Origin: Calditrichota bacterium
Lineage (GTDB): Bacteria; Calditrichota; Calditrichia; RBG-13-44-9; J042
Length of the DNA stretch: 64,000 nucleotides
Direction of reading: 5' to 3'
Assembly: GCA_013150955.1 (NCBI GenBank)
Contig: JAADJD010000059.1
Location: 59,881 to 123,880 of the forward strand
Shown here: positions 1-64,000 of the stretch, in pieces
How the letters are laid out: each line of letters starts with the position of its first letter
How positions within the stretch are numbered: the stretch's first letter is position 1
The notes under the pieces: generated by a model
The model's database searches: none
Told to the model about the DNA's origin: nothing
What the model saw: the letters and a program-made list of their open reading frames with translations, nothing else
Translations under genes and position numbers: made by a program

Positions 1-1
1 G

Positions 2-298
2 ATCCTGACCCACGTTATCAGCCCCAGAGTCAAAGATCCCGTCAAACTCACGGTTTACGAGTCCGGGCTACCCCCTCAAATGGAAGCCCGTTTGCGCTAT
101 CCCATTCGATTCTTTGTGGTGGCCATGATGTTCATCATCTTTGATGTGGAGGTGATTTTCATTTATCCCTGGGCAGTAGTATACAAGCAATTCCTTTCCT
201 ATGGTAGCTTCATCTTCTGGGAAATGATTCTGTTCATTGCCATCCTCTTTGCTGGCTACCTGTACCTTTACAAACGTGGCGCGTTTAAGTGGGAGTAA
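2..298 (+). CDS. nuoA: NADH-quinone oxidoreductase subunit A, C-terminal part
   Basis: This is the 3' part of a gene cut by the window edge; the frame is open from base 2. The product ends with two hydrophobic helices around an FDVEVIFIYPW stretch, the conserved helix of NuoA/ND3, preceded by a YESGLPP segment that corresponds to the usual YECG loop, with Ser where many homologues have Cys. NuoA is a small three-helix membrane subunit of complex I at the junction between the quinone site and the proton-pumping arm. It is the first visible gene of the nuo operon, and nuoC starts 6 bases after its stop. nuoB, which normally comes next, is not there. Confidence 0.9.
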   Translation: MLTHVISPRVKDPVKLTVYESGLPPQMEARLRYPIRFFVVAMMFIIFDVEVIFIYPWAVVYKQFLSYGSFIFWEMILFIAILFAGYLYLYKRGAFKWE

Positions 299-304
299 GG
301 ACGT

Positions 305-796
305 ATGTTGGAGAATAAAACGATCATCGAGGCGGTTCAGGATAAATTCCCGGATGCCACCTTCGAAGAATTTCGCGAACAGCTTGCCATCCGTATCCCC
401 CGTGACCATCTCTTCGACCTCATGAAATTCCTGAAAGAAGACAAAACGCTGGCCTTTGATTATCTGACCGACGTCACCGGCGTGGACTATTTAAAGATGG
501 AGCGCGATCCCCGCTTCGATGTGGTCTATCATTTGTATTCCTTTAAAAACAACGTGCGGGTTCGGGTAAAGTGTGGCATTGCGGAGACGGATATGGACGT
601 GCCCTCCATGGTGCCGCTGTGGAAGGCGGCGACCTGGCTGGAGCGCGAGGCGTTCGAGATGTTTGGCTTTCAGTTCAAAGGGCATCCCGATTTACGACGC
701 CTGTTACTTCCCGACGTGTTCGAAGGTTTCCCCCTGCGCAAGGACTACCCGTTACGGGGTCGCGGGGAGCGCGATGTGATTTTAAATCTGAAATGA
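305..796 (+). CDS. nuoC: NADH-quinone oxidoreductase subunit C
   Basis: A 163-residue protein of the 30-kDa complex I subunit family. It carries the family signature near the C-terminus (REAFEMFGFQFKGHPDLRRLLLPDVFEGFPLRKDYPL). The subunit sits on the peripheral arm next to NuoD and holds no cofactor. Start: ATG 9 bases after an AAGGA ribosome site that overlaps the nuoA stop. Length is typical for a stand-alone NuoC; it is not fused to NuoD as in enterobacteria. It lies directly after nuoA, where nuoB is expected. Confidence 0.95.
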   Translation: MLENKTIIEAVQDKFPDATFEEFREQLAIRIPRDHLFDLMKFLKEDKTLAFDYLTDVTGVDYLKMERDPRFDVVYHLYSFKNNVRVRVKCGIAETDMDVPSMVPLWKAATWLEREAFEMFGFQFKGHPDLRRLLLPDVFEGFPLRKDYPLRGRGERDVILNLK

Positions 797-861
797 GGGA
801 CCACGGCTGTTTCTCCGGTCCTGATGATTTGAAAACGAATGGTTTGACCAAAAACAAGTGA

Positions 862-2064
862 ATGAGCATGGCCGATTTGAGCTACGATTTGAAAACCGAT
901 CAAATGGTGTTGAACTTTGGGCCGCAGCATCCGGCGACCCATGGAACCCTGCGGCTGGTGCTGGAGCTGGACGGGGAAGTGGTGAAAAAAGCCGAACCCC
1001 ACATCGGGTATCTGCATTCCGGGTTTGAAAAGTTAGGGGAATATAAGACCTACAATCAGTGGATCACCCTCTCGGACCGGATGAACTATCTGTCCCCGCT
1101 GGCCAATAATATCGGATTTGCCCTGGCAGTGGAGAAATTGATCGGGATCGACGTTCCCGAACGGGCAAAATATATCCGGGTCATCCTGGCAGAGCTTTCC
1201 CGCATTGCCGATCACATGGTGTGGTTGGGTACCCACGCGCTGGATATCGGGGCATTCACCGCATTTCTGTACGCATTCGAAGTGCGGGAGCATTTGTACA
1301 ATATCTTTGAACATGTGACCGGTGCGCGATTAACCACCAGCTACACCCGCATTGGGGGGCTCTTCCGGGATGTGCCGCATGATTTTGAGGAGCTGGTGCG
1401 CGCCTTCCTGAAATATTTCCCCGGCGTGTTAAAGGAGTTACACGGATTGCTGACACGCAATCGGATCTGGATGGATCGCACCCGGGGGGTGGGATACCTG
1501 TCCAAAGAAGATGCCATTAACTGGGGCGTAACCGGGCCGGTTTTACGGGGTTCCGGTGTGGCCTATGATGTACGTCGTAACTTTCCGTATTTGATTTACG
1601 ATCGGCTGGATTTTGAAATTCCGGTTTGCGATGAGGGCGACGTGTACTCCCGCTATCTGGTGCGCATGGAAGAGCTGGTGCAGAGCATGAAAATCGTGGA
1701 ACAATGCCTGGCGGATTTTCCCGACGGTCCGGTCAACTATTTTGATCATAAATACACCCTTCCGGAAAAAGAGGCGGTGTACGACACCATCGAAGGCCTG
1801 ATCCATCATTTTAAGAATATCATGCCTGGCCATGGATTTGAGGTGCCGGAGGGCGAAATTTACGTAGCGACAGAAGCCCCCAACGGTGAGCTGGGCTTTT
1901 ATATCGTTTCCGATGGCAGCAACAAGGCGTATCGATTGCGGGTGCGCCCTCCCTCTTTTGTGAATTTTGCCTGTTTCGATCATCTGGTTCGCGGGAACCT
2001 GGTCTCGGACGTCGTGGCTGTGCTGGGTAGTTTGAATATCATTGCAGGTGAGTTGGACCGTTAA
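862..2064 (+). CDS. nuoD: NADH-quinone oxidoreductase subunit D
   Basis: A 400-residue 49-kDa subunit homologous to the large subunit of NiFe hydrogenases. The N-terminal NFGPQHPATHG motif contributes the quinone-binding His, and SDRMNYLSP carries the quinone-site Tyr; the C-terminus ends DVVAVLGSLNIIAGELDR as usual. With NuoB it forms the site where ubiquinone or menaquinone is reduced. There is a 65-base gap after nuoC and no clear ribosome site before ATG 862; the ATG at 868 is an alternative. All key motifs look intact, so the subunit should be functional if a NuoB is supplied from elsewhere. Confidence 0.95.
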   Translation: MSMADLSYDLKTDQMVLNFGPQHPATHGTLRLVLELDGEVVKKAEPHIGYLHSGFEKLGEYKTYNQWITLSDRMNYLSPLANNIGFALAVEKLIGIDVPERAKYIRVILAELSRIADHMVWLGTHALDIGAFTAFLYAFEVREHLYNIFEHVTGARLTTSYTRIGGLFRDVPHDFEELVRAFLKYFPGVLKELHGLLTRNRIWMDRTRGVGYLSKEDAINWGVTGPVLRGSGVAYDVRRNFPYLIYDRLDFEIPVCDEGDVYSRYLVRMEELVQSMKIVEQCLADFPDGPVNYFDHKYTLPEKEAVYDTIEGLIHHFKNIMPGHGFEVPEGEIYVATEAPNGELGFYIVSDGSNKAYRLRVRPPSFVNFACFDHLVRGNLVSDVVAVLGSLNIIAGELDR

Positions 2065-2085
2065 CGAAAAGGATATGGATTACCA

Positions 2086-2571
2086 ATGAAAGTAGAGTTC
2101 TCTGAAGCGGCCAAGAAGGAGTTTGACGAAATTGTCAAACGCTATCCGCAGAAACGTGCCGCCCTGTTGACTGTGCTCCATCTGGCGCAAAGAGAGTTTG
2201 GATGGTTGTCGCGAGACGTGATGGAGTACGTGGGACAGTTGCTGGATATCCCCGTGGGCGAGGTGTACGATACGGCCTCGTTCTACACCATGTTTTACAA
2301 AAAACCCGTGGGGAAATATCATATTCAGGTGTGCCATACGTTATCCTGTGCCCTGCGGGGTGCCCGCAATATTTACGAACATCTGGAGCAAAAACTGGGC
2401 ATCAAGGATGGGGAAGTGACCCCGGATGGAAAGTTTTCTCTGATCAAGGTGGAGTGTCTGGGCTCCTGTGGCACGGCACCGGTGGTTCAGATCAATGATG
2501 ATTATTACGAGGGACTGACCATCGAGAAGCTGGATGATATTCTTAACCACTTGGACAAAAATTCGGAGTGA
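2086..2571 (+). CDS. nuoE: NADH-quinone oxidoreductase subunit E (24-kDa, [2Fe-2S])
   Basis: A 161-residue thioredoxin-fold subunit of the NADH dehydrogenase module. Four cysteines bind cluster N1a: C83 and C88 (CHTLSC) and C124 and C128 (CLGSC). The N-terminal helical bundle is of the usual length. It starts 21 bases after nuoD with AAAAGGAT upstream, and nuoF begins 10 bases after its stop, so the two partner subunits are translated together. Confidence 0.96.
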   Translation: MKVEFSEAAKKEFDEIVKRYPQKRAALLTVLHLAQREFGWLSRDVMEYVGQLLDIPVGEVYDTASFYTMFYKKPVGKYHIQVCHTLSCALRGARNIYEHLEQKLGIKDGEVTPDGKFSLIKVECLGSCGTAPVVQINDDYYEGLTIEKLDDILNHLDKNSE

Positions 2572-2581
2572 GCAGGTTTCC

Positions 2582-3856
2582 ATGTTCGAAAAAGTATTGA
2601 CCCAACATATTCAGATCCCGGAGTCGCGCGATATCGATTACTATATGAAGCATGGCGGCTATCAGGCTTTTCGGAAAGTGCTGAAGGAGATGGACCCCGA
2701 TCAGGTCATCGAGGTTGTCAAGGAGTCCAATTTGCGGGGCCGGGGTGGAGCGGGATTCCCCACCGGTGTCAAGTGGGGATTTGTCCCTAAAAATGATGAC
2801 AAACCTCATTATCTGCTGGTGAATGCGGATGAGAGTGAACCGGGAACGTTCAAAGATCGACTGTTGATGGATGGCAATCCCCACCTGGTCATCGAAGGGG
2901 CCATGATTGCCTCGTATGCCATTCGCGCCAATCTTTCCTATATATATATTCGCGGCGAATTCGTAAAAGAAGCGCGGATTCTGGAGGCGGCCATTCAACA
3001 GGCGTATGATAAGGGCTTGTTGGGTAAGAACATTCTGGGCAGTGGTTACGATCTGGACATGTACGTGCACCGGGGTGCGGGGGCTTACATCTGTGGCGAA
3101 GAAACCGGATTGATCGAATCGCTGGAAGGCAAGCGGGGCTGGCCGCGAATTAAACCCCCGTTTCCGGCCATTGAAGGGTTTCTGCAAAGCCCCACCATTG
3201 TAAATAATGTCGAAACACTGGCCTGCGTGCCGTTTATCGTGGAACGCGGTGCCCGCTGGTTTAAATCCATCGGGCCGGAAAGCAGTCCCGGTCCCAAACT
3301 GTATTGCTTAAGCGGACACATCAATAAGCCCGGCGTGTATGAATTGCCCATGGGGACCAATCTGAAAGAATTAATTTATGAATACGGGGGTGGCATTCTG
3401 GATGGGAAGGCGCTGAAAGCGGTCATTCCGGGTGGATCGTCCGTGCCGGTGTTGCGTCCCGATGAAATTGATGTGGCCATGGATTTCGACTCGCTGGCAA
3501 AGATTGGCACCATGCTGGGTTCGGCAGGTACCATCGTGATGCATGAGGACACCTGCATGGTGGATGCACTGCTGAATCTGATTCACTTCTATCGTCATGA
3601 ATCCTGCGGGCAATGCACGCCCTGCCGGGAAGGTACCAACTGGGCCGAACGCATTCTAAAGAAAATTGAACACGGGCAGGCGTCGGAAAAGGATGTGGAT
3701 TTGCTGGAAGAGGTGGCCAATCACATTAATTTCCGTACCATTTGCCCGCTGGGTGATGCCGCTGCCATGCCCATTCAGAGTTTTCTGAAGAAATTTCGGG
3801 ATGAGTTTAACGCCCACGTGGCGCAGCATAAATGTCCGTTAAATAGTCGATTGTAA
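2582..3856 (+). CDS. nuoF: NADH-quinone oxidoreductase subunit F (51-kDa, FMN/NADH)
   Basis: A 424-residue flavoprotein that takes hydride from NADH onto FMN. RGRGGAGFPTG at residues 52-62 and the Glu-rich YICGEETGL segment form the NADH/FMN site. Cluster N3 is held by C342, C345, C348 (CGQCTPC) and C388 (TICPLG). The start at 2582 is preferred because an upstream in-frame codon would overlap nuoE by about 38 bases and precede the conserved N-terminus. Length and motifs are normal. Confidence 0.96.
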   Translation: MFEKVLTQHIQIPESRDIDYYMKHGGYQAFRKVLKEMDPDQVIEVVKESNLRGRGGAGFPTGVKWGFVPKNDDKPHYLLVNADESEPGTFKDRLLMDGNPHLVIEGAMIASYAIRANLSYIYIRGEFVKEARILEAAIQQAYDKGLLGKNILGSGYDLDMYVHRGAGAYICGEETGLIESLEGKRGWPRIKPPFPAIEGFLQSPTIVNNVETLACVPFIVERGARWFKSIGPESSPGPKLYCLSGHINKPGVYELPMGTNLKELIYEYGGGILDGKALKAVIPGGSSVPVLRPDEIDVAMDFDSLAKIGTMLGSAGTIVMHEDTCMVDALLNLIHFYRHESCGQCTPCREGTNWAERILKKIEHGQASEKDVDLLEEVANHINFRTICPLGDAAAMPIQSFLKKFRDEFNAHVAQHKCPLNSRL

Positions 3857-3891
3857 TCGGGTCAAACAATCAAATTAATGGGAAACGTTAT

Positions 3892-5517
3892 ATGCCGCTC
3901 ATTAAAATAAATGGGATTGAAACCGAAGTTCCTGCGGGTGTGAACCTGATCGAGGCCGCCAAACAGATCGGCATCGAAATTCCCCATTATTGCTATCATC
4001 CGGGGTTGCGTGTTGTGGCCAGCTGCCGAATGTGCCTGGTCAAAATCGAAGGTATGCCCAAGCTGGTACCCGCCTGTCAAACCCCGGTACGCGAGGCGCC
4101 ACCGGAACGGAAAGTGGATGGCAAGTACGACATGGTCGTGGTGACCAACGATGAAGTGGTCAAGGATGCGCAGGAATCCATTCTGGAATTTTTACTGCTG
4201 AATCATCCGGTGGATTGTCCGGAATGTGACCAGGCCGGGGAATGCCTGCTGCAGGATTACACCTATAAATATGGAAAAGACCATAGCCGCTTTGAATTTG
4301 AAAAACGGGTTCCCCCGCGCAAGGATCTGGGACCCGAAATTTTATTGATTGCCACCCGGTGCATCCTGTGTAGCCGTTGCGTACGGTTTACCCAGGAAGT
4401 TACCGGAACGCGGGAAATATTCATCAAGAATCGCGGGTATCAGGCAGAGATCGAGGTCTATCCCGGAAAATCGTTGAACAACAAACTCTCCATGTGTACA
4501 GCGGATATTTGTCCCGTGGGTGCGCTGGTGACCAAGGACTTTCTTTTCAAACCGCGGAACTGGCGGTACCAGAAGGTGCGGACGGTTTGTCCCGGATGCT
4601 CGGTTGGGTGTAACGTGCAAATCGAATATATGGATGAAGACAATCAGATTTACCGGATCAAGCCGGTCTACAATGCGGAAGTGAATCAGTGGTGGGCCTG
4701 CGATGATGGACGACTGTTGTACCACGTCTACCGCAAACTGGAGCGGTTTGAGTATCCCCTGATACGGGAGAACGGTTCTTTAGTCCGTAGCAACTGGAAA
4801 AAGGCTCTGTTAACGGTTCGGGATACGTTTCGAAAATACCGTCCAGAACAGATTGCGGTGGTGGGAAGCGGTTATCTGACCAACGAGGAGAACTATCTGC
4901 TGCAGAAAATTTTCCGACAGGGACTGGAAAGTCCCCATGTTTGCCTGAACGATCGTCTGTATCGGGAAGAGGATGTGGTTTATCCAAAATTCGTGATTAA
5001 GGGCGAAAAGGTACCCAATTACCAGGGCGCGCAGGATACCCTGCAGCCGTCTTTATCATTTGATGATCTGTTGAAGAAGATTGAAAAGGGTGAAATCAAG
5101 GCATTGTACTGGACGGGTGGTGGACCGTACCAGACGCTGTCCGAGGCAGACCTGGCGGTTTTGGATAAGCTGGAATGGTTTGTGGTACAGGACATTGCCC
5201 ACAATGTGCTGACGGAAAAAGCGCATCTGGTACTGGCGGGGGCAACGGCTTACGAAAAGGAAGGGACGTTTACCAATTATCAGAATCGCGTGCAGCGTAT
5301 TCGTCCAGGTGTAATGCCGCCACTGGCCGCAAAGACCGATTTTGAAATTTTGCAAGAACTGGCCGATCTGCTGGACGTGGGTGTTTACATCCGCCCGGAA
5401 CAGGTCTTTCTGGAAATTAGCGAGAAGGTTGACGGCTACCAGGGCATGAGCTACGCGGCCCTGGGGGAACTGGGCCTGCCTAAGGGACAAAAGGTTCCGG
5501 CAGAAATGGCCAAGTGA
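3892..5517 (+). CDS. nuoG: NADH-quinone oxidoreductase subunit G, short form
   Basis: A 541-residue 75-kDa-type subunit. Visible cluster ligands: C34, C45, C48, C62 for [2Fe-2S] N1b; H105, C109, C112, C118 for N5; C157, C160, C163, C207 for N4; and C233, C236, C240, C270 in the pattern of the extra cluster N7 found in some bacteria. The molybdopterin-oxidoreductase-like domain after residue 280 is reduced to about 260 residues, so the protein is clearly shorter than the 700-900 residues of many NuoG. The ATG follows GGGAAACG. It passes electrons from NuoF toward NuoI, which is not encoded in this operon. Confidence 0.93.
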   Translation: MPLIKINGIETEVPAGVNLIEAAKQIGIEIPHYCYHPGLRVVASCRMCLVKIEGMPKLVPACQTPVREAPPERKVDGKYDMVVVTNDEVVKDAQESILEFLLLNHPVDCPECDQAGECLLQDYTYKYGKDHSRFEFEKRVPPRKDLGPEILLIATRCILCSRCVRFTQEVTGTREIFIKNRGYQAEIEVYPGKSLNNKLSMCTADICPVGALVTKDFLFKPRNWRYQKVRTVCPGCSVGCNVQIEYMDEDNQIYRIKPVYNAEVNQWWACDDGRLLYHVYRKLERFEYPLIRENGSLVRSNWKKALLTVRDTFRKYRPEQIAVVGSGYLTNEENYLLQKIFRQGLESPHVCLNDRLYREEDVVYPKFVIKGEKVPNYQGAQDTLQPSLSFDDLLKKIEKGEIKALYWTGGGPYQTLSEADLAVLDKLEWFVVQDIAHNVLTEKAHLVLAGATAYEKEGTFTNYQNRVQRIRPGVMPPLAAKTDFEILQELADLLDVGVYIRPEQVFLEISEKVDGYQGMSYAALGELGLPKGQKVPAEMAK

Positions 5518-5577
5518 ATGGTACGTGAACCATCAATTAGATGATAAGGAATTGAACGTAGACGGGGAATTGAAGCG

Positions 5578-6624
5578 ATGAATCCGTGGCTGTTGGAAGC
5601 AATTCTGGCATTAATCAAGATTGTGGTGGTCGTATTTGGGGTCATTCTACCTCTGGTGATGATGCTCATTCTGGCCGAACGCCGGGTATCGGCATTTATT
5701 CAGAACCGGTTGGGGCCCAATCGCGTTGGCTGGCAGGGAATGCTACAGCCGGTTGCCGATGGCTTAAAATTTCTGTTCAAGGAGGATGTCATCCCCGGTC
5801 ATGTCGATCGATTCCTTTACCTGATTGCACCGGGCATTATCCTGTTTCCAGCCATCATGACCTTTGCGGTGGTACCTTTTGGCGACCAGCTGACCACCTA
5901 CATTGGCGATACCCTGGTGACCATCAAATTTCAGATTGCCGATCTCAACGTGGGTGTACTCTACATTGTGGCCATTGCGTCCCTGGGCGTTTACGGGCTG
6001 GTGGTTGGTGGATATTCGTCAAACAACAAGTATTCCATGCTTGGCGGGTTGCGGTCTTCGGCCCAGATGATCAGCTATGAATTGCCCATGGGACTGGCCA
6101 TCATCTCGGTGGTGATGATGAGCGGCTCCCTGCGCCTGCAGGATATTGTGGTAGATCAATATGAAGTGTGGAATGTCTTCCGGCAACCACTGGGCTTTAT
6201 CATTTTTCTGGTGGCTTCTTTTGCAGAAACCAACCGTCTGCCCTTCGATTTGCCGGAGGCGGAACAGGAATTGGTGGGCGGTTACCACACCGAGTACAGC
6301 TCCATGAAGTTCGCATCCTTTTTCCTGGCGGAATATATTAACATGATCACGGCATCGGCGTTAATTGCCACCCTTTTCTTTGGAGGCTGGCATGTGCCAT
6401 TCGGCATTCTGGAAGCCCTGAACCTGCCGGTGCTCTGGGAACAGATTATTCAAATTCTGTCCTTTTCGGTAAAAACGCTGTTTTTCCTGTTCTTCTTCAT
6501 CTGGGTGCGCTGGACCCTGCCCCGTTTCCGTTACGATCAGCTGATGAATCTGGGGTGGAAAACCATGGTGCCCCTGGGATTACTGAATATTGTCCTGACG
6601 GCCATTGGCATTGCCATTTTCTAA
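5578..6624 (+). CDS. nuoH: NADH-quinone oxidoreductase subunit H
   Basis: A 348-residue membrane subunit (ND1) with about eight helices. Conserved signatures include AERRVSAFIQNRLGPNRVGWQG near residue 35 and the FAETNRLPFDLPEAEQELVGGYHTEYS loop, whose acidic residues line the quinone cavity. It anchors the peripheral arm to the membrane. The next gene begins only 24 bases after the stop and is nuoJ, so nuoI, which normally separates H and J, is absent. Confidence 0.96.
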   Translation: MNPWLLEAILALIKIVVVVFGVILPLVMMLILAERRVSAFIQNRLGPNRVGWQGMLQPVADGLKFLFKEDVIPGHVDRFLYLIAPGIILFPAIMTFAVVPFGDQLTTYIGDTLVTIKFQIADLNVGVLYIVAIASLGVYGLVVGGYSSNNKYSMLGGLRSSAQMISYELPMGLAIISVVMMSGSLRLQDIVVDQYEVWNVFRQPLGFIIFLVASFAETNRLPFDLPEAEQELVGGYHTEYSSMKFASFFLAEYINMITASALIATLFFGGWHVPFGILEALNLPVLWEQIIQILSFSVKTLFFLFFFIWVRWTLPRFRYDQLMNLGWKTMVPLGLLNIVLTAIGIAIF

Positions 6625-6648
6625 TCGAAACGTGAGGGTGAATTGACA

Positions 6649-7155
6649 ATGTTACAAATTACGCTGTTCTACATTTTTGCCATCCTTGCGGTGTTGGGTG
6701 GGATCATGGTGATTGTGCATCGAAACCCGATTTACAGTGCGCTTTCCTTAATCCTGACGCTCTTTGCCCTGGCTGGGGAGTATGTATTGTTGATGGCTCA
6801 TTTCATTGCCATTGTACATATTGCGGTGTATGCCGGGGCCATCATGGTGTTGTTTCTGTTTGTGATCATGTTATTGAACATTCGCATCGAAGAGCGGGCA
6901 CCGGGGGCGTTTCGTTACATGGTGTACATCGGAGTGCCCATGGCCGCAATTCTGTTTTTACAGCTGGGATACCTGGCGTTTCAGGGATTTAAAGAGGTGT
7001 ATGTGCAGAACACCGATGTGGGCACCGTGGAACGCATTGGCCAGGCCCTGTTCAGCAAATACGTCCTGCCGTTTGAGATTACTTCGATTTTGCTGGTGGT
7101 GGCGATGGTCGGTGCGGTGTATCTGTCCAAACGTAAACTGGAAATCGTTGAATAA
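6649..7155 (+). CDS. nuoJ: NADH-quinone oxidoreductase subunit J
   Basis: A hydrophobic ND6-type subunit of 168 residues with five predicted helices. It includes the conserved RNPIYSALSLILTLFALAGEYVLL and the glycine-containing helix-3 region AVYAGAIMVLFLFVIMLLN. ATG 6649 is chosen because GAGGG lies 8-12 bases upstream; a TTG two codons earlier is possible. It lies in the proton-channel base next to NuoA, NuoH and NuoK. Length is normal. Confidence 0.94.
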   Translation: MLQITLFYIFAILAVLGGIMVIVHRNPIYSALSLILTLFALAGEYVLLMAHFIAIVHIAVYAGAIMVLFLFVIMLLNIRIEERAPGAFRYMVYIGVPMAAILFLQLGYLAFQGFKEVYVQNTDVGTVERIGQALFSKYVLPFEITSILLVVAMVGAVYLSKRKLEIVE

Positions 7156-7179
7156 GCAATAGATGGAGTGGCGACCGCG

Positions 7180-7488
7180 ATGCAGGGAATCCCGATTTCG
7201 CATTTCTTGATTTTAAGTGCCATTTTGTTCTCGCTGGGTGTGATTGGCGTGACCATTCGGCGAAATGCCATTGTCATTTTTATGTCCATTGAATTGATGC
7301 TAAATGCCGTGAATCTGACCTTTCTGGCGTTCTCCAATTACCTGAACAATGTGGAAGGTCAGATTTTTGTCTTCATGGTGATGGTGGTGGCTGCGGCCGA
7401 AGTGGCCGTGGGACTGGCCATCATCGTGGCGATCTTCCGATTGCGGGAAACCGTACATGTGGATGATATCAAACTGATGAAATGGTAG
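7180..7488 (+). CDS. nuoK: NADH-quinone oxidoreductase subunit K
   Basis: A 102-residue three-helix subunit (ND4L). The second helix has the signature [20 protein letters not shown], with the buried Glu of the proton path; a second Glu sits in the third helix ([11 protein letters not shown]). ATG 7180 gives the standard length; a GTG at 7168 would add four residues and sits almost on the GGAG site. nuoL follows after an 89-base gap in which nothing else is recognised. Confidence 0.94.
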
Positions 7489-7577
7489 GCCCTGAGAAAG
7501 AGGAGCGTCTCAGATGGGGCAGACGGGGATTTTCGGTGAGGGTCGACTGAAGTAGCGGAAAATAACGGAGTTCACCC

Positions 7578-9470
7578 ATGGAAAGTTTTATCTGGTACAT
7601 TCCATTATTGCCACTGGCGGGCGCGATTATTAACGGGTTGTTTGGGCGCGTACTGAAGGAGAAGGCCGGTATTATTGCCAGTCTGGCTGTGCTGGGTTCG
7701 TTTGTGTTGTCGGTAAAAGCCTTCTTGTTGGTTCGTCAGGGCATCACCTTCGATGGGAATTTGTTTGACTGGATTGTGGCCGGGGATTTCCACACCAGCT
7801 TTGGCGTACTGGTCGATCCCCTGTCGGTGGTCATGATGCTGATCGTTACCGGTGTGGGATTCCTGATTCATGTTTATTCCAATGGATACATGCACGATGA
7901 TCCGGGCATTGCCCGCTATTTTGCCTACCTGAATCTCTTCATTTTTTCCATGCTCATGCTGGTCATGGGCAACAATCTGCTGCTGTTGTATCTGGGGTGG
8001 GAAGGCGTTGGTCTGTGTTCCTATCTTTTGATCGGTTTCTGGTATCAAAAACCTTCTGCAGCAAAAGCGGGTTTAAAGGCGTTTATCACCAACCGGGTCG
8101 GGGATTTTGGGTTTGCCATTGGCATCTTCATTATTTTTAAGACGATTGGAACCATTTATTACGCGCAAATTTTTGAACAGACCGAAGCGTTGCTGGCATC
8201 TGGTGTGCTAACGGCGGCAACGTTGTTACTGTTTGTGGGTGCGGTTGGAAAATCGGCGCAGTTTCCGCTGTACGTCTGGTTACCGGACGCCATGGAGGGG
8301 CCCACACCGGTCAGCGCCCTGATCCATGCCGCTACCATGGTGACGGCGGGCGTTTACATGGTGGCGCGCTTCAGCCCGCTGTTCAGTTTAAGCGAGGTAG
8401 CCATGGCCGTGGTGGTGGCTATTGGCACCTTTACCGCACTGTTCGCGGCCACCATGGCGCTGGTGAATAACGACATCAAGCGGGTACTGGCCTATTCCAC
8501 CATCTCCCAGCTGGGATATATGTTCATTGGTGTGGGTGTGGGTGCTTACGCGGCGGGGATCTTCCACCTGATGACCCACGCGTTTTTTAAGGCGTTGCTC
8601 TTCCTGGGAGCCGGTTCGGTGATGCACGCTCTGGCCAACGAGACCAACATTCAGAAAATGGGCGGATTGTATCCCAAAATTAAAACCACGGCCATTACCT
8701 TTATCGTTGCCTGGCTGGCCATCAGTGGTATCCCCCCCCTCAGCGGTTTCTTCTCCAAGGACGAGATTCTGGCCAAGGCATTTGCTTATCATCCGCTGGT
8801 GTGGGCGCTGGGTACCCTGGGGGCGCTGCTCACAGCTTTCTACATGTCGCGACTGGTGTTCCTGACCTTCTTTGGAAAGTCGCGGGTGGAACCGGAAGTG
8901 GAACACCACATTCACGAATCGCCCCCGGTGATGACCATTCCGCTGATGATCCTGGCCGTATTGGCCGCCATTGGGGGATTCGTTGGTATTCCGGAAGTGC
9001 TGGGCGGCCATAACCATTTCGAAAAATTCCTGGCCCCGGTGTTTGAACAGGCCGAAGAACACATCCATCTGGCCCATCCGTCTCACGCGGTGGAATATGC
9101 GTTAATGGGAACGTCGATATTGATGGCGCTGGCAGGGATTGTGCTGGCCTATCTGATGTACATTAAAGGAAGCATCAGTCCCGTCAAAATGGCGCAACGT
9201 TTTCAGGGATTGTACCGGTTGCTGTACAATAAATACTACGTGGACGAAATTTATCAGAAGTTCATCATCAACCCGTTGATTGCCTTTAGCCGCTGGCTGT
9301 GGCACTTTGTGGACGAGGGCATTGTGGATGGACTGGTCAATCTTGCCGGGCGACTCATGATCCTGTTCGGGTTGCTGTTGCGGCGGGTGCAAACCGGGTA
9401 TGTGCAAAACTATGCCGCATTTTTTGTACTGGGTACCCTGATTCTGCTGGCGTATTATCTATTAAGTTGA
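7578..9470 (+). CDS. nuoL: NADH-quinone oxidoreductase subunit L
   Basis: A 630-residue antiporter-like proton-pumping subunit (ND5) with about 14 core helices. LLLYLGWEGVGLCSYLLIGFWY holds the conserved Glu of the channel, and VGKSAQFPLYVWLPDAMEGPTPVSALIHAATMV the key Lys and His. The C-terminus after residue 500 holds the long lateral helix and a last anchoring helix. An ATG follows CGGAG. It is the distal pump of the membrane arm. Confidence 0.96.
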   Translation: MESFIWYIPLLPLAGAIINGLFGRVLKEKAGIIASLAVLGSFVLSVKAFLLVRQGITFDGNLFDWIVAGDFHTSFGVLVDPLSVVMMLIVTGVGFLIHVYSNGYMHDDPGIARYFAYLNLFIFSMLMLVMGNNLLLLYLGWEGVGLCSYLLIGFWYQKPSAAKAGLKAFITNRVGDFGFAIGIFIIFKTIGTIYYAQIFEQTEALLASGVLTAATLLLFVGAVGKSAQFPLYVWLPDAMEGPTPVSALIHAATMVTAGVYMVARFSPLFSLSEVAMAVVVAIGTFTALFAATMALVNNDIKRVLAYSTISQLGYMFIGVGVGAYAAGIFHLMTHAFFKALLFLGAGSVMHALANETNIQKMGGLYPKIKTTAITFIVAWLAISGIPPLSGFFSKDEILAKAFAYHPLVWALGTLGALLTAFYMSRLVFLTFFGKSRVEPEVEHHIHESPPVMTIPLMILAVLAAIGGFVGIPEVLGGHNHFEKFLAPVFEQAEEHIHLAHPSHAVEYALMGTSILMALAGIVLAYLMYIKGSISPVKMAQRFQGLYRLLYNKYYVDEIYQKFIINPLIAFSRWLWHFVDEGIVDGLVNLAGRLMILFGLLLRRVQTGYVQNYAAFFVLGTLILLAYYLLS

Positions 9471-9496
9471 TGAAAATCGGTTGGAGATAAAGACTT

Positions 9497-11053
9497 ATGG
9501 AGATGGCATCGTTACTCAACTATACCACGTTTCTACCGCTACTGGGAGCGGTTATTCTGCTCATGATCCCTCGCACGGAAGAGGTTCTGATTAAATCCTG
9601 GGCATTTTTTGTGACCCTGGCAACGTTTCTCTTATCGTTACCCCTGTTTTACTATTTCGATGGTTCCCAATCCGGCATGCAATTTGAGACCATCAAGAGC
9701 TGGATTCCCTCCATTGGGGCGTCCTATCATGTGGGTCTGGATGGCATCAGCATCCTGCTGTATGTATTGACCACGTTTATCATGCCCCTGGCCATTCTTT
9801 CTTCCTGGACGGCCATCCAGAGCCGGGTAAAAGAATACATGCTGGCGATGCTCATTCTGGAAACCGGCATGCTGGGGGTGTTCATATCGCTGGACTTGCT
9901 GCTGTTTTACATTTTCTGGGAAACCATGCTGATCCCCATGTACCTGTTGATTGGGGTCTGGGGTGGACCGCGGCGCATTTACGCCGCCGTGAAATTCGTC
10001 CTCTACACCATGGTGGGTTCGGTTTTAATGCTGGTGGCCATTCTGTATCTGTATTTCCTGCATCACAATTTTACCGGCACCTACACGTTTGATTTGTTGA
10101 AGATTAATGCCATCGATATACCGTTTGGGTTGCAGTTCTGGTTATTCCTGGCCTTTGCGCTGGCTTTTGCCATAAAAGTGCCCATGTTTCCCTTTCATAC
10201 CTGGTTGCCGGATGCGCACGTGGAGGCACCGACGGCCGGATCGGTAATTCTGGCGGGGATTTTGCTGAAGATGGGTACCTATGGTTTTCTGCGGTTTAAT
10301 TTGCCGCTGTTCCCGGAAGCTTCGGTCTATTTCGCTCCGCTGTTTCTGGTATTGGCCGTCATCGGTATTTTGTATGGCGCCTGGATTTCCATGGTCCAGC
10401 GCGATGTCAAGAAACTGGTGGCATACTCTTCGGTGAGCCATCTGGGTTTCGTGATGCTGGGACTGTTTGCGTTTACCGTTCAGAGCATGCAGGGGGGATT
10501 GATCCAGATGATCAACCACGGTCTCTCCACAGGTGCCCTTTTTCTGGCCGTTGGAATGATCTACGAGCGACGGCACACCAGGGAGATCAGCGAGTTTGGA
10601 GGCATTACCCGTGTGATGCCGGTGTTTGCCACCCTGTTTTTGATTGTATGCCTGTCCTCACTGGGACTGCCTGGCACCAATGGATTTGTGGGTGAGTTCC
10701 TGATCCTGGTGGGTAGTTTCCAGACGGTTCCCACATTCGCCGTGCTGGCTACCGTGGGAATCATTTTTGCTGCCGTTTACCTGCTGTGGATGTTCCGCCG
10801 GGTCATGTTCGGTCCATTAACGCGGGATGAAAACAAAAAATTAGTCGACCTGAACGGACGTGAAATTGCCACCCTGTTGCCCATTATTCTGTTCATTTTC
10901 TGGATTGGGTTTTATCCCAAAACGTTTTTAAACAAAACGGAGGCGACTATCGCCAGACTGGCGGAAACCATGAATACCGCTAAAGCTGAGTTACAACAGG
11001 AAAAATCATCGCCTTATTTTAAATATTTTGTCTGGAAATCGGATGATCGTTAA
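9497..11053 (+). CDS. nuoM: NADH-quinone oxidoreductase subunit M
   Basis: A 518-residue antiporter-like subunit (ND4). [19 protein letters not shown] contains the channel Glu, and [34 protein letters not shown] the conserved Lys and His. It starts 27 bases after nuoL behind TTGGAG. The C-terminus extends about 40 residues beyond the last helix and is charged. It belongs to the proton-pumping arm, between NuoL and NuoN. Confidence 0.96.
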
Positions 11054-11094
11054 TCCGTTGGAAGGGACCTGAGATTAGTGGAGGATTTGGATAC

Positions 11095-12528
11095 ATGCCA
11101 ATAACGATTGGAACCCGGGACCTGATTGCGATCCTGCCCATTGCCGTTGTCAGTTTGTTTGGGCTGTATTTGCTGCTGCAGAGTGTGTTTGCTCCGCGAA
11201 TGAATCGGATTATCATCCCTTACCTGGGAATTGTGGGCGTGGTGCTGGCACTGGTGAGCAATTTTGTGTTGATTGGAATGGACACCACCGCCTTTGAGGG
11301 CATGGTCCGGGTGGATCGGCTAACCGTGGTGTTGAATTTTGTCTTTTTGATTACCGCCGCGCTGAGTTTGTTGATGACCATCAGTTATCATGAACAGGAA
11401 CGGGTGGAATTTCTGGAGTTTACCCCGCTGGTGCTGTTTTCCACCGCCGGTATGATGCTGATGGGTAGCGCGGAAAGCCTGATGACGCTTTTTCTGGGAC
11501 TGGAAACCATGTCCATTGCCCTGTATGTAATGGCTGGATTTCGGCGCACCAATCGGCATTCCCTGGAGGCCGCATTGAAATATTTCCTGCTGGGGGCGTT
11601 TGCCACGGGATTCCTGTTGTACGGAATGGCCCTGACCTACGGCATGGTGGGTTCCACCAATCTCACCCAGATTGCCAATTACTTTGCGCAAAATGCCCTG
11701 GATGTGAAACTGGTGGCCCTGATTGGTCTGGGGTTGATCATCATCGGGTTTGGATTCAAGGTGGCGCTGGTGCCCTTTCACATGTGGACACCGGATGTTT
11801 ATCAGGGATCGCCCATGCCGGTAACAGCCTTTATGGCGGTGGGGGCCAAGGCCGCGGGTTTTGCGGCCATTCTGCGGGTGATTTCTCTCAGCGCCTTTAG
11901 CATTTCCTTTCACTGGACGGAGGTCATGTGGGTGTTGGCCGTCCTCACCATGACCGTGGGCAATATTATCGCGTTAGTGCAGGACAACATTAAGCGCATG
12001 CTGGCGTATTCCAGCATTGCCCATGCGGGTTACATCCTGGTGGGAATTGTGGCCAGCAACGATATGACCGTGCCTTCGGTGGCGTTCTACCTGATTGTGT
12101 ATTTATTCATGAATCTGGGGGCGTTTGCTGTGGCCACCATGGTGGCCGGTCAGAATGAACGCCGGGTGAAAATCCAGTATTATCATGGCCTGGGGCGAAC
12201 ACAACCCCTGCTGGCACTGGCCATGGCTATTTTCATGTTTTCCCTTGCGGGATTCCCGCCAACTGCCGGATTTATCGGGAAATTTTACATTTTCAGTGCG
12301 GCCCTGCAGTCCGGATACGTCTGGCTGGTGATCATTGGGGTGATCAATTCACTAATTTCGGTTTATTATTACCTGAATGTGGTGGTGGCCATGTACATGC
12401 ATCAGCCTGTGGATGATAAAAAGTTGCCAGGCGTGTTACCGGGCGTGGGGGTGGTGATTTTGCTGGCAGTGCTGGGAATTTTTTACCTGGGCATCTTTCC
12501 GGGAACCATGCTTTCGGTTCTGAGATAA
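11095..12528 (+). CDS. nuoN: NADH-quinone oxidoreductase subunit N
   Basis: A 477-residue antiporter-like subunit (ND2) and the last gene of the operon. Signatures are GLETMSIALYVMAGF with the channel Glu, FKVALVPFHMWTPDVYQGSPMPVTAFMAVGAKAAGF with Lys/His, and a third Lys segment DNIKRMLAYSSIAHAGY. GGAGG lies upstream of the ATG at 11095. No obvious intrinsic terminator follows; the next 170 bases hold nothing recognisable before the promoter at 12700. Confidence 0.96.
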   Translation: MPITIGTRDLIAILPIAVVSLFGLYLLLQSVFAPRMNRIIIPYLGIVGVVLALVSNFVLIGMDTTAFEGMVRVDRLTVVLNFVFLITAALSLLMTISYHEQERVEFLEFTPLVLFSTAGMMLMGSAESLMTLFLGLETMSIALYVMAGFRRTNRHSLEAALKYFLLGAFATGFLLYGMALTYGMVGSTNLTQIANYFAQNALDVKLVALIGLGLIIIGFGFKVALVPFHMWTPDVYQGSPMPVTAFMAVGAKAAGFAAILRVISLSAFSISFHWTEVMWVLAVLTMTVGNIIALVQDNIKRMLAYSSIAHAGYILVGIVASNDMTVPSVAFYLIVYLFMNLGAFAVATMVAGQNERRVKIQYYHGLGRTQPLLALAMAIFMFSLAGFPPTAGFIGKFYIFSAALQSGYVWLVIIGVINSLISVYYYLNVVVAMYMHQPVDDKKLPGVLPGVGVVILLAVLGIFYLGIFPGTMLSVLR

Positions 12529-12699
12529 AAAGAATGTGGTTCGGGGAGAAGGAAGTCTGCCACTGCCGGTTTAGATGCACTTCGGATAATCAATGGGTCT
12601 AAAAATTAAAGTTTTTTAAATGTGATTCGAGTCCTTTTTATGGATTCAGAAAGCATTTAAGATGGAACGGTGTGACGTGAGATTTGGTCTTAAAATAAA

Positions 12700-12728
12700 T
12701 TGCATTTTTTGAGTGAATCCCGTATATT
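12700..12728 (+). promoter_or_regulatory. Predicted sigma-70-type promoter before a structured RNA
   Basis: TTGCAT at 12700-12705 and TATATT at 12723-12728 are separated by 17 bases. The -10 is a 5/6 match to TATAAT while the -35 is weaker. Transcription would start near 12735, just before the long inverted repeat. The bases 12529-12699 between nuoN and this site show no gene. Confidence 0.5.
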
Positions 12729-12734
12729 TTCGGA

Positions 12735-12912
12735 TCAAAAAATAGGAGGGTGCATATAGGGAGAATTGTTAAGGATACGGAATGTTTTTGTTAATGATAA
12801 CTAAATCGTTTCAATGAATAATTGTTTGAAAAATATCCTTAACAATCATGCACCCGCAAAATGGCGCCGAATGATACGTGTGGGTGATGAACACACGTCA
12901 TTCGGTTTTTTT
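12735..12912 (+). ncRNA. Candidate structured small RNA or 5' leader
   Basis: Two matching arms are 100% complementary in two blocks: GGGTGCAT (12748-12755) with ATGCACCC (12848-12855), and TTGTTAAGGATA (12766-12777) with TATCCTTAACAA (12834-12845). They enclose an A+T-rich loop of about 56 bases. The inner blocks are joined to the outer ones by 10 and 2 unpaired bases, giving a bulged long stem. An intrinsic terminator follows 13 bases later, and a promoter lies just upstream, so an independent transcript of about 175 bases is the simplest reading. Because the porV-like gene starts 28 bases after the terminator, it could instead be a leader that controls that gene by attenuation. It resembles no RNA family I know. 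Confidence 0.5.
12869..12912 (+). terminator. Intrinsic terminator
   Basis: GAATGA-TA-CGTGTG pairs with CACACG-TCATTC across a 9-base loop and is followed by GG and seven T. The two bulged bases do not break the helix. It ends the candidate RNA and separates it from the downstream porV-like gene. Confidence 0.75.
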
Positions 12913-12940
12913 ATGCAAATAATTTTCAGGAGGTTCTGAT

Positions 12941-14032
12941 ATGAAAAAGGTAGTGGTAATTTCATTCTTATCGATGGTGATGCTGTTGAGCAGTTTCTCC
13001 CCGGTGTTTTCCCAGGGGGAAGCGACGGCTTTGTTCTTATTGATTAATCCCGGTGCCCGTCAGGGAGGTATGGGGGAAGCCGGTGTGGCCCTGGCCAACG
13101 ATGCAAGTGCCGTTTACTGGAATCCCGCCGGTCTGGCCTTCCAGTACAACGATCCCGAAGTGGATAATCTGGGAGAAGCCACATTGATGCATGTGCAATG
13201 GCTACCCCAATTTAACCTGAGCGACCTGTATTACGATTTTGCCGCCGCTCGGTATTATTTGCCCGACATCGGGACGGTGGGTTTGGCCATTCAATTCATT
13301 AATTATGGGGAAAACATTCAAACGAATGACAAGGGTGATCCAATCGGTCGATTTAACAGTAACGAGGTAGCGGTCACAGCGAGTTACGCCGTAAAGGCAA
13401 ATTCTAATCTGGGTGTTGGGGTAAATCTCAAATATATTTACTCCAACCTGTCGCCGGGTATTTTTGTCGATAACGAACGCCGGGAAGGGCGGGGAACTTC
13501 GTTTGCGGTAGATCTGGGTGTGCTGTACTATCCATCGTTTGCTCCCAAATTGAGCCTGGGTTTGAACATCTCCAACATCGGTCCCAAAATGACCTACATC
13601 GACAAGAAGCAGGCCGATCCCCTGCCGACCAACTTGCGGGTCGGGCTGGCTTACAAAATTCTGGATTCTCAGTACAATCGGTTTACCCTGGTGTATGATG
13701 TGAACCGCCTGTTGGTTCGACGCTACAAGGATGGAACATCCGACAATGTGCTGAAGGCCATGTTTTATTCCACCTGGACGGAAGGCGACGTGTCCACCCA
13801 GTTTAAGAAATTCACCCATTCCATTGGGTTTGAGTACTGGTACACCGACCTGATTGCCCTGCGTTGGGGATCCTTTTATGAAGATCCCAGCAACGGTGGA
13901 CGGAAATTCTGGACATTTGGTGGCGGGGTGCGCTATTCGTTTATCGGGGTGGATTTCAGCTACATCTATGCTTCCATCGAGGATCATCCACTGTCCGATA
14001 CCATGCGCTTTTCCCTGACCATCCGGTTCTAA
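12941..14032 (+). CDS. PorV/PorQ-family outer-membrane protein
   Basis: A 363-residue exported protein with a clear signal peptide (MKKVVVISFLSMVMLLSSFSPVFSQ, cleavage near residue 25). The mature start, ARQGGMGEAGVALANDASAVYWNPAGLA, is the FadL/PorV-like signature in which a mobile N-terminus plugs the barrel. Alternating hydrophobic strands continue to a C-terminal TIRF with terminal Phe, as for outer-membrane barrels. PorV-type proteins act as the shuttle/attachment subunit of type IX secretion. AGGAGG precedes the ATG. It is followed by its own terminator, so it is likely a monocistronic unit. Assignment to PorV rather than another member of this barrel group is inference from the sorting domains encoded nearby. 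Confidence 0.8.
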   Translation: MKKVVVISFLSMVMLLSSFSPVFSQGEATALFLLINPGARQGGMGEAGVALANDASAVYWNPAGLAFQYNDPEVDNLGEATLMHVQWLPQFNLSDLYYDFAAARYYLPDIGTVGLAIQFINYGENIQTNDKGDPIGRFNSNEVAVTASYAVKANSNLGVGVNLKYIYSNLSPGIFVDNERREGRGTSFAVDLGVLYYPSFAPKLSLGLNISNIGPKMTYIDKKQADPLPTNLRVGLAYKILDSQYNRFTLVYDVNRLLVRRYKDGTSDNVLKAMFYSTWTEGDVSTQFKKFTHSIGFEYWYTDLIALRWGSFYEDPSNGGRKFWTFGGGVRYSFIGVDFSYIYASIEDHPLSDTMRFSLTIRF

Positions 14033-14063
14033 GTTCCATTGGACGAGGCAACCCAACGGCAAT

Positions 14064-14094
14064 CCCCGGACCGCATGTGTCCGGGGTTCGTTTT
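14064..14094 (+). terminator. Intrinsic terminator after porV-like gene
   Basis: CCCCGGAC and GTCCGGGG form a perfect 8-bp stem with a 7-base loop, followed by TTCGTTTT. Confidence 0.8.
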
Positions 14095-14124
14095 ACTGGC
14101 GATGTGTAAAATTGGAAGAGGTCC

Positions 14125-17100
14125 ATGAAACGATCGATCTTTCGGCGCGGCGCGGGATTCCTGCTGGCCAGCTTTCTCATCCTGCAACCGTTCTTAACGG
14201 CGAGTGTTCCGGATACCATTCGGGTGCTGGCGATTCGGGTGGAATTTCAGGAAGATACCGATGAAACCACCACAGGCAACGGCAAATTCGATTTAAGTCA
14301 ATCGGACGATCCGTTTCAGATTGATCCCCCACCGCACAACCGACTGTATTTTGAGGATCACCTGCTGTTCCTGAAAAATTATTACTGGAAGGTCAGCCGC
14401 GGGCGTTTGCTGGTGCTGGGAGAGGTCTTTCCGCGGGAGATTGATGCGGCCTATCAATTGCCGCAAAAAATGGCGGCTTATAATCCCAACACCACTCCCG
14501 ATGAGATCAATCGCGGTCTGGCAAATTTGTTCCGGGATGCGCTACTGGCCGCGGCAGAGGATCCAGAAATCGATTTCCGCCGTTACCAGAGCGTGATTGT
14601 GTTCCACGCCGGTGTGGGCAAGGATGTGGATCTGGGCTTCGATGCTACCCCCCAGGATATCCCTTCACTTTTCATTACCCGGCAGTTTCTGCAGCAGTAC
14701 CTGGAAGCGGATGGGGTGCCGGTGAAAGACGGTGTGGTGATTTACGATGGCATCATCCTGCCGGAAACCGAAAGCCAGGATGGCTACCAGCTGGCGTTGA
14801 ATGGCATTCTGGTGGCCAATTTTGCCTCCCAGCTGGGCTGGCTGGATTTGTTTAATCCCAAAACTCACCGCAGTGGCATCGGGCGTTTTGGGCTTATGGA
14901 TGCCGGCCTGTTCAATGGGGATGGCCTGTTACCGGCACTGCCTTCTGCGTGGACGCGCATTCAGGCGGGATGGGAAACCGCCTACACCGTCTACCATGCC
15001 CAGGATGAAGAACTTCAGCTGCACTGGGTGCTCTCCAATCGCGAGCCGCGGGTGTATCGATTCCCCATCAACGAGAGGGAATATTTTCTGGTGGAGAATC
15101 GGTACGCCGGGGAAATGAATCTGGACAGTCTCCAATACGTGATGGCTCAATCGCGGGAAAGTCTACCCAATATGAAGGAAGTGCTGTTGACCTACTTTCC
15201 GGATGCAGTGACGTTTAGCGTGCGGGGGGTGTTGATCGATGTGGACAATCCGGATCGCGGTTTGCCGGGCAGCGGCATTTTAATCTGGCACATTGATGAA
15301 AACGTCATTGCAGCCAAGCGGGCAGAAAATCGGATCAATGATGATGATCGGCATCGCGGGGTGGATTTGGAAGAGGCGGATGGTTCCCAGGACATTGGGC
15401 AGGTGTTCGATTTTTTTAGTGCTGGCGCCGGTTCGGAGATTGGCACGGTGCTGGATCTCTGGTACGAGGGCAATCCCGCCCCGGTGTTTAAAAACGAATT
15501 TTCTCCGAATACCTTTCCCAACAGTCGCAGTTATTACAATCGTGCCAACAGTCACATCAAACTGTCACACTTTTCGCGTCCCGATTCGGTCATGACCTTT
15601 CGGGCCCGGCTGGACATCTACCAATCCCGTTTCCCGCTGCAGCTGGATGGTCAGCTGCTGGGGCGGCCTCTATCGATAAAGATGGCCGATATCACCGATG
15701 CGCCCGGAGAGGAAATTTTGATTCTGACGGATCGCAACCGGCTGGTGTTGCTGGAAAATCCCGAAGACGCTACCCATCCCCTGCAACCGATTGTTTACGA
15801 ATCCAGTGGAGAAGTGATCTCACCCCCGGCGGTGATGACCGCACCGGATGGTCAGCGGATTGTGGTGCTGGCCCTGCGGGAAGGCCGCATCCTGCTGTTG
15901 CGGGTGGTAAACGGCTTGCTTCAGCTCCAGACCGGGGTGTCGATCGGGGATTCGGTTTGGACATTTCCGGTGGTGGATGACCGTTTTGACCGGAATGGGG
16001 ATGCACGGGTTGATCGCATTTTTGTGGGAACCGCCTCCGGGCGAATCTGGAAGATCCAGGCAGATGGGCAAACGCAGGCCATCTTCGATATTGGCGAGCC
16101 GGTGGTTCATCTGTTAATCAGCGATGAGAATCGCCTGTGGGCGGTTGGCAGAACGGGGCGGGTCTACCTGAATGGCGAGGAAGCGTTTTCCCTTCCCGCG
16201 AATGCCCATCTTCCTGCAGGCAATGTCCCCCTGGCCGCCACTGCTGATGGTCAGTTCATCCTGCTGGAACAGCCCGATGAAAAGGCGGCCATCGAAACGG
16301 TTTACCCGGTTTTTTCTCCACCCAGCCAGTTTTACGATGAAAATTATCAGCTGCACTTTGCCCTGGGGAGCGACAATCGCCTGCTGGCGGTTTCCGGGAA
16401 TCTGGCCATGAAAACCAACTTTCCGGTAACCCTGTACCGTCCGTATAAACCTGCCCCGTTGCGGTTTCAGCCATTAATTGGGGTTTTATCCGCGGAGGAT
16501 GGGCCGGGGATTGTGGTTGTGGATGAAGCAGGGGTGCTGGATGCCTTCGATTTTCAGGGAGAACGGCTGGCGGCTTTTCCCCTGTCGGTGGGTGATTCCA
16601 TTGCCACCACGCCGGCGCTGGGAGATTTCGATGGGGATGGCGATGTGGAGCTGGTGGCCATCACCCGAAACGCCCGCGTTTATGCCTGGGATTTGACCGG
16701 AGCGGTGGATCCCGAAAGCCGGGGAACGTACTGGATGCAGGAATATGCCAACCCGTATAATCAGAATCGGCTGGAACCGGTCACCGTTAATCAGGTGGCG
16801 GTGGTGCGGGATGTGGAGTTGTTGCCAGCCGAACGGGCCTATTGCTGGCCCAATCCCAATCAGGAGGATTTCACCATTATTCGCTACTGGCTGGCCGAGC
16901 CGGCCACTGTTTCCATCCGGGTGTATGATCTGGCAGGTGAACTGGTGGATGCATTTACCGGCCCCGGAAATGGGGGAGTGGATAATGAAGTCCGCTGGGA
17001 TCTTGCAGACATTCAAAGTGGGGTGTACTTTGCCCGTATTCAGGCAAAATCGGCCCGGCGGGAAGCGGTTCAGATTATTAAAATTGCCGTGGTAAAATGA
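14125..17100 (+). CDS. Secreted M6-protease-like pseudoenzyme with propeller and sorting domain
   Basis: A 991-residue exported protein with an N-terminal signal peptide (about residues 1-27). Residues 30-430 follow the layout of M6 (immune inhibitor A-like) metalloproteases: GIGRFGLMDAG and PSAWTRIQAGW after the active-site helix, then EYFLVENR, GSGILIWHIDE and GVDLEEADG. The zinc helix itself reads A231-N-F-A-S235-Q-L-G-W-L-D-L-F where HEFGHxLGLPDLY is expected, so both His and the Glu are lost and proteolysis is unlikely. Residues 520-900 contain propeller-like repeats including an FDGDGDVE FG-GAP motif. The last 85 residues (WPNPNQEDF to the end) are a FlgD/Por-type sorting domain, suggesting type IX export. 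The ATG follows GGAAGAGG. Confidence 0.75.
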   Translation: MKRSIFRRGAGFLLASFLILQPFLTASVPDTIRVLAIRVEFQEDTDETTTGNGKFDLSQSDDPFQIDPPPHNRLYFEDHLLFLKNYYWKVSRGRLLVLGEVFPREIDAAYQLPQKMAAYNPNTTPDEINRGLANLFRDALLAAAEDPEIDFRRYQSVIVFHAGVGKDVDLGFDATPQDIPSLFITRQFLQQYLEADGVPVKDGVVIYDGIILPETESQDGYQLALNGILVANFASQLGWLDLFNPKTHRSGIGRFGLMDAGLFNGDGLLPALPSAWTRIQAGWETAYTVYHAQDEELQLHWVLSNREPRVYRFPINEREYFLVENRYAGEMNLDSLQYVMAQSRESLPNMKEVLLTYFPDAVTFSVRGVLIDVDNPDRGLPGSGILIWHIDENVIAAKRAENRINDDDRHRGVDLEEADGSQDIGQVFDFFSAGAGSEIGTVLDLWYEGNPAPVFKNEFSPNTFPNSRSYYNRANSHIKLSHFSRPDSVMTFRARLDIYQSRFPLQLDGQLLGRPLSIKMADITDAPGEEILILTDRNRLVLLENPEDATHPLQPIVYESSGEVISPPAVMTAPDGQRIVVLALREGRILLLRVVNGLLQLQTGVSIGDSVWTFPVVDDRFDRNGDARVDRIFVGTASGRIWKIQADGQTQAIFDIGEPVVHLLISDENRLWAVGRTGRVYLNGEEAFSLPANAHLPAGNVPLAATADGQFILLEQPDEKAAIETVYPVFSPPSQFYDENYQLHFALGSDNRLLAVSGNLAMKTNFPVTLYRPYKPAPLRFQPLIGVLSAEDGPGIVVVDEAGVLDAFDFQGERLAAFPLSVGDSIATTPALGDFDGDGDVELVAITRNARVYAWDLTGAVDPESRGTYWMQEYANPYNQNRLEPVTVNQVAVVRDVELLPAERAYCWPNPNQEDFTIIRYWLAEPATVSIRVYDLAGELVDAFTGPGNGGVDNEVRWDLADIQSGVYFARIQAKSARREAVQIIKIAVVK

Positions 17101-17165
17101 TGGGTGTGGGATAACGCATGTTGATGCATGAAAAAATATGGTGCAGCACAAAGCCTCTGTGGCGG

Positions 17166-20100
17166 ATGGCGAAGCGGAAAGGGCAAACTTTTTCCAGCTG
17201 GGTTCGAATCCTTTTGCTGGCTATCGGGGTGGCGGGATGGTGGTTTCCGACTCCGGGCACGGCTCAACCGGGGCAGAGCAATCATCCCGAACTGCGCTGG
17301 CAAACCATCGAAACCGAACATTTTCTGATTCATTACCACCAGGGAACCGAGCGCACAGCAAACGTCGTGGCCCGGATTGCCGAGGAGGTCTACCCCCACA
17401 TCACCGGTTTGTATCAGTATGAACCGCCGAAGAAGGTTCACATCATTATTCGGGATACGGACGATTATTCCAATGGCGGTGCCTACTTTTTTGACAACAA
17501 AATCGAGATCTGGGCGGAGAATCTGGACTACGTTTTGCGCGGTACCCACAACTGGCTGCGGGATGTGGTGACCCATGAATTCACTCACATCGTTTCCATC
17601 CAGAAATCATTGCGATTTAGCCGGAAGATTCCGGCGGGCTGGTTTCAGGTGTTTGGTTACGAAGAAGTCCGCCGGCCGGATGTGGTGCGCGGTTTTCCTG
17701 ATGTGCTGGTTTCGTATCCCATTTCCGGGGTGAACATTCCCGGTTGGTTTGCCGAGGGCGTGGCCCAGTTTCAGTCGCCCTCCCGACGGTACGATTATCG
17801 GGATTCCCACCGGGAGATGATTTTACGGGATCGGGTCATGACCGGCAAGCTGCTGGATCTGAAGCAAATGAGCGTGTTTGGAAAAAACAGTGTGGGGAAC
17901 GAATCGGTTTACAATCAGGGGTTTGCGTTTGTCGAATTTTTAACGGCGCAATTTGGGGACAGCATTGTGAAGGACATTGCGCGGCTGGCCTCCAATCCCT
18001 TCTCTTTGAAATTTAATCAGGCGCTGGAGAAGGCCACCGGCGTGCCGGCCGATCAATTGTGGGCCACCTGGAAAACGTATCTGGAAAACACCTATCGGAC
18101 GCGACTGGCCACCATCCTGCAACATCCAGTGGTGGGTGAGCCGGTGGACACCCTGGGGATTGGGAATCTGTACCCCCGCGTCTCACCGGATGGGCGCTAC
18201 CTGGCCTATGTGGCCACGGGGAAGTCGGATTATCTTTCCCTGAACCATCTGGTCATTCTGGATTTGAAAACGGGTAAGAAAAAACGGGTGAGCAGCCGGA
18301 TCACTTCCTCGCTCAGCTGGTCGCCAGATGGCCGCTATCTGGTCTATTCCCGCAAAGTGAAGGTACAGCCCAATGGCAGCCGATTTAACGATCTGTACGT
18401 TTACGATGTGCAAAACGATCGGGAAATTCAGATCACCGATGCCTTACGGGCGCGCAATCCGGACTGGTCTCATGACGGGCGCCGGCTGGTGTTCGTGGTG
18501 GGTGCAGATGGTCTGGCCAATTTGTACACGCTGGAGTGGGAACGCCTGGAGTCCCTATTACAGGAAAAATCCTGGAAAACCCTGTATTATCATCTGACGG
18601 AACACCGGGTGGTGGAAGCCCTGCCAGAAGACGCCGGAAAAGACTGGCAACTGAATTACCGAAAGGCTCGAATCCGTGGGGGGCAATTGCGGCAGATTAC
18701 GCGCTGGATGAATGGGCGCCAGTTCTATCATCCCCGCTGGTCGCCGGACGATCGGTATATTTTTGTGGATACGTCCATCGGGTTTGGACGGGACATTGTC
18801 CGCGTCGATCCTCAGACGGGAGAGATGACTCCGGTTTTAAACAGCGTCTGCGATGAGCGGTATCCCACATTCCACCCCGGTACCGGAGAATTGTTTTACG
18901 CCTGCGACGAAACAGGCATTTTCAACATCTATTCGCTGGATTTGAACACCGGCGAAAAACATGCCCATACCAACGTGGTCGGTGGGGCATTTATGCCGAC
19001 GATTTCTCCCGAGGGAGACATGTATTATTCCCTGTATCGGCATCAGGGATACAAGATTTTTCAGGTGCCCCAGGTGAATGCTGTCCCCATGGAATATCTG
19101 ACCTATGATGCCGATTATGAAAGCAAAATTCCCCGATTGCAGGTGGATGATCGACTCACCAACGCGTTGCCGGCATCTACTTATCGACGCCAGTTTCCCG
19201 GGTTCTTCATGCCTCGCCTTTTCTTCGATTACGGTACCTTCAAACCCGGGTTTTACTTCGTCACCGATGACATTTTAAGCAAGCTGTCCTTTCTGGGTGG
19301 TGCGGCGGTCAACCGCTACTGGGAATACGACATTTACGCCTTCTTCGATTTAAAGTTGTGGAAGCCTACCGTGTCTGTGGGCGTGTATAACATCACCCGC
19401 AAAATCCAGGACAAATTTAGCGATCCCTTTTATGTGACCGGAGATTCCATTGAAATCAAATTCGATTTGCTGGAAGCGGAGTTCACGGTTCGGCATCATT
19501 TGTGGAACAAAGTGGACTGGCGGCTCAGCTACATCTTTCGGCAATACAAGGCGCGGATCGGAACCTTTGCGGTAAAGGAACTGGCAACCAATCGGGTGTT
19601 TGTGGTACCGCCCGTTCGTTACACCTATTTGAAAGGCCACATCATCAGCCTGTGGCTGCGTTATAAACGCCTGCCGTTGAATCTGGAAAGCGATATCAAT
19701 CCCGTGAAGGGACGCTACATTACCCTGCGCATCAATCGGGAATGGAATCGATTTCTGGAAGATTTTGCCACCGATCGTGCGGTGGGGCTGGAAATTTTTA
19801 AGCCGGTAAATTTCACCCGTTTTGAATTGGATTGGGAAGAGTATCTTCCGGTGCCGTTTTTAAAATACCACACCCTGGATTTACGCATGCAACTGGGCTA
19901 TATTGACCGTCCAGTAGATAGTTTCTTTTATTTCTTCGCCGGTGGATTGGTGGGCTTAAAGGGCTATCCCTATTATTCCATTGAAGGGCGAACCATGGTC
20001 ATCGGCACCGCCATTTACCGATTCCCCATTTCCCGTCAGATGAATCTGGAAATTGGACAGGTGCATTTTAACAAACTGTATCTGGGTGCCCTGTTTCAGT

Positions 20101-20351
20101 ATGGCAACGCCTGGACGGGGCGATCCATCCCCTGGAAGGATTTTCGTTCCAACGTGGGCATTCAATTGCGGCTGGATGCCTTTTCCTGGTACCTGTTCCC
20201 CACGCGGGTATTCTTCGAGGCGGTTTATCCGCTTCAGGAGCATGAGTATCGTGGGGTACGTTATCCCCGCAAATGGAAATATTATCTGGGTGTGTTATTT
20301 GATTTCGATTTACGGTTCGATAGAAAGGGGTTTATGCCATGGGTAAGATGA
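17166..20351 (+). CDS. Gluzincin-like domain / TolB-type propeller / outer-membrane barrel fusion
   Basis: A protein of 1061 residues in three parts. After a signal peptide (MAKRKGQ start, cleavage near GTAQ) comes a peptidase-MA-like domain with HEFTH and, 55 residues later, WFAEG, a complete gluzincin zinc site (H153, E154, H157, E213 if counted from the upstream start at 17118). The middle, about 300 residues, holds PD40 propeller blades such as VSPDGRYLAYV and WSPDGRYLVYS. The last 380 residues alternate as barrel strands and include GGLVGLKGYPYYSIEG, a GLRGFP-like turn typical of Omp85-type barrels. ATG 17166 is preferred because it opens a normal signal peptide; 17118 would put 16 residues before it. 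It likely places a protease domain on the outer membrane. A paralogue lies at 46259-49330. Confidence 0.75.
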   Translation: MAKRKGQTFSSWVRILLLAIGVAGWWFPTPGTAQPGQSNHPELRWQTIETEHFLIHYHQGTERTANVVARIAEEVYPHITGLYQYEPPKKVHIIIRDTDDYSNGGAYFFDNKIEIWAENLDYVLRGTHNWLRDVVTHEFTHIVSIQKSLRFSRKIPAGWFQVFGYEEVRRPDVVRGFPDVLVSYPISGVNIPGWFAEGVAQFQSPSRRYDYRDSHREMILRDRVMTGKLLDLKQMSVFGKNSVGNESVYNQGFAFVEFLTAQFGDSIVKDIARLASNPFSLKFNQALEKATGVPADQLWATWKTYLENTYRTRLATILQHPVVGEPVDTLGIGNLYPRVSPDGRYLAYVATGKSDYLSLNHLVILDLKTGKKKRVSSRITSSLSWSPDGRYLVYSRKVKVQPNGSRFNDLYVYDVQNDREIQITDALRARNPDWSHDGRRLVFVVGADGLANLYTLEWERLESLLQEKSWKTLYYHLTEHRVVEALPEDAGKDWQLNYRKARIRGGQLRQITRWMNGRQFYHPRWSPDDRYIFVDTSIGFGRDIVRVDPQTGEMTPVLNSVCDERYPTFHPGTGELFYACDETGIFNIYSLDLNTGEKHAHTNVVGGAFMPTISPEGDMYYSLYRHQGYKIFQVPQVNAVPMEYLTYDADYESKIPRLQVDDRLTNALPASTYRRQFPGFFMPRLFFDYGTFKPGFYFVTDDILSKLSFLGGAAVNRYWEYDIYAFFDLKLWKPTVSVGVYNITRKIQDKFSDPFYVTGDSIEIKFDLLEAEFTVRHHLWNKVDWRLSYIFRQYKARIGTFAVKELATNRVFVVPPVRYTYLKGHIISLWLRYKRLPLNLESDINPVKGRYITLRINREWNRFLEDFATDRAVGLEIFKPVNFTRFELDWEEYLPVPFLKYHTLDLRMQLGYIDRPVDSFFYFFAGGLVGLKGYPYYSIEGRTMVIGTAIYRFPISRQMNLEIGQVHFNKLYLGALFQYGNAWTGRSIPWKDFRSNVGIQLRLDAFSWYLFPTRVFFEAVYPLQEHEYRGVRYPRKWKYYLGVLFDFDLRFDRKGFMPWVR

Positions 20352-21244
20352 GCGTCATTATTTTATTTGCCGGGTGGTTGGCCACGCTACAGGCGTCCCG
20401 CCCCCTGCCCGTAGCCGATCAGGTGTTGTTACACCGCTACACCATTCTGAGCCAGGTGAAGGCCAATGTCCAGCAGGAACTGGAGCAGCGGGAATCTGCG
20501 GATGGAAAGAAGAAATCAATACCTCGCGCGGTGATGCTGTCTGCCGTGTTACCGGGTGCGGGTCAGTTTTATGCGGGCTCCTATGTTAAATCCATTCTCT
20601 TCCTGACGGTGGAAGTGGCTGCCTGGGTCATCAACGTGCGGTACAATCGCCTGGGAGATAAAAAAGATGCCGAGTTCCGGGCGTTTGCGGATAAGTACTG
20701 GGATGAAAGGCGGTATTGGTCATATCTATATTATCGATTACTGGAAGATGGTGTAGAATTACCATTTAGTTTTGAAAGGAAACTTGAGAATAAGGAGAAA
20801 TATTGGTATTTGATTGTTGAAGAACAATATCCAGAAGCCAGGCGATTGTTGCGGGATTACGAAAACGTATTACCAGGTTTTACCCATCGTTTACCAGAAA
20901 AAAGTGAAGATCCCCAGCAGTATTACGAAATGATTGGAAAATATCCGGGACAGTTTGGCAACGCCTGGGCGGATGCCAGTTTTCTTGTAGAATACAGCGG
21001 CTACGAGGGGCGAGTCACACCGTTGAATGAGAAATACGTGCAGATGCGCAACGAAAGCAACCGCTACTTCGATATTGCCGGCTACGGGGCCATGGTGGCG
21101 CTGGTGAATCATGTAATTTCCGCCATCGATGCGGGATTTACCACCCGGAACCTGAACCGAAAACAGCAGGTGAAGCTCAGTTACAAAAATATTTATTATC
21201 CCGGCGAATACGTTAACATGCTGGGACTGCAGATGGAGTTTTGA
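20339..21244 (+). CDS. DUF5683-like envelope protein
   Basis: A 301-residue exported protein. After an N-terminal signal-like helix, the stretch SIPRAVMLSAVLPGAGQFYAGSYVKSILFLTVEVAAW (residues about 60-95) matches the DUF5683 motif, in which LPGaGQfY is followed by a membrane helix. A second helix lies near residue 245, and the C-terminus NMLGLQMEF ends in Phe. Function of the family is unknown. The ATG overlaps the end of the upstream fusion gene by 13 bases and has AAAGGGG upstream, so the genes are translationally linked. Bases 20715-20860 (residues 126-174) are markedly richer in A+T than the rest of the gene. Confidence 0.6.
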   Translation: MGKMSVIILFAGWLATLQASRPLPVADQVLLHRYTILSQVKANVQQELEQRESADGKKKSIPRAVMLSAVLPGAGQFYAGSYVKSILFLTVEVAAWVINVRYNRLGDKKDAEFRAFADKYWDERRYWSYLYYRLLEDGVELPFSFERKLENKEKYWYLIVEEQYPEARRLLRDYENVLPGFTHRLPEKSEDPQQYYEMIGKYPGQFGNAWADASFLVEYSGYEGRVTPLNEKYVQMRNESNRYFDIAGYGAMVALVNHVISAIDAGFTTRNLNRKQQVKLSYKNIYYPGEYVNMLGLQMEF

Positions 21245-21309
21245 TCTTTCAAGATTGTTGTGTGAATCACGAATCGTGGAAAAACAGGATGATTAAGTTA
21301 GAAGGTCGC

Positions 21310-22065
21310 ATGCAAAGGATCGGGCGGTTAAAGTGGATGCTGTTAGGCGGATGGCTGCTGGTGCTGTGGATGGGACATCTCCAGCCGGCACCCGCTGCGG
21401 GTGGCTCTCTTAAAAATGCCCAATCGGCGTTTACTTTCCACGCGGTTTCCCTCGATGAAACCGGGGAAGCAATGACTCCGCAGCGGAGCGGTGCCCGTGC
21501 CATCCTTTTGTCGCTCATTTTGCCCGGTGCCGGAGAGTGGTCGCTGGGACACCGGCGGATGGCCAAAATCTTTCTGGGCGCAGAAGTGGCCCTCTGGGCG
21601 GGTTATTTTGGCAGTCTGGCCTATGCCGAGGTCTTGCGGCGGGATTATCAGACCTTTGCGGCCCTGCACGCCGGGGTGAATCCCGCTGGAAAGGATGATC
21701 AATACTGGATAGACATCGGCAATGCCAATAATATTTACGATTTCAATGAAAAACGACTGGTGCAACGCAACCTGGATGCCGTTTATATGAATACCCGGGA
21801 GTACTACTGGCAGTGGGATGCTGAGGAGAATCGGTACCGCTATGTGGACTTGCGGCTCAAACAGCATCGCTGGAAACGCAGGGCAACGTTTGTAATCGGG
21901 GGAATGATTTTAAATCGGATTTTAAGTACGGTGGATGTGATCCGAATTATTCGGAAAGAGAAGAAAGAAAGGGAAACCGGACGCCGGGCCATGTTGTTTA
22001 GCAGTTACTTCTGGCACCCGGCCCGTGGAGATGTCGTTCAACTACATTTTACATGGACGTTTTGA
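21310..22065 (+). CDS. Second DUF5683-like envelope protein
   Basis: A 251-residue exported protein related to its upstream neighbour. The signal peptide MQRIGRLKWMLLGGWLLVLWM is followed by SGARAILLSLILPGAGEWSLGHRRMAKIFLGAEVALW, the same LPGaG-plus-helix motif. Near the C-terminus is another helix (ATFVIGGMILNRILSTVDVI), and the protein ends HFTWTF. ATG 21310 is chosen for the AGAAGG upstream and the compact signal peptide; ATG 21289 and a TTG at 21241 are in frame. The two DUF5683-like genes probably arose by duplication. The next gene starts 1 base after the stop. Confidence 0.55.
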   Translation: MQRIGRLKWMLLGGWLLVLWMGHLQPAPAAGGSLKNAQSAFTFHAVSLDETGEAMTPQRSGARAILLSLILPGAGEWSLGHRRMAKIFLGAEVALWAGYFGSLAYAEVLRRDYQTFAALHAGVNPAGKDDQYWIDIGNANNIYDFNEKRLVQRNLDAVYMNTREYYWQWDAEENRYRYVDLRLKQHRWKRRATFVIGGMILNRILSTVDVIRIIRKEKKERETGRRAMLFSSYFWHPARGDVVQLHFTWTF

Positions 22066-22066
22066 T

Positions 22067-22942
22067 ATGGAACGGGTATATATCACCGGTGCATCGGGAT
22101 TTCTTGGACGCTATTTATTAAAATATGCGCCAAAGCCCTATCGGGTGCTGGGGCAGTATCGGCAACATCCGGTGCGGGCATTTCAGGGGCATGTGCAGGT
22201 GGTGCAACAGGATTTACTGGCCAATGACTGGAAACCGCTGTATAACTTTGCCCCTCAGGCCATGATTCACACGGCAGCGCAGGCCTCCATCGATGCCTGT
22301 CAGTTGCATCCAGACGATGCCTGGGAGATCAACTATCGCACCACCTGCAAACTGGTTGATGTGGCCAGAGAGCTCAATGCCCGCTTTATTTTTCTGTCCT
22401 CAGATGTCATTTTTGATGGGCAGAAAGGCGATTATCAGGAAGAGGATCCACCCGTGCCCCTGAACGTTTATGCCGAAACGAAAGTAGCGGCGGAACAGTA
22501 CATCCTGGAACATCATCCCGATGCGGTGGTTGTCCGCCCGGCCCTGTTTTATGGCCAGTCGCTGAATGGTCGACCTTCCTTTACCGAAGTGATGTACAAA
22601 AACCTGAAGGCCGGGAAGTCGGTGTATCTGTTTACCGATCAGTATCGCACCCCCGTGCTGGTGAACAACCTGGCCACGGCGCTGTGGGAACTGGTGGAAT
22701 CGGACTATCAGGGAATTTTACACATCGGAGGCAGCCAGAAGGTCTCCCGCTATGAGATGGGATTGATTCTCTGTGAGGTGTTTAATTTGCCGCGGGATTT
22801 GATTATCCCCATCCCTTCCGATCAGGCCAATCAGGCCGCCCCCCGTCCGCGGGATTGTTCTTTAAACATCGGTCGGGCGCGCTCGGTGCTGAAAACCCGA
22901 TTGCTGGATGTGCGTTCGGGATTAAATCTGGCGTTTCATTAA
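22067..22942 (+). CDS. RmlD-like NAD(P)-dependent sugar-nucleotide reductase
   Basis: A 291-residue extended short-chain dehydrogenase. GASGFLGRYLL near the N-terminus is the Rossmann TGxxGxxG nucleotide loop, FLSSDVIFDG the S/T position, and YAETKVAAEQ the catalytic YxxxK. The C-terminal part (HIGGSQKVSRYEMGLILCEVF and PRPRDCSLNIGRAR) matches the RmlD substrate-binding fold, which reduces dTDP-4-dehydrorhamnose. Alternatives are other epimerases or reductases of the family; no other rml genes are nearby. ATG 22067 immediately after the upstream TGA is preferred over an in-frame GTG at 22025. Confidence 0.75.
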   Translation: MERVYITGASGFLGRYLLKYAPKPYRVLGQYRQHPVRAFQGHVQVVQQDLLANDWKPLYNFAPQAMIHTAAQASIDACQLHPDDAWEINYRTTCKLVDVARELNARFIFLSSDVIFDGQKGDYQEEDPPVPLNVYAETKVAAEQYILEHHPDAVVVRPALFYGQSLNGRPSFTEVMYKNLKAGKSVYLFTDQYRTPVLVNNLATALWELVESDYQGILHIGGSQKVSRYEMGLILCEVFNLPRDLIIPIPSDQANQAAPRPRDCSLNIGRARSVLKTRLLDVRSGLNLAFH

Positions 22943-22965
22943 GGGCTGCACCTGGTCGCTGTTTA

Positions 22966-23081
22966 AACCGGATTATGCATTAGACCACGAATTGTACGAA
23001 TTAACACAATTAAAAATAATCAAATACATTGGATCAGATCTGGATGAAAATTCGTTTCGAGGTTTAATGCATTATTTGGGA
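22966..23081. repeat. Dispersed palindromic element, short copy
   Basis: A shortened copy of the intergenic element seen at nine loci in this window. It begins GGATTATGCATTAGACCACGAATT and ends GGTTTAATGCATTATTTGGG, so its ends are imperfect inverted repeats. It abuts the left edge of the hairpin array. Confidence 0.7.
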
Positions 23082-23083
23082 TT

Positions 23084-26000
23084 ATTTTGCCCTTTCAGGG
23101 CGGAGGGGATTTGTGGTTTTGGGACGTTCCCATTACCAGGGGCGTTGCCCCTGGCTATCCTATCTTGCCCCTTCGGGGCGGGGTGGATTTATGCTCTGGA
23201 GGGTCTCCCTATTGCCTGGAACGTTCCCCCGGGTTACCCAATTTTTGCCCCGTTGGGGCGCATTTGCCCGAAGGGCAAAAATAGGGCAGCCCCGTGCAGG
23301 GCGCGGGGGACACGTGGTGCAGCCCGATAATTCATCTGCTGCCTGAAGGGCAGCGATAGAATTGGCCCGTTTCCGGGGCATGGGTAATGTTTGTTGGGGC
23401 TTCCCAATCACCGGGCAATGGTTATTTTGCCCTTTCATGGCGAAGGGGATTTGTGGTTTTGGGACGTTCCCACTACCAGGGGCGTTGCCCCTGGCTATCC
23501 TATTCTGCCCCTTCGGGGCGAGATGAAACGGGTGGTTCTTTCTGTTTTCCGTTGAAAATTAATTCGTATGGTTTTCCTGAATCCCGGGGGCCGGTATTTT
23601 GCTCTTTCGGGGCGCATTTGGATTTATGCTCTGGAGGGTCTCCCTATTGCCTGGAACATTCCACCGGGTTACCCAATTTTTGCTCCGTTGGGGCGCATTT
23701 GCCCGAAGGGCAAACAGATGGTAGCCCCGTGCAGGGCGCGGGGGCACGTGATATCCACCGATCCATCCGCTGCCTGAAGGGCAGCGATAGATTTTGCCAA
23801 TTTCCGGGGCATGGGTATTGTTTGTTGGGGGTTCCCAATCACCGGGCGATGGTTATTTTGCCCTTTCAGGGCGGAGGGTATGGATTGGGTCGGCTCCACT
23901 ACCAGGGGCGTTGCCCCTGGCTATCCCGTTTTGCTCCTTCGGGGCGGGATGAAATGGGTGGTTTTTTCTGTTTTTCCTGGAAAATTCACATGGTTTTCCT
24001 GAATCCCGGTGGCCAATATTCTGCCCCTTCGGGGCGCGTTTGGATTTATGCTTTGGAAGGTCTCCCCATTGCCAGAAACATTCCCCTGGGTTACCTAATT
24101 TTTGCCCCGTTGGGGTGCATTTGCCCGAAGGGCAAAAATAGGGCAGCCCCGTGCAGGGCACGCGGGCACATGATACCCACCGATAATCCATCTGCTGCCT
24201 GAAAGGCAGCGATAGAATTGGCCCGTTTCCGGGGCATTGGTAATGTTTGTTGGGGGGGGCAATCACGGGGCGATTGCTATTTTGCCCTTTCAGGGCGGAG
24301 GGGATTTGTGGTTTTGGGACGTTCCCACTACCAGGGGCGTTGCCCCTGGCTAACCTATTCTGCCCCTTCGGGGCGCGTTTGGATTTATGGTTTGGAGGGT
24401 CTCCCTATTGCCAGAAACATTCCCCTGGGTTACCTAATTTTTGCCCCGTTGGGGTGCATTTGCCCTAAGGGCAAAAATAGGGCAGCCCCGTGCAGGGCGC
24501 GGGGGGCACGCGATACCCACCGATTCATCAGCTGCCTGTAGGGCAGCGATAAATTTTGCCAATTTCCGGGGCATGGGCGTTGTTGGTTGTGGGTTTCCCA
24601 ATCACCGGGCGAGTGCTATTTTGCCCTTTCAGGGCGGAAGAAATTTGTGGTTGGGGGCGGCTCCGCTACCAGGGGCGTTGCCCCTGGCTACCCTGTTTTG
24701 CCCCTTCGGGGCGCGTTTGGATTTATGCTTTGGAAGGTCTCCCCATTGCCAGAAACATTCCCACAGGTTACCCATTTTTGCCCCGTTGGGGCGCATTTGC
24801 CCGAAGGGCAAACAGATGGTAGCCCCGTGCAGGGCGCGGGGGACACGTGGTGCACCCCGATGATCCATCTGCTGCCTGAAAGGCAGCGATAGAATTGAAC
24901 AATTTCCGGAGCGATTGCTATTTTGCCCTTTCAGGGCGGAAGAAATTTGTGGTTGGGGGCGTCTCCACTACCAGGGGCGTTGCCCCTGGCTATCCTATTC
25001 TGCCCCTTCGGGGCGAGATGAAACGGGTGGTTCTTTCTGTTTTCCGTTGAAAATTTCCGTTGAAAATTCGTATGGTTTTCCTGAATCCCGGGGGCCGGTA
25101 TTCTGCCCCTTCGGGGTGGGATGAATTTATGCTCTGGAGGGTCTCCCTATTGCCAGGAACGTTCCCCCGGGTTACCCAGTTTTTGCCCCGTTGGGGTGCA
25201 TTTGCCCGAAGGGCAAAAATAGGGCAGCCCCGTGCAGGGCACGGGGGGCACGTGATACCCACCGATAATCCATCTACTGCCTGAAAGGCAGCGATAGAAT
25301 TGGCCTGTTTCCGGGGCATGGGAATTGTTGGCCGAAATTACCAATCACCCGGCGATTGCTATTTTGCCCTTTCAGGGCAAAGGGGATTTGTGGTTTTGTG
25401 ACGTTCCCATTACCAGGGGCGTTGCCCCTGGCTATCCTATCTTGCCCCTTCGGGGCGCATTTGGATTTATGGTATGGAGGGTCTCCCTATTGCCAAAAAC
25501 ATTCCCCCGGGTTACCCAGTTTTTGCCCCGTTGGAGTGCATTTGCCCGAAGGGCAAACAGATGATAGCCCCGCGCAGGGCGCGGGGGTACGTGATACCCA
25601 CCGATAATCCATCTGCTGCCTGAAGGGCAGCGATAGAATTGGCCCATTTCTGGAGAGGTTGCTATTTTGCCCTTTCAGGGCGGAGGGGGTGGATTGGGTT
25701 GGCTCCATTACCAGGGGCGTTGCCCCTGGCTATCCTATCTTGCCCCTTCGGGGCGAGATGAAACGGGTGGTTCTTTCTGTTTTCAGTTGAAAATTCGTAT
25801 GGTTTTCCTGAATCCCGGTGGCCGGTATCTTGCCCCTTCGGGGCGCGTTTGGATTTATGCTCTGGAGGGTCTCCCTATTGCCAGAAACATTCCACCGGGT
25901 TACCCAATTTTTGCTCCGTTGGGGCGCATTTGCCCGAAGGGCAAACAGATGATAGCCCCGTGCAGGGCGCGGGGGCACGTGATACCCACCGATCCATCCG

Positions 26001-26262
26001 CTGCCTGAAGGGCAGCGATAGAATTGGCCCGTTTCCGGGGCATGGGTATTGTTTGTTGGGGGTTCCCAATCACCGGGCCATGGTTATTTTGCCTTTTCAG
26101 GGCGGAGGGGATTTGTGATTTTGGGACGTTCCCATTACCAGGGGCGTTGTCCCTGGCTATCCCGTTTTGCCCCTTCGGGGCGGGATGGATTTATGCTCTG
26201 GAGGGTCTCCTGGGTCTCCGGGTCACCCGATTTTGCCCTCTTGGGGCACCCCATCATCTGGT
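23084..26262. repeat. Array of nine tandem hairpin-rich repeat units
   Basis: The hairpin CCAGGGGCGTTGCCCCTGG recurs at 23136, 23476, 23902, 24331, 24669, 24971, 25413, 25711 and 26138, giving unit lengths of 340, 426, 429, 338, 302, 442, 298 and 427 bases plus a truncated last unit. Each full unit carries about seven short hairpins in fixed order: GCCCT-TTC-AGGGC; the one above; GCCCCTTCGGGGC with a UUCG-type loop; GCCCCGTTGGGGC; TTTGCCCGAAGGGCAAA; a GCCCCGTGC...GCGCGGGG stem; and CTGCCTGAAGGGCAG. Open frames through the array are artefacts of the repeat. No transposase, no CRISPR-like short spacer pattern and no conserved protein are visible. Confidence 0.9.
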
Positions 26263-26263
26263 G

Positions 26264-26608
26264 GGATAAACCCAGATGATACATTAATTCACAAATGACA
26301 CGAATGAACACCAACAACAATAATAAACCCAAATTATGCAATAAACCGCGAATCACGCGAATGAAACCAAAAAATTTCGGCAAAATCGCAAATAAACACT
26401 AAAACACATTTTCATCCAGACACAATCCAATGTATTTTATTGGTTTTATTTGTGTTCATTCGTGTCATTCGTAGGCGAATGCTTAATCTGGGATAAAAAT
26501 TCACTTGATCCTATCTGGATGAAAATATTTTCCTGAATATACTCGCTATTTTGTTGATATGATTCGAATTCATTCGCGTGATTTGTGGTTTAACGCATTA
26601 TTTGGGAT
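26264..26608. repeat. Dispersed palindromic element, composite of nested copies
   Basis: One complete copy (about 26326-26498, from CCCAAATTATGCAATAAACC to TGCTTAATCTGGGA) is flanked by two partial ones, the last in the opposite orientation and ending GGTTTAACGCATTATTTGGG. It abuts the right edge of the hairpin array. Confidence 0.75.
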
Positions 26609-26639
26609 AATGGGTCTGTTCTCGAACGACGAATTTGGG

Positions 26640-27713
26640 TCAGGACTTTTCCGGGGGTTTGGATTTGTCTTCTGGAATCAATCCCAACGCTTTGGCCCGT
26701 TTTGTCCACAATTGGCGTGCCAGCACCTGCATGTCTTCGGTGACGTCAGTTTCGTCTACAATTTCAATGCCTAAAAGCGTTTCCACCACATCTTCCATGG
26801 TCACAATGCCCGCTATGCTTCCGTATTCATCAATCACCAGTTTAATGTGTTCGCGCTGGTTTAGAAATTGTTCGAAAACATAGAGCAACGGAACCACCTC
26901 GGGCACCACTTTTAACTTGCGCCCCAGGGCACGAAGCGGGGTGTCGTAACGCTCGCGAGATGCCTCCCGCATGATGTCCTTATGCATGACGTAGGCGTGA
27001 ATGTCCTCGGGGGTTTTCTCGTAAATGGGGATCCGGGAGAACTTTATTTCAGGATACTTTTTCAGGACTTCTCCCACCGTCATGTCTGCCGGCAGGGTAA
27101 ACATCACCGTGTGGGGAGTCATGATGTCCTTTACCTTCAGTTTGCGCACCCCCAGAAGGTTCTTTAACAGACGGTACTCCTGTTCACTGAAGACGCCTTC
27201 CTTTTTGGCCAGAACAGCCATGGCGCGTAATTCCTCCCGACTGACATTGGCGGTGTGTTTTTCGGAGGATAGCCAGCTGGCGATTTTTTGGGACATCAGC
27301 ACCAGGGGATAAAATAGCCAGACCATCACCAGCAGCACCGGCGCCGTAAAGGTGGCCAGCTTTTGCCAGTACAGGGCGCCCAGGGTTTTGGGGATGATCT
27401 CGGAAAACACCAGGATCAGAAAGGTCAGCACCGCAGAAGTGACGGCGACATAGCCACTGCCGAAGACCACCAGCGCCTGCGCCCCCACACCCGCTGCTCC
27501 CACGGTATGGGCAATGGTGTTTAAGCTGAGGATGGCTGCTAAAGGCCGTTCGATGTTTGTTTTAAGGTGTCGGAGGGTGGCGCCCATGCGATGGGATTTT
27601 TGCTCCAGCGTTTCCACAAAACTTGGGGTGACCGACAAAATGACCGCCTCCAGCAACGAACACAGGAAAGATACGCCCAGTGCCAGGAATAAATAAAACA
27701 GGAGCAATGTCAT
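26640..27713 (-). CDS. CNNM/CorC-HlyC-type membrane protein with CBS domains
   Basis: A 357-residue protein. Residues 1-135 are a DUF21 (CNNM) transmembrane domain with four hydrophobic segments, including LVFSEIIPKTLGALYW. Residues 195-320 are a CBS pair: VKDIMTPHTVMFTLPADMTVGEVLKKYPEIKFSRIPIYE and HIKLVIDEYGSIAGIVTMEDVVETLLG. The usual C-terminal CorC-HlyC FAD-like domain is missing; the protein ends soon after the CBS pair. Relatives are linked to magnesium/cobalt transport or are called hemolysin-like. It is a single gene on the - strand with AGGAAC upstream, transcribed toward the repeat array. Confidence 0.88.
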   Translation of the reverse strand: MTLLLFYLFLALGVSFLCSLLEAVILSVTPSFVETLEQKSHRMGATLRHLKTNIERPLAAILSLNTIAHTVGAAGVGAQALVVFGSGYVAVTSAVLTFLILVFSEIIPKTLGALYWQKLATFTAPVLLVMVWLFYPLVLMSQKIASWLSSEKHTANVSREELRAMAVLAKKEGVFSEQEYRLLKNLLGVRKLKVKDIMTPHTVMFTLPADMTVGEVLKKYPEIKFSRIPIYEKTPEDIHAYVMHKDIMREASRERYDTPLRALGRKLKVVPEVVPLLYVFEQFLNQREHIKLVIDEYGSIAGIVTMEDVVETLLGIEIVDETDVTEDMQVLARQLWTKRAKALGLIPEDKSKPPEKS

Positions 27714-28553
27714 CGTTGTTTATGTTCCTCTGTTTTTGTTTTCTCTTTATTTATGCCCCTCAAATGTAATATGCAGTACGGTGAAATAAACGCCCGAAAT
27801 ATTGTTTCCTCCCACGCCCGGCCCCGGTCAGGAGCGAAGCCGATCGCCGATTCCGGGTGAATTTTGATGACCTCACTGGATGCCATCGGCGCTGGCGATG
27901 GGTACAGCCGATTGTATGGCCCATTGGGCTGTCATGGGATCTTCGGGAATGATCTGGTTGTGTTGAATTTTTGTCCGGTGGTGCTTCCTTCGACCGCGCG
28001 ATGATTCACATCTGGATAGATGCATTTCGATCCCCCTTTGTCGGCAATTCCATTGATTGTTTCTTTTGGCGTTCGGATACCCATTGGAGAGGGCATGAAG
28101 AATGTCGGCCTGCACACTTGCCTTCAATTTCCGATTGCGTTTCGATTGGGGTCGATGGTTTGATGAGGATGTGTCCATTTTATGAAAGCCGGTTTTTTTC
28201 TAAGATTCAGCAATTGAATCTAACAAAAATATTTTCGTTGATTCTACCTTTTCTTCCACGGCCGACCGTAAATCGCTTTCCCATTAACGTTTTAGTTTTA
28301 TTTTACCCTTCAAAATTAAAAATTTTTCCACATTTTTACGAATGGAAAAACCATTGCCCGTCCAAAGGAAGTTTTAACACCAACGTCACCCTGGCAGATT
28401 GTAAAATTAATGGAATCGCCTGCTGAAGTGAATCGGTTCAGCGCCCTTGTTGGGTTGAATGCCATCGAAAAATGACCGCAGCCAAAGAAGGAGCAATTGG
28501 TGTCTAAATGAGTTTCCTGGAACAGTGATGCAGTGCGTAATATTTTTAATATC
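27714..28553. other. Intergenic region without recognisable gene
   Basis: This stretch between two divergent transcription units contains short frames on both strands without ribosome sites or recognisable products. Part of it (28180-28340) is A+T-rich. I see no RNA gene or repeat of the families found elsewhere in the window. Confidence 0.5.
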
Positions 28554-28582
28554 TTGACACCATATTGTCGGGATATTAAATT
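28554..28582 (+). promoter_or_regulatory. Predicted promoter of rplU-rpmA
   Basis: A consensus TTGACA at 28554-28559 is followed after 17 bases by TAAATT at 28577-28582. Transcription would start near 28590, giving a leader of about 50 bases. The same -10 form TAAATT occurs before the genes at 33340 and 61913. Confidence 0.65.
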
Positions 28583-28642
28583 CTTGGGCTTCAAAAGCGA
28601 GAGAAATAGGGACGAAAATTAAAATTTGGGAGTTGTGCATCC

Positions 28643-28957
28643 ATGTATGCGATTGTGGAGATTGCCGGTAAGCAGTTTCGGGTCGAAAAGGACATGCAAT
28701 TAAAGGTGCCCCTGTTGCATCGGGAAGTGGGCGAAAAGGTGGAATTCGATCGGGTGCTGTTGATGGGCGATGAAAATGGCGTCAAAGTCGGTCGTCCGGT
28801 GGTTGAAGGCGTGAAGGTCATGGCAACGGTGGTGGAAAACGGGCGTGAAAAGAAGATCATTGTATTCAAGAAGAAACGCCGTAAGGGATATCGGAAAAAA
28901 CGCGGACACCGGCAACATTTTACGCGCATAAAAGTTGAAGATATTGTGACCGCTTAA
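28643..28957 (+). CDS. rplU: Ribosomal protein bL21
   Basis: A 104-residue protein beginning [17 protein letters not shown], the canonical bL21 start, with the basic C-terminal [23 protein letters not shown] segment that binds 23S rRNA. It is a large-subunit protein next to bL20. The rplU-rpmA pair is the standard bacterial arrangement, and the downstream gene follows after 17 bases. GTP-binding obgE, often third, is not present here. Confidence 0.97.
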
Positions 28958-28974
28958 TTTTTGGAGGTGAGATT

Positions 28975-29232
28975 ATGGCACATAAAAAAGGACAGGGCAG
29001 TTCCCGGAACGGTCGCGACAGCCAATCCAAACGCCTGGGGGTAAAGGCCTTTGGGGGAGAATTTGTGACCGCCGGAAGCATTCTGGTTCGACAACGGGGA
29101 ACCAAATTTCATCCCGGAAACAATGTGGGGCGTGGTGGTGACGACACCCTGTTTGCCTTGATTGATGGCATTGTCAAATTTGAACGCAAGGACAAGAAGC
29201 GCCTGAAGGTTAGCGTATATCCGGTGAGCTAA
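28975..29232 (+). CDS. rpmA: Ribosomal protein bL27
   Basis: An 85-residue protein with the canonical [42 protein letters not shown] sequence. The N-terminal tail reaches the peptidyl-transferase centre. It begins directly with MAHKKG, so no cleavable N-terminal extension like that of Firmicutes is present. TTGGAGGTGAG lies upstream of the ATG. An intrinsic terminator follows at once. Confidence 0.97.
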
Positions 29233-29253
29233 GTATCAAACCGCCTGAAGAGG

Positions 29254-29282
29254 AAAGGGAATCCACTGGATTCCCTTTTTTA
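29254..29282 (+). terminator. Intrinsic terminator of rplU-rpmA
   Basis: AAAGGGAATCC and GGATTCCCTTT pair perfectly around ACT and run into six T. Confidence 0.85.
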
Positions 29283-29317
29283 TTTCCACCGAAACCACAT
29301 AACAAAAGGAGGCCACC

Positions 29318-29998
29318 ATGCCAAAGCTTACGTTTTTGGGTCACGCGGCTTTCTTGATTGAAGGTGACAAAGGCAGGTTGATTATCGATCCTTTCCTGGA
29401 GGGCAATCCCAAAGCCACCCTGAAACCCACCGATGTGCAGGTAGATTACGTGTTGCTGACCCATGGGCACGGCGACCATCTGGGCGATGCCATAGCGATT
29501 GCAAAGGCCAACAATGCCACCGTTATTGCCCCCTTCGAACTGGCCACCTATTGTCAGAATCAGGGGGTGGAAAAAGTGCATCCCATGCACATTGGGGGTG
29601 GCTATGACTTCCCCTTTGGACGTGTGAAACTCACCATTGCCCATCATGGATCCATGACACCGGATGGCACCTATGCCGGAAATCCCTGCGGATTTTTAAT
29701 CACCATGGATGGAAAAACCATTTACCACGCGGGAGACACAGGTCTGTTTTACGATATGAAACTGATTGGCGAAATGCACAAGATTGACGTTGCCCTTTTG
29801 CCCATCGGGGATAATTTTACCATGGGTGTGGAGGATGCGGTCAAGGCAACCGAATTTTTGCAACCGCGATTGGTGGTACCCATGCATTACCAGACGTTCG
29901 ACGTCATTGCCGTGGAACCGGAACAGTTCGTTAAGCAGGTGACCTCGAAAGGATTTAATGCCAAAGTTGTACCTCCCGGAGAATCGTTTGAAATTTAG
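29318..29998 (+). CDS. UPF0173-type metal-dependent hydrolase (MBL fold)
   Basis: A 226-residue metallo-beta-lactamase-fold protein without signal peptide. THGHGDHLGD (residues about 50-59) is the HxHxDH metal motif, with further ligands in IAHHGS, HAGDTGLF and PMHYQTF. The start MPKLTFLGHAAFLIE and overall length fit the UPF0173 family, whose substrate is unknown. AAAGGAGG precedes the ATG. It lies between two terminators and is therefore probably transcribed alone. Confidence 0.88.
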   Translation: MPKLTFLGHAAFLIEGDKGRLIIDPFLEGNPKATLKPTDVQVDYVLLTHGHGDHLGDAIAIAKANNATVIAPFELATYCQNQGVEKVHPMHIGGGYDFPFGRVKLTIAHHGSMTPDGTYAGNPCGFLITMDGKTIYHAGDTGLFYDMKLIGEMHKIDVALLPIGDNFTMGVEDAVKATEFLQPRLVVPMHYQTFDVIAVEPEQFVKQVTSKGFNAKVVPPGESFEI

Positions 29999-30024
29999 TG
30001 CATTGGAGATGCAGCAGGATATGG

Positions 30025-30053
30025 CCGGACCTCATTTGGGGTCCGGTTTTTTT
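30025..30053 (+). terminator. Intrinsic terminator
   Basis: CCGGACC and GGTCCGG pair around TCATTTGG, followed by seven T. Confidence 0.85.
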
Positions 30054-30100
30054 ATCCCGGATAATGTATTATCGCCCGGCTTATTTGAGATTTCATATTA

Positions 30101-30268
30101 TCCCAAATAAAGCGTTAAACCACGAATCACACGAATGAAACCAAAAAATATCTACAAAATCGCGAATAAACCCTTGAACACATTTTCACCCAGACACAAT
30201 TTAATGTATTTTATTGGTTTTATTTGTGTTAATTCGTGTCATTCGTAGGCTATTGTTTAATCTGGGAT
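30101..30268. repeat. Dispersed palindromic element, complete copy
   Basis: It runs from TCCCAAATAAAGCGTTAAACC to TATTGTTTAATCTGGGA. The ends are imperfect inverted repeats, and the centre holds AATGTATTTTATTGGTTTTAT, as in the other copies. Confidence 0.8.
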
Positions 30269-30381
30269 TATGAAAACCGGATTCTGCATTCGTGATCTAA
30301 TGCAGAATTTGAGTGCCTCCCCTCGACTTCCTTCCCCGAAAAATCCGTTGGAAATTTTTGGGAATGGGGTTAAGTTTTTAC

Positions 30382-31302
30382 ATGATGAGATACCGGATTA
30401 CAGGCATACAGAAGTTGCAGAACCAGTTATTTACGGATATTTCGGTAGGTCTGGAAAATGGCGGACTGGCGTTGCTGGCCCGAAAATATGGAGCCATCTG
30501 CGACCGCTATTTGCGGATGAGTCGCACGGTGGCCTGGCACGAACTTACCGTGGCTTCCCGGGCGGCTCTGTTGAATATCGAGGGATGGTTGCACTGGCTT
30601 CAGGGGAAGGATCATCGCTTTGTGCAGTTGCAGAGAATCTTTGAGTCCCAGCGGGTGGTGTTATCACCGCGCTTCCGGAAGTTGCCCATTCTGCTGAAGA
30701 TTCGGCCGGGGGAAAAATTGTACCACTCCATTAAACTGGTGGGGCATTTCATCCTGGTGGAAATTTCCCTCCTGACCTTTGAGTGGAACGTTCAGTATTT
30801 CGAAGCGCTGGCACGGTTGCTGTTTCAAAAGCTTTCCCGACGAAAAATTCCCCGGGAAATCCTGCATCAATTTTATGCCCTGCAGGAAGAAGAACTAAGC
30901 CGTTCCCCCCGAATGGCGGCCACGGTCGGTTCCGATCCCCGTCTGGAACGACTGTTTGATGAGTTGAATCACGCCTATTTTAACGGAAAATTACCAAAAC
31001 CCCGAATAAAGTGGAGTGCCCGGGTGGGAAGACGCCAGCTGGGGTATTACGATCAGGTAAAACACGAAATCGGTATTAATCCCCTGCTAAGGCATCCGGA
31101 AGTGCCCTGGTATGTGCTGGAGAATGTGGTCTACCACGAAATGCTCCATATCTATTATCCCCCGTACATTAAAAATGGTCGGCGGGTACAACACGACCGC
31201 AAGTTTCGAGCACTGGAACGCCAGTATGTCCATTTCGAAAAGGCCCGACGCTGGATTAAGCATCATTTTCCACAACACCTGAAGCGAGGCTGGATTGATT
31301 AA
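30382..31302 (+). CDS. SprT-like zinc metalloprotein
   Basis: A protein of 306 residues. The C-terminal third matches SprT-like domains: FDELNHAYFNGKLPKPRIKWS, then H252-E-M-L-H256 with a following basic segment KFRALERQYVHFEKARRWI. In SprT/Spartan proteins this site holds zinc and can act as a protease. The usual C-terminal zinc ribbon is not seen. The first 190 residues are basic and helical, of unknown role. The start is uncertain: ATG 30382 is chosen because the in-frame GTG at 30313 has no ribosome site and lies near the repeat; ATG 30385 is equally possible. Confidence 0.72.
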   Translation: MMRYRITGIQKLQNQLFTDISVGLENGGLALLARKYGAICDRYLRMSRTVAWHELTVASRAALLNIEGWLHWLQGKDHRFVQLQRIFESQRVVLSPRFRKLPILLKIRPGEKLYHSIKLVGHFILVEISLLTFEWNVQYFEALARLLFQKLSRRKIPREILHQFYALQEEELSRSPRMAATVGSDPRLERLFDELNHAYFNGKLPKPRIKWSARVGRRQLGYYDQVKHEIGINPLLRHPEVPWYVLENVVYHEMLHIYYPPYIKNGRRVQHDRKFRALERQYVHFEKARRWIKHHFPQHLKRGWID

Positions 31303-31422
31303 ACAATCGAATGATATGCCCCGATCGGGTTTGTGCCCGACTATTGATAAAAGTTTACGGTACCGGCAGAAGGACTCCTGGAATGCAGCATCGGTTACCG
31401 CATCTTTCTGGATGGTGAGGCG

Positions 31423-33258
31423 ATGAGCAGGGACAAACACACCACCTCCCGCATCGATGAAGACCGGGTGGAGAAGGTTGCTTACGACCACCGGTTGTTT
31501 CTTCGATTGTTGCGCTATGGCAAACCATACGCGTTGCTCATTCTGACAGCCGTGTTCCTGATCATTCTGGCGGCCGGGCTGGACATCCTGGGCCCTTATT
31601 TAACCCGAATTGCGGTGGATCGATATATTCTGATCGGAGATTCGCAGGGGTTGTTGCGCATCGTGTTGCTGTATTTCATCGTGTTGCTGGGGAGTTTTGG
31701 CGTGCGCTACGGGCAAATTTTACTGACCCAGTACATCGGCCAGAAAATGATTTACGACCTGCGGGATCAGATTTTTACGCACCTGCAAAAATTGCATCAA
31801 CAGTTTTTTGATAAAAACCCCGTGGGCCGACTGATGACCCGGGTTACCTCCGATGTGGAATCCCTGAACCAGATGTTTACTCAGGGCATTGTGATGATCT
31901 TTGGCGACGTATTTCTGATTGCCGGCATCGTGGTCATGATGTTGTCCCTGCATACGGGGCTGGCATTGTGGACGCTTTCGGTTATTCCGCTGTTGTTTCT
32001 GGCCTCGTTTTTATTTCGAAAGAAAGTGCGTCGGGCTTACAATCAGATTCGGTTCCACCTGGCGCGGATTAATGCGTATTTGCAGGAACGGATTTCGGGA
32101 ATGGCCATTGTGCAGGCGTTTAATCGGGAGGATCGCGATTTCGAGGAATTTAAGGGAATCAACTGGCAATACACGGAAGCGTTCATCCGCACCATTTTCT
32201 ATTATGCCTTATTTTATCCCGCCGTGGAGTTGATCAGTGCGCTGGCACTGGCACTGATCATTTTCCGGGGCGGCTGGCTAATTCAGGATGAGACCGTCAC
32301 GCTGGGGATTCTGATCGCATTTATTCAGTACACCAAAATGTTTTTTCGCCCCATATCCGATTTGTCTGAAAAATACAATATTTTGCAGGGGGCACTGGCT
32401 TCGTCCGAGCGGATTTTTAAACTGCTGGATACGCGGCCGGCTATCGTGTCCCCGGTGGGTGGATTTCGCAAAGAGCGGCTGGAGGGACGGATTCAATTTC
32501 GCGGCGTCTGGTTTGCCTATTATGATGAATGGGTGCTCCGGGACATTCATCTGGACATTCCTCCCGGACGGCGGGTTGCACTGGTGGGACACACGGGGGC
32601 CGGGAAAACGACCATGATCCGTTTGATTGGCCGGCTCTACGATGTGCAAAAGGGCCAGATCCTGATCGATGGCGTGGATGTGCGCGAGTGGGACTTGCAA
32701 AATTTGCGCAGTCACATGGCGGTGGTGCTTCAGGATGTCTTCCTTTTTTCGGGAACGGTGTTGGAGAATATTCGTCTGGGGCGCACCGATATTTCCCGGG
32801 AGGCGGTCATCCAAGCGGCGAAGCTGGTTAATGCCCACGACTTTATCCAGAAGTTGCCCGGCGGGTATGATGCGGAAATCAAGGAGCGGGGGGGCAATCT
32901 GTCCATGGGACAAAAACAGCTCCTCAGCCTGGCCCGGGCACTGGTTCTCAATCCCGACATTTTAATCCTGGACGAAGCCACGGCAAATATCGACAGCGAA
33001 TCCGAAGCGCTGATCCAGAAGGCCTTGAAAGTGGTGTTGCAAAATCGCACCGCCATTGTCATTGCCCACCGGTTATCCACCATCCAGCACATGGATCAAA
33101 TTGTGGTTTTGCACAAAGGGTGCATTCGCGAAGTGGGGACCCATCAGGAATTGCTACGTCAACGCGGCATTTACTACAAGCTTTATCGGCTTCAGTACCA
33201 GAAGCGGCGTCCCGCCCGGAAGGTGGTCAAACCCCTCGCAGAAAAAGGAAATCTGTGA
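31423..33258 (+). CDS. ABC-type exporter, fused membrane and ATPase domains
   Basis: A 611-residue half-transporter. Residues 35-340 are a six-helix exporter domain, and residues 360-595 the ATPase: Walker A GHTGAGKT at 389-396, LSMGQ signature at 493-497 (Met for the usual Gly), Walker B ILILDEAT with D517/E518, and the H-loop IAHRLST. It resembles MsbA/YheH-type exporters of lipids or drugs. Such proteins work as dimers; no partner gene is adjacent, so it may be a homodimer. The substrate cannot be read from the sequence. Confidence 0.88.
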   Translation: MSRDKHTTSRIDEDRVEKVAYDHRLFLRLLRYGKPYALLILTAVFLIILAAGLDILGPYLTRIAVDRYILIGDSQGLLRIVLLYFIVLLGSFGVRYGQILLTQYIGQKMIYDLRDQIFTHLQKLHQQFFDKNPVGRLMTRVTSDVESLNQMFTQGIVMIFGDVFLIAGIVVMMLSLHTGLALWTLSVIPLLFLASFLFRKKVRRAYNQIRFHLARINAYLQERISGMAIVQAFNREDRDFEEFKGINWQYTEAFIRTIFYYALFYPAVELISALALALIIFRGGWLIQDETVTLGILIAFIQYTKMFFRPISDLSEKYNILQGALASSERIFKLLDTRPAIVSPVGGFRKERLEGRIQFRGVWFAYYDEWVLRDIHLDIPPGRRVALVGHTGAGKTTMIRLIGRLYDVQKGQILIDGVDVREWDLQNLRSHMAVVLQDVFLFSGTVLENIRLGRTDISREAVIQAAKLVNAHDFIQKLPGGYDAEIKERGGNLSMGQKQLLSLARALVLNPDILILDEATANIDSESEALIQKALKVVLQNRTAIVIAHRLSTIQHMDQIVVLHKGCIREVGTHQELLRQRGIYYKLYRLQYQKRRPARKVVKPLAEKGNL

Positions 33259-33287
33259 TTTCGGGCAATTCACGGCCAACTTTTCTA

Positions 33288-33316
33288 TTGACTCAATTTT
33301 GGGCAGGTGTTAAATT
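33288..33316 (+). promoter_or_regulatory. Predicted promoter
   Basis: TTGACT at 33288-33293 and TAAATT at 33311-33316 with a 17-base spacer. The start would fall about 17 bases before the TTG codon at 33340, leaving a very short leader that still contains GGAGG. Confidence 0.6.
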
Positions 33317-33339
33317 CACTGAAAATATGGAGGATGGTT

Positions 33340-34695
33340 TTGTCTGAGCGGTTCCAGAAAACGTTTATCTCGGTTCGGGAGTTTATTGAGAGCTGGGATA
33401 AAGAAATTTATGAGCTGAACAATCTCGACTTTTTTATATATTTATTGATTAACCACGTTGGCAATCGTCTGGATCGTCAATTTTTTACCCCCGATCGACA
33501 GAATTCCCCCCTTTTTCTCGATTTTGAAAATCTGGGCACGCTATGTTTTAATCTGGGCGATAGTCTGGAATATTTTTTACAGGACAATTGCTTCGGTAGC
33601 TGCTCCCTGAATTGTCCACTGGATATGGAGAATCGGGTTCAACCGGAGCAGTACGAGGGAAATGACTGGATGCGCCGACGCATCGATCTGTTACAGTCCT
33701 TTCTCAATGGCAACCTGGTTAAGGAGCAGTGCCTGCGGGTGGATATCATGAATCACGTGATTCTGGAAACGCTGATGCAGTTTTATTCCGAAGAGCTGGG
33801 AGTGGATTTCGGGGAAGATGATGTGGAGATGGTGGAACTGGCGGAGTTTATCGAAAACGTGATGATCGATTTTATCCGTCTGGAAGGCCAGGGATTGCTG
33901 CAACGTCCGTTTGATTCCGCGATGGATTACTTCGAAGAACTGCTGGACATTGACGAGGAGTACACGGGCGAAGATGAGTGGCAGAACGAAGGTGAGAGCT
34001 GGACGGCTTCACCGGCCGAAGATTCCTGGCAGCAGTCGTTTGAAGAAATTTCCCATACCCTGGAGAAATTCCTGGAAGATTATCAGCTCCAGGCTCCCGA
34101 TTCCCTGGGATGGATGAGCCATGACATTCACCTGTTTCAAAAATATTTAATGGAAATCGGTGGGGTTTATGATATTTACGACCTCAAAGATGAGCACATT
34201 CTGGAATTTCTGGCCTTCTGGTTGGTTAAAGAATTTGTGATGGAGGATGAGACGCAGGTTCAGCATGTGTTCCGCACCATGGCGCGGTTTGTGACCTGGG
34301 TATACAACAATTATGGATTGGACTTTCGTCGGCCTTTCCTGGAGTATTACGAACAGGTAAAACGAGAAGTGCCGCGGGTGATTCGGGCGCTTAACACCTA
34401 CCTGAATGAATACAACATCTTTGAGGTCATGGTGAATCGGGACAATCCCGAAGTTGAGCAAATCTCCGGATTCTTTGAAATCAAGCAGTTGCACAGCCGG
34501 ATTCACAAGTTTATGGATCTGGCGGATGTTCATTTCTTTGCTGAACTGAAGCATGTGCACCTGGATTCATCGGCATTTTTGAACTTGCGGCCGGGCGACA
34601 TTTTGCATGCCACCCTGATGAAACGCGATGGCAACTGGGTGGTGCTGGAAATTCACTATATTTATCCGAATATTGCCCGCACGTTTATACATTAA
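33340..34695 (+). CDS. Acidic cytoplasmic protein of unknown function
   Basis: A 451-residue protein I do not recognise. It has no signal peptide or membrane helix, is rich in Glu, Asp and aromatic residues, and appears mostly helical. A Cys cluster DNCFGSCSLNCPLD lies near residue 95 (C-x3-C-x3-C) and could bind metal. A very acidic stretch near residue 220 (DIDEEYTGEDEW) separates two halves. The end (NLRPGDILHATLMKRDGNWVVLEIHYIYP) looks like a small beta domain. TTG 33340 is the likely start because GGAGG lies 6 bases upstream; the ATG at 33334 sits directly on that site. Its stop is 10 bases before the promoter of the candidate RNA at 34740. Confidence 0.7.
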   Translation: MSERFQKTFISVREFIESWDKEIYELNNLDFFIYLLINHVGNRLDRQFFTPDRQNSPLFLDFENLGTLCFNLGDSLEYFLQDNCFGSCSLNCPLDMENRVQPEQYEGNDWMRRRIDLLQSFLNGNLVKEQCLRVDIMNHVILETLMQFYSEELGVDFGEDDVEMVELAEFIENVMIDFIRLEGQGLLQRPFDSAMDYFEELLDIDEEYTGEDEWQNEGESWTASPAEDSWQQSFEEISHTLEKFLEDYQLQAPDSLGWMSHDIHLFQKYLMEIGGVYDIYDLKDEHILEFLAFWLVKEFVMEDETQVQHVFRTMARFVTWVYNNYGLDFRRPFLEYYEQVKREVPRVIRALNTYLNEYNIFEVMVNRDNPEVEQISGFFEIKQLHSRIHKFMDLADVHFFAELKHVHLDSSAFLNLRPGDILHATLMKRDGNWVVLEIHYIYPNIARTFIH

Positions 34696-34704
34696 ATTTT
34701 TCTC

Positions 34705-34733
34705 TTGACAGATTGGAAATTTTCAAATATATT
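34705..34733 (+). promoter_or_regulatory. Strong predicted promoter of a small RNA
   Basis: Consensus TTGACA at 34705-34710, a 17-base A+T-rich spacer, and TATATT at 34728-34733. The predicted start lies at about 34740, the first base of the closing stem of the RNA below. Confidence 0.7.
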
Positions 34734-34739
34734 TAAAGC

Positions 34740-34848
34740 GGCAATGGGGCTCTCCCCTCAAAGAAAACCCTCCCTCCCTTGAAATAATTTGAGATTTGGC
34801 CCCATTGCCAGTAAGAGGGACATCCAGACGGATGTCCCTCTTCTTTTT
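34740..34848 (+). ncRNA. Candidate small RNA with C-rich loop
   Basis: The predicted transcript, about 109 bases, starts with GGCAATGGGGC (34740-34750), which pairs perfectly with GCCCCATTGCC (34799-34809). Inside, CTCAAA (34757-34762) pairs with TTTGAG (34788-34793), leaving a loop that contains CCCTCCCTCCC (34768-34778), complementary to Shine-Dalgarno sequences. A 13-bp terminator hairpin with a T run ends the transcript. Promoter, start, fold and terminator are all in register, and no open frame fits. It lacks the tetraloop motif of SRP RNA and the large central bubble of 6S RNA. C-rich unpaired loops are typical of bacterial RNAs that block ribosome sites; that role is inference. Confidence 0.7.
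34813..34848 (+). terminator. Intrinsic terminator of the small RNA
   Basis: AAGAGGGACATCC and GGATGTCCCTCTT form a perfect 13-bp stem with an AGAC loop, running into TTCTTTTT. Confidence 0.9.
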
Positions 34849-34906
34849 AGGGAATCCCGGATCACCGGCTTTTCCCTTTCTTGGATTCACCCAAATTTTT
34901 CATTAA

Positions 34907-35073
34907 ACCCGGATGATGCATTAGAACCACGAATGACGCGAATGAACACCAATAAAAATAATAAAATGCACTGGATTCTATCTGGATGAAAATGTTTTCC
35001 CGGATACATTCGCTATTTTGTTGTTTTTTCGAATTCATTCGCGTGACTTGTGGTTTAACACATTATTTGGAAT
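34907..35073. repeat. Dispersed palindromic element, reverse-orientation copy
   Basis: It begins CCCGGATGATGCATTAGAACC and ends GTTTAACACATTATTTGG. Its centre AATGCACTGGATTCTATCTG is the reverse complement of the centre in the forward copies. The 197 bases after it, up to the next gene, show nothing recognisable. Confidence 0.78.
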
Positions 35074-35270
35074 GAACATCTTAGCATTCTTTGGGGAACA
35101 ATTCCCCGGTTCTTTCCGGTTACCGAATGATCCCGCTATTGTTCTGAAATCTGGAATAGCGTAATTTTCAGCGGGCAGGGACAGGGGTGGGCAAGAACGA
35201 TCGCAATGGGGTGTAACAATCAACCGCTTCTTCCGTAAGTAAGAGTCGAATTGAAACAACTGGAGTTACC

Positions 35271-36851
35271 ATGAACAACCGTTCGCTTCGTTCAGAGAAT
35301 GTTTCCTTGGTCTGCCTGCTTATCTGGGCCGGGATTATCCTGCTTTTCCCCGGCAGGGAACTGGATGCTCAGGAAAATGCATGGGTGGACACCACCGAAG
35401 TCCAGCAGGTGGCCGAAAGGAAGTTTTTAAATCTGGAGCGAAATCAGACCATTCACCGGTTTCGAGGGGATCATGTGGTTCAGAAGGATGAGGTGATCAA
35501 CGGGCATGTGGTGATCGTGAAAGGTAATCTGGATGTGTATGGCACGATCAACGGTGATGTGCTGGTCATCGGTGGGGACGTTCGGGTACGAAATGACGGT
35601 TGGGTGAACGGGGATATTACCAGTCTTGGTGGGAAAGTGGTGGTGGAGCAGGATGGCCATGTGCTGGGGAACATGCTGGAAACCCACGCCAGCAATCTGA
35701 TGTTTACCCATGTATCCTCACACCGTTCTCGCTGGCGGGCTTTGTGGGAGGAGCCGGGTGACTGGCATACGGATACCCACGCCGATGCGGAAAAACTGGT
35801 ATTTCGTTACAATCGCGTGGAAGGCGTTTTTCTGGGAATCAACATGCGTCAGCCCTGGAGACGCACCCGTTACTTTTCCCTTTACGGTTTTGGTGGCTAC
35901 GGGTTTAAAAATAAGGCCTGGCGCTACGAACTGGGCATCCGGCGTTGGTTTATCGATCCGTACGACTATCGCCTGGAAATTGGGTTTGACATTCATGATC
36001 TGACGGATACCAAGGATTTATGGCGGACGTCTTACCTGGAGAATTCACTGGCCGCATTTTTATTCCGGGAAGATTATCATGATTATTTCCGGCGTTACGG
36101 TTACCGGGTTTATGTGGCTCAAAACCTGGGATCGCGGGCATTCCTGAAACTGGAATATCGGGACGATGATTACGAAAGCATGAGCAACGTGACCAACTGG
36201 TCGCTGTTTGGGGGGAAGAAGGTCTTTCGGGAAAATCCGCCACTGGGCATTTATGAAGGAAAGTACCAGACCCTGATTGCCCGATTCAACTGGGACAGGC
36301 GAAAGGGATACCATTACCACCAGCGGGGCTGGTGGCTTAACCTGGAAGCGGAAATCGCTCCGGAATCCTGGAAAAATACCACCATTTTTGAACGATACCT
36401 GCTGGAGCTGCGGACTTACATTCGGTTAACGCCGGACGAGAATTTGAATGCCCGTGTTCTGGTGGGGGCATCGCAGGGCGATCTTCCCATTCAGAAAAAT
36501 TTTGAATTGGGTGGCATTGGAACGCTGCGGGGTTTTCCCTACAAAGCATTTGTGGGAAATCAGATGATCCTGGGGAACGTGGAGTATGTGGTTTCCAACG
36601 ATTTGCTGGGATTTCCCTTTCCCGATGGTTGGAATTTAATTTTGTTTGGCGATGTGGGAGCGGTCTGGAGAAGCAACCCCGATCAGAAATTGGATGAAAT
36701 CTGGAAGAATCTGCATCGGGATCGGTTAAAAAGTAATATTGGATTTGCAATTGCCAGCCGGGATGGCGATTTTCGGGTAAATATCGCGCGGCCAATTCGA
36801 TCCAGTCGCCAGGATATTATAGTAACGGTTCGAATTCAGCAGCCGTTTTAA
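35271..36851 (+). CDS. Polymer-forming (bactofilin-like) domain fused to an Omp85-type barrel
   Basis: A 526-residue exported protein. A signal peptide (about residues 1-32) is followed by a short right-handed beta-helix segment at residues 65-125 with six-residue steps (GNLDVYGTINGDVLVIGGDVRVRNDGWVNGDI), as in bactofilin/polymer-forming domains. From about residue 170 to the end the sequence alternates as barrel strands and contains LGGIGTLRGFPYKAF, the Omp85 barrel turn, with a terminal QQPF. An ATG follows CTGGAG. The combination suggests a barrel carrying a periplasmic beta-helix. Ten bases separate it from the next gene, so the three genes to 39439 form an operon. Confidence 0.72.
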   Translation: MNNRSLRSENVSLVCLLIWAGIILLFPGRELDAQENAWVDTTEVQQVAERKFLNLERNQTIHRFRGDHVVQKDEVINGHVVIVKGNLDVYGTINGDVLVIGGDVRVRNDGWVNGDITSLGGKVVVEQDGHVLGNMLETHASNLMFTHVSSHRSRWRALWEEPGDWHTDTHADAEKLVFRYNRVEGVFLGINMRQPWRRTRYFSLYGFGGYGFKNKAWRYELGIRRWFIDPYDYRLEIGFDIHDLTDTKDLWRTSYLENSLAAFLFREDYHDYFRRYGYRVYVAQNLGSRAFLKLEYRDDDYESMSNVTNWSLFGGKKVFRENPPLGIYEGKYQTLIARFNWDRRKGYHYHQRGWWLNLEAEIAPESWKNTTIFERYLLELRTYIRLTPDENLNARVLVGASQGDLPIQKNFELGGIGTLRGFPYKAFVGNQMILGNVEYVVSNDLLGFPFPDGWNLILFGDVGAVWRSNPDQKLDEIWKNLHRDRLKSNIGFAIASRDGDFRVNIARPIRSSRQDIIVTVRIQQPF

Positions 36852-36863
36852 CACGAGGGTATG

Positions 36864-38645
36864 ATGAGGAAGTTGATTTACATGGGATGTTTACTTCTGG
36901 GAGCTTTGGGTGGCTCCCTTTTGCTGGCGCAGGCGCATTCGGAGCTGCGGCTGGACGAGATCCGCTACGGGAAATTGAAATACGCCGGCTTTCATCTGAA
37001 GACCACAAAGACAATTCAGGTCACCGCCTACGGTGGGGGTGTCCCCGATCATGGCCGTCGAAGAAGAAAGATGATGTACGATCCCTCGGGAATGTTCGCC
37101 TACGGCTGGATCATTAATACCGAGACCCGTGATGTGGTCTGGAAAATGACCGTGGACAATACGGATGAAGATCCCCTGAGCCGATTCGGGCGCAAATTTA
37201 AGGGCGAAATCAATTTGCCCGCCGGCGATTACGAAGTCTACTTTTATGCCCGCAAGCCTTATTTGCACTGGATCTCCGATGGCTTTTTTAGCCTGGGGAA
37301 ATTCCTGGATATGTTAATCCGGGGCGATGAGGATTGGGATGAACTGGAAGCCCGCCTGAAGCTGGTGATCCGGGGAGTGGATCAGGTGTTTACGGACGAA
37401 CACGTACGTAACGTCATTCGACAGAAGCAGAAGGCAGCCGTGGTATCCATTACCGATCTGGGGAATTCTGATTATCGCCAGCAGGGATTTTCCCTGACCA
37501 GGGGCGGGGAGTTCCGGGTTTACGGGATCGGCGAAGCCTTTCATGGCGACGAATTTGATTACGGCTGGATCGTAACCGCCGATAGCGATCGCAAGGTGTG
37601 GGAAATGGTCGAAGAAAGCAGCGAGCACGCCGGTGGTGCCATCAAGAATCGGGTCTGGCGGGAAACCCTGTACCTGACGCCCGGTAGCTACTGGGTGTAT
37701 TACATTACGGACGATTCCCACTCTCCGGAGCGATGGAATGCCAATCCTCCCAGCGATCCTTTTTACTGGGGCATCACCATCGAGGGCGTGCCCGGTCGCT
37801 TCGATCCCACCAGCGTGAAAAAATTGAGCGTGGCAGCCATTACCCCCATTGTGGAATTGACCCGACTGGGTAGCGATGAGTATGTGGAGTCCCGCTTTCG
37901 GTTAAAAAAGCCCATGCGGGTTCGCATTCTGGCGGTGGGTGAGGGGGAGGATGGCGAGATGTATGACTATGGCTGGATTGTGGACGATCGTACCGGGCAG
38001 AAGGTGTGGGAAATGACCTATGCCCGTACCACTCACGCCGGTGGTGCCCGTAAGAATCGCGCCGTGGACGAAGTCATCACCCTGCAACCGGGTTCTTACA
38101 CGGTGTATTTCGTGACCGATGGATCCCATGCTTTTCGGGACTGGAATGCCCGTCCCCCTTACAATCCAACCCGCTGGGGAATTACCATTTTTCCCGCGGA
38201 TCCGCACGAAATCCCCCCCTCTGCAGTGGAGGTCAGCGCACCGGCGGAGAGAACGGAAGATGAACCCGTTCTGGTCAGCCTGGTTAAAGTTCGCAACGAC
38301 GAACACCGGAAAAAAATCCTTACCCTGGATCAGCCCACTCGCATCCGCATTTACGTCATCGGGGAGGGCGATTGGGATGAAATGTACGATTATGCCTGGA
38401 TAGAGAATCGCGAGACCGGTGAGATCGTCTGGGAAATGAGTTACGAAGATACCCGCTGGGCTGGGGGAGCCCGTAAAAACCGAAAGGTGAATAAAGTGAT
38501 CACCCTGCCCGCCGGAGAATATATGGTGCATTATGTGACGGACGATTCTCACGCCTATCGCAGCTGGAATGCCGATCCTCCAGATGATGCCTCGCATTAC
38601 GGAATTACCATTTACCGGATGAAAACAAAAGGGGAAACCAAATGA
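36864..38645 (+). CDS. Secreted protein with four copies of an unrecognised domain
   Basis: A protein of 593 residues with a signal peptide (MRKLIYMGCLLLGALGGSLLLAQA). The rest is built from four units of roughly 115 residues, the last three very alike: a YGWIV or YAWIE strand, a VWEM segment, AGGARKNR or AGGAIKNR, a TLxPGxYxVYYVTDDSH segment and WNAxPPxxPxxWGITI. The first unit is divergent and has RRRRK and FYARKP in place of these. Function is unknown; conserved Trp, Tyr and Asp suggest a carbohydrate- or surface-binding beta domain, which is only a guess. ATG 36864 is 4 bases after GAGGG; the preceding ATG 36861 is almost on it. The stop overlaps the next start by 4 bases. Confidence 0.7.
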   Translation: MRKLIYMGCLLLGALGGSLLLAQAHSELRLDEIRYGKLKYAGFHLKTTKTIQVTAYGGGVPDHGRRRRKMMYDPSGMFAYGWIINTETRDVVWKMTVDNTDEDPLSRFGRKFKGEINLPAGDYEVYFYARKPYLHWISDGFFSLGKFLDMLIRGDEDWDELEARLKLVIRGVDQVFTDEHVRNVIRQKQKAAVVSITDLGNSDYRQQGFSLTRGGEFRVYGIGEAFHGDEFDYGWIVTADSDRKVWEMVEESSEHAGGAIKNRVWRETLYLTPGSYWVYYITDDSHSPERWNANPPSDPFYWGITIEGVPGRFDPTSVKKLSVAAITPIVELTRLGSDEYVESRFRLKKPMRVRILAVGEGEDGEMYDYGWIVDDRTGQKVWEMTYARTTHAGGARKNRAVDEVITLQPGSYTVYFVTDGSHAFRDWNARPPYNPTRWGITIFPADPHEIPPSAVEVSAPAERTEDEPVLVSLVKVRNDEHRKKILTLDQPTRIRIYVIGEGDWDEMYDYAWIENRETGEIVWEMSYEDTRWAGGARKNRKVNKVITLPAGEYMVHYVTDDSHAYRSWNADPPDDASHYGITIYRMKTKGETK

Positions 38646-39439
38646 AGGCAAAATCCATTATGATTGGAGGACTTTGTGTGATTCTCCTTGGAATGTTTCA
38701 AAACGTATTTACCAAGACGCTGGAAGAATTTTTTAAAAAGAAAGTGAGCTTCCAGCCGGGTGGAAAGGTCGTTCTGGATAACCGCAATGGATCGGTCGTG
38801 GTGGAAGGATGGGATCGGGATGAGGTGCTGATCGAAGCGCGCATCGAAGTCAAAGGGGGGAGTGAGCGGAAACTCCGGGAAGCGCTGGAAGAAGTGGAAG
38901 TGCTGGTGGATGCCGAATCGGATGTGATTACCATCGATACCCGCTATCCAGAGACCGGTTTTGCCAGCATCCTGGACGTGATTTTTGGCAATCATGTGAA
39001 CGTCAATGTGCAGTATACCTTGAGGGTGCCCTACCAGACGAACCTGAAAATTAAAACCACCAACGGCCGGGTGGAGGTTTCGGGTGTGTCCGGGCAATTA
39101 ATGTTGCGCACCACCAACGGTAAGGTCATTGCGGAAAACGTGGGAGGTGTGCTGCTGGCGCGAACTACCAATGGCTCCGTCGAAGCTCGAATCGAAAAGG
39201 TGGATCCCGATGGCGAGTACGAGCTGGTCACCACCAATGGAAGCATTCGGGTGTATCTGCCATCCAGCGCAGCCTTTGATGTGCGCGCCCGCACCACCAA
39301 CGGTTCCATCGAAACCGATTTCCCGTTGACCATCGAAGGCAAATACGCCGGGAAGAATGTACGGGGAAGCGTGAACGGTGGTGGCCCCCTGTTTTTTCTG
39401 GAAACTACCAACGGCAGCATCCGAATTAACAAAATGTGA
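38642..39439 (+). CDS. DUF4097-type beta-repeat exported protein
   Basis: A 265-residue protein with a signal peptide. From residue 40 on it forms short strands punctuated by N-G turns: DNRNGSVVVEGW first, then six TTNG turns (KTTNGRVEV, RTTNGKVIA, RTTNGSVEA, VTTNGSIRV, RTTNGSIET, ETTNGSIRI). This is the layout of DUF4097/putative adhesin domains, which form a beta-helix. It lacks membrane segments apart from the signal peptide. The ATGA overlap with the upstream gene shows translational coupling, so it probably works with the barrel and four-repeat protein in the envelope. Confidence 0.78.
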   Translation: MKAKSIMIGGLCVILLGMFQNVFTKTLEEFFKKKVSFQPGGKVVLDNRNGSVVVEGWDRDEVLIEARIEVKGGSERKLREALEEVEVLVDAESDVITIDTRYPETGFASILDVIFGNHVNVNVQYTLRVPYQTNLKIKTTNGRVEVSGVSGQLMLRTTNGKVIAENVGGVLLARTTNGSVEARIEKVDPDGEYELVTTNGSIRVYLPSSAAFDVRARTTNGSIETDFPLTIEGKYAGKNVRGSVNGGGPLFFLETTNGSIRINKM

Positions 39440-39500
39440 GAATCGGTTAAATAACTATTCTTTTGTAACCTATTCCCTCATCCAAAATTCGCCGGTTCCG

Positions 39501-39534
39501 GCCGGGAAGGGTGCCCGAGGCAGGCACCCCCGGC
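39501..39534. other. Strong G+C-rich hairpin
   Basis: GCCGGG-AA-GGGTGCC pairs with GGCACCC-CCGGC around a 7-base loop. No T run follows, so it is not a classical terminator; it may mark the 3' end of the operon ending at 39439. Confidence 0.5.
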
Positions 39535-39634
39535 AGATAATCCCATGCGTTCCCCCTGGATGGCCTGACCCGCAACGAAAGTGCCCACTTTTCCCAATTC
39601 CTGCTTGCTTCATTTCCCAAAAATCGATTTTTTA

Positions 39635-39793
39635 ACCCAAATAATGCAATAAACCGCGAATCACGCGAATGAAACCTAAAATATTCACAAATTCGCAGAT
39701 AAACCCTGAAACAAATTTTCATACCGATATTATTCTCTTATTATTTTTTTGTGTTAATTTGTGTAATTCGTGGTTTAGTGCGTAATCTGGGTT
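39635..39793. repeat. Dispersed palindromic element
   Basis: It runs from ACCCAAATAATGCAATAAACC to TAGTGCGTAATCTGGGT. The centre is more diverged (ATATTATTCTCTTATTATT) than in other copies. Confidence 0.75.
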
Positions 39794-39823
39794 AGAAGCA
39801 ACCATAGACTGGCGGGAGGGATC

Positions 39824-42800
39824 ATGGGCGATTCATCCATTCCAGTAGTATATGAACAGTTGTGCCCGGTTTGTGGAGGGGCCCTCAGTCATCAGGAAAT
39901 GGATACCAACACCTGCTTCCACCAGAAAATACCGTTAACCTCGGCGTATGCGCCACCTACTTTTCAGGATTTTGCCCGGTTCTTCCAGCAGAAGACGGGT
40001 TTCCGGTTAAATCCACTTCAGCAGTACTGGGCCAAAAAACTGGGGCTGGGGCTTAGTTTTGCTGCCATGGCACCGACGGGCGTGGGCAAGACCTTATTCG
40101 GACTGGCCTACAGCGCATTCCTGGCCAGGCGGGGGAAGTTCGCCTATGTGCTGGTTCCCACCGTTCAATTGCTTCGGCAATGTGAACAGCGGCTGCGGGA
40201 GTGGCTGGGGGAGGCGCCCTTGCTGGTATTTTACGCCCGCAGCAGCGCGACGGCCAGAAATCACTTCTTCGAACGGCTGTCCCGGAAAGATTTTCGCATC
40301 CTGCTCACCACCACGGCTTTTTTGGCTCGCCACGGGGAGGCACTTGCGGCCCATGATTTTGATTTCGTGTTTGTGGATGATGTCGACGCCATTTTGAAAA
40401 ATTCCCGCAATGTGGATCGGGTGTTCCAGTTGCTGGGATTCACGTTGGAGGAAATCTCCCGCATGGAGGTTCTGGAATCCCGCCCACGGGGGCAGTTGAT
40501 GGTTTCCACCGCCACTGGCAAACCCGGACGTAAGGCAGGTTTGTTTCCCCGCTTGTTGAATTTTACCGTGGGCAGCAGCCGCCATTTTTTGCGCAACGTG
40601 CTGGATGTTCTGGTTCCCTGTTCCTCCCATGCACAAAGGCAGGATGTATTACGGCATCTGGTTCGGCAACTGGGAAAGGGCGGACTAATTTATGCCCACA
40701 CGGAAGCCGAGGCCCTGCAGTTGCAGGAACAGCTGGCGGACGCCGGTATTCCTTCAGGATGTTTGATCAGCGGAATGCCGCAGAAGCAGCGTGATGCATT
40801 GCTGGATCAATTTCGTCGAGGGGATCTCTGGTTGTTGCTGGGGGTGGCCACGTCTTACGGATTGCTGGTGCGGGGCATCGATTTGCCAACTGAGGTTCGG
40901 TATGCGGTGTTCTGGGGCATTCCTCATTTCCGCGTGGGCTGGAAGGATCTGGAATCGGCTTCCCCGCGATTGATTGCCACGCTGGCATCTGTTTTTCGGC
41001 AGCATCCGGAACTGGGGCGATTGTCCCCCCTGATTTTGAGAAAACCCACCGCTCGCGAGCAGGCACGGGAGCTCTTGCAGCGGCTCTTTCGGTCGGGCGA
41101 TTTCCGCTGGATCACCGGGGGTGTCTGTGTGGAAGAAAATGCGCTTATTTTGCCGGATGTGAGCACCTATCTGCAGGCCAGTGGCCGCACTTCTCGCCTG
41201 TTTGCCGGGGGATTGACCCGTGGTGCCGCATTTGTTCTGGACACCGCCGAACGTTTGGAGGCATTTCAGCAGCGGGCACGAATTCTGGATCTGGAATTTC
41301 AGCAGCGAACGCCAGCCCAGCTCACCGATACCTTTCTTGGTGACCTGCGACGGGAACTGGAGGACAGTCGCCAGGCCATGCGTAATGCGCGGCAGAGCGG
41401 GGGATTCGATATCCGTCCCGCATTATTTGTTGTGGAAAGCCCCACCAAAGCCCGACAGGTCAGTCGGTTCTTTGGTACCCCGGCCGCTTTCTGGATAGGC
41501 CAGCAGCCCCTGTATGAGGTGCTGCTGGGAAACTATTTGTTGATTATCACAGCCAGCCTGGGCCACCTGACCGATCTTTCCGAAGGAAAATTTATTTATG
41601 GGGTGGAGCGTCAGGACTCCCAATTTATTCCCCACTTTGGTTCCATTAAAAAATGCGAGACCGATCGGGTTCAATTTGTGGATGGGGAAAACTGCCCCCG
41701 CTGCGGCCTGCCCGCTTCCGACGATGCCCGGCACCGCCTGCACACCATTTCCTGGATAGCCCATCTCACCGGTCAGGTCATTGTGGCCACCGATCCCGAT
41801 ACCGAGGGAGAGAAGATTGCCTGGGATGTGGCCAATTTTAGCAAATCTGGCGCCGCAGTGTACCGTGCAGAATTCCACGAAGTGACCCGATCGGCCATCC
41901 TGCAGGCACTGGAACGATTGCAATCGGTGGATGAGAAACGGGTTCGGGCGCAACTGGTGCGCCGCATTTCCGACCGCTGGATTGGATTCCGCCTGTCAAA
42001 AATTTTGCAGGAAACGTACGGCGATCCCAATCTCTCCGCAGGCCGTGCCCAGACACCGGTACTGAGCTGGATTGTCGATCACTTCCTGGAGCACCGGCAG
42101 AAAATTCGCCATTTTTACCTGGTGTTCGAAGGTTTCCGGTTGCACCTGGGATCGGAAGCCGAAGTCGCCCTCCCGTTCCGGCGATCGCGTACCGTTTCCG
42201 TGGTGATTGAAAAAATCGATACTATTGAAGAGACCCGTTCGCCGCTGCCTCCATTCAGCACCGATGCCATTCTTCGCGAAGCCAGCGGGGTTTTGAAACT
42301 TCCTGTGCAAACCACCATGCAAATCCTGCAACAATTGTTTGAAAACGGGTGGATTACCTACCACCGGACGGATAGCACCGCGGTGTCGGATCGTGGCTTG
42401 CAGATTGCCCGCGAATTTTTGAAACAGGATTTTGTGGGACGCAAATGGAGCGATACTCCGGGAGCGCATGAGTGCATTCGCCCCACCCGGCCCATCGATG
42501 CCAGCCTGTTACGGGATCTGATCTACCAGGGAGTTTACGGGACGGCTGAACCCTTCCGCCGGGAGCATTTTCGATTATACCAGTTGATTTTTCAGCGGTT
42601 CATGGCCAGTCAGTGCCCACCTTTTAAGCAGATTCGTGTTCGCTATGCCGTCCATTTTCCGGACGAACAGATCCGGCTGGAGGTAGAGCGGGTAGAGTCG
42701 GCGCAGGGGCGGGCGGTGGAGCTCTATCCCCACACGGTGCGGGTTTATCCAGCGTTGCCCTGTGGTCGGCTGCAGGTACTTCTGGAAGTCCGCAAACAAT

Positions 42801-43183
42801 CCCGCAGGGAATTGTTGACTCCCTCCGAGGTCATCCGCCTCATGAAAGAGCGAGGCATCGGTCGCCCATCAACGTATGCTGTGATTCTGGAACGATTGTT
42901 CCGCCGGTTTTACGTGATCGAAAGACGGATGCGATTAATCCCCACCCGTCGCGGAATGGACGTGCGGAATTTCCTGATGCAGCGGTACGCCCATCTGGTT
43001 TCTGAGGAACGCACCCGCAGGCTGGAACTTCAGATGGATGAAGTGGAGCGGGGAGTACGGACGCATCACCAGGTGTTGCAGGAAATTTATGACGAATTGA
43101 TGGCACTGGAATTGGAGGAGACGGAAACGGAAAAGTTGGCCGGTGGAAATGTCAATCCAATGGATGAATGCCAGAAGGGATGA
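39824..43183 (+). CDS. rgy: Reverse gyrase
   Basis: A 1119-residue fusion of a helicase-like and a type IA topoisomerase domain, which introduces positive supercoils and is found in organisms living at high temperature. Helicase half: Walker A APTGVGKT at 83-90 and DDVD at 185-188. Topoisomerase half: FVVESPTKAR with E538, DPDTEGEKIAWD, SAGRAQTPVL, and catalytic Y846 in TYHRTDST. The N-terminal zinc finger keeps C14, C17 and C31 but lacks a clear fourth Cys (a CFH follows), and the second finger has C624 and C627 with only His downstream, so both look reduced. GGGAGG lies upstream of the ATG. Radical alternatives are unlikely; no other family has this fusion. Confidence 0.96.
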   Translation: MGDSSIPVVYEQLCPVCGGALSHQEMDTNTCFHQKIPLTSAYAPPTFQDFARFFQQKTGFRLNPLQQYWAKKLGLGLSFAAMAPTGVGKTLFGLAYSAFLARRGKFAYVLVPTVQLLRQCEQRLREWLGEAPLLVFYARSSATARNHFFERLSRKDFRILLTTTAFLARHGEALAAHDFDFVFVDDVDAILKNSRNVDRVFQLLGFTLEEISRMEVLESRPRGQLMVSTATGKPGRKAGLFPRLLNFTVGSSRHFLRNVLDVLVPCSSHAQRQDVLRHLVRQLGKGGLIYAHTEAEALQLQEQLADAGIPSGCLISGMPQKQRDALLDQFRRGDLWLLLGVATSYGLLVRGIDLPTEVRYAVFWGIPHFRVGWKDLESASPRLIATLASVFRQHPELGRLSPLILRKPTAREQARELLQRLFRSGDFRWITGGVCVEENALILPDVSTYLQASGRTSRLFAGGLTRGAAFVLDTAERLEAFQQRARILDLEFQQRTPAQLTDTFLGDLRRELEDSRQAMRNARQSGGFDIRPALFVVESPTKARQVSRFFGTPAAFWIGQQPLYEVLLGNYLLIITASLGHLTDLSEGKFIYGVERQDSQFIPHFGSIKKCETDRVQFVDGENCPRCGLPASDDARHRLHTISWIAHLTGQVIVATDPDTEGEKIAWDVANFSKSGAAVYRAEFHEVTRSAILQALERLQSVDEKRVRAQLVRRISDRWIGFRLSKILQETYGDPNLSAGRAQTPVLSWIVDHFLEHRQKIRHFYLVFEGFRLHLGSEAEVALPFRRSRTVSVVIEKIDTIEETRSPLPPFSTDAILREASGVLKLPVQTTMQILQQLFENGWITYHRTDSTAVSDRGLQIAREFLKQDFVGRKWSDTPGAHECIRPTRPIDASLLRDLIYQGVYGTAEPFRREHFRLYQLIFQRFMASQCPPFKQIRVRYAVHFPDEQIRLEVERVESAQGRAVELYPHTVRVYPALPCGRLQVLLEVRKQSRRELLTPSEVIRLMKERGIGRPSTYAVILERLFRRFYVIERRMRLIPTRRGMDVRNFLMQRYAHLVSEERTRRLELQMDEVERGVRTHHQVLQEIYDELMALELEETETEKLAGGNVNPMDECQKG

Positions 43184-43186
43184 TTT

Positions 43187-43419
43187 ATCCCAAATACTGC
43201 ATTAAACCCAAATAATGCGTTAAACCACGAATCACTTGAATGAAACCAAAAAATATCTACAAAATAACGAATAAACCCTTGAACACATTTTCATCCAAAT
43301 ACAATCCAATGTATTTTATTGGTTTTATTTGTGTTAATTCCAGTAATTCTTAGGCTATTGCATCATCTGGGTTTATTCATGTTCATTCGTGTAATTCGTG
43401 GGCTAAAGCATGATTTGTG
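43187..43419. repeat. Dispersed palindromic element, nested copies
   Basis: One copy (about 43206-43370) sits inside the outer ends of another (starting TCCCAAATACTGCATTAAACC and ending GTAATTCGTGGGCTAAAGCATG). It lies between the convergent rgy and radA genes. Confidence 0.75.
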
Positions 43420-43460
43420 TTTGTTGGGGATTTTTTAAGGCAGGCCGGTCAAAGTCGCGT

Positions 43461-44831
43461 TCAGGACATTTTCTTTTTAGGGGGAAACACGTCGATGACG
43501 CGTTCCACCGGCAACATCTGCAACGTCAGGTTGCGTTTCAGGGAGGCGTCCAGCGACTGGTGCGCGGACAGAACCACCTGGCGAAACCCCATTTTCTGAA
43601 TTTCCTGCAGACGGGATTCTAAATAGGCCACCGGTCGGACCTCGCCGCCCAATCCCAGTTCTCCCAGATACACCCGGTCTTTTTCCAGCGGCTGATCCAG
43701 GCGGCTGGAATACAGGGCGGCAGCCACGGCCAGATCCAGTGCAGGATCATCAATGCGAAATCCCCCGGCAATTTTCACAAATACGTCGTAAATACCAAAA
43801 TCCAGTCCCACATAGCGTTCCAGAACCGCAAGGATCAGCGCCAGACGACGATAATCCAATCCGCTCACGGTTCGTTGCGGGGTGCCGTAATGGGAACGGC
43901 TGACCAGTGCCTGCACCTCCACCATCAGGGGACGGCTGCCCTCGTAGCTGCACACCAGACTGCTGCCTACCGGGGGACGGTGAGCGGGGGAAAGAAACAG
44001 TCCGGAAATATCGCCCACTTCCACCAAACCCTGGTTGCGCATTTCGAAAACGCCGATTTCATTGGTTGCCCCAAAACGATTTTTGGTTGCCCGGATGATT
44101 CGATATTGCTGGCTGGTATTCTCGAAGTAAATAACCGCGTCCACCAGATGTTCCAGCACTTTTGGGCCGGCAATAGCCCCTTCCTTGGTCACATGCCCCA
44201 CCAGAAACAGGCTAAATCCCTGCCGTTTTGCCGACTGAAACAGTTGGGCCGCACATTCCCGAACCTGACTCACATTTCCCGGTGAGCCACTGAGCTGGCT
44301 GGAGTAAATGGACTGAATGGAATCCACTACAACCACCACCGGCTTAAGTTTTTCAAGATGGTACAGAATGTCTTCCAGGTTTGTCTCTGCCAGCACCAGT
44401 AGTGCGTCAGCGGAGGGCGCGATCCGGCTGGCGCGGGATTTGATCTGCTCCAGGGATTCTTCGCCGCTGATGTAGAGCACATTTTCCTTCTGTGATGCCA
44501 GCTGGAGCAACATTTGAAGCATCAGGGTGGATTTCCCGATTCCGGGTTCACCGGCCAGTAGCACCACCGATGCCGGAAAGATTCCCCCACCCAGTACCCG
44601 ATCCAGCTCGGCCATCCCGGTATGTATCCGCTTTGGAGCCGTGCTCAATTCCACCTGGGACAGGCGCACCGGTTCCCGCTGTGGCGGACGCCGGCTCCCG
44701 CCAGTGGACGGCTTCTCAATAATTTCTTCTACAAAGGTGTTCCAGGAATCGCATTCCGGGCATTTCCCCAGCCATTTGTACGATTCGTAGCCACAGGACT
44801 GGCAGATGTAGATTTGTTTGGGTTTTCCCAT
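43461..44831 (-). CDS. radA: DNA repair protein RadA
   Basis: A 456-residue protein. The N-terminal zinc finger uses C10, C13, C24 and C27 (CQSCGYES...CPEC). Walker A GEPGIGKS is at 94-101, followed by a RecA-like core, the RadA-specific KNRFGATNEIG motif, and a C-terminal Lon-like domain (DPALDLAVAAAL and LGELGLGGEVRPV). RadA helps branch migration in recombination. MGKPKQIYICQSC is the family start and has GGGAG upstream; an in-frame start 39 codons earlier is rejected. It converges with rgy. Confidence 0.96.
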   Translation of the reverse strand: MGKPKQIYICQSCGYESYKWLGKCPECDSWNTFVEEIIEKPSTGGSRRPPQREPVRLSQVELSTAPKRIHTGMAELDRVLGGGIFPASVVLLAGEPGIGKSTLMLQMLLQLASQKENVLYISGEESLEQIKSRASRIAPSADALLVLAETNLEDILYHLEKLKPVVVVVDSIQSIYSSQLSGSPGNVSQVRECAAQLFQSAKRQGFSLFLVGHVTKEGAIAGPKVLEHLVDAVIYFENTSQQYRIIRATKNRFGATNEIGVFEMRNQGLVEVGDISGLFLSPAHRPPVGSSLVCSYEGSRPLMVEVQALVSRSHYGTPQRTVSGLDYRRLALILAVLERYVGLDFGIYDVFVKIAGGFRIDDPALDLAVAAALYSSRLDQPLEKDRVYLGELGLGGEVRPVAYLESRLQEIQKMGFRQVVLSAHQSLDASLKRNLTLQMLPVERVIDVFPPKKKMS

Positions 44832-45000
44832 CGCTCCCTGGATTTTTTGCGAATTTAGGGGAATTTCCCGGCAATTGCAAATGGCAGATTTATCGATGGG
44901 CGGATTGCAGCAGGGTGCTCTCAGTCCAGGCCAGGAAAAGACCGCCAAAACGGTTGCAGACGGCTGGATTTCTTAACATATTGAGAAAAAAGGATAAACC

Positions 45001-45540
45001 ATGCGTGGCCAATACTGCTGGATTGTTTCTGGAATATTGGGAATGGTTTTCCTGCTGGGGTGTCAGTCGGAAAATTCATCGCCGGGCAAAATGGAAAGCC
45101 AGGTGGTTCAGGAGCAGGGCATGGCGGATGTTCAGGTACCAGAGGTGACGTTCGATTCCATTTCCCGTGAGCGCTGGGAGGCCATCCGACAATTGCAGAT
45201 GCGCATTCGCCAACAGCCACGGGAGACCGGTTTACGCGCCGAACTGGTGCAACTGGCTTATGGCCCTTCCTGGAAGGCCATTTTTGTCACCGGAACGGCG
45301 CTGCTCAAACATCCGGAGAGTGGACGGGCCATCCCGGTTTACCAGGCCGAACAGGCCGCCTTTGCCGATGCTCAGCGATGGGCTGCCTATATTCAGCAAT
45401 GGCGGGAACATCCGCTTTCCCCCAATTTTGGAGAGCTGAATCGCTGGCAAACGCTGCCATCATCTGTTTTGTATAAGGAGAATCGAGGCGATACGCTGGT
45501 GCTGTACCTGGCCTTTCAGGAGCTGGCCCCGCTACCCTGA
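45001..45540 (+). CDS. Lipoprotein of unknown function
   Basis: A 179-residue protein with an N-terminal lipoprotein signal: MRGQYCWIVSGILGMVFLLGC, where FLLGC is the lipobox and C21 the acylated Cys, followed by a Ser-rich linker (QSENSSPG). The remainder (residues 50-179) is soluble with many Gln and Trp, and I do not recognise a family. It is transcribed divergently from radA and followed by a repeat element. An AAAGGAT ribosome site precedes the ATG. Confidence 0.75.
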   Translation: MRGQYCWIVSGILGMVFLLGCQSENSSPGKMESQVVQEQGMADVQVPEVTFDSISRERWEAIRQLQMRIRQQPRETGLRAELVQLAYGPSWKAIFVTGTALLKHPESGRAIPVYQAEQAAFADAQRWAAYIQQWREHPLSPNFGELNRWQTLPSSVLYKENRGDTLVLYLAFQELAPLP

Positions 45541-45551
45541 GCAGCGGGATG

Positions 45552-45720
45552 AACCCAAAAAATGCATTTAACCGCGAATCACACGAATGAAACCAAAAAA
45601 TATCTACAAAACCGTGAATAAACCCCGGAACACATTTTCATCCAGATACAATCCAATGTACTTTATTTGTTTTATTAGTGTTCATTCGTGTCATTCGTAG
45701 ACGAATGCATAATCTGGGAT
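45552..45720. repeat. Dispersed palindromic element, complete copy
   Basis: It runs from ACCCAAAAAATGCATTTAACC to GAATGCATAATCTGGGAT, with the centre AATGTACTTTATTTGTTTTAT. Confidence 0.8.
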
Positions 45721-45756
45721 GAAATCCAGAACGGGCACGCGTTTCGATGCAGGGGA

Positions 45757-46215
45757 TCAGAAATAATACCGCAATCCAAAGCCGCCGTTAATTTTTAGCT
45801 CTGTGGCCGGGATGAGCTCCATGATGGGAACAAATTCGATGAAAAATTCCAGGGGTGCTCCGGCAAAGAGGTAATTGATGCCCACCGGAATGCGGACACC
45901 CAGCAGAATGCCATCCCGAAATTTACTGCGCACGCCCAGTCCAAAGTAGGAGGCCAGGTTGCCCTGCCGAATTTCCTGGGTGACGCTGTGATGAAATAGA
46001 TAGTCCACGTGCACGTGCACAGCGGCTTTCCCCCGGAAAGACCAGGCGGCCGCCGCCGCAAAAGCCTGACTTGAACTTTGCCAGTATTTAAGGCTAATGC
46101 CCGTGGGCTCTCCAATAATAATCCCCGCACCGACTCGCGGGGTGACCGTCTCCTGTCCCATTGTCAGCTGGAGAAACATCATCAACAAAAACACCACCAG
46201 ACCCAGTCTGCTCAT
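45757..46215 (-). CDS. Small outer-membrane beta-barrel protein
   Basis: A 152-residue exported protein. The signal peptide ends near residue 20 (LQLTMGQ). The mature part has about eight amphipathic strands, GIIIGEPTGISLKYW at the start and FGLRYYF with terminal Phe at the end, as expected for a small eight-stranded barrel. GAGGGAC lies upstream of the ATG. It starts 43 bases after the upstream protease/propeller/barrel gene on the same strand, so the two are probably co-transcribed. No specific function is apparent. Confidence 0.7.
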   Translation of the reverse strand: MSRLGLVVFLLMMFLQLTMGQETVTPRVGAGIIIGEPTGISLKYWQSSSQAFAAAAAWSFRGKAAVHVHVDYLFHHSVTQEIRQGNLASYFGLGVRSKFRDGILLGVRIPVGINYLFAGAPLEFFIEFVPIMELIPATELKINGGFGLRYYF

Positions 46216-46258
46216 CGGTGTCCCTCATCCGTTTATTCCAATTTGTCCGTTCGTTCAA

Positions 46259-49200
46259 CTACAGATCCGCTCCCAGGGAGAAATACCACAGCGGTTTACT
46301 GGACGATTGCAAATCGAATCGCCAGGCGACATCGATTTTCAGCAGGAAGTACAGGAAGAATACCCGCGCACCGATCCCGTAACCGCTGATCAGATCTTTA
46401 AAGCGCCGGTTACCGAACGCATCCACTGTTGTGGGCTCAAATTTTTGATTGCCGTACCAGGCGCTGCCCAGATCGTAAAACATTACCCCGCGAATGTTGA
46501 AAAACCGGATCTTGGGAAATCCCAGCGCCAGGTATTCGATTAATGGAAAGCGAAATTCCAGGTTGGTGAGGAAGTATCGGGTGCCGATTTGTTCGTAGTA
46601 GTAGGCCCCGCGCAGGGGGGTGACGAATTCCGAGAAGAAAATGTCGTCAATGCGTTGAATGCGCAACCCCCCGCGGAATTTTCGATTGATCCAGTTATCC
46701 ACTCCGCCCAGGAAAAATTGCTGGGCATTCTCACCAAAGCTGGCACCCGCAGCCAGTCGAAAGGCAAAGCTGTAGTCCCGATTGATCATGAAATACTTCC
46801 GGTAATCGATCTGTAACGTCTTGAAATCCCGGCTGTATCGGCTGTATTTGGGACTGTAGGTGGCGGTAATGGAGTATCGGGATCCGTCCCACGGCCCGGT
46901 GTATCCCCACAGCACATTGTCGTGTACAAAGGACAGCGATGGCAACATGGTGCTGACCTTCTGTGTGGGGATGGGAAGATCCAGGTATTCCAGATACACG
47001 TTGTACCACAGATTATAAAAATCCAGCCGTTTGAAACGGTTGAAGGGATACGACATCAGGAAGGTGGCCCCAAAGTTTCGGTAGCGCACCAGTCCATAGG
47101 GGCCAAAGAAGAAATAAACCAGATGAAACCCGCCCACACCGTAATTGATGCGTTGCTTTAGATAGAAGTACAGCAGGTTGAGATCGCTATTCTTCAAATC
47201 CGAGAGCAGGTTGATGTTCAAAATGACCTTATGATCCCCCAGCAAATCGCTGAAGGCAATGGTGGTGTACCCCTGAACGCCAAAGAAGGTATTGTAACCG
47301 GCTGATCCCGTGATAATGTCCGGTGAAAATTTCAACTTATATTTGCGCACCTTATATTGTCCCGGTGCCACCTGATAAGCCTGCACCGGCAATTCCACAT
47401 CCTTTTTCTTTTGCTTGCGCAGCAATACCCGATTTTTAGTAAAGACGTAACGACTGTAGTCGTATTTGGTGGCGCTTACGGTCTTTTTGGGAGCTTTCTC
47501 CTTTCCGCTGCCGGGAGCCTTCCAGTTACGGGCGTACACGGGCAGCGTCCCTTTTTTCATGTCTTTAACGAATTGGGTATCCTCCAGCTTTTCGATGGGA
47601 GGCAGCTCCAGCGGAGTATTCATCAGATAGATGTCGAATCCGCCATCGTAAAAGGACGTAAAAACCATTTTGTTGGCGTTCTTATCCCACCCAATTTGCA
47701 GGATGCCGGAAATGACGTTGGTGATGGGGTAGTCGGTGCTATCCTCCAGATTGCGAATGAAGACGTTAAAAATGCCATTTTTGTCGGCCAGGTAGGCCAG
47801 CTTTTTCCCATCGGGAGAAAAAATGGGATTCTGCTCTTCCCATTCCGTATCCGTAATGCGCTGCATTTTGCCCGTTTCCACTTCCACAATGTAGATGTCC
47901 TTCTTCTCGTAATCGAATTCACTCATGCGAAAATCCGGCGGGATTTCCACGCCGGTAATGTAGTGTTTGCGATCGGATACAAAGGCGATGTATCGGCTGT
48001 CTGGCGACCAGGAAGGTTGATCATCGGTAAATGGGTCGTTAGTGATCTGGCGGACTTCTTCGGTTTCCAGATCAAAAATGTAGATATCGCTCTGGCCGTC
48101 TTTATTCCCCACAAAGGCGATGTAGCGCCCATCGGGACTCCAGGACGTGGTGAACGCACCGTCCAGCTTCATGATGTATTTTTCAATCTCGTCCGTTTTG
48201 ATATCGATGATGTAGATGGCATCCCAGGGGCCACTTTTGGCCGTAAATGCCAGTTTCCGTCCGTCGGGACTAAAACTCATTCCCGGCCGCAGGAAATGCA
48301 GCTCTTCGAAACTCTCCGAGCGTTGCCCCTTAACCAGGGTTTTAATGATCTTTCCCTCGATGGCGGAGAGCAGGTAGATGTTCTGATAGCCCTTGCGATC
48401 GGAAATGAAGGCGATTTTATCGCCGTTGGGCGTAATGGCCGGGCTCACGTTCAGGTAATTGCGATCCTTCTTGTGGTTGGTCAGGCGCTTGGCAAATTCC
48501 ACCGGTTCTTTCCGATTGGCCACGTCCGGCCAGTACTGGCGGCGCAGGTAGCGGTGCCATTTTTCGGTAAATTCCTCGTAATTCATGCCCACGGCCGTGC
48601 GGAGCACTTTCTCGAAACTCACCCGACCCCGCATCTTGCTGAGTAATTCCCCGATCTTTTCCCGGCCGTAGGTTTCCGCAATAAATTTGAACACCGAAGC
48701 CCCACCCTGGTATACCAGAAAGTATTGCAGATACTCCAGTGGCGGCATGTAGCCGTTCAGGGTGGCGTCCCGCACCACCATGTCCAGGCGGGTGTTCCAG
48801 CCCTGCGATTCAAATTCGGCTAACCCTTCGGAAAACCAGAGGGGGGGTGGGGTTACCTCCTCGCGGATCAACGATTGGATCGATCCCCCATACAGCATAT
48901 CGTTCATAACCGCGTGCACCAGCTCGTGATGGATCACGTGCCGAAACTGTTCGTAAGAGCCCTCAAACGGAACCACAATCCGGTTTTTGAACAATTCGGT
49001 CACACCGCCAATCCCTTCTTCCAGATATTCGATGACCACATTGGTTTGCTGCCAGTCGTTATGCGATTTGTACACGATAAACACGATGCGGTCTTTGATT
49101 TCGTAACGGAAGTCCCGGCTCAGCTGTACGTAAGCGGACTCCGCCACTTCGGCGGTAAACTTGGCAATGTCCAGTCCACCTTCGTAGAAGTACACGTCAA

Positions 49201-49330
49201 AATGCTTGGATTGGATGTAGTACCATTCGAACGTTTTATACTGAACCTTGTTTTTTCCGAAGTACTGAGCAGGAAGTGTGGTGGGGATCAGGAAAACACC
49301 AATCAGGATAAGGATGCGGGTCAACTTCAT
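46259..49330 (-). CDS. Gluzincin-like domain / TolB-type propeller / outer-membrane barrel fusion, paralogue
   Basis: A 1023-residue exported protein with the same three-part plan as the gene at 17166-20351. The signal peptide is MKLTRILILIGVFLIPTTLPAQ. The peptidase-MA-like domain has H135-E-L-V-H139 and E168 in LWFSEG, a complete zinc site. Residues 275-590 hold PD40 propeller blades (ITPNGDKIAFISD, FSPDGRKLAFTA, WSPDGRYIAFVG, WSPDSRYIAFVSD, FSPDGKKLAYLAD). From about residue 680 to the end is a beta-barrel with the Omp85-like FFLGGVDNWINRKFRGG turn and a final SLGADL. The role is unknown; surface proteolysis or envelope assembly is plausible. GGAGG precedes the ATG. Confidence 0.78.
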   Translation of the reverse strand: MKLTRILILIGVFLIPTTLPAQYFGKNKVQYKTFEWYYIQSKHFDVYFYEGGLDIAKFTAEVAESAYVQLSRDFRYEIKDRIVFIVYKSHNDWQQTNVVIEYLEEGIGGVTELFKNRIVVPFEGSYEQFRHVIHHELVHAVMNDMLYGGSIQSLIREEVTPPPLWFSEGLAEFESQGWNTRLDMVVRDATLNGYMPPLEYLQYFLVYQGGASVFKFIAETYGREKIGELLSKMRGRVSFEKVLRTAVGMNYEEFTEKWHRYLRRQYWPDVANRKEPVEFAKRLTNHKKDRNYLNVSPAITPNGDKIAFISDRKGYQNIYLLSAIEGKIIKTLVKGQRSESFEELHFLRPGMSFSPDGRKLAFTAKSGPWDAIYIIDIKTDEIEKYIMKLDGAFTTSWSPDGRYIAFVGNKDGQSDIYIFDLETEEVRQITNDPFTDDQPSWSPDSRYIAFVSDRKHYITGVEIPPDFRMSEFDYEKKDIYIVEVETGKMQRITDTEWEEQNPIFSPDGKKLAYLADKNGIFNVFIRNLEDSTDYPITNVISGILQIGWDKNANKMVFTSFYDGGFDIYLMNTPLELPPIEKLEDTQFVKDMKKGTLPVYARNWKAPGSGKEKAPKKTVSATKYDYSRYVFTKNRVLLRKQKKKDVELPVQAYQVAPGQYKVRKYKLKFSPDIITGSAGYNTFFGVQGYTTIAFSDLLGDHKVILNINLLSDLKNSDLNLLYFYLKQRINYGVGGFHLVYFFFGPYGLVRYRNFGATFLMSYPFNRFKRLDFYNLWYNVYLEYLDLPIPTQKVSTMLPSLSFVHDNVLWGYTGPWDGSRYSITATYSPKYSRYSRDFKTLQIDYRKYFMINRDYSFAFRLAAGASFGENAQQFFLGGVDNWINRKFRGGLRIQRIDDIFFSEFVTPLRGAYYYEQIGTRYFLTNLEFRFPLIEYLALGFPKIRFFNIRGVMFYDLGSAWYGNQKFEPTTVDAFGNRRFKDLISGYGIGARVFFLYFLLKIDVAWRFDLQSSSKPLWYFSLGADL

Positions 49331-49388
49331 GGAAGGCCTCCGAAACGTTTTCTAAACAATGGAATCCTTTCATATTCTTTGAAAACAT

Positions 49389-49417
49389 AAAATAAAGTGC
49401 TGCCATGGATAAGGCAA
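49389..49417 (-). promoter_or_regulatory. Possible promoter of the 49330 operon
   Basis: On the minus strand, TTGCCT (49417-49412) and TATTTT (49394-49389) lie 17 bases apart. The -10 is A+T-rich but not a close match, so this is tentative. Confidence 0.35.
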
Positions 49418-49560
49418 GCGGTTATCGTGACCGGGGTGGATTCTGTGAAGCCGATGTCGGTTACCGTTCTCGACCATAAATTCCAGATATCCGTTTCAAT
49501 TTCTGTTAAAATATTCTAATTTCAATTTCGATCAGGAGTTCCAAAAATAAAGGACATTTT

Positions 49561-49947
49561 ATGCGAAAATGGGTGACCGGGATTCCAGAAGGATGGCTGT
49601 TCATGGTGCTGCTGTGGGTGAGTTCAGGATGGGCAACGTCGGCGGATTCGTTACAGCATGGGGTACCGTGGGATAGTGTGGTGGCGGAGATTCAGATCAT
49701 CCAGGGCTCGCGATTGCCCGATTCGGTAAAGGCGCAGTTGCTGGGACAGGTATTCCAGAAGTTCGATCTTGAGATGAGCGATTATCAGGCATTTTATCAG
49801 CAATTTCGTCGCTGGTCGAATGAGCGGGTGGTGCGTTTTCTTCACCGCGTGGAAACCATTATAAAAGCCCGCGCAAAGCAACCGATTCGCGTTTCTGAAA
49901 AGAAACCGCCGAAACTCCCAGAACCACCGCCTTCCGGCAAACCGTGA
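49561..49947 (+). CDS. Small exported protein, DUF4296-like
   Basis: A 128-residue protein with a hydrophobic signal segment (residues 12-26) and helical mature part (VVAEIQIIQGSRLPDSVKAQLLGQVFQKFDLEMSDYQAFYQQF). The pattern of two helices with a phosphate-like YxxFYxQFRRW segment resembles DUF4296 proteins of Bacteroidota, which have unknown function; the resemblance is only by eye. The C-terminal tail is Pro/Lys-rich. AAAGGAC lies upstream of the ATG. It stands alone between divergent and convergent neighbours. Confidence 0.55.
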   Translation: MRKWVTGIPEGWLFMVLLWVSSGWATSADSLQHGVPWDSVVAEIQIIQGSRLPDSVKAQLLGQVFQKFDLEMSDYQAFYQQFRRWSNERVVRFLHRVETIIKARAKQPIRVSEKKPPKLPEPPPSGKP

Positions 49948-50016
49948 ACCCACAAGGCAATTCGATCAACTGGCGTTCAAGCCCTTACCTGGCAAAATAG
50001 ATTGTCCCGGTTGCCG

Positions 50017-50646
50017 CTATTCCAGATCCTCCCGCACTATGTCGCTCAGGTGGAGATTCTGGTTTAATTGCATCAGCGTGTAGCCGCGTCCGGCCGAATA
50101 TTCCACAATGCTGTAGGCCGCCGTGTCCATGTGGATCTTCCAGAAGTATGGTTCGGGAATGTTGAGCAGGCCGGCAATCAGGGCTTTTAGCACCACCTTG
50201 TGCGAAACGATGCCGATGGTTTCCCCGGAATGGTGCGACTGGATGGCCTGCAGGGCGGCCAGCGCCCGGTGTTGCACTTCAGGGATGGGTTCCATACCGG
50301 GAAAACGCAGTTTTTCGGGATGGGTGTGCCAAATGTTCCAGAGCTCCGGGTAGCGTTCCCGGATGACCGACTGTGGGGTGTTTTCCCATTCCCCCAATCG
50401 GATGTTAATGAAGCCCTCCTCTTCTACAACGGGAATGTGTCCGTTTGCGATGATATCGGCCGTCTGTCTGCAGCGGCTTAAGGGACTGGTGTACAGCGTC
50501 TGGAATGAAATGCCCTCAAGTGCCTGCTTTAACTGGTGCGCCTGACGGATGCCGTTTTCGTTCAGGGGGAAATCGTGCCGCCCGCGGAACCGCTTTTCCC
50601 GATTGCCCTGACACTCACCATGACGGATGAAATAGATGGTCAACAT
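50017..50646 (-). CDS. Histidine phosphatase family protein
   Basis: A 209-residue enzyme of the phosphoglycerate-mutase-like superfamily. FIRHGECQGN at residues 6-15 carries the catalytic RHG with the phosphorylated His; SRCRQTADI and GEWENTPQSVIRERYPELW (with a Glu) complete the site, and IGIVSHKVVLKALI gives the second His. The substrate could be a sugar phosphate, a broad phosphate ester or alpha-ribazole phosphate; cobalamin genes are absent here. AGAGGAG precedes the ATG. Confidence 0.87.
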   Translation of the reverse strand: MLTIYFIRHGECQGNREKRFRGRHDFPLNENGIRQAHQLKQALEGISFQTLYTSPLSRCRQTADIIANGHIPVVEEEGFINIRLGEWENTPQSVIRERYPELWNIWHTHPEKLRFPGMEPIPEVQHRALAALQAIQSHHSGETIGIVSHKVVLKALIAGLLNIPEPYFWKIHMDTAAYSIVEYSAGRGYTLMQLNQNLHLSDIVREDLE

Positions 50647-51133
50647 GAAACGAACTCCTCTGGATTTTTGTTCTGATCCCGCTGGATTTCAAATCCCTGA
50701 TCGGATAATGCAGGATAATTCAAGATGGGCAGCAAAATCAAGGGAAATGATTTGTCGATCGGAGGACATCTCCGGTTTTCAAGAAAGGGGGCTTTCGTAT
50801 CCCTGAAAGGCCTTGCCGGCTGGACTGGAAAATTGCCGATTGTTGGTTCAATGAGAAAAATCCGCTCGCTACAATCCATTCTTGATATTCGCAGAGTGAG
50901 CCTCTAAATTGCCATGTCCAGAACGGTTCGTCTCCATCTCCTCCGGGTCAGGCCATTATGTTTGCCAATAAGGCCGTAGTGGGCAAACGGGAACCATCAG
51001 ACAGGGGCATAAAATAAAAAATATCGTAACCCGGAGGGGGCGGAGTTCATCTTTTTGTTGTGCGTTCCATAATGTGCCTTAATTGGGTAAGGCGCTTTTC
51101 CCGGAACAAATCGATTACCGGAAGGATCGTTGT
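50647..51133. other. Intergenic region without recognisable gene
   Basis: The stretch between divergent genes contains one short frame (50725-50907, 60 residues) with no ribosome site or known product. I see no terminator, RNA gene or repeat of the families found elsewhere. A GGAAGG ribosome site at its right end belongs to the next gene. Confidence 0.5.
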
Positions 51134-52060
51134 GTGGCTGTTGTGATCTTTACATTGCTCAGCATGGTGTGGGGAACTACCTGGTTGGCCATTAAGATCT
51201 CCCTGGAAGGCCTGCCACCGTTCTTAGGTGCCACCGCCCGCTTTGTGGTCGCCATCAGCCTGCTGGCCCTCTATGCATTGATCAAACGCATCTCCCTGAA
51301 AATCCCCCGAGAGGATTTTGGTAAGATTTTTCTGACATCATTTTTGATGTACACCTTTGATTACGGCCTGGTATACTGGGGAGAGCAGTATCTGTCTGCA
51401 GGGGTTACCGCCATCTTCTTTGCCACCTTCCCGATTTTTGTGGGGATTTTCTCCAATTTTGTGATTCGAAACGAACCGTTTCTGCTGCCGAAGTTTTTGG
51501 GCATATTTCTGGGATTTGCCGGGGTGTTGTTCATTTTTTACGATCAGTTGATTAAGACCCATTTCGATACCATGATTATTTTTGCCACGCTGGCCATCAT
51601 TCTGGGAGCGGCCGGTGGGGCGCTGTCGACCGTGCTGGTGAAAAAATACTTCCTGCACTATCGTGCCGTGCCGCTCACCCTGCATCAAATGTTGTGGGGA
51701 ATTCTGGTGCTGGCACTGATTGGCCTGCTTCAGGGAGAGGCTCAGGCTATTCAACCCACACCGCGGGTAATGGTGGCCGTGCTGTACCTGGGGGCGGTGG
51801 GATCGGCCTTTGCATTTGTGGGCTATTACTGGCTGTTACAAAACATTAGCGCCATTACCCTGTCGCTCATCATTTACATCACCCCGGTCATTGCCCTGAT
51901 CATCGACTGGATTTTGTATGGCGATGCCATCAACCTGCGCATGGTAGTAGGAATTGTGATGATATTCGTGGGGATTGCGCTGTCCCAGCTGGAAGAATAT
52001 CGCCAATTCTTCCGCAAACGCCGCATGGCCTACGAGCCGGTTTCCCAGCCTAAAAAGTAG
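51134..52060 (+). CDS. EamA/DMT-family transporter
   Basis: A 308-residue membrane protein with ten predicted helices formed by two five-helix EamA repeats (MVWGTTWLAIKISLEGLPPFLGATARF and, in the second half, SAFAFVGYYWLLQNISAITLSLIIYITPVIALIID). Members export amino acids or other small metabolites; the substrate cannot be told. GTG 51134 is the likely start, with GGAAGGA 7 bases upstream; a TTG at 51083 would add 17 charged residues before the first helix. A basic C-terminal tail faces the cytoplasm. Confidence 0.88.
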   Translation: MAVVIFTLLSMVWGTTWLAIKISLEGLPPFLGATARFVVAISLLALYALIKRISLKIPREDFGKIFLTSFLMYTFDYGLVYWGEQYLSAGVTAIFFATFPIFVGIFSNFVIRNEPFLLPKFLGIFLGFAGVLFIFYDQLIKTHFDTMIIFATLAIILGAAGGALSTVLVKKYFLHYRAVPLTLHQMLWGILVLALIGLLQGEAQAIQPTPRVMVAVLYLGAVGSAFAFVGYYWLLQNISAITLSLIIYITPVIALIIDWILYGDAINLRMVVGIVMIFVGIALSQLEEYRQFFRKRRMAYEPVSQPKK

Positions 52061-52112
52061 ATTAGGATCACCCACCGCGATGTGCTGGCAAATGGGTTGA
52101 CCCATTCAGGGA

Positions 52113-53297
52113 TCAATCATACAACAACCACTGGTGTCGGCGTTTCCGAAATGCCTCCAGCTCGCTTTGCCAGCTGGCTTCTATTTCCTCCAGGGAGACC
52201 TGTTCCATCAGCTGCCGCCGCAGATCCCCGTTGCCCACCAGAATGTCGAACGGCATTTTTTCGTATTCGTATTCGTAGGGTGGGGATTTCCACTGAAAAT
52301 GTTCCGGGTAAAGCCGGATGGTCTCCCGCAGAATGGCCAGGGTGGTCAGAAATGGTTTGAATTGCTGGCGATCGGTCACGTGCATGAAGCAGCCGCCACA
52401 CACGTCGCCCTGAAATTTATTGAAGGTGGGTTGGAACTCAACCGGCCGGAAGAAAATCCCCGGCAACCCCAGCTGATTCAGCCGCCGGGCAAAATCGCGG
52501 CCATCCATCCAGGGTGCGCCAAAGATCTCGAAAGGACGGGTGGTGCCGCGCCCTTCGGATAAATTGGTGGCTTCCAGCAGGCACATGCCCGGATAAACCA
52601 GCGTGGTCTCCCAGATGGGCACATTGGGCGATGGCATGGCCCAGGTCAGCCCGGTATCGTCGAAATAGTAACGGCGCTTCCAGCCTTCCATGGGAAGGAT
52701 CTCCAGGGTGAGCTCCGGGAAAAATTCCTGTTGCAGGTAGCGGGCAATTTCTGCAATGGTCATGCCATGACGAACGGGGATGGGATACAGCCCCACGAAG
52801 CTGCGAAAATCCATGTGCAGGATGGGGCCTTCGATTTGCTCCCCGCCAATGGGATTGGGCCGATCCAGCACCAGCACGGCAATGCCCTGCTCCTGACAGG
52901 CTTCCATCACCAGAGCCAGCGTCCAGATGAAAGTGTAATATCGGGCTCCCACATCCTGAAGGTCAACCACCATCAGATCCAGCCCCTTCAGCATCTCCGG
53001 GGTCGGTTTGCGGTGCTGCCCGTAGAGAGAGTAAATGGGAATGCCGGTATGGGGATCGGTATAGCCCTCCCATTCGATCATGTTGTCCTGGGTGTGCCCC
53101 CATAATCCGTGCTGGGGCCCGAATATGGCCTTCAGGGAAAAATATCCCTGCTGACTGGCCGGGTAAAACACATCCAGAATGTGAATCAACTGATGGTTAA
53201 TCGATGCCTGATTGCAAAGCAATCCCACCGCACGTTGTTTCAGGTGACGAAACGATTGCCGTTGTAAAATGTCCAGTCCGGTTTGAACGATGGCCAT
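52113..53297 (-). CDS. DUF1343 protein, NamZ-like exo-beta-N-acetylmuramidase
   Basis: A 394-residue protein of the DUF1343 family, whose member NamZ of Bacillus removes terminal N-acetylmuramic acid from peptidoglycan fragments. Matching segments are AVGLLCNQASINHQ, FGPQHGLWG, IPIYSLYGQHRKPTPEMLKGLDLMVVDLQDVGARYYTFIWTL, LDRPNPIGG and GRGTTRPFEIFGAPWMDG. ATG 53297, behind GGGAGAT, gives a protein without signal peptide, so the enzyme appears cytoplasmic and may serve cell-wall recycling; earlier in-frame ATGs at 53309 and 53351 do not add a convincing signal sequence. Convergent with the DMT transporter gene. Confidence 0.85.
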   Translation of the reverse strand: MAIVQTGLDILQRQSFRHLKQRAVGLLCNQASINHQLIHILDVFYPASQQGYFSLKAIFGPQHGLWGHTQDNMIEWEGYTDPHTGIPIYSLYGQHRKPTPEMLKGLDLMVVDLQDVGARYYTFIWTLALVMEACQEQGIAVLVLDRPNPIGGEQIEGPILHMDFRSFVGLYPIPVRHGMTIAEIARYLQQEFFPELTLEILPMEGWKRRYYFDDTGLTWAMPSPNVPIWETTLVYPGMCLLEATNLSEGRGTTRPFEIFGAPWMDGRDFARRLNQLGLPGIFFRPVEFQPTFNKFQGDVCGGCFMHVTDRQQFKPFLTTLAILRETIRLYPEHFQWKSPPYEYEYEKMPFDILVGNGDLRRQLMEQVSLEEIEASWQSELEAFRKRRHQWLLYD

Positions 53298-53360
53298 GAG
53301 ATCTCCCATTTTTTGAATGGGAAAAATAATTTTTCCCGGTAAATAAATCAAACCCTTTGT

Positions 53361-53777
53361 CCCAAATTAACCCAGGTTATGCTTTTGACCATGACCGACA
53401 CAAATGAACACAAATACAAAATTAACCCAGATTATGCATTAGAACCGCGAATTACACGAATGAACACCAATAAAAATAATAAAATGCATTGGATTCTATC
53501 TGAGTGAAAATGTTTTCTCGGATATATTCGCTATTTTGTTGATTTTATCCCAGATTAAGCAATAGCCTACGAATGACACGAATTAACACAAATAAAACCA
53601 ATAAAATACATTGAATTGTGTCTGGATGAAAATGTGTTGGATGAAAATGTGTTCCGGGGTTTATTCGCGATTTTGTATATATTTTTTGGTTTCATTCGTG
53701 TGATTCGTGGTTTAACGCTTTATTTGGGTTTATTCGAATTCATTCGCGGGATTTGTGGTTTGATGCATTATTCAGGA
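53361..53777. repeat. Dispersed palindromic element, cluster of nested copies
   Basis: At least three overlapping or nested copies, mostly in reverse orientation, between TCCCAAATTAACCCAGG and TTGATGCATTATTCAGGAT. A 16-base stretch of one copy (TGGATGAAAATGTGTT) is duplicated near 53630. The 200 bases after it show no gene. Confidence 0.75.
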
Positions 53778-53977
53778 TTACGCATGGATGTGCCAATCGT
53801 TCTGGCCAGAGATGAGCCCATGGCAGATGGATGCCGGCCGCAGGAGAAGCGCCGGGGTGCCGTAACCCGGCCATAATATCCGGTCGGGAATAGGTCTCGA
53901 GACGGTGATGGAAAAACAAAATCGTTTGGTTATTCAAAGGCCGTGTTTTTATTTTTTAGTAAAATGTGGGGCGTATC

Positions 53978-54751
53978 ATGGATATTCGATTAACGGATAA
54001 GGTGGCGCTGATCACCGGGGCAACCAGTGGCATAGGCGAAGCAACGGCCCGGGTTTTTGCCGCATGTGGGGCCAGACTGGCTTTAACCGGGCGCAATCGG
54101 GAAAAATTGCAGCAGCTTCAGCGGGAACTGCATTCCGATGACAACCGGGTGTTCATTCTGGCGGGAGACATTCGGGATGCGGCATTTCGGCAGCAATTGA
54201 TCCAGCAGACCGTACAGCAGTGGGGACGGCTGGATATTCTGGTGAATTCCGCTGGTATCATTGACACCGGTACCATCGAGAGTACCGATCTGGATCAATT
54301 TGACCGTTTGATGGATGTGAATCTGCGCAGCGTTTTCCACCTGATGCAGCTGGCCATCCCCCATCTGGAGAAGAGCCGGGGGAACATTGTCAACGTTTCT
54401 TCGGTGGCGGGATTGCGTTCGTTTCCGGGGATCCTGGCCTATTGTGTAAGTAAGGCCGGCCTGGATCAATTGACCCGCTGTGCGGCTCTGGAGCTGGCAC
54501 CGCGGGGCATCCGGGTTAACGCGGTGAATCCGGGTGTGGTAAAGACCCGCCTGCATTTGCGCTCTGCCATGGATGAGGCGGCCTATGCGCAGTTCCTGGA
54601 ACACAGTCGCTCCACGCATCCGCTGGGACGGGTGGGAACGCCGGAGGAGGTGGCAGAGTTGATCGCTTTTCTGGCATCGGAACATGCCGGATGGATTACC
54701 GGGGTAACCTACAGCATCGACGGAGGACGTGCACAAACCTGTGCGCGATAA
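53978..54751 (+). CDS. Short-chain dehydrogenase/reductase
   Basis: A 257-residue classical SDR. TGATSGIGEATA is the nucleotide-binding TGxxxGIG motif, NSAG the structural segment, S in NVSSVAGLR, and YCVSK the catalytic YxxxK; the C-terminus WITGVTYSIDGG is typical. It reduces or oxidises a carbonyl substrate with NAD(P)H; the specific substrate is not readable. ATG 53978 begins MDIRLTDKVALITG; an in-frame GTG four codons earlier sits on the ribosome site. The HAD gene follows after 15 bases, forming a two-gene operon. Confidence 0.88.
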   Translation: MDIRLTDKVALITGATSGIGEATARVFAACGARLALTGRNREKLQQLQRELHSDDNRVFILAGDIRDAAFRQQLIQQTVQQWGRLDILVNSAGIIDTGTIESTDLDQFDRLMDVNLRSVFHLMQLAIPHLEKSRGNIVNVSSVAGLRSFPGILAYCVSKAGLDQLTRCAALELAPRGIRVNAVNPGVVKTRLHLRSAMDEAAYAQFLEHSRSTHPLGRVGTPEEVAELIAFLASEHAGWITGVTYSIDGGRAQTCAR

Positions 54752-54766
54752 AAGGGAAGGGGATCC

Positions 54767-55366
54767 ATGGTTCGCCACATCATTTTCGATTTGGGAAACG
54801 TGTTAGTGGAGATTCACCCGGATGAGGTGATGACCGATTTTGCCCGGCGGTGTCATCAGCCGGTGGAAAAGATTAAGCAATTTTATTTATCGGCCCTGCA
54901 TCTGGATTTTATGACCGGGCTGATTCCACCCACAAAATTTTACCACTACTTAATGGAAGAATTCCAGTGCAACCTGGGTTTTGATGAGTTTCTGTCCATC
55001 TGGAAGCGGGTGGTTGGCGGGCCCAAGCCGGGCATTCCAGAACTGGTGGAGCAACTGGCCCAGCGTTATGTCCTTTCGGTCTGTTCCAATACCGATCCCT
55101 GGCACTGGGAAACCGCCCTGGAAAAATGTGCTTTCTTTCATCATTTCAAATATGTGTTCCTCTCTTATGAGCTGCAGCATCGCAAGCCCGATCCGTACAT
55201 TTTTGAATACATGTTGAAAACCCTGCAGGCGAAGGCCGGAGAATGTTTGTTTATTGACGACACCCGGGAAAACATTGAGGCGGCAGCCAGGATGGGATTT
55301 CAGGTGTTGCATGCCTGGGATGCCGCAACCATTGAACAGTTTTTGCGTCAGCAGAAATTACTTTAG
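54767..55366 (+). CDS. HAD-superfamily hydrolase, YihX-like
   Basis: A 199-residue haloacid-dehalogenase-fold phosphatase. Motif I is FDLGNVLVEI, where the second Asp of DxD is Asn, as in YihX-type glucose-1-phosphate phosphatases. Motif II is CSNT, motif III KPDPYIF and motif IV FIDDTRENI. The helical cap is short. An AAGGGG site precedes the ATG. Its stop overlaps the end of the convergent gene by 9 bases. A sugar-phosphate substrate is inferred from the subfamily. Confidence 0.82.
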   Translation: MVRHIIFDLGNVLVEIHPDEVMTDFARRCHQPVEKIKQFYLSALHLDFMTGLIPPTKFYHYLMEEFQCNLGFDEFLSIWKRVVGGPKPGIPELVEQLAQRYVLSVCSNTDPWHWETALEKCAFFHHFKYVFLSYELQHRKPDPYIFEYMLKTLQAKAGECLFIDDTRENIEAAARMGFQVLHAWDAATIEQFLRQQKLL

Positions 55367-57601
55367 CAGGATCACCTTCCCGGTGGTGGAAGCGACCTGT
55401 TTCCCGGTATCCCGATTTCGAAAGGTGGCGCGATAGAAATACATCCCGCTGGGTACGATGTTGCCCCACTGATTTTTCAGATCCCAGATTAGGGAAGGTC
55501 GCCCTTTGTTGGCAAATTCCTGACTGAGTTCCGAAACTTTTTGGCCTAAAATATTATAAATAGCAATCTCGACTCTGCCCGGAGAGTTTAATTCGAATTT
55601 AAACTTTAATTCATTTATCAGGCCATTATAGTAATAACTTGGTGAGACGGTTACTTTAAACTCCGCCAGGGTGGTATCGAAATCCGATGGTTGCCCGGAA
55701 GGTACCAGTCCTCCATCCAGCACCGCGCGGATCATCCAGTAACCCGTAAGGTTGGTTCCGTCGCTGGTGCGGAAGTCCGATAAGCGACGCCAGCCGGTTC
55801 CCGGATTAAAAAACGATGCCCCGCCACCGTCATCCCGGTGATCATACGCCAGCGAACGATCCGGAGTCAGAACCTGGAAGCCCACAAAAAACGGCGTATT
55901 CTGGCGATCAAAAGACAGAGGCGGATCCAGCGCAATTTCCACCCAGTTGCGGGATGCCACAATCAACGTGTCGATGGGGGTGATGAGCTGACGACCGGGA
56001 ACGCCCCCCACCCCTTCCTCATACACGTATATCCGATACTGATTCTCCGATTGCAGATTGTAGAAGCGAATTTGCCGCAGTTTCATGTTGCTGGCCGGGG
56101 TGAGAAAGCGATTGGCCCCGATCCCATCGGTGGTTAATCCAAAATCCAATTCCCCATCGTCATATTTCAATTCAACCAGTTGAATGGAGTAGGGAGCAAA
56201 GGCCTGAAAAGAGACTTCCTGCATCACATCGATGTTTGTCAAAAGGAGCACGAATTCGTCATCCGGGTTAAATTCCGGGATCTCCAGCCGATTGAACCGC
56301 AAGGGATCCAGAGTCAGGGTGCTGTTTTTCTGATGGATCCAGTATCCATCTGGCGGTGTGCCCTTGAAATCGATTCGGAGGGTGTCGGCACCCCGGAAAC
56401 GGAAGTAAACCGGGGCATAACTCTGGATGGCAAACTGGGTCTGGTAGGGATACTGGATCACCGTTTCGCGGAATTCTGCCCGCAGACCACGCGCCAGATC
56501 ATGCTGGTATCCGTAGCGCGGATCAATATCCCGGTTGTTCACATAAAGGGCAATGGCCCAGTTTTTAAACACATCGTCAAACGTGTATTCCTCCAGTCCC
56601 AATCGGATGAAAGTATTCTCGTAACCTTTCTTCCCGTTGGCCTTGTCCTGTACCAGGGTGTGAATGAAAGGAATGCCAAACTGTTCTGCAATGTACAGCG
56701 TCCACAGGCTCACGCGGGCATAATCGGCAATTTCTCCCGACCAGTTCATGAGGCCTTTGTTGGTATCCTGCAAATAAAAGTACGGGAAGTCCAGTCCGTA
56801 CCCACAATAGATCCCGGCCAGTTCCGATAAGCCTTCGTTCACCCAGGTTTCTTCGTCCGGATCGTAATGGTAGTGGATCAGGTGTTGCAGTTCGTGGGCG
56901 GTGGTAGACAACACTTTATCGGTCGATCGCTGATCATTAAAATAGATGCCGGGATAGGCATCCAGATACAGCAGGTCGCGTTTGTTGCTGGTGGCGTTGT
57001 CGGTTTGATCCCAGGGATGAAAGTAACCGGCAATGAACTGGGAATTCTTTTGATCGGGATCGAATTCATCGCGGATGTCCAGGATGAGGAAGTCAATGAT
57101 GCCATCGCCATCTTTATTGGGGGGCTGTCCGAAGAGAAGGGTGTCGATTTCCACAATCCCCAGATCCGGATTCAGGCTACGTGCCCCGCTGCGAATCTCC
57201 AGGGCTTCGTAAATGGCGTCCACTTCTGCCTGGGTCACGTAGCCCTGGTTCCAGCTTTCGTCTTCCACCCAGATGTTGGTAAGATTCCCCGATTTGCGCA
57301 ACGTGGCGGTAACCTGGTAAAATTCCTTTTTCTTCATATCGTATGCCCAGAACTTCTGCTGGGTTACATTCACGGCATTAAACAGGGCCATGGACTGCTC
57401 CTGCTGGAGCAGTTGCTGGTAGCGTGCGGGATGTTGTTTTGCCAGGGCACGGAGTTGATCTTCTGTATCTGCCGGCAAAACGGGCAGGCCACACACACCA
57501 ATCGGCCCGGCGGGTGATGGTGGGGTTTGAACCAGATCCCGGCCCCAGACCGGGATCATCATCATGGGAATCCAGAAGGCGATGAGCACCAGGGTTTTCA
57601 T
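55358..57601 (-). CDS. Secreted gluzincin-like protein with C-terminal sorting domain
   Basis: A 747-residue exported protein. The signal peptide is MKTLVLIAFWIPMMMIPVWG. Residues 230-260 hold H236-E-L-Q-H240 and, 16 residues on, NEGLSE with E256, a gluzincin zinc site like that of M30-type peptidases. It is preceded by an Asp-rich DKDGDGIIDFLILDIRDEFDPDQ-like segment that may bind calcium. Residues 500-640 look like beta-sandwich repeats (FDRQNTPFFVGFQ). The last 85 residues are a FlgD/Por-type domain (IAIYNILGQKVSELS, PSGMYFYRA, TGKVILLK), which directs type IX export. ATG 57601 has GAAAGGA upstream; an earlier in-frame start lacks a signal peptide. Confidence 0.78.
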   Translation of the reverse strand: MKTLVLIAFWIPMMMIPVWGRDLVQTPPSPAGPIGVCGLPVLPADTEDQLRALAKQHPARYQQLLQQEQSMALFNAVNVTQQKFWAYDMKKKEFYQVTATLRKSGNLTNIWVEDESWNQGYVTQAEVDAIYEALEIRSGARSLNPDLGIVEIDTLLFGQPPNKDGDGIIDFLILDIRDEFDPDQKNSQFIAGYFHPWDQTDNATSNKRDLLYLDAYPGIYFNDQRSTDKVLSTTAHELQHLIHYHYDPDEETWVNEGLSELAGIYCGYGLDFPYFYLQDTNKGLMNWSGEIADYARVSLWTLYIAEQFGIPFIHTLVQDKANGKKGYENTFIRLGLEEYTFDDVFKNWAIALYVNNRDIDPRYGYQHDLARGLRAEFRETVIQYPYQTQFAIQSYAPVYFRFRGADTLRIDFKGTPPDGYWIHQKNSTLTLDPLRFNRLEIPEFNPDDEFVLLLTNIDVMQEVSFQAFAPYSIQLVELKYDDGELDFGLTTDGIGANRFLTPASNMKLRQIRFYNLQSENQYRIYVYEEGVGGVPGRQLITPIDTLIVASRNWVEIALDPPLSFDRQNTPFFVGFQVLTPDRSLAYDHRDDGGGASFFNPGTGWRRLSDFRTSDGTNLTGYWMIRAVLDGGLVPSGQPSDFDTTLAEFKVTVSPSYYYNGLINELKFKFELNSPGRVEIAIYNILGQKVSELSQEFANKGRPSLIWDLKNQWGNIVPSGMYFYRATFRNRDTGKQVASTTGKVILLK

Positions 57602-57887
57602 AACTATCCTTTCCGTTACAACGTCAATGTTCCTCTCAAAAGAGCAAAATAATGATTTTCCTGAGGGTATAAAATAATTTTTTGTAATGGCGTTGACATT
57701 CTGGCATGGCAATGTCCTTAAATGGAGATCCAATTTACTCAGATGATAAGCGGGGATGTGTAAATCGGCTCACACAATAGCGGAAAACCGGTGGAGCTGA
57801 AAAATGGCTTGCGCGGGTAGGAGGAATACCCTAATTTCCTGCTGCGAAAATAAATGTCCCAGGTCAAAACCCCAAAGGAGGTTTGTT

Positions 57888-58430
57888 ATGAAGCGTTTTC
57901 AGCAGATGTATCTTACCCTGTTGATGATTTTTGGAATCAGTATATATGGAAGTGTACTGTTTGCCCAGGAGCATCCAACCACACAGGAGCATCCGACGAA
58001 GAAAAAGGAAAAGCAGGAACACCCCACCAAATCCAAGGCAAAAGAACACCCGTCGGAGCATCCCACCAGCAAAGCCCGGAAGATTACCAAGGAAACCCTC
58101 GCCGAAGCCATTGAAGCGTATGTGAATGCAGAGGCGAAGAAGCACGACGGGTATTTCGTGTTCATGGATGACAAGGAAAAAAAGGAACTCAAATTAAAAC
58201 TGGTGAAGGTCCACAAAGAACGGCTGGCCAGGATTAGTGAGGACGTCTACTTCGCCTGTGCCGATTTCAAAACGCCGGATGGCCAGGTTTACGACCTGGA
58301 CATTTTCATGAAGGGCAAAACGGCAGATGATTTGACGTTCACCGAAATTATGCTCCACAAGAAAAACGGCGTACCCCGTTACACGTGGTACGAAGAAAAT
58401 GGCGTCTGGAAGCGAAAACCGGTAGAATAA
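57888..58430 (+). CDS. Exported protein with EHP repeats
   Basis: A 180-residue protein with a signal peptide (MKRFQQMYLTLLMIFGISIYGSVLFA). Immediately after it come six EHPT/EHPS motifs (residues about 27-60) within a Lys-rich linker, a segment that could bind metal through its His and Glu. The remaining 110 residues form a compact domain (YFVFMDDKEKKELKLKLVKVHKERLARISEDVYFACADFKTPDGQVYDLDIFMKG) with no known family, which may be a small alpha-beta domain. AAAGGAGG precedes the ATG, and a terminator follows the stop. Confidence 0.72.
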   Translation: MKRFQQMYLTLLMIFGISIYGSVLFAQEHPTTQEHPTKKKEKQEHPTKSKAKEHPSEHPTSKARKITKETLAEAIEAYVNAEAKKHDGYFVFMDDKEKKELKLKLVKVHKERLARISEDVYFACADFKTPDGQVYDLDIFMKGKTADDLTFTEIMLHKKNGVPRYTWYEENGVWKRKPVE

Positions 58431-58450
58431 ATCGTCATTGGAAATGATCA

Positions 58451-58492
58451 AAAGGGAACCTGACCGGACAATGCGGGTCGGGTTCCTTTTTC
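58451..58492 (+). terminator. Intrinsic terminator
   Basis: AGGGAACC-TGACC pairs with GGTC-GGGTTCCT around a short loop, with a TTTTT run after it. Confidence 0.8.
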
Positions 58493-58564
58493 TATATCTG
58501 AAGAGACCCATTCTGGAGAATGCGTTCAGAAAGTGGACTGGAAAATTAAGAGAAGGAAAAAATC

Positions 58565-59623
58565 ATGAACCGTTTCCTGCGATTCATTGTGAATCCAATG
58601 ATTTTATTGGTGATAGGGATGGGCTCAGGAGCAGCATTCCTGTTGGCCGGCGATCCGTCTGCGGATCCGGCTCATGCACAGCGAAGCTTCTGGTTTACCT
58701 ACCGTGTGGTGGTGCCCGAATTGCCCGAACAGAGTCAACGGGTGGATCTGTGGATCCCCATTCCCCGGAGCAATGCCCATCAATCCATCGAAAATATACA
58801 GATTTCGGCGAATCTCCCTTACGAATTGCACCAGGATCCAAAGTTCGGCAACCGCATGGCCTATTTCCATGCCCGTAGAGATTTGCCGGACAGCATTCGA
58901 ATTGAGCTGACATTTAGGGTAACCCGGAAGACCGTCCAGGCGCTGAAAGACGGCACGGCGAACCGGGAACTGACACCCGAAGAGCGCCGGGAATATTTAT
59001 CTCCGGATAGCCTGGTGCCGATCAACGATCGCATTTATGAAGAAGTCCGAAAAGCCGCTCCAGAGGATCTTCCCCCGCTGGAGAAAGCCCGTGCGTTTTA
59101 CGATTATCTGGTAGAAACCATGCGTTACGACAAATCGGGAGAAGGCTGGGGACGGGGCGATGCCATTTATGCCTGCGATGTGCGTCGGGGTAACTGCACC
59201 GATTTCCACTCCCTGTTCATCAGCATGGCCCGTGTCGCCGGTATACCCGCACGATTCATCATTGGGTTTCCGGTGCCCCATACGCCAGATGCCGGAGAAA
59301 TTGGGGGCTACCACTGCTGGGCCGAATTTTACGTCCCCCGCAAGGGCTGGATACCGGTGGATGCCTCCGAAGCCCATAAGCATCCCGATCGCCGCGACTT
59401 TTTATTCGGCGGATTGGATCCCGATCGGGTGGCCTTTACCCTGGGACGGGACATCCCGCTGGCGCCCCCGGTGACCTCCCGTAAACTGAATTACTTTATT
59501 TATCCTTACGTCCTGGTCGATGGCCACGTCTTTGAAAATTATCGAACCCAATTTCTCTACCGGAATGTCTCCACCAGCGAGGCATCGATCTCCAATGGAG
59601 CCGGAACCCGGTCATCGGACTGA
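58565..59623 (+). CDS. Transglutaminase-like exported protein
   Basis: A 352-residue protein with an N-terminal membrane-spanning signal (residues 8-28). After an N-terminal beta domain (residues 40-130) comes a transglutaminase-like core with catalytic C211 (RGNCTDF), H250 (GGYHCWAEFY) and D266 (PVDASEA). Bacterial members are cysteine peptidases or protein-linking enzymes outside the membrane. AGAAGGA lies upstream of the ATG. It is a single gene following a terminator. Confidence 0.85.
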   Translation: MNRFLRFIVNPMILLVIGMGSGAAFLLAGDPSADPAHAQRSFWFTYRVVVPELPEQSQRVDLWIPIPRSNAHQSIENIQISANLPYELHQDPKFGNRMAYFHARRDLPDSIRIELTFRVTRKTVQALKDGTANRELTPEERREYLSPDSLVPINDRIYEEVRKAAPEDLPPLEKARAFYDYLVETMRYDKSGEGWGRGDAIYACDVRRGNCTDFHSLFISMARVAGIPARFIIGFPVPHTPDAGEIGGYHCWAEFYVPRKGWIPVDASEAHKHPDRRDFLFGGLDPDRVAFTLGRDIPLAPPVTSRKLNYFIYPYVLVDGHVFENYRTQFLYRNVSTSEASISNGAGTRSSD

Positions 59624-59770
59624 TCGACGGGAACGACCCGCTGGTCACCCGGTACACGCCAGTATGCCAGCGGGTCATTTCCAGTTTACCGATGCTGTCC
59701 ATTAAAGAAAAATCGATCGGTTCACCTGGGGATGGTTCCATACCGGTTTTCGTTTCCCTGCCTGGAATAA

Positions 59771-59982
59771 AGCCACATCATGCATGAAACCGCGAATCCC
59801 GCGAATGAGACCGAAACGTATCCACAAAACCACGAATAAACCCCGAAACCCATTTTCATCCATATGGTATCAAATGGATTTTATTATTTTTATTCGTTTT
59901 AATTCGTGTAATTCGTAGGCCATTGCTCTGGGATTAATTGGTGTTCATTCGTGTCATTCGTGGTTGAATACATAATCTGGAA
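59771..59982. repeat. Dispersed palindromic element, with an extra partial end
   Basis: It starts AGCCACATCATGCATGAAACC and ends ATACATAATCTGGAAT; a second partial right end near 59920 (GCTCTGGGATTAATTGG) is nested within. The centre is more diverged than most copies. Confidence 0.72.
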
Positions 59983-59989
59983 TTCACCC

Positions 59990-61672
59990 TTACTTCTGAC
60001 CTTTAGAACCTCCAGGATAAAACAGGGGCGGATATTGCTTGTGGAAATCGGTGGCATCCTGGTATTTTTTCGCCACTGCCAGCACCGTGGCCTCATCGTA
60101 CAAATCTCCAATAAAACTAATGCTGGTTGGATGCCCCGTTTCGTCAAAACCGTTGGGCACCACCACACAGGGGTGACCGGTGAGATTGGTGAGCAACAGG
60201 TTGGGGCCAAACGAAGGTGTAACGTACACATCGATGGAATCAAACAGTTTTTTCATTTCCTGAATCAGCAGGTAGCGGATTCGATTGGCTTGAATGTATT
60301 CCACCGCAGGGATGAATCGCGCGGCCCGAAACACGTTTGGCCAGGCGTTGCGGATTTGCCGCACCAGGAGCGTGTCGCGGTTGCTGCGGGTCAACTCATC
60401 GAAGGCGGCAGCAGCTTCCGCACTGAGGATGAACGACAGCGGATAAATGGGAAGTTCCGGTAATTCGATGGGGATGAGCTGAGCCCCCAGTTTTTGCAGG
60501 GTTTCCAGAACGGCCTGATTTTGCGCCTGATGGGCCGTATCCCGTTCGAAAGCGGATTTCAGGTAACCCATGCGCAATTGGCTGAGGTCGATTTCCGGCG
60601 TGTAGTTGAAGGGAAGATCGCGCACGGTCTGATCCAGTCCGTCTGGCCCCCGAATGGCATCGAACACAATGGCACAATCTTCAACCGTGCGGGCAATGGG
60701 CCCAATTTTGTCCATGCTCCAGCTCAGGGCCATGGCCCCGTGGCGGCTAACCCGTCCGAATGTGGGACGCAAGCCGGTGGTACCACACCGGGTGGAAGGG
60801 GAAACGATGGAACCCCAGGTTTCGGTGCCAATGGCGAATGCCACCAGTCCCGCGGCCACCGCAGCTGCCGATCCCGCAGAAGAGCCACTACTGCCCTGTT
60901 CCAGATCCCAGGGATTGCGGGTTTTTCCACCGAACCACACGTCGCCCCAGGCCAGTGCTCCCAGCGTCAGCTTGGCTACCAGCACCGCCCCGGCCTCCTC
61001 CAGCTTTCGAATCACCGTTGCCGTTTCGTCAATATATTGGTCTTTGTACGGCATGGCGCCCCAGGTGGTCTTGTAGCCCTTCACCGCCAGCAAATCTTTG
61101 GCGCCGTAGGGTATGCCGTGCAGCGGGCCCCGGTACTTTCCGGCGGCAATCTCCGCATCGGCCCGGCGGGCCTGCTCCAGCGCCAGCTCTTCGGTCAGAG
61201 TGATCACCGCCTTTAGCTGCGGATCATATCGCTTCAGGCGATTTAAATACATCTGAGTGAGTTCCAAGGACGTGATCTGTCGCGTTCGGATCAATTCCGC
61301 CAGCTCTCCGATGGAGTAGAACGCCAGTTCTTCCAGATTGTCCGGTACCCGTACCGATCCCGGAGCGCTCCATCGAATGGGTTTTTGCTGCCGGGGAAAC
61401 GATTGGTTCGGCGGGATGGGATTGAACAGAAGGGCCGGGGGCACGGCATTGTTCAACGCCACTTTGCGAATTTCCTGGTAGCGTTTGCGGTGTTCCTCCA
61501 GATCCGGCAACAAACTATCCCGTTCGGCGTCGGTAAACTCCAGTCCGATGATCTGTTCGGCCGCTGCCACCATTTCTCGGGTGATGGGGGCAAACGTTTC
61601 CTGTAGCACGGCACCGACCACCACGCCCATCACCAGGGCTGCGATCATCCAGCGAATGGGCCATTTTTTCAT
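59990..61672 (-). CDS. Amidase-signature-family protein, membrane-anchored or exported
   Basis: A 560-residue enzyme. MKKWPIRWMIAALVMGVVVGAVL is an N-terminal signal or anchor, followed by a helical linker of about 90 residues. The amidase-signature core has K192 (PYGAKD), the Gly/Ser-rich GSSGSSAGS with the cis-Ser near residue 264, and S288 (WGSIVSPS), the Lys-Ser-Ser triad. Members hydrolyse amide bonds in substrates from amino acid amides to aryl amides; the exported location suggests an external substrate. ATG 61672 is chosen for AGGAGG at ideal spacing; a GTG one codon earlier sits closer to it. Confidence 0.88.
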   Translation of the reverse strand: MKKWPIRWMIAALVMGVVVGAVLQETFAPITREMVAAAEQIIGLEFTDAERDSLLPDLEEHRKRYQEIRKVALNNAVPPALLFNPIPPNQSFPRQQKPIRWSAPGSVRVPDNLEELAFYSIGELAELIRTRQITSLELTQMYLNRLKRYDPQLKAVITLTEELALEQARRADAEIAAGKYRGPLHGIPYGAKDLLAVKGYKTTWGAMPYKDQYIDETATVIRKLEEAGAVLVAKLTLGALAWGDVWFGGKTRNPWDLEQGSSGSSAGSAAAVAAGLVAFAIGTETWGSIVSPSTRCGTTGLRPTFGRVSRHGAMALSWSMDKIGPIARTVEDCAIVFDAIRGPDGLDQTVRDLPFNYTPEIDLSQLRMGYLKSAFERDTAHQAQNQAVLETLQKLGAQLIPIELPELPIYPLSFILSAEAAAAFDELTRSNRDTLLVRQIRNAWPNVFRAARFIPAVEYIQANRIRYLLIQEMKKLFDSIDVYVTPSFGPNLLLTNLTGHPCVVVPNGFDETGHPTSISFIGDLYDEATVLAVAKKYQDATDFHKQYPPLFYPGGSKGQK

Positions 61673-61846
61673 CACGACCTCCTTTTGTGCTTATTTACCT
61701 GAACCTGTAAAGATAGGCACAGAGGATATCTTTTCCAATAGGTTGGCGGCGTTTGATAATCCGCCGGCGCGGGAAAGTCCGTCCAGATGAATCGGGCGGA
61801 GAAACGATCGCTCCAATCCGGCAGTAAAGGGCTTCAAAGAATCACC

Positions 61847-61876
61847 TTGAATTTGGCATTTGCGTTGCCTTAAATT
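61847..61876 (+). promoter_or_regulatory. Predicted recN promoter
   Basis: TTGAAT at 61847-61852 and TAAATT at 61871-61876 with an 18-base spacer. The -10 form matches those before rplU and the gene at 33340. Confidence 0.55.
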
Positions 61877-61912
61877 CTGCAACGAGAAAATACGGAATTG
61901 AAACGGAAACCC

Positions 61913-63622
61913 ATGTTAAAATATCTGCACATCAAGCAATTTGCCCTGGCAGAAGATTTATCCGTAGAGTTCGAACCCGGATTGAATATTTTAACCGGCG
62001 AAACCGGTGCCGGAAAGTCCATTCTGGTGGGTGCCATTGCGGCTGTACTGGGGGGACGGGTGTTTACCGAAATTGTCCGTACCGGCGCCGATAAAGCGAT
62101 TGTGGAAGCCATTTTTGATATTTCGCAATTGCCGGCCGTGCAGGAATTTCTGAACGCCAGGGGATTGCCGGTTCAGGATGAATTGTTCCTGCGGCGGGAG
62201 ATTTCCGTCCGCGGGGCCACCCGCGCCTTCATCAACGATTCGCCGGTGACCATTTCCACCCTGGCGGAATTGGGAAACGATCTGGTGGACATCCATGGAC
62301 AGCACGAGCATCAAAGCCTTTTACGCCGGGATACCCATCGGTACTTCCTGGATGCTTATGGCCGGCTGCAACCCATTCTGGAAGACCTGGCACAAAAGTA
62401 TGAACGGGTGAGGCAGGTGGATGAACAGCTCCAGGCATTAACGCGCAAACAGCAGGAACTGGAGGAAAAATACGAACTGTACACCTTTCAGCTGCAGGAA
62501 ATCGAAGCCGCAAACCTGGTACCCGGCGAACTGGAGCAACTGGAAGAAGAACGTCGGTTGTTAATGAACAGCGAGAAGTTGTTTGAACTGGCCGGCCGAT
62601 TGCGCACCATCTTTAACGGCGAAGGCGTCAACCTGCTGGAAATGATTGGTGAAGTGGATCGCGGTTTGAAGGAGCTGGGCGAATTTTCCCGGGAGCTGGC
62701 CAGTCTTTATCAGGAGTTTGCCTCTGCCCGCATTGTGATGGAAGAGGCGGCCAGAAGCATCGAGGAGTTTCAGAACACCCTGGAATTCGATCCGGCCCGG
62801 CTGGAAGAAATTGAGTCCCGAATCAATCAAATTCGATTGCTGCAAAAAAAGTACGGCCATTCGATTGATGACATTCTGGCTTATCGCGATCGGATTAAGG
62901 CCGAACTGGCATTGCGGGAAAACTTTGCATTTGAGATTGAGCGTCTGGAAGAGGCGTTCCGCCAGGCCCTGGAAGCGTATCGGGAGGCGGCACTGGAGGT
63001 GTCCCGCCAGCGCCGGAAGGTGGCACAGCAAATGGAACAGCAGGTGCAACAGCAGCTGGAATTGCTGGGAATGCCCCGAACGCGGTTTCAGGTGCAAATC
63101 CAGTGGCAGGAAAATCCACACGGGTTGCTGGAGATTGGAGGCAAGCGCTACGAAGCCGATGCCCTGGGATTGGATCAGATTGAATTTTACATTTCACCCA
63201 ATCCCGGCGAGGATTTTAAACCATTGAGCAAGATTGCCTCCGGTGGTGAGATCTCCCGGATCATGCTGGCCCTGAAGAGCATCCTGGCGGAAATCGATCA
63301 GATTCCCACCCTGATTTTTGATGAGATTGACGTGGGGGTGTCGGGACGCATTGCTCGCGCCGTGGGGCGGAGCATCCAGCAACTGGCGCGCAGCCATCAG
63401 ATCATCTGTATTACCCACCTGCCGCAGATTGCCAGCCACGGGAAGACCCACTTTGTGGTCGAGAAATATGTGGATGGCGAGCGTACCTTCACGCGGGTTG
63501 TCCGCCTGAGCGACGAAAAGCGCGTGGGGGAGATTGCCAAACTCATCAGTGGGGAACGGGTGACCGAAACCGCCCTGGCCAGCGCCCGCCAGCTCATCGA
63601 AGAGGCCAACCTGGAACAATGA
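61913..63622 (+). CDS. recN: DNA repair protein RecN
   Basis: A 569-residue SMC-like ATPase for double-strand break repair. The N-terminus MLKYLHIKQFALAEDLSVEFEPGLNILTGETGAGKS holds Walker A (29-36). The middle (about 180-380) is coiled coil rich in Glu and Gln. The C-terminal half has the ABC signature GGEISR at 444-449 and Walker B LIFDEIDVG with D470 and E471. ATG 61913 gives the conserved start; a TTG at 61898 is in frame. No SOS box was recognised upstream. A predicted promoter at 61847 fits. Confidence 0.95.
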   Translation: MLKYLHIKQFALAEDLSVEFEPGLNILTGETGAGKSILVGAIAAVLGGRVFTEIVRTGADKAIVEAIFDISQLPAVQEFLNARGLPVQDELFLRREISVRGATRAFINDSPVTISTLAELGNDLVDIHGQHEHQSLLRRDTHRYFLDAYGRLQPILEDLAQKYERVRQVDEQLQALTRKQQELEEKYELYTFQLQEIEAANLVPGELEQLEEERRLLMNSEKLFELAGRLRTIFNGEGVNLLEMIGEVDRGLKELGEFSRELASLYQEFASARIVMEEAARSIEEFQNTLEFDPARLEEIESRINQIRLLQKKYGHSIDDILAYRDRIKAELALRENFAFEIERLEEAFRQALEAYREAALEVSRQRRKVAQQMEQQVQQQLELLGMPRTRFQVQIQWQENPHGLLEIGGKRYEADALGLDQIEFYISPNPGEDFKPLSKIASGGEISRIMLALKSILAEIDQIPTLIFDEIDVGVSGRIARAVGRSIQQLARSHQIICITHLPQIASHGKTHFVVEKYVDGERTFTRVVRLSDEKRVGEIAKLISGERVTETALASARQLIEEANLEQ

Positions 63623-63644
63623 ACCTCGAAACCGTTGACATTCA

Positions 63645-64000
63645 TGAGCTTGCTGTCGCTCGCACCGACTGTAGCACGACTCTCCAGAGTCGTTATGTCC
63701 CGCAAGGCGGGACATTCATAAGCTCGCTATCGCTCGCACCGGCTCTGGAGAGCCGGGCTACAAATCGCACTGACTGTAACACGACTCTCCAGAGTCGTTA
63801 TCCCGCCGTGGCGGGATTTATTTCTTTCCGAAAATCCCGCAGGCATAAAGCCTGCGGCTACCATTGCAAACTGCCGATTGGGAACTGTAAATGCAGCTAC
63901 CGGGGCTGAACTATTCCGTTGTTGGGGTAGGCGCAGGCTTCACGCCTGCGCATGAGCTCGCTACCGCTCGCACCGACTGTAGCACGACTCTCCAGAGTCG
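63645..64000. repeat. Second hairpin-rich repeat family, running past the window
   Basis: The block from CATGAGCTTGCTGTCGCTCG to the hairpin CGACTCTCCAGAGTCG (ending 63692) recurs at 63951-64000, a period of about 308 bases. Within the unit are TGTCCCGCAAGGCGGGACA (63696-63714), GGCTCTGGAGAGCC (63741-63754), another ACGACTCTCCAGAGTCGT (63781-63798), TCCCGCCGTGGCGGGA (63801-63816), CGCAGG...CCTGCG (63839-63856) and GCGCAGGCTTCACGCCTGCG (63931-63950). No gene is seen in this stretch. Confidence 0.85.

Follow-up and report, generated by a model that had tools for sequence, protein, structure and literature searches.

A conserved small RNA gene with an anti-Shine-Dalgarno-type loop in one order of the Calditrichota

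The DNA analysed here (the window) is a stretch of 64,000 nucleotides from a 4.07-Mb Calditrichota genome, and it carries at positions 34739–34848 of the plus strand what is almost certainly a real, conserved and as yet uncatalogued small RNA gene, designated sRNA1, with a predicted transcript of about 110 nt. From folding, homologues and covariation it represents a new family within a functional kind that is already known, and it is likely to be a trans-acting anti-Shine-Dalgarno (anti-SD) small RNA that acts by base pairing. A compact small RNA with an anti-SD-type loop had been proposed for this place in a first-pass annotation of the DNA, and the proposal is strongly supported by conservation, covariation, promoter, terminator and a sibling small RNA (sRNA2). 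For comparison a sample of 40 genomes from this little-studied phylum was used, of which 16, belonging to three families, form the order of the window; it should be noted that several of these genomes are fragmented drafts.

sRNA1 is preceded by a sigma-70-type promoter (34705–34733, plus strand) that agrees with the consensus in 11 of 12 positions, TTGACA at 34705–34710 (−35) and TATATT at 34728–34733 (−10) being separated by a spacer of 17 nt. The expected start is at about 34739–34740, where the closing stem begins. Its 5′ arm (34740–34751) and 3′ arm (34798–34809), both on the plus strand, consist of GGCAAUGGGGC (34740–34750) paired with GCCCCAUUGCC (34799–34809) in 11 Watson-Crick pairs, to which U34751·G34798 is added as a twelfth. 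The unit ends with an intrinsic terminator (34813–34848, plus strand), a 13-bp stem at 34813–34842 followed by CTTTTT. Promoter, start at an 11-bp closing stem and 13-bp terminator had all been read from the window before, and each was found in its place. Folding of the window unit has a z of −5.4, and 0 of 200 shuffles were as good. On the level of sequence, sRNA1 would be a free-standing transcription unit with its own promoter and its own terminator.

A BLASTN search against 60 relatives yielded five sRNA1 homologues besides the query, and with these six sequences as input a covariance model detected sRNA1 in 12 of 40 phylum genomes, all of them within the order of the window (12/16) and distributed over its three families. 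The twelve sequences were then used for a refined model, under which their E values range from 3e-10 to 4e-22, which must be read with the proviso that the twelve are the model's own input and match it by construction. Weak matches of the sRNA1 model (R2) outside the order were rejected, since they either resemble coding sequence or do not show the architecture. When 84,980 named species were scanned for the exact pattern, only 10 matches were obtained, all attributable to the Calditrichota group, and in viral contigs neither motif pattern was matched. The twelve homologues all fold well (z between −5.6 and −9.8), and in the closing helix (12 pairs in 12 homologues) 100% of the cells are paired, versus 25–53% in slid controls. 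The covariation search in relatives that had been recommended as a check shows changes on both sides in 8 of the 12 pairs, as compared with 2.8 in shuffles, a value reached by 0 of 500. A hairpin with U run is present in 12/12 homologues, its sequence drifting, and TTGAYW-17-TAYATT is found in 11/11 homologous loci with upstream sequence, ending 5–8 nt before the stem; ten of these promoters were located by scan and that of G013 (TTGATT-17-TACATT, its end 6 nt away from the stem) was identified by eye because the scan had taken another site.

The neighbourhood is conserved, too. The upstream gene (33307–34695, plus strand; its actual start perhaps lies further in, near 33340) encodes a protein of 462 amino acids for which no match in Pfam or NCBIfam was found, and with orthologues in 39 of 40 phylum genomes its product appears as an uncharacterised phylum-wide protein family. 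In 11/11 testable loci sRNA1 lies approximately 40–215 nt downstream of the orthologue on the same strand; in G003 the two are found on separate contigs, each at an edge, which is compatible with the same arrangement. Where sRNA1 was not found within the order, the syntenic place meets a contig end (G002) or a run of N (G005), or the upstream gene was recovered only as a short fragment (G007); from G010, where another gene directly follows the upstream gene, sRNA1 appears to be truly absent. At the loci inspected in the phylum's remaining families the upstream gene does occur, with no sRNA1-like RNA behind it. Within the order sRNA1 thus withstood the test named in the first-pass annotation, namely whether the RNA lacks conservation while its neighbours are conserved.

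Within the sRNA1 loop two CU-rich motifs, CUCUC.CC and CCUCCCUCC, are almost invariant, whereas the remainder drifts. Motif 2 (CCCUCCCUCCC, 34768–34778, plus strand) is the C-rich anti-SD loop that had been described from the window alone: its CCUCCCUCC is identical in 12/12 homologues and its unpaired probability in the ensemble is 0.70–1.00, so that sRNA1 has an accessible and conserved SD-complementary motif. Motif 1 (CUCUCCCC, 34750–34757, plus strand), which had been overlooked, emerged from the alignment of homologues as a second conserved CU-rich motif, with UCUC-CC invariant; it is mostly unpaired (probability 0.62–0.91), and the first two of its bases are at the same time part of the closing stem. 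Of the inner stem claimed previously, only the presence in the window and in the sister species stood (CUCAAA at 34757–34762 with UUUGAG at 34788–34793). It is not conserved across the homologues and has no covariation support, and its strength does not exceed that in shuffled loops, a low z having been obtained in G015 and G008 only. Another candidate was a local GGGG-CUCU-CCCC hairpin, which is possible in families f1 and f3; it was rejected as a conserved switch because it cannot form in family f2.

The complement of motif 2 (GGGAGGGAGG) has 13 sites in the window's own genome, one of which turned out to be a second small RNA gene, sRNA2 (L086/L092; G000:C41, approximately 31,000–31,100, outside the window). 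Its promoter, TTGACA-17-TATATT, is followed by a short hairpin, a AAACCUCCCUCCCAACUCCGC that stays unpaired, and a terminator, and it is conserved even better than sRNA1, being present in 14 rather than 12 of the order's 16 genomes and in 8/8 of those of good quality. The core of 21 nt, AACCUCCCUCCCAACUCCGCA, does not vary among the 14 sequences, and the flanking hairpins are variable and partly covarying, 7 of their 14 pairs having changed on both sides. The sequence AAACCUCCCUCC is common to sRNA1 and sRNA2 while the scaffolds differ: in sRNA2 it is placed between the 5′ hairpin and the terminator, in sRNA1 inside the closed stem. There are also looser paralogues (L030, L031, L032, L033) in which a stem encloses two CU-rich motifs. 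They are held by family f2 (G008, G012, G015) and, more weakly, by f3 (G011), and in the f2 copies L030–L032 the U run directly follows the closing stem, which doubles as terminator. In 250 genomes outside the phylum the sRNA2 model found nothing credible. Matches of this model outside the order (L122–L124) look like chance terminators beside C-rich sequence and were rejected. Two of them, L124 (G229:C76) and L123 (G180:C1), have C-rich sequence of the CCUCCCUCCCAAC or CUUCCUCCCAAU type directly 5′ of a terminator in bacteria other than Calditrichota; these are probably due to chance, or else possibly independent anti-SD 3′ ends.

Small RNAs of this functional kind are known from other phyla. 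Yfr1 of cyanobacteria consists of two stem-loops, the 3′ one being the terminator, that flank an ultraconserved ACUCCUCACAC left unpaired (PMC2190773), and it represses by pairing of the conserved motif at the ribosome-binding region (PMC6974561). Yfr10 carries the Yfr1 motif in a loop atop a stem and has overlapping but distinct targets, one motif thus occurring in two structural contexts (PMC6778093). The α-r14 or cuckoo RNAs of Alphaproteobacteria have three hairpins, each with an ultraconserved unpaired CCUCCUCCC anti-SD motif, on stems that vary (PMC10746234). sRNA2 has the shape of Yfr1, two hairpins (the 3′ one a terminator) around an unpaired CU-rich core; the core sequences (AACCUCCCUCCCAACUCCGCA versus ACUCCUCACAC) and the phyla, however, are different. 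sRNA1, with its motif inside the closing stem rather than between two stem-loops as in Yfr1 and sRNA2, has the apical-loop-on-stem shape of Yfr10. This is an analogy only, the motifs being different (CCUCCCUCC versus ACUCCUCACAC): the undecanucleotide of Yfr1 is absent from both sRNA1 and sRNA2, there is no sequence homology, and position and structure of Yfr10 are poorly conserved whereas stem, promoter and neighbourhood of sRNA1 are conserved. Like α-r14, sRNA1 leaves an invariant anti-SD motif unpaired on stems that vary in sequence, but it has one closing stem with two CU-rich motifs and a terminator instead of three CCUCCUCCC hairpins, and the motif spacing differs; there is no homology in sequence or structure. 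The likeness of the pair sRNA1/sRNA2 to Yfr10/Yfr1 is one of function and probably convergent. A brief search of the literature brought up no publication dealing with regulatory small RNAs in Calditrichota.

Base pairing to ribosome-binding sites is the best explanation because an accessible SD-complementary motif is common to two unrelated scaffolds. The closing stem would protect sRNA1 and present the CU-rich motif, which, like the tail of 16S rRNA, could pair in a set of mRNAs with the G-rich ribosome-binding sites (GGAGG/GGGAGG). Such pairing would block the start of translation and lower expression and mRNA stability. Going by their sequences, sRNA1 and sRNA2 probably switch mRNAs off by covering ribosome-binding sites; with one motif they may differ in accessibility, expression and targets, as do Yfr1 and Yfr10, and their action would probably do without Hfq. 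Hfq was undetected in 16/16 genomes of the order in a search that detected it in E. coli, B. subtilis and others. A further step, which we put forward tentatively and consider rather doubtful, is that the order runs a dedicated Hfq-independent anti-SD family (sRNA1, sRNA2 and paralogues) that mimics the 16S rRNA tail, tunes initiation broadly and evolved independently of, and convergently with, Yfr1/Yfr10. If true, the Yfr1/Yfr10 arrangement would have evolved a second time, independently, in a pair of unrelated scaffolds with a common anti-SD motif, and this would contribute to an explanation of base-pairing regulation in bacteria without detectable Hfq. The analysis also yields two highly conserved RNAs and covariance models fit for deposit.

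The statement that most genes of the window use GGAGG was exaggerated: it precedes approximately 11 of 46 crude gene calls, and GGAG or better approximately 20 of 46. Duplexes of the loop are stronger at start sites of the window than in gene interiors (mean −8.1 versus −5.6 kcal/mol), the reversed-loop control of this test being uninformative because the motif is nearly palindromic. Close to ATG, GGGAGGUUU has 101 sites, as compared with 38 for the reversed-pattern control. Alone, neither the duplex bias nor this excess is specific, since ordinary SD sequences would give both. The extended complements GGAGGGAGG or GGGAGGUUU near ATG revealed no orthologue recurring between genomes of the order; at G000:C6:95960, for instance, GGAGGGAGG is situated 8 nt 5′ of an ATG. 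Target prediction, as the first-pass annotation had suggested it, gave enrichment of the patterns over control and no recurrent orthologue.

The invariant C-rich loops of sRNA1 could equally be protein-binding sites. They might bind, for example, a KH-type poly-C binder, and sRNA1 would then be a protein-binding or sponge RNA that titrates such a protein or is carried by it. The presence of two CU-rich motifs within one RNA, likewise in the sibling and the paralogues, would fit this, as would the lack of a detectable Hfq in the order and of a recurrent mRNA target. We nevertheless hold it to be improbable: the motif is an anti-SD sequence, the exact complement of SD elements, the shared extension AAACCUCCCUCC is longer than typical single-strand protein sites, and precedent favours base pairing.

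Base pairing might also be directed at a partner small RNA or a single dominant target instead of many mRNAs. Yfr2, which pairs with Yfr1, is a precedent (PMC6778093), and that sRNA1 and sRNA2 both conserve a long exact motif would be in accordance with it. However, most of the 13 GGGAGGGAGG sites in the own genome are within long open frames, and at this length no conserved intergenic G-rich partner was seen, shorter complements being possible; we therefore regard a single partner as unlikely. It should be added that, the two small RNA loci set aside, none of these sites looks like a convincing SD.

The position of sRNA1 directly behind the gene 33307–34695 in every testable locus could suggest a 3′UTR element of this gene, or else a leader, riboswitch or attenuator, or a tiny ORF, the window having an ATG...TGA across the loop that could be read as 12 codons. 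All this is very unlikely. Against a leader or 3′UTR element stand the conserved promoter and terminator of sRNA1 itself, and the next credible gene on the 3′ side begins only at 35271, more than 400 nt away. The tiny ORF was rejected in that neither its frame nor its start is conserved: the loop length varies out of frame, and in family f2 covarying changes in the stem have removed the ATG.

A housekeeping RNA can practically be dismissed, for although the long closing stem and big loop are reminiscent of 6S RNA, the sRNA1 loop does not fit in sequence or size, no Rfam match is found at the locus and a distinct 6S RNA exists in the same genome at G000:C6:74711-74892, which refutes this identity. 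With Rfam 15 at gathering score there were 0 matches in the window, SRP RNA and tmRNA included; at a permissive threshold (E up to 10) no credible match was found at the sRNA1 locus, nor was there one with the 6S covariance model RF00013, and no Rfam family covers sRNA1 or sRNA2. 6S RNA itself was found in 15 of the 16 genomes of the order. The view that sRNA1 is none of SRP RNA, 6S RNA and tmRNA, already taken in the first reading of the window, is upheld by these results.

Elsewhere in the window, at 22990–26210, there is an array of about nine imperfect direct repeats of 340–435 bp each with a 25-nt core TGGATTTATGCTCTGGAGGGTCTCC, and within it, near 23.4–25.7 kb, GCCCTTTCAGGGC-like palindromes are found.
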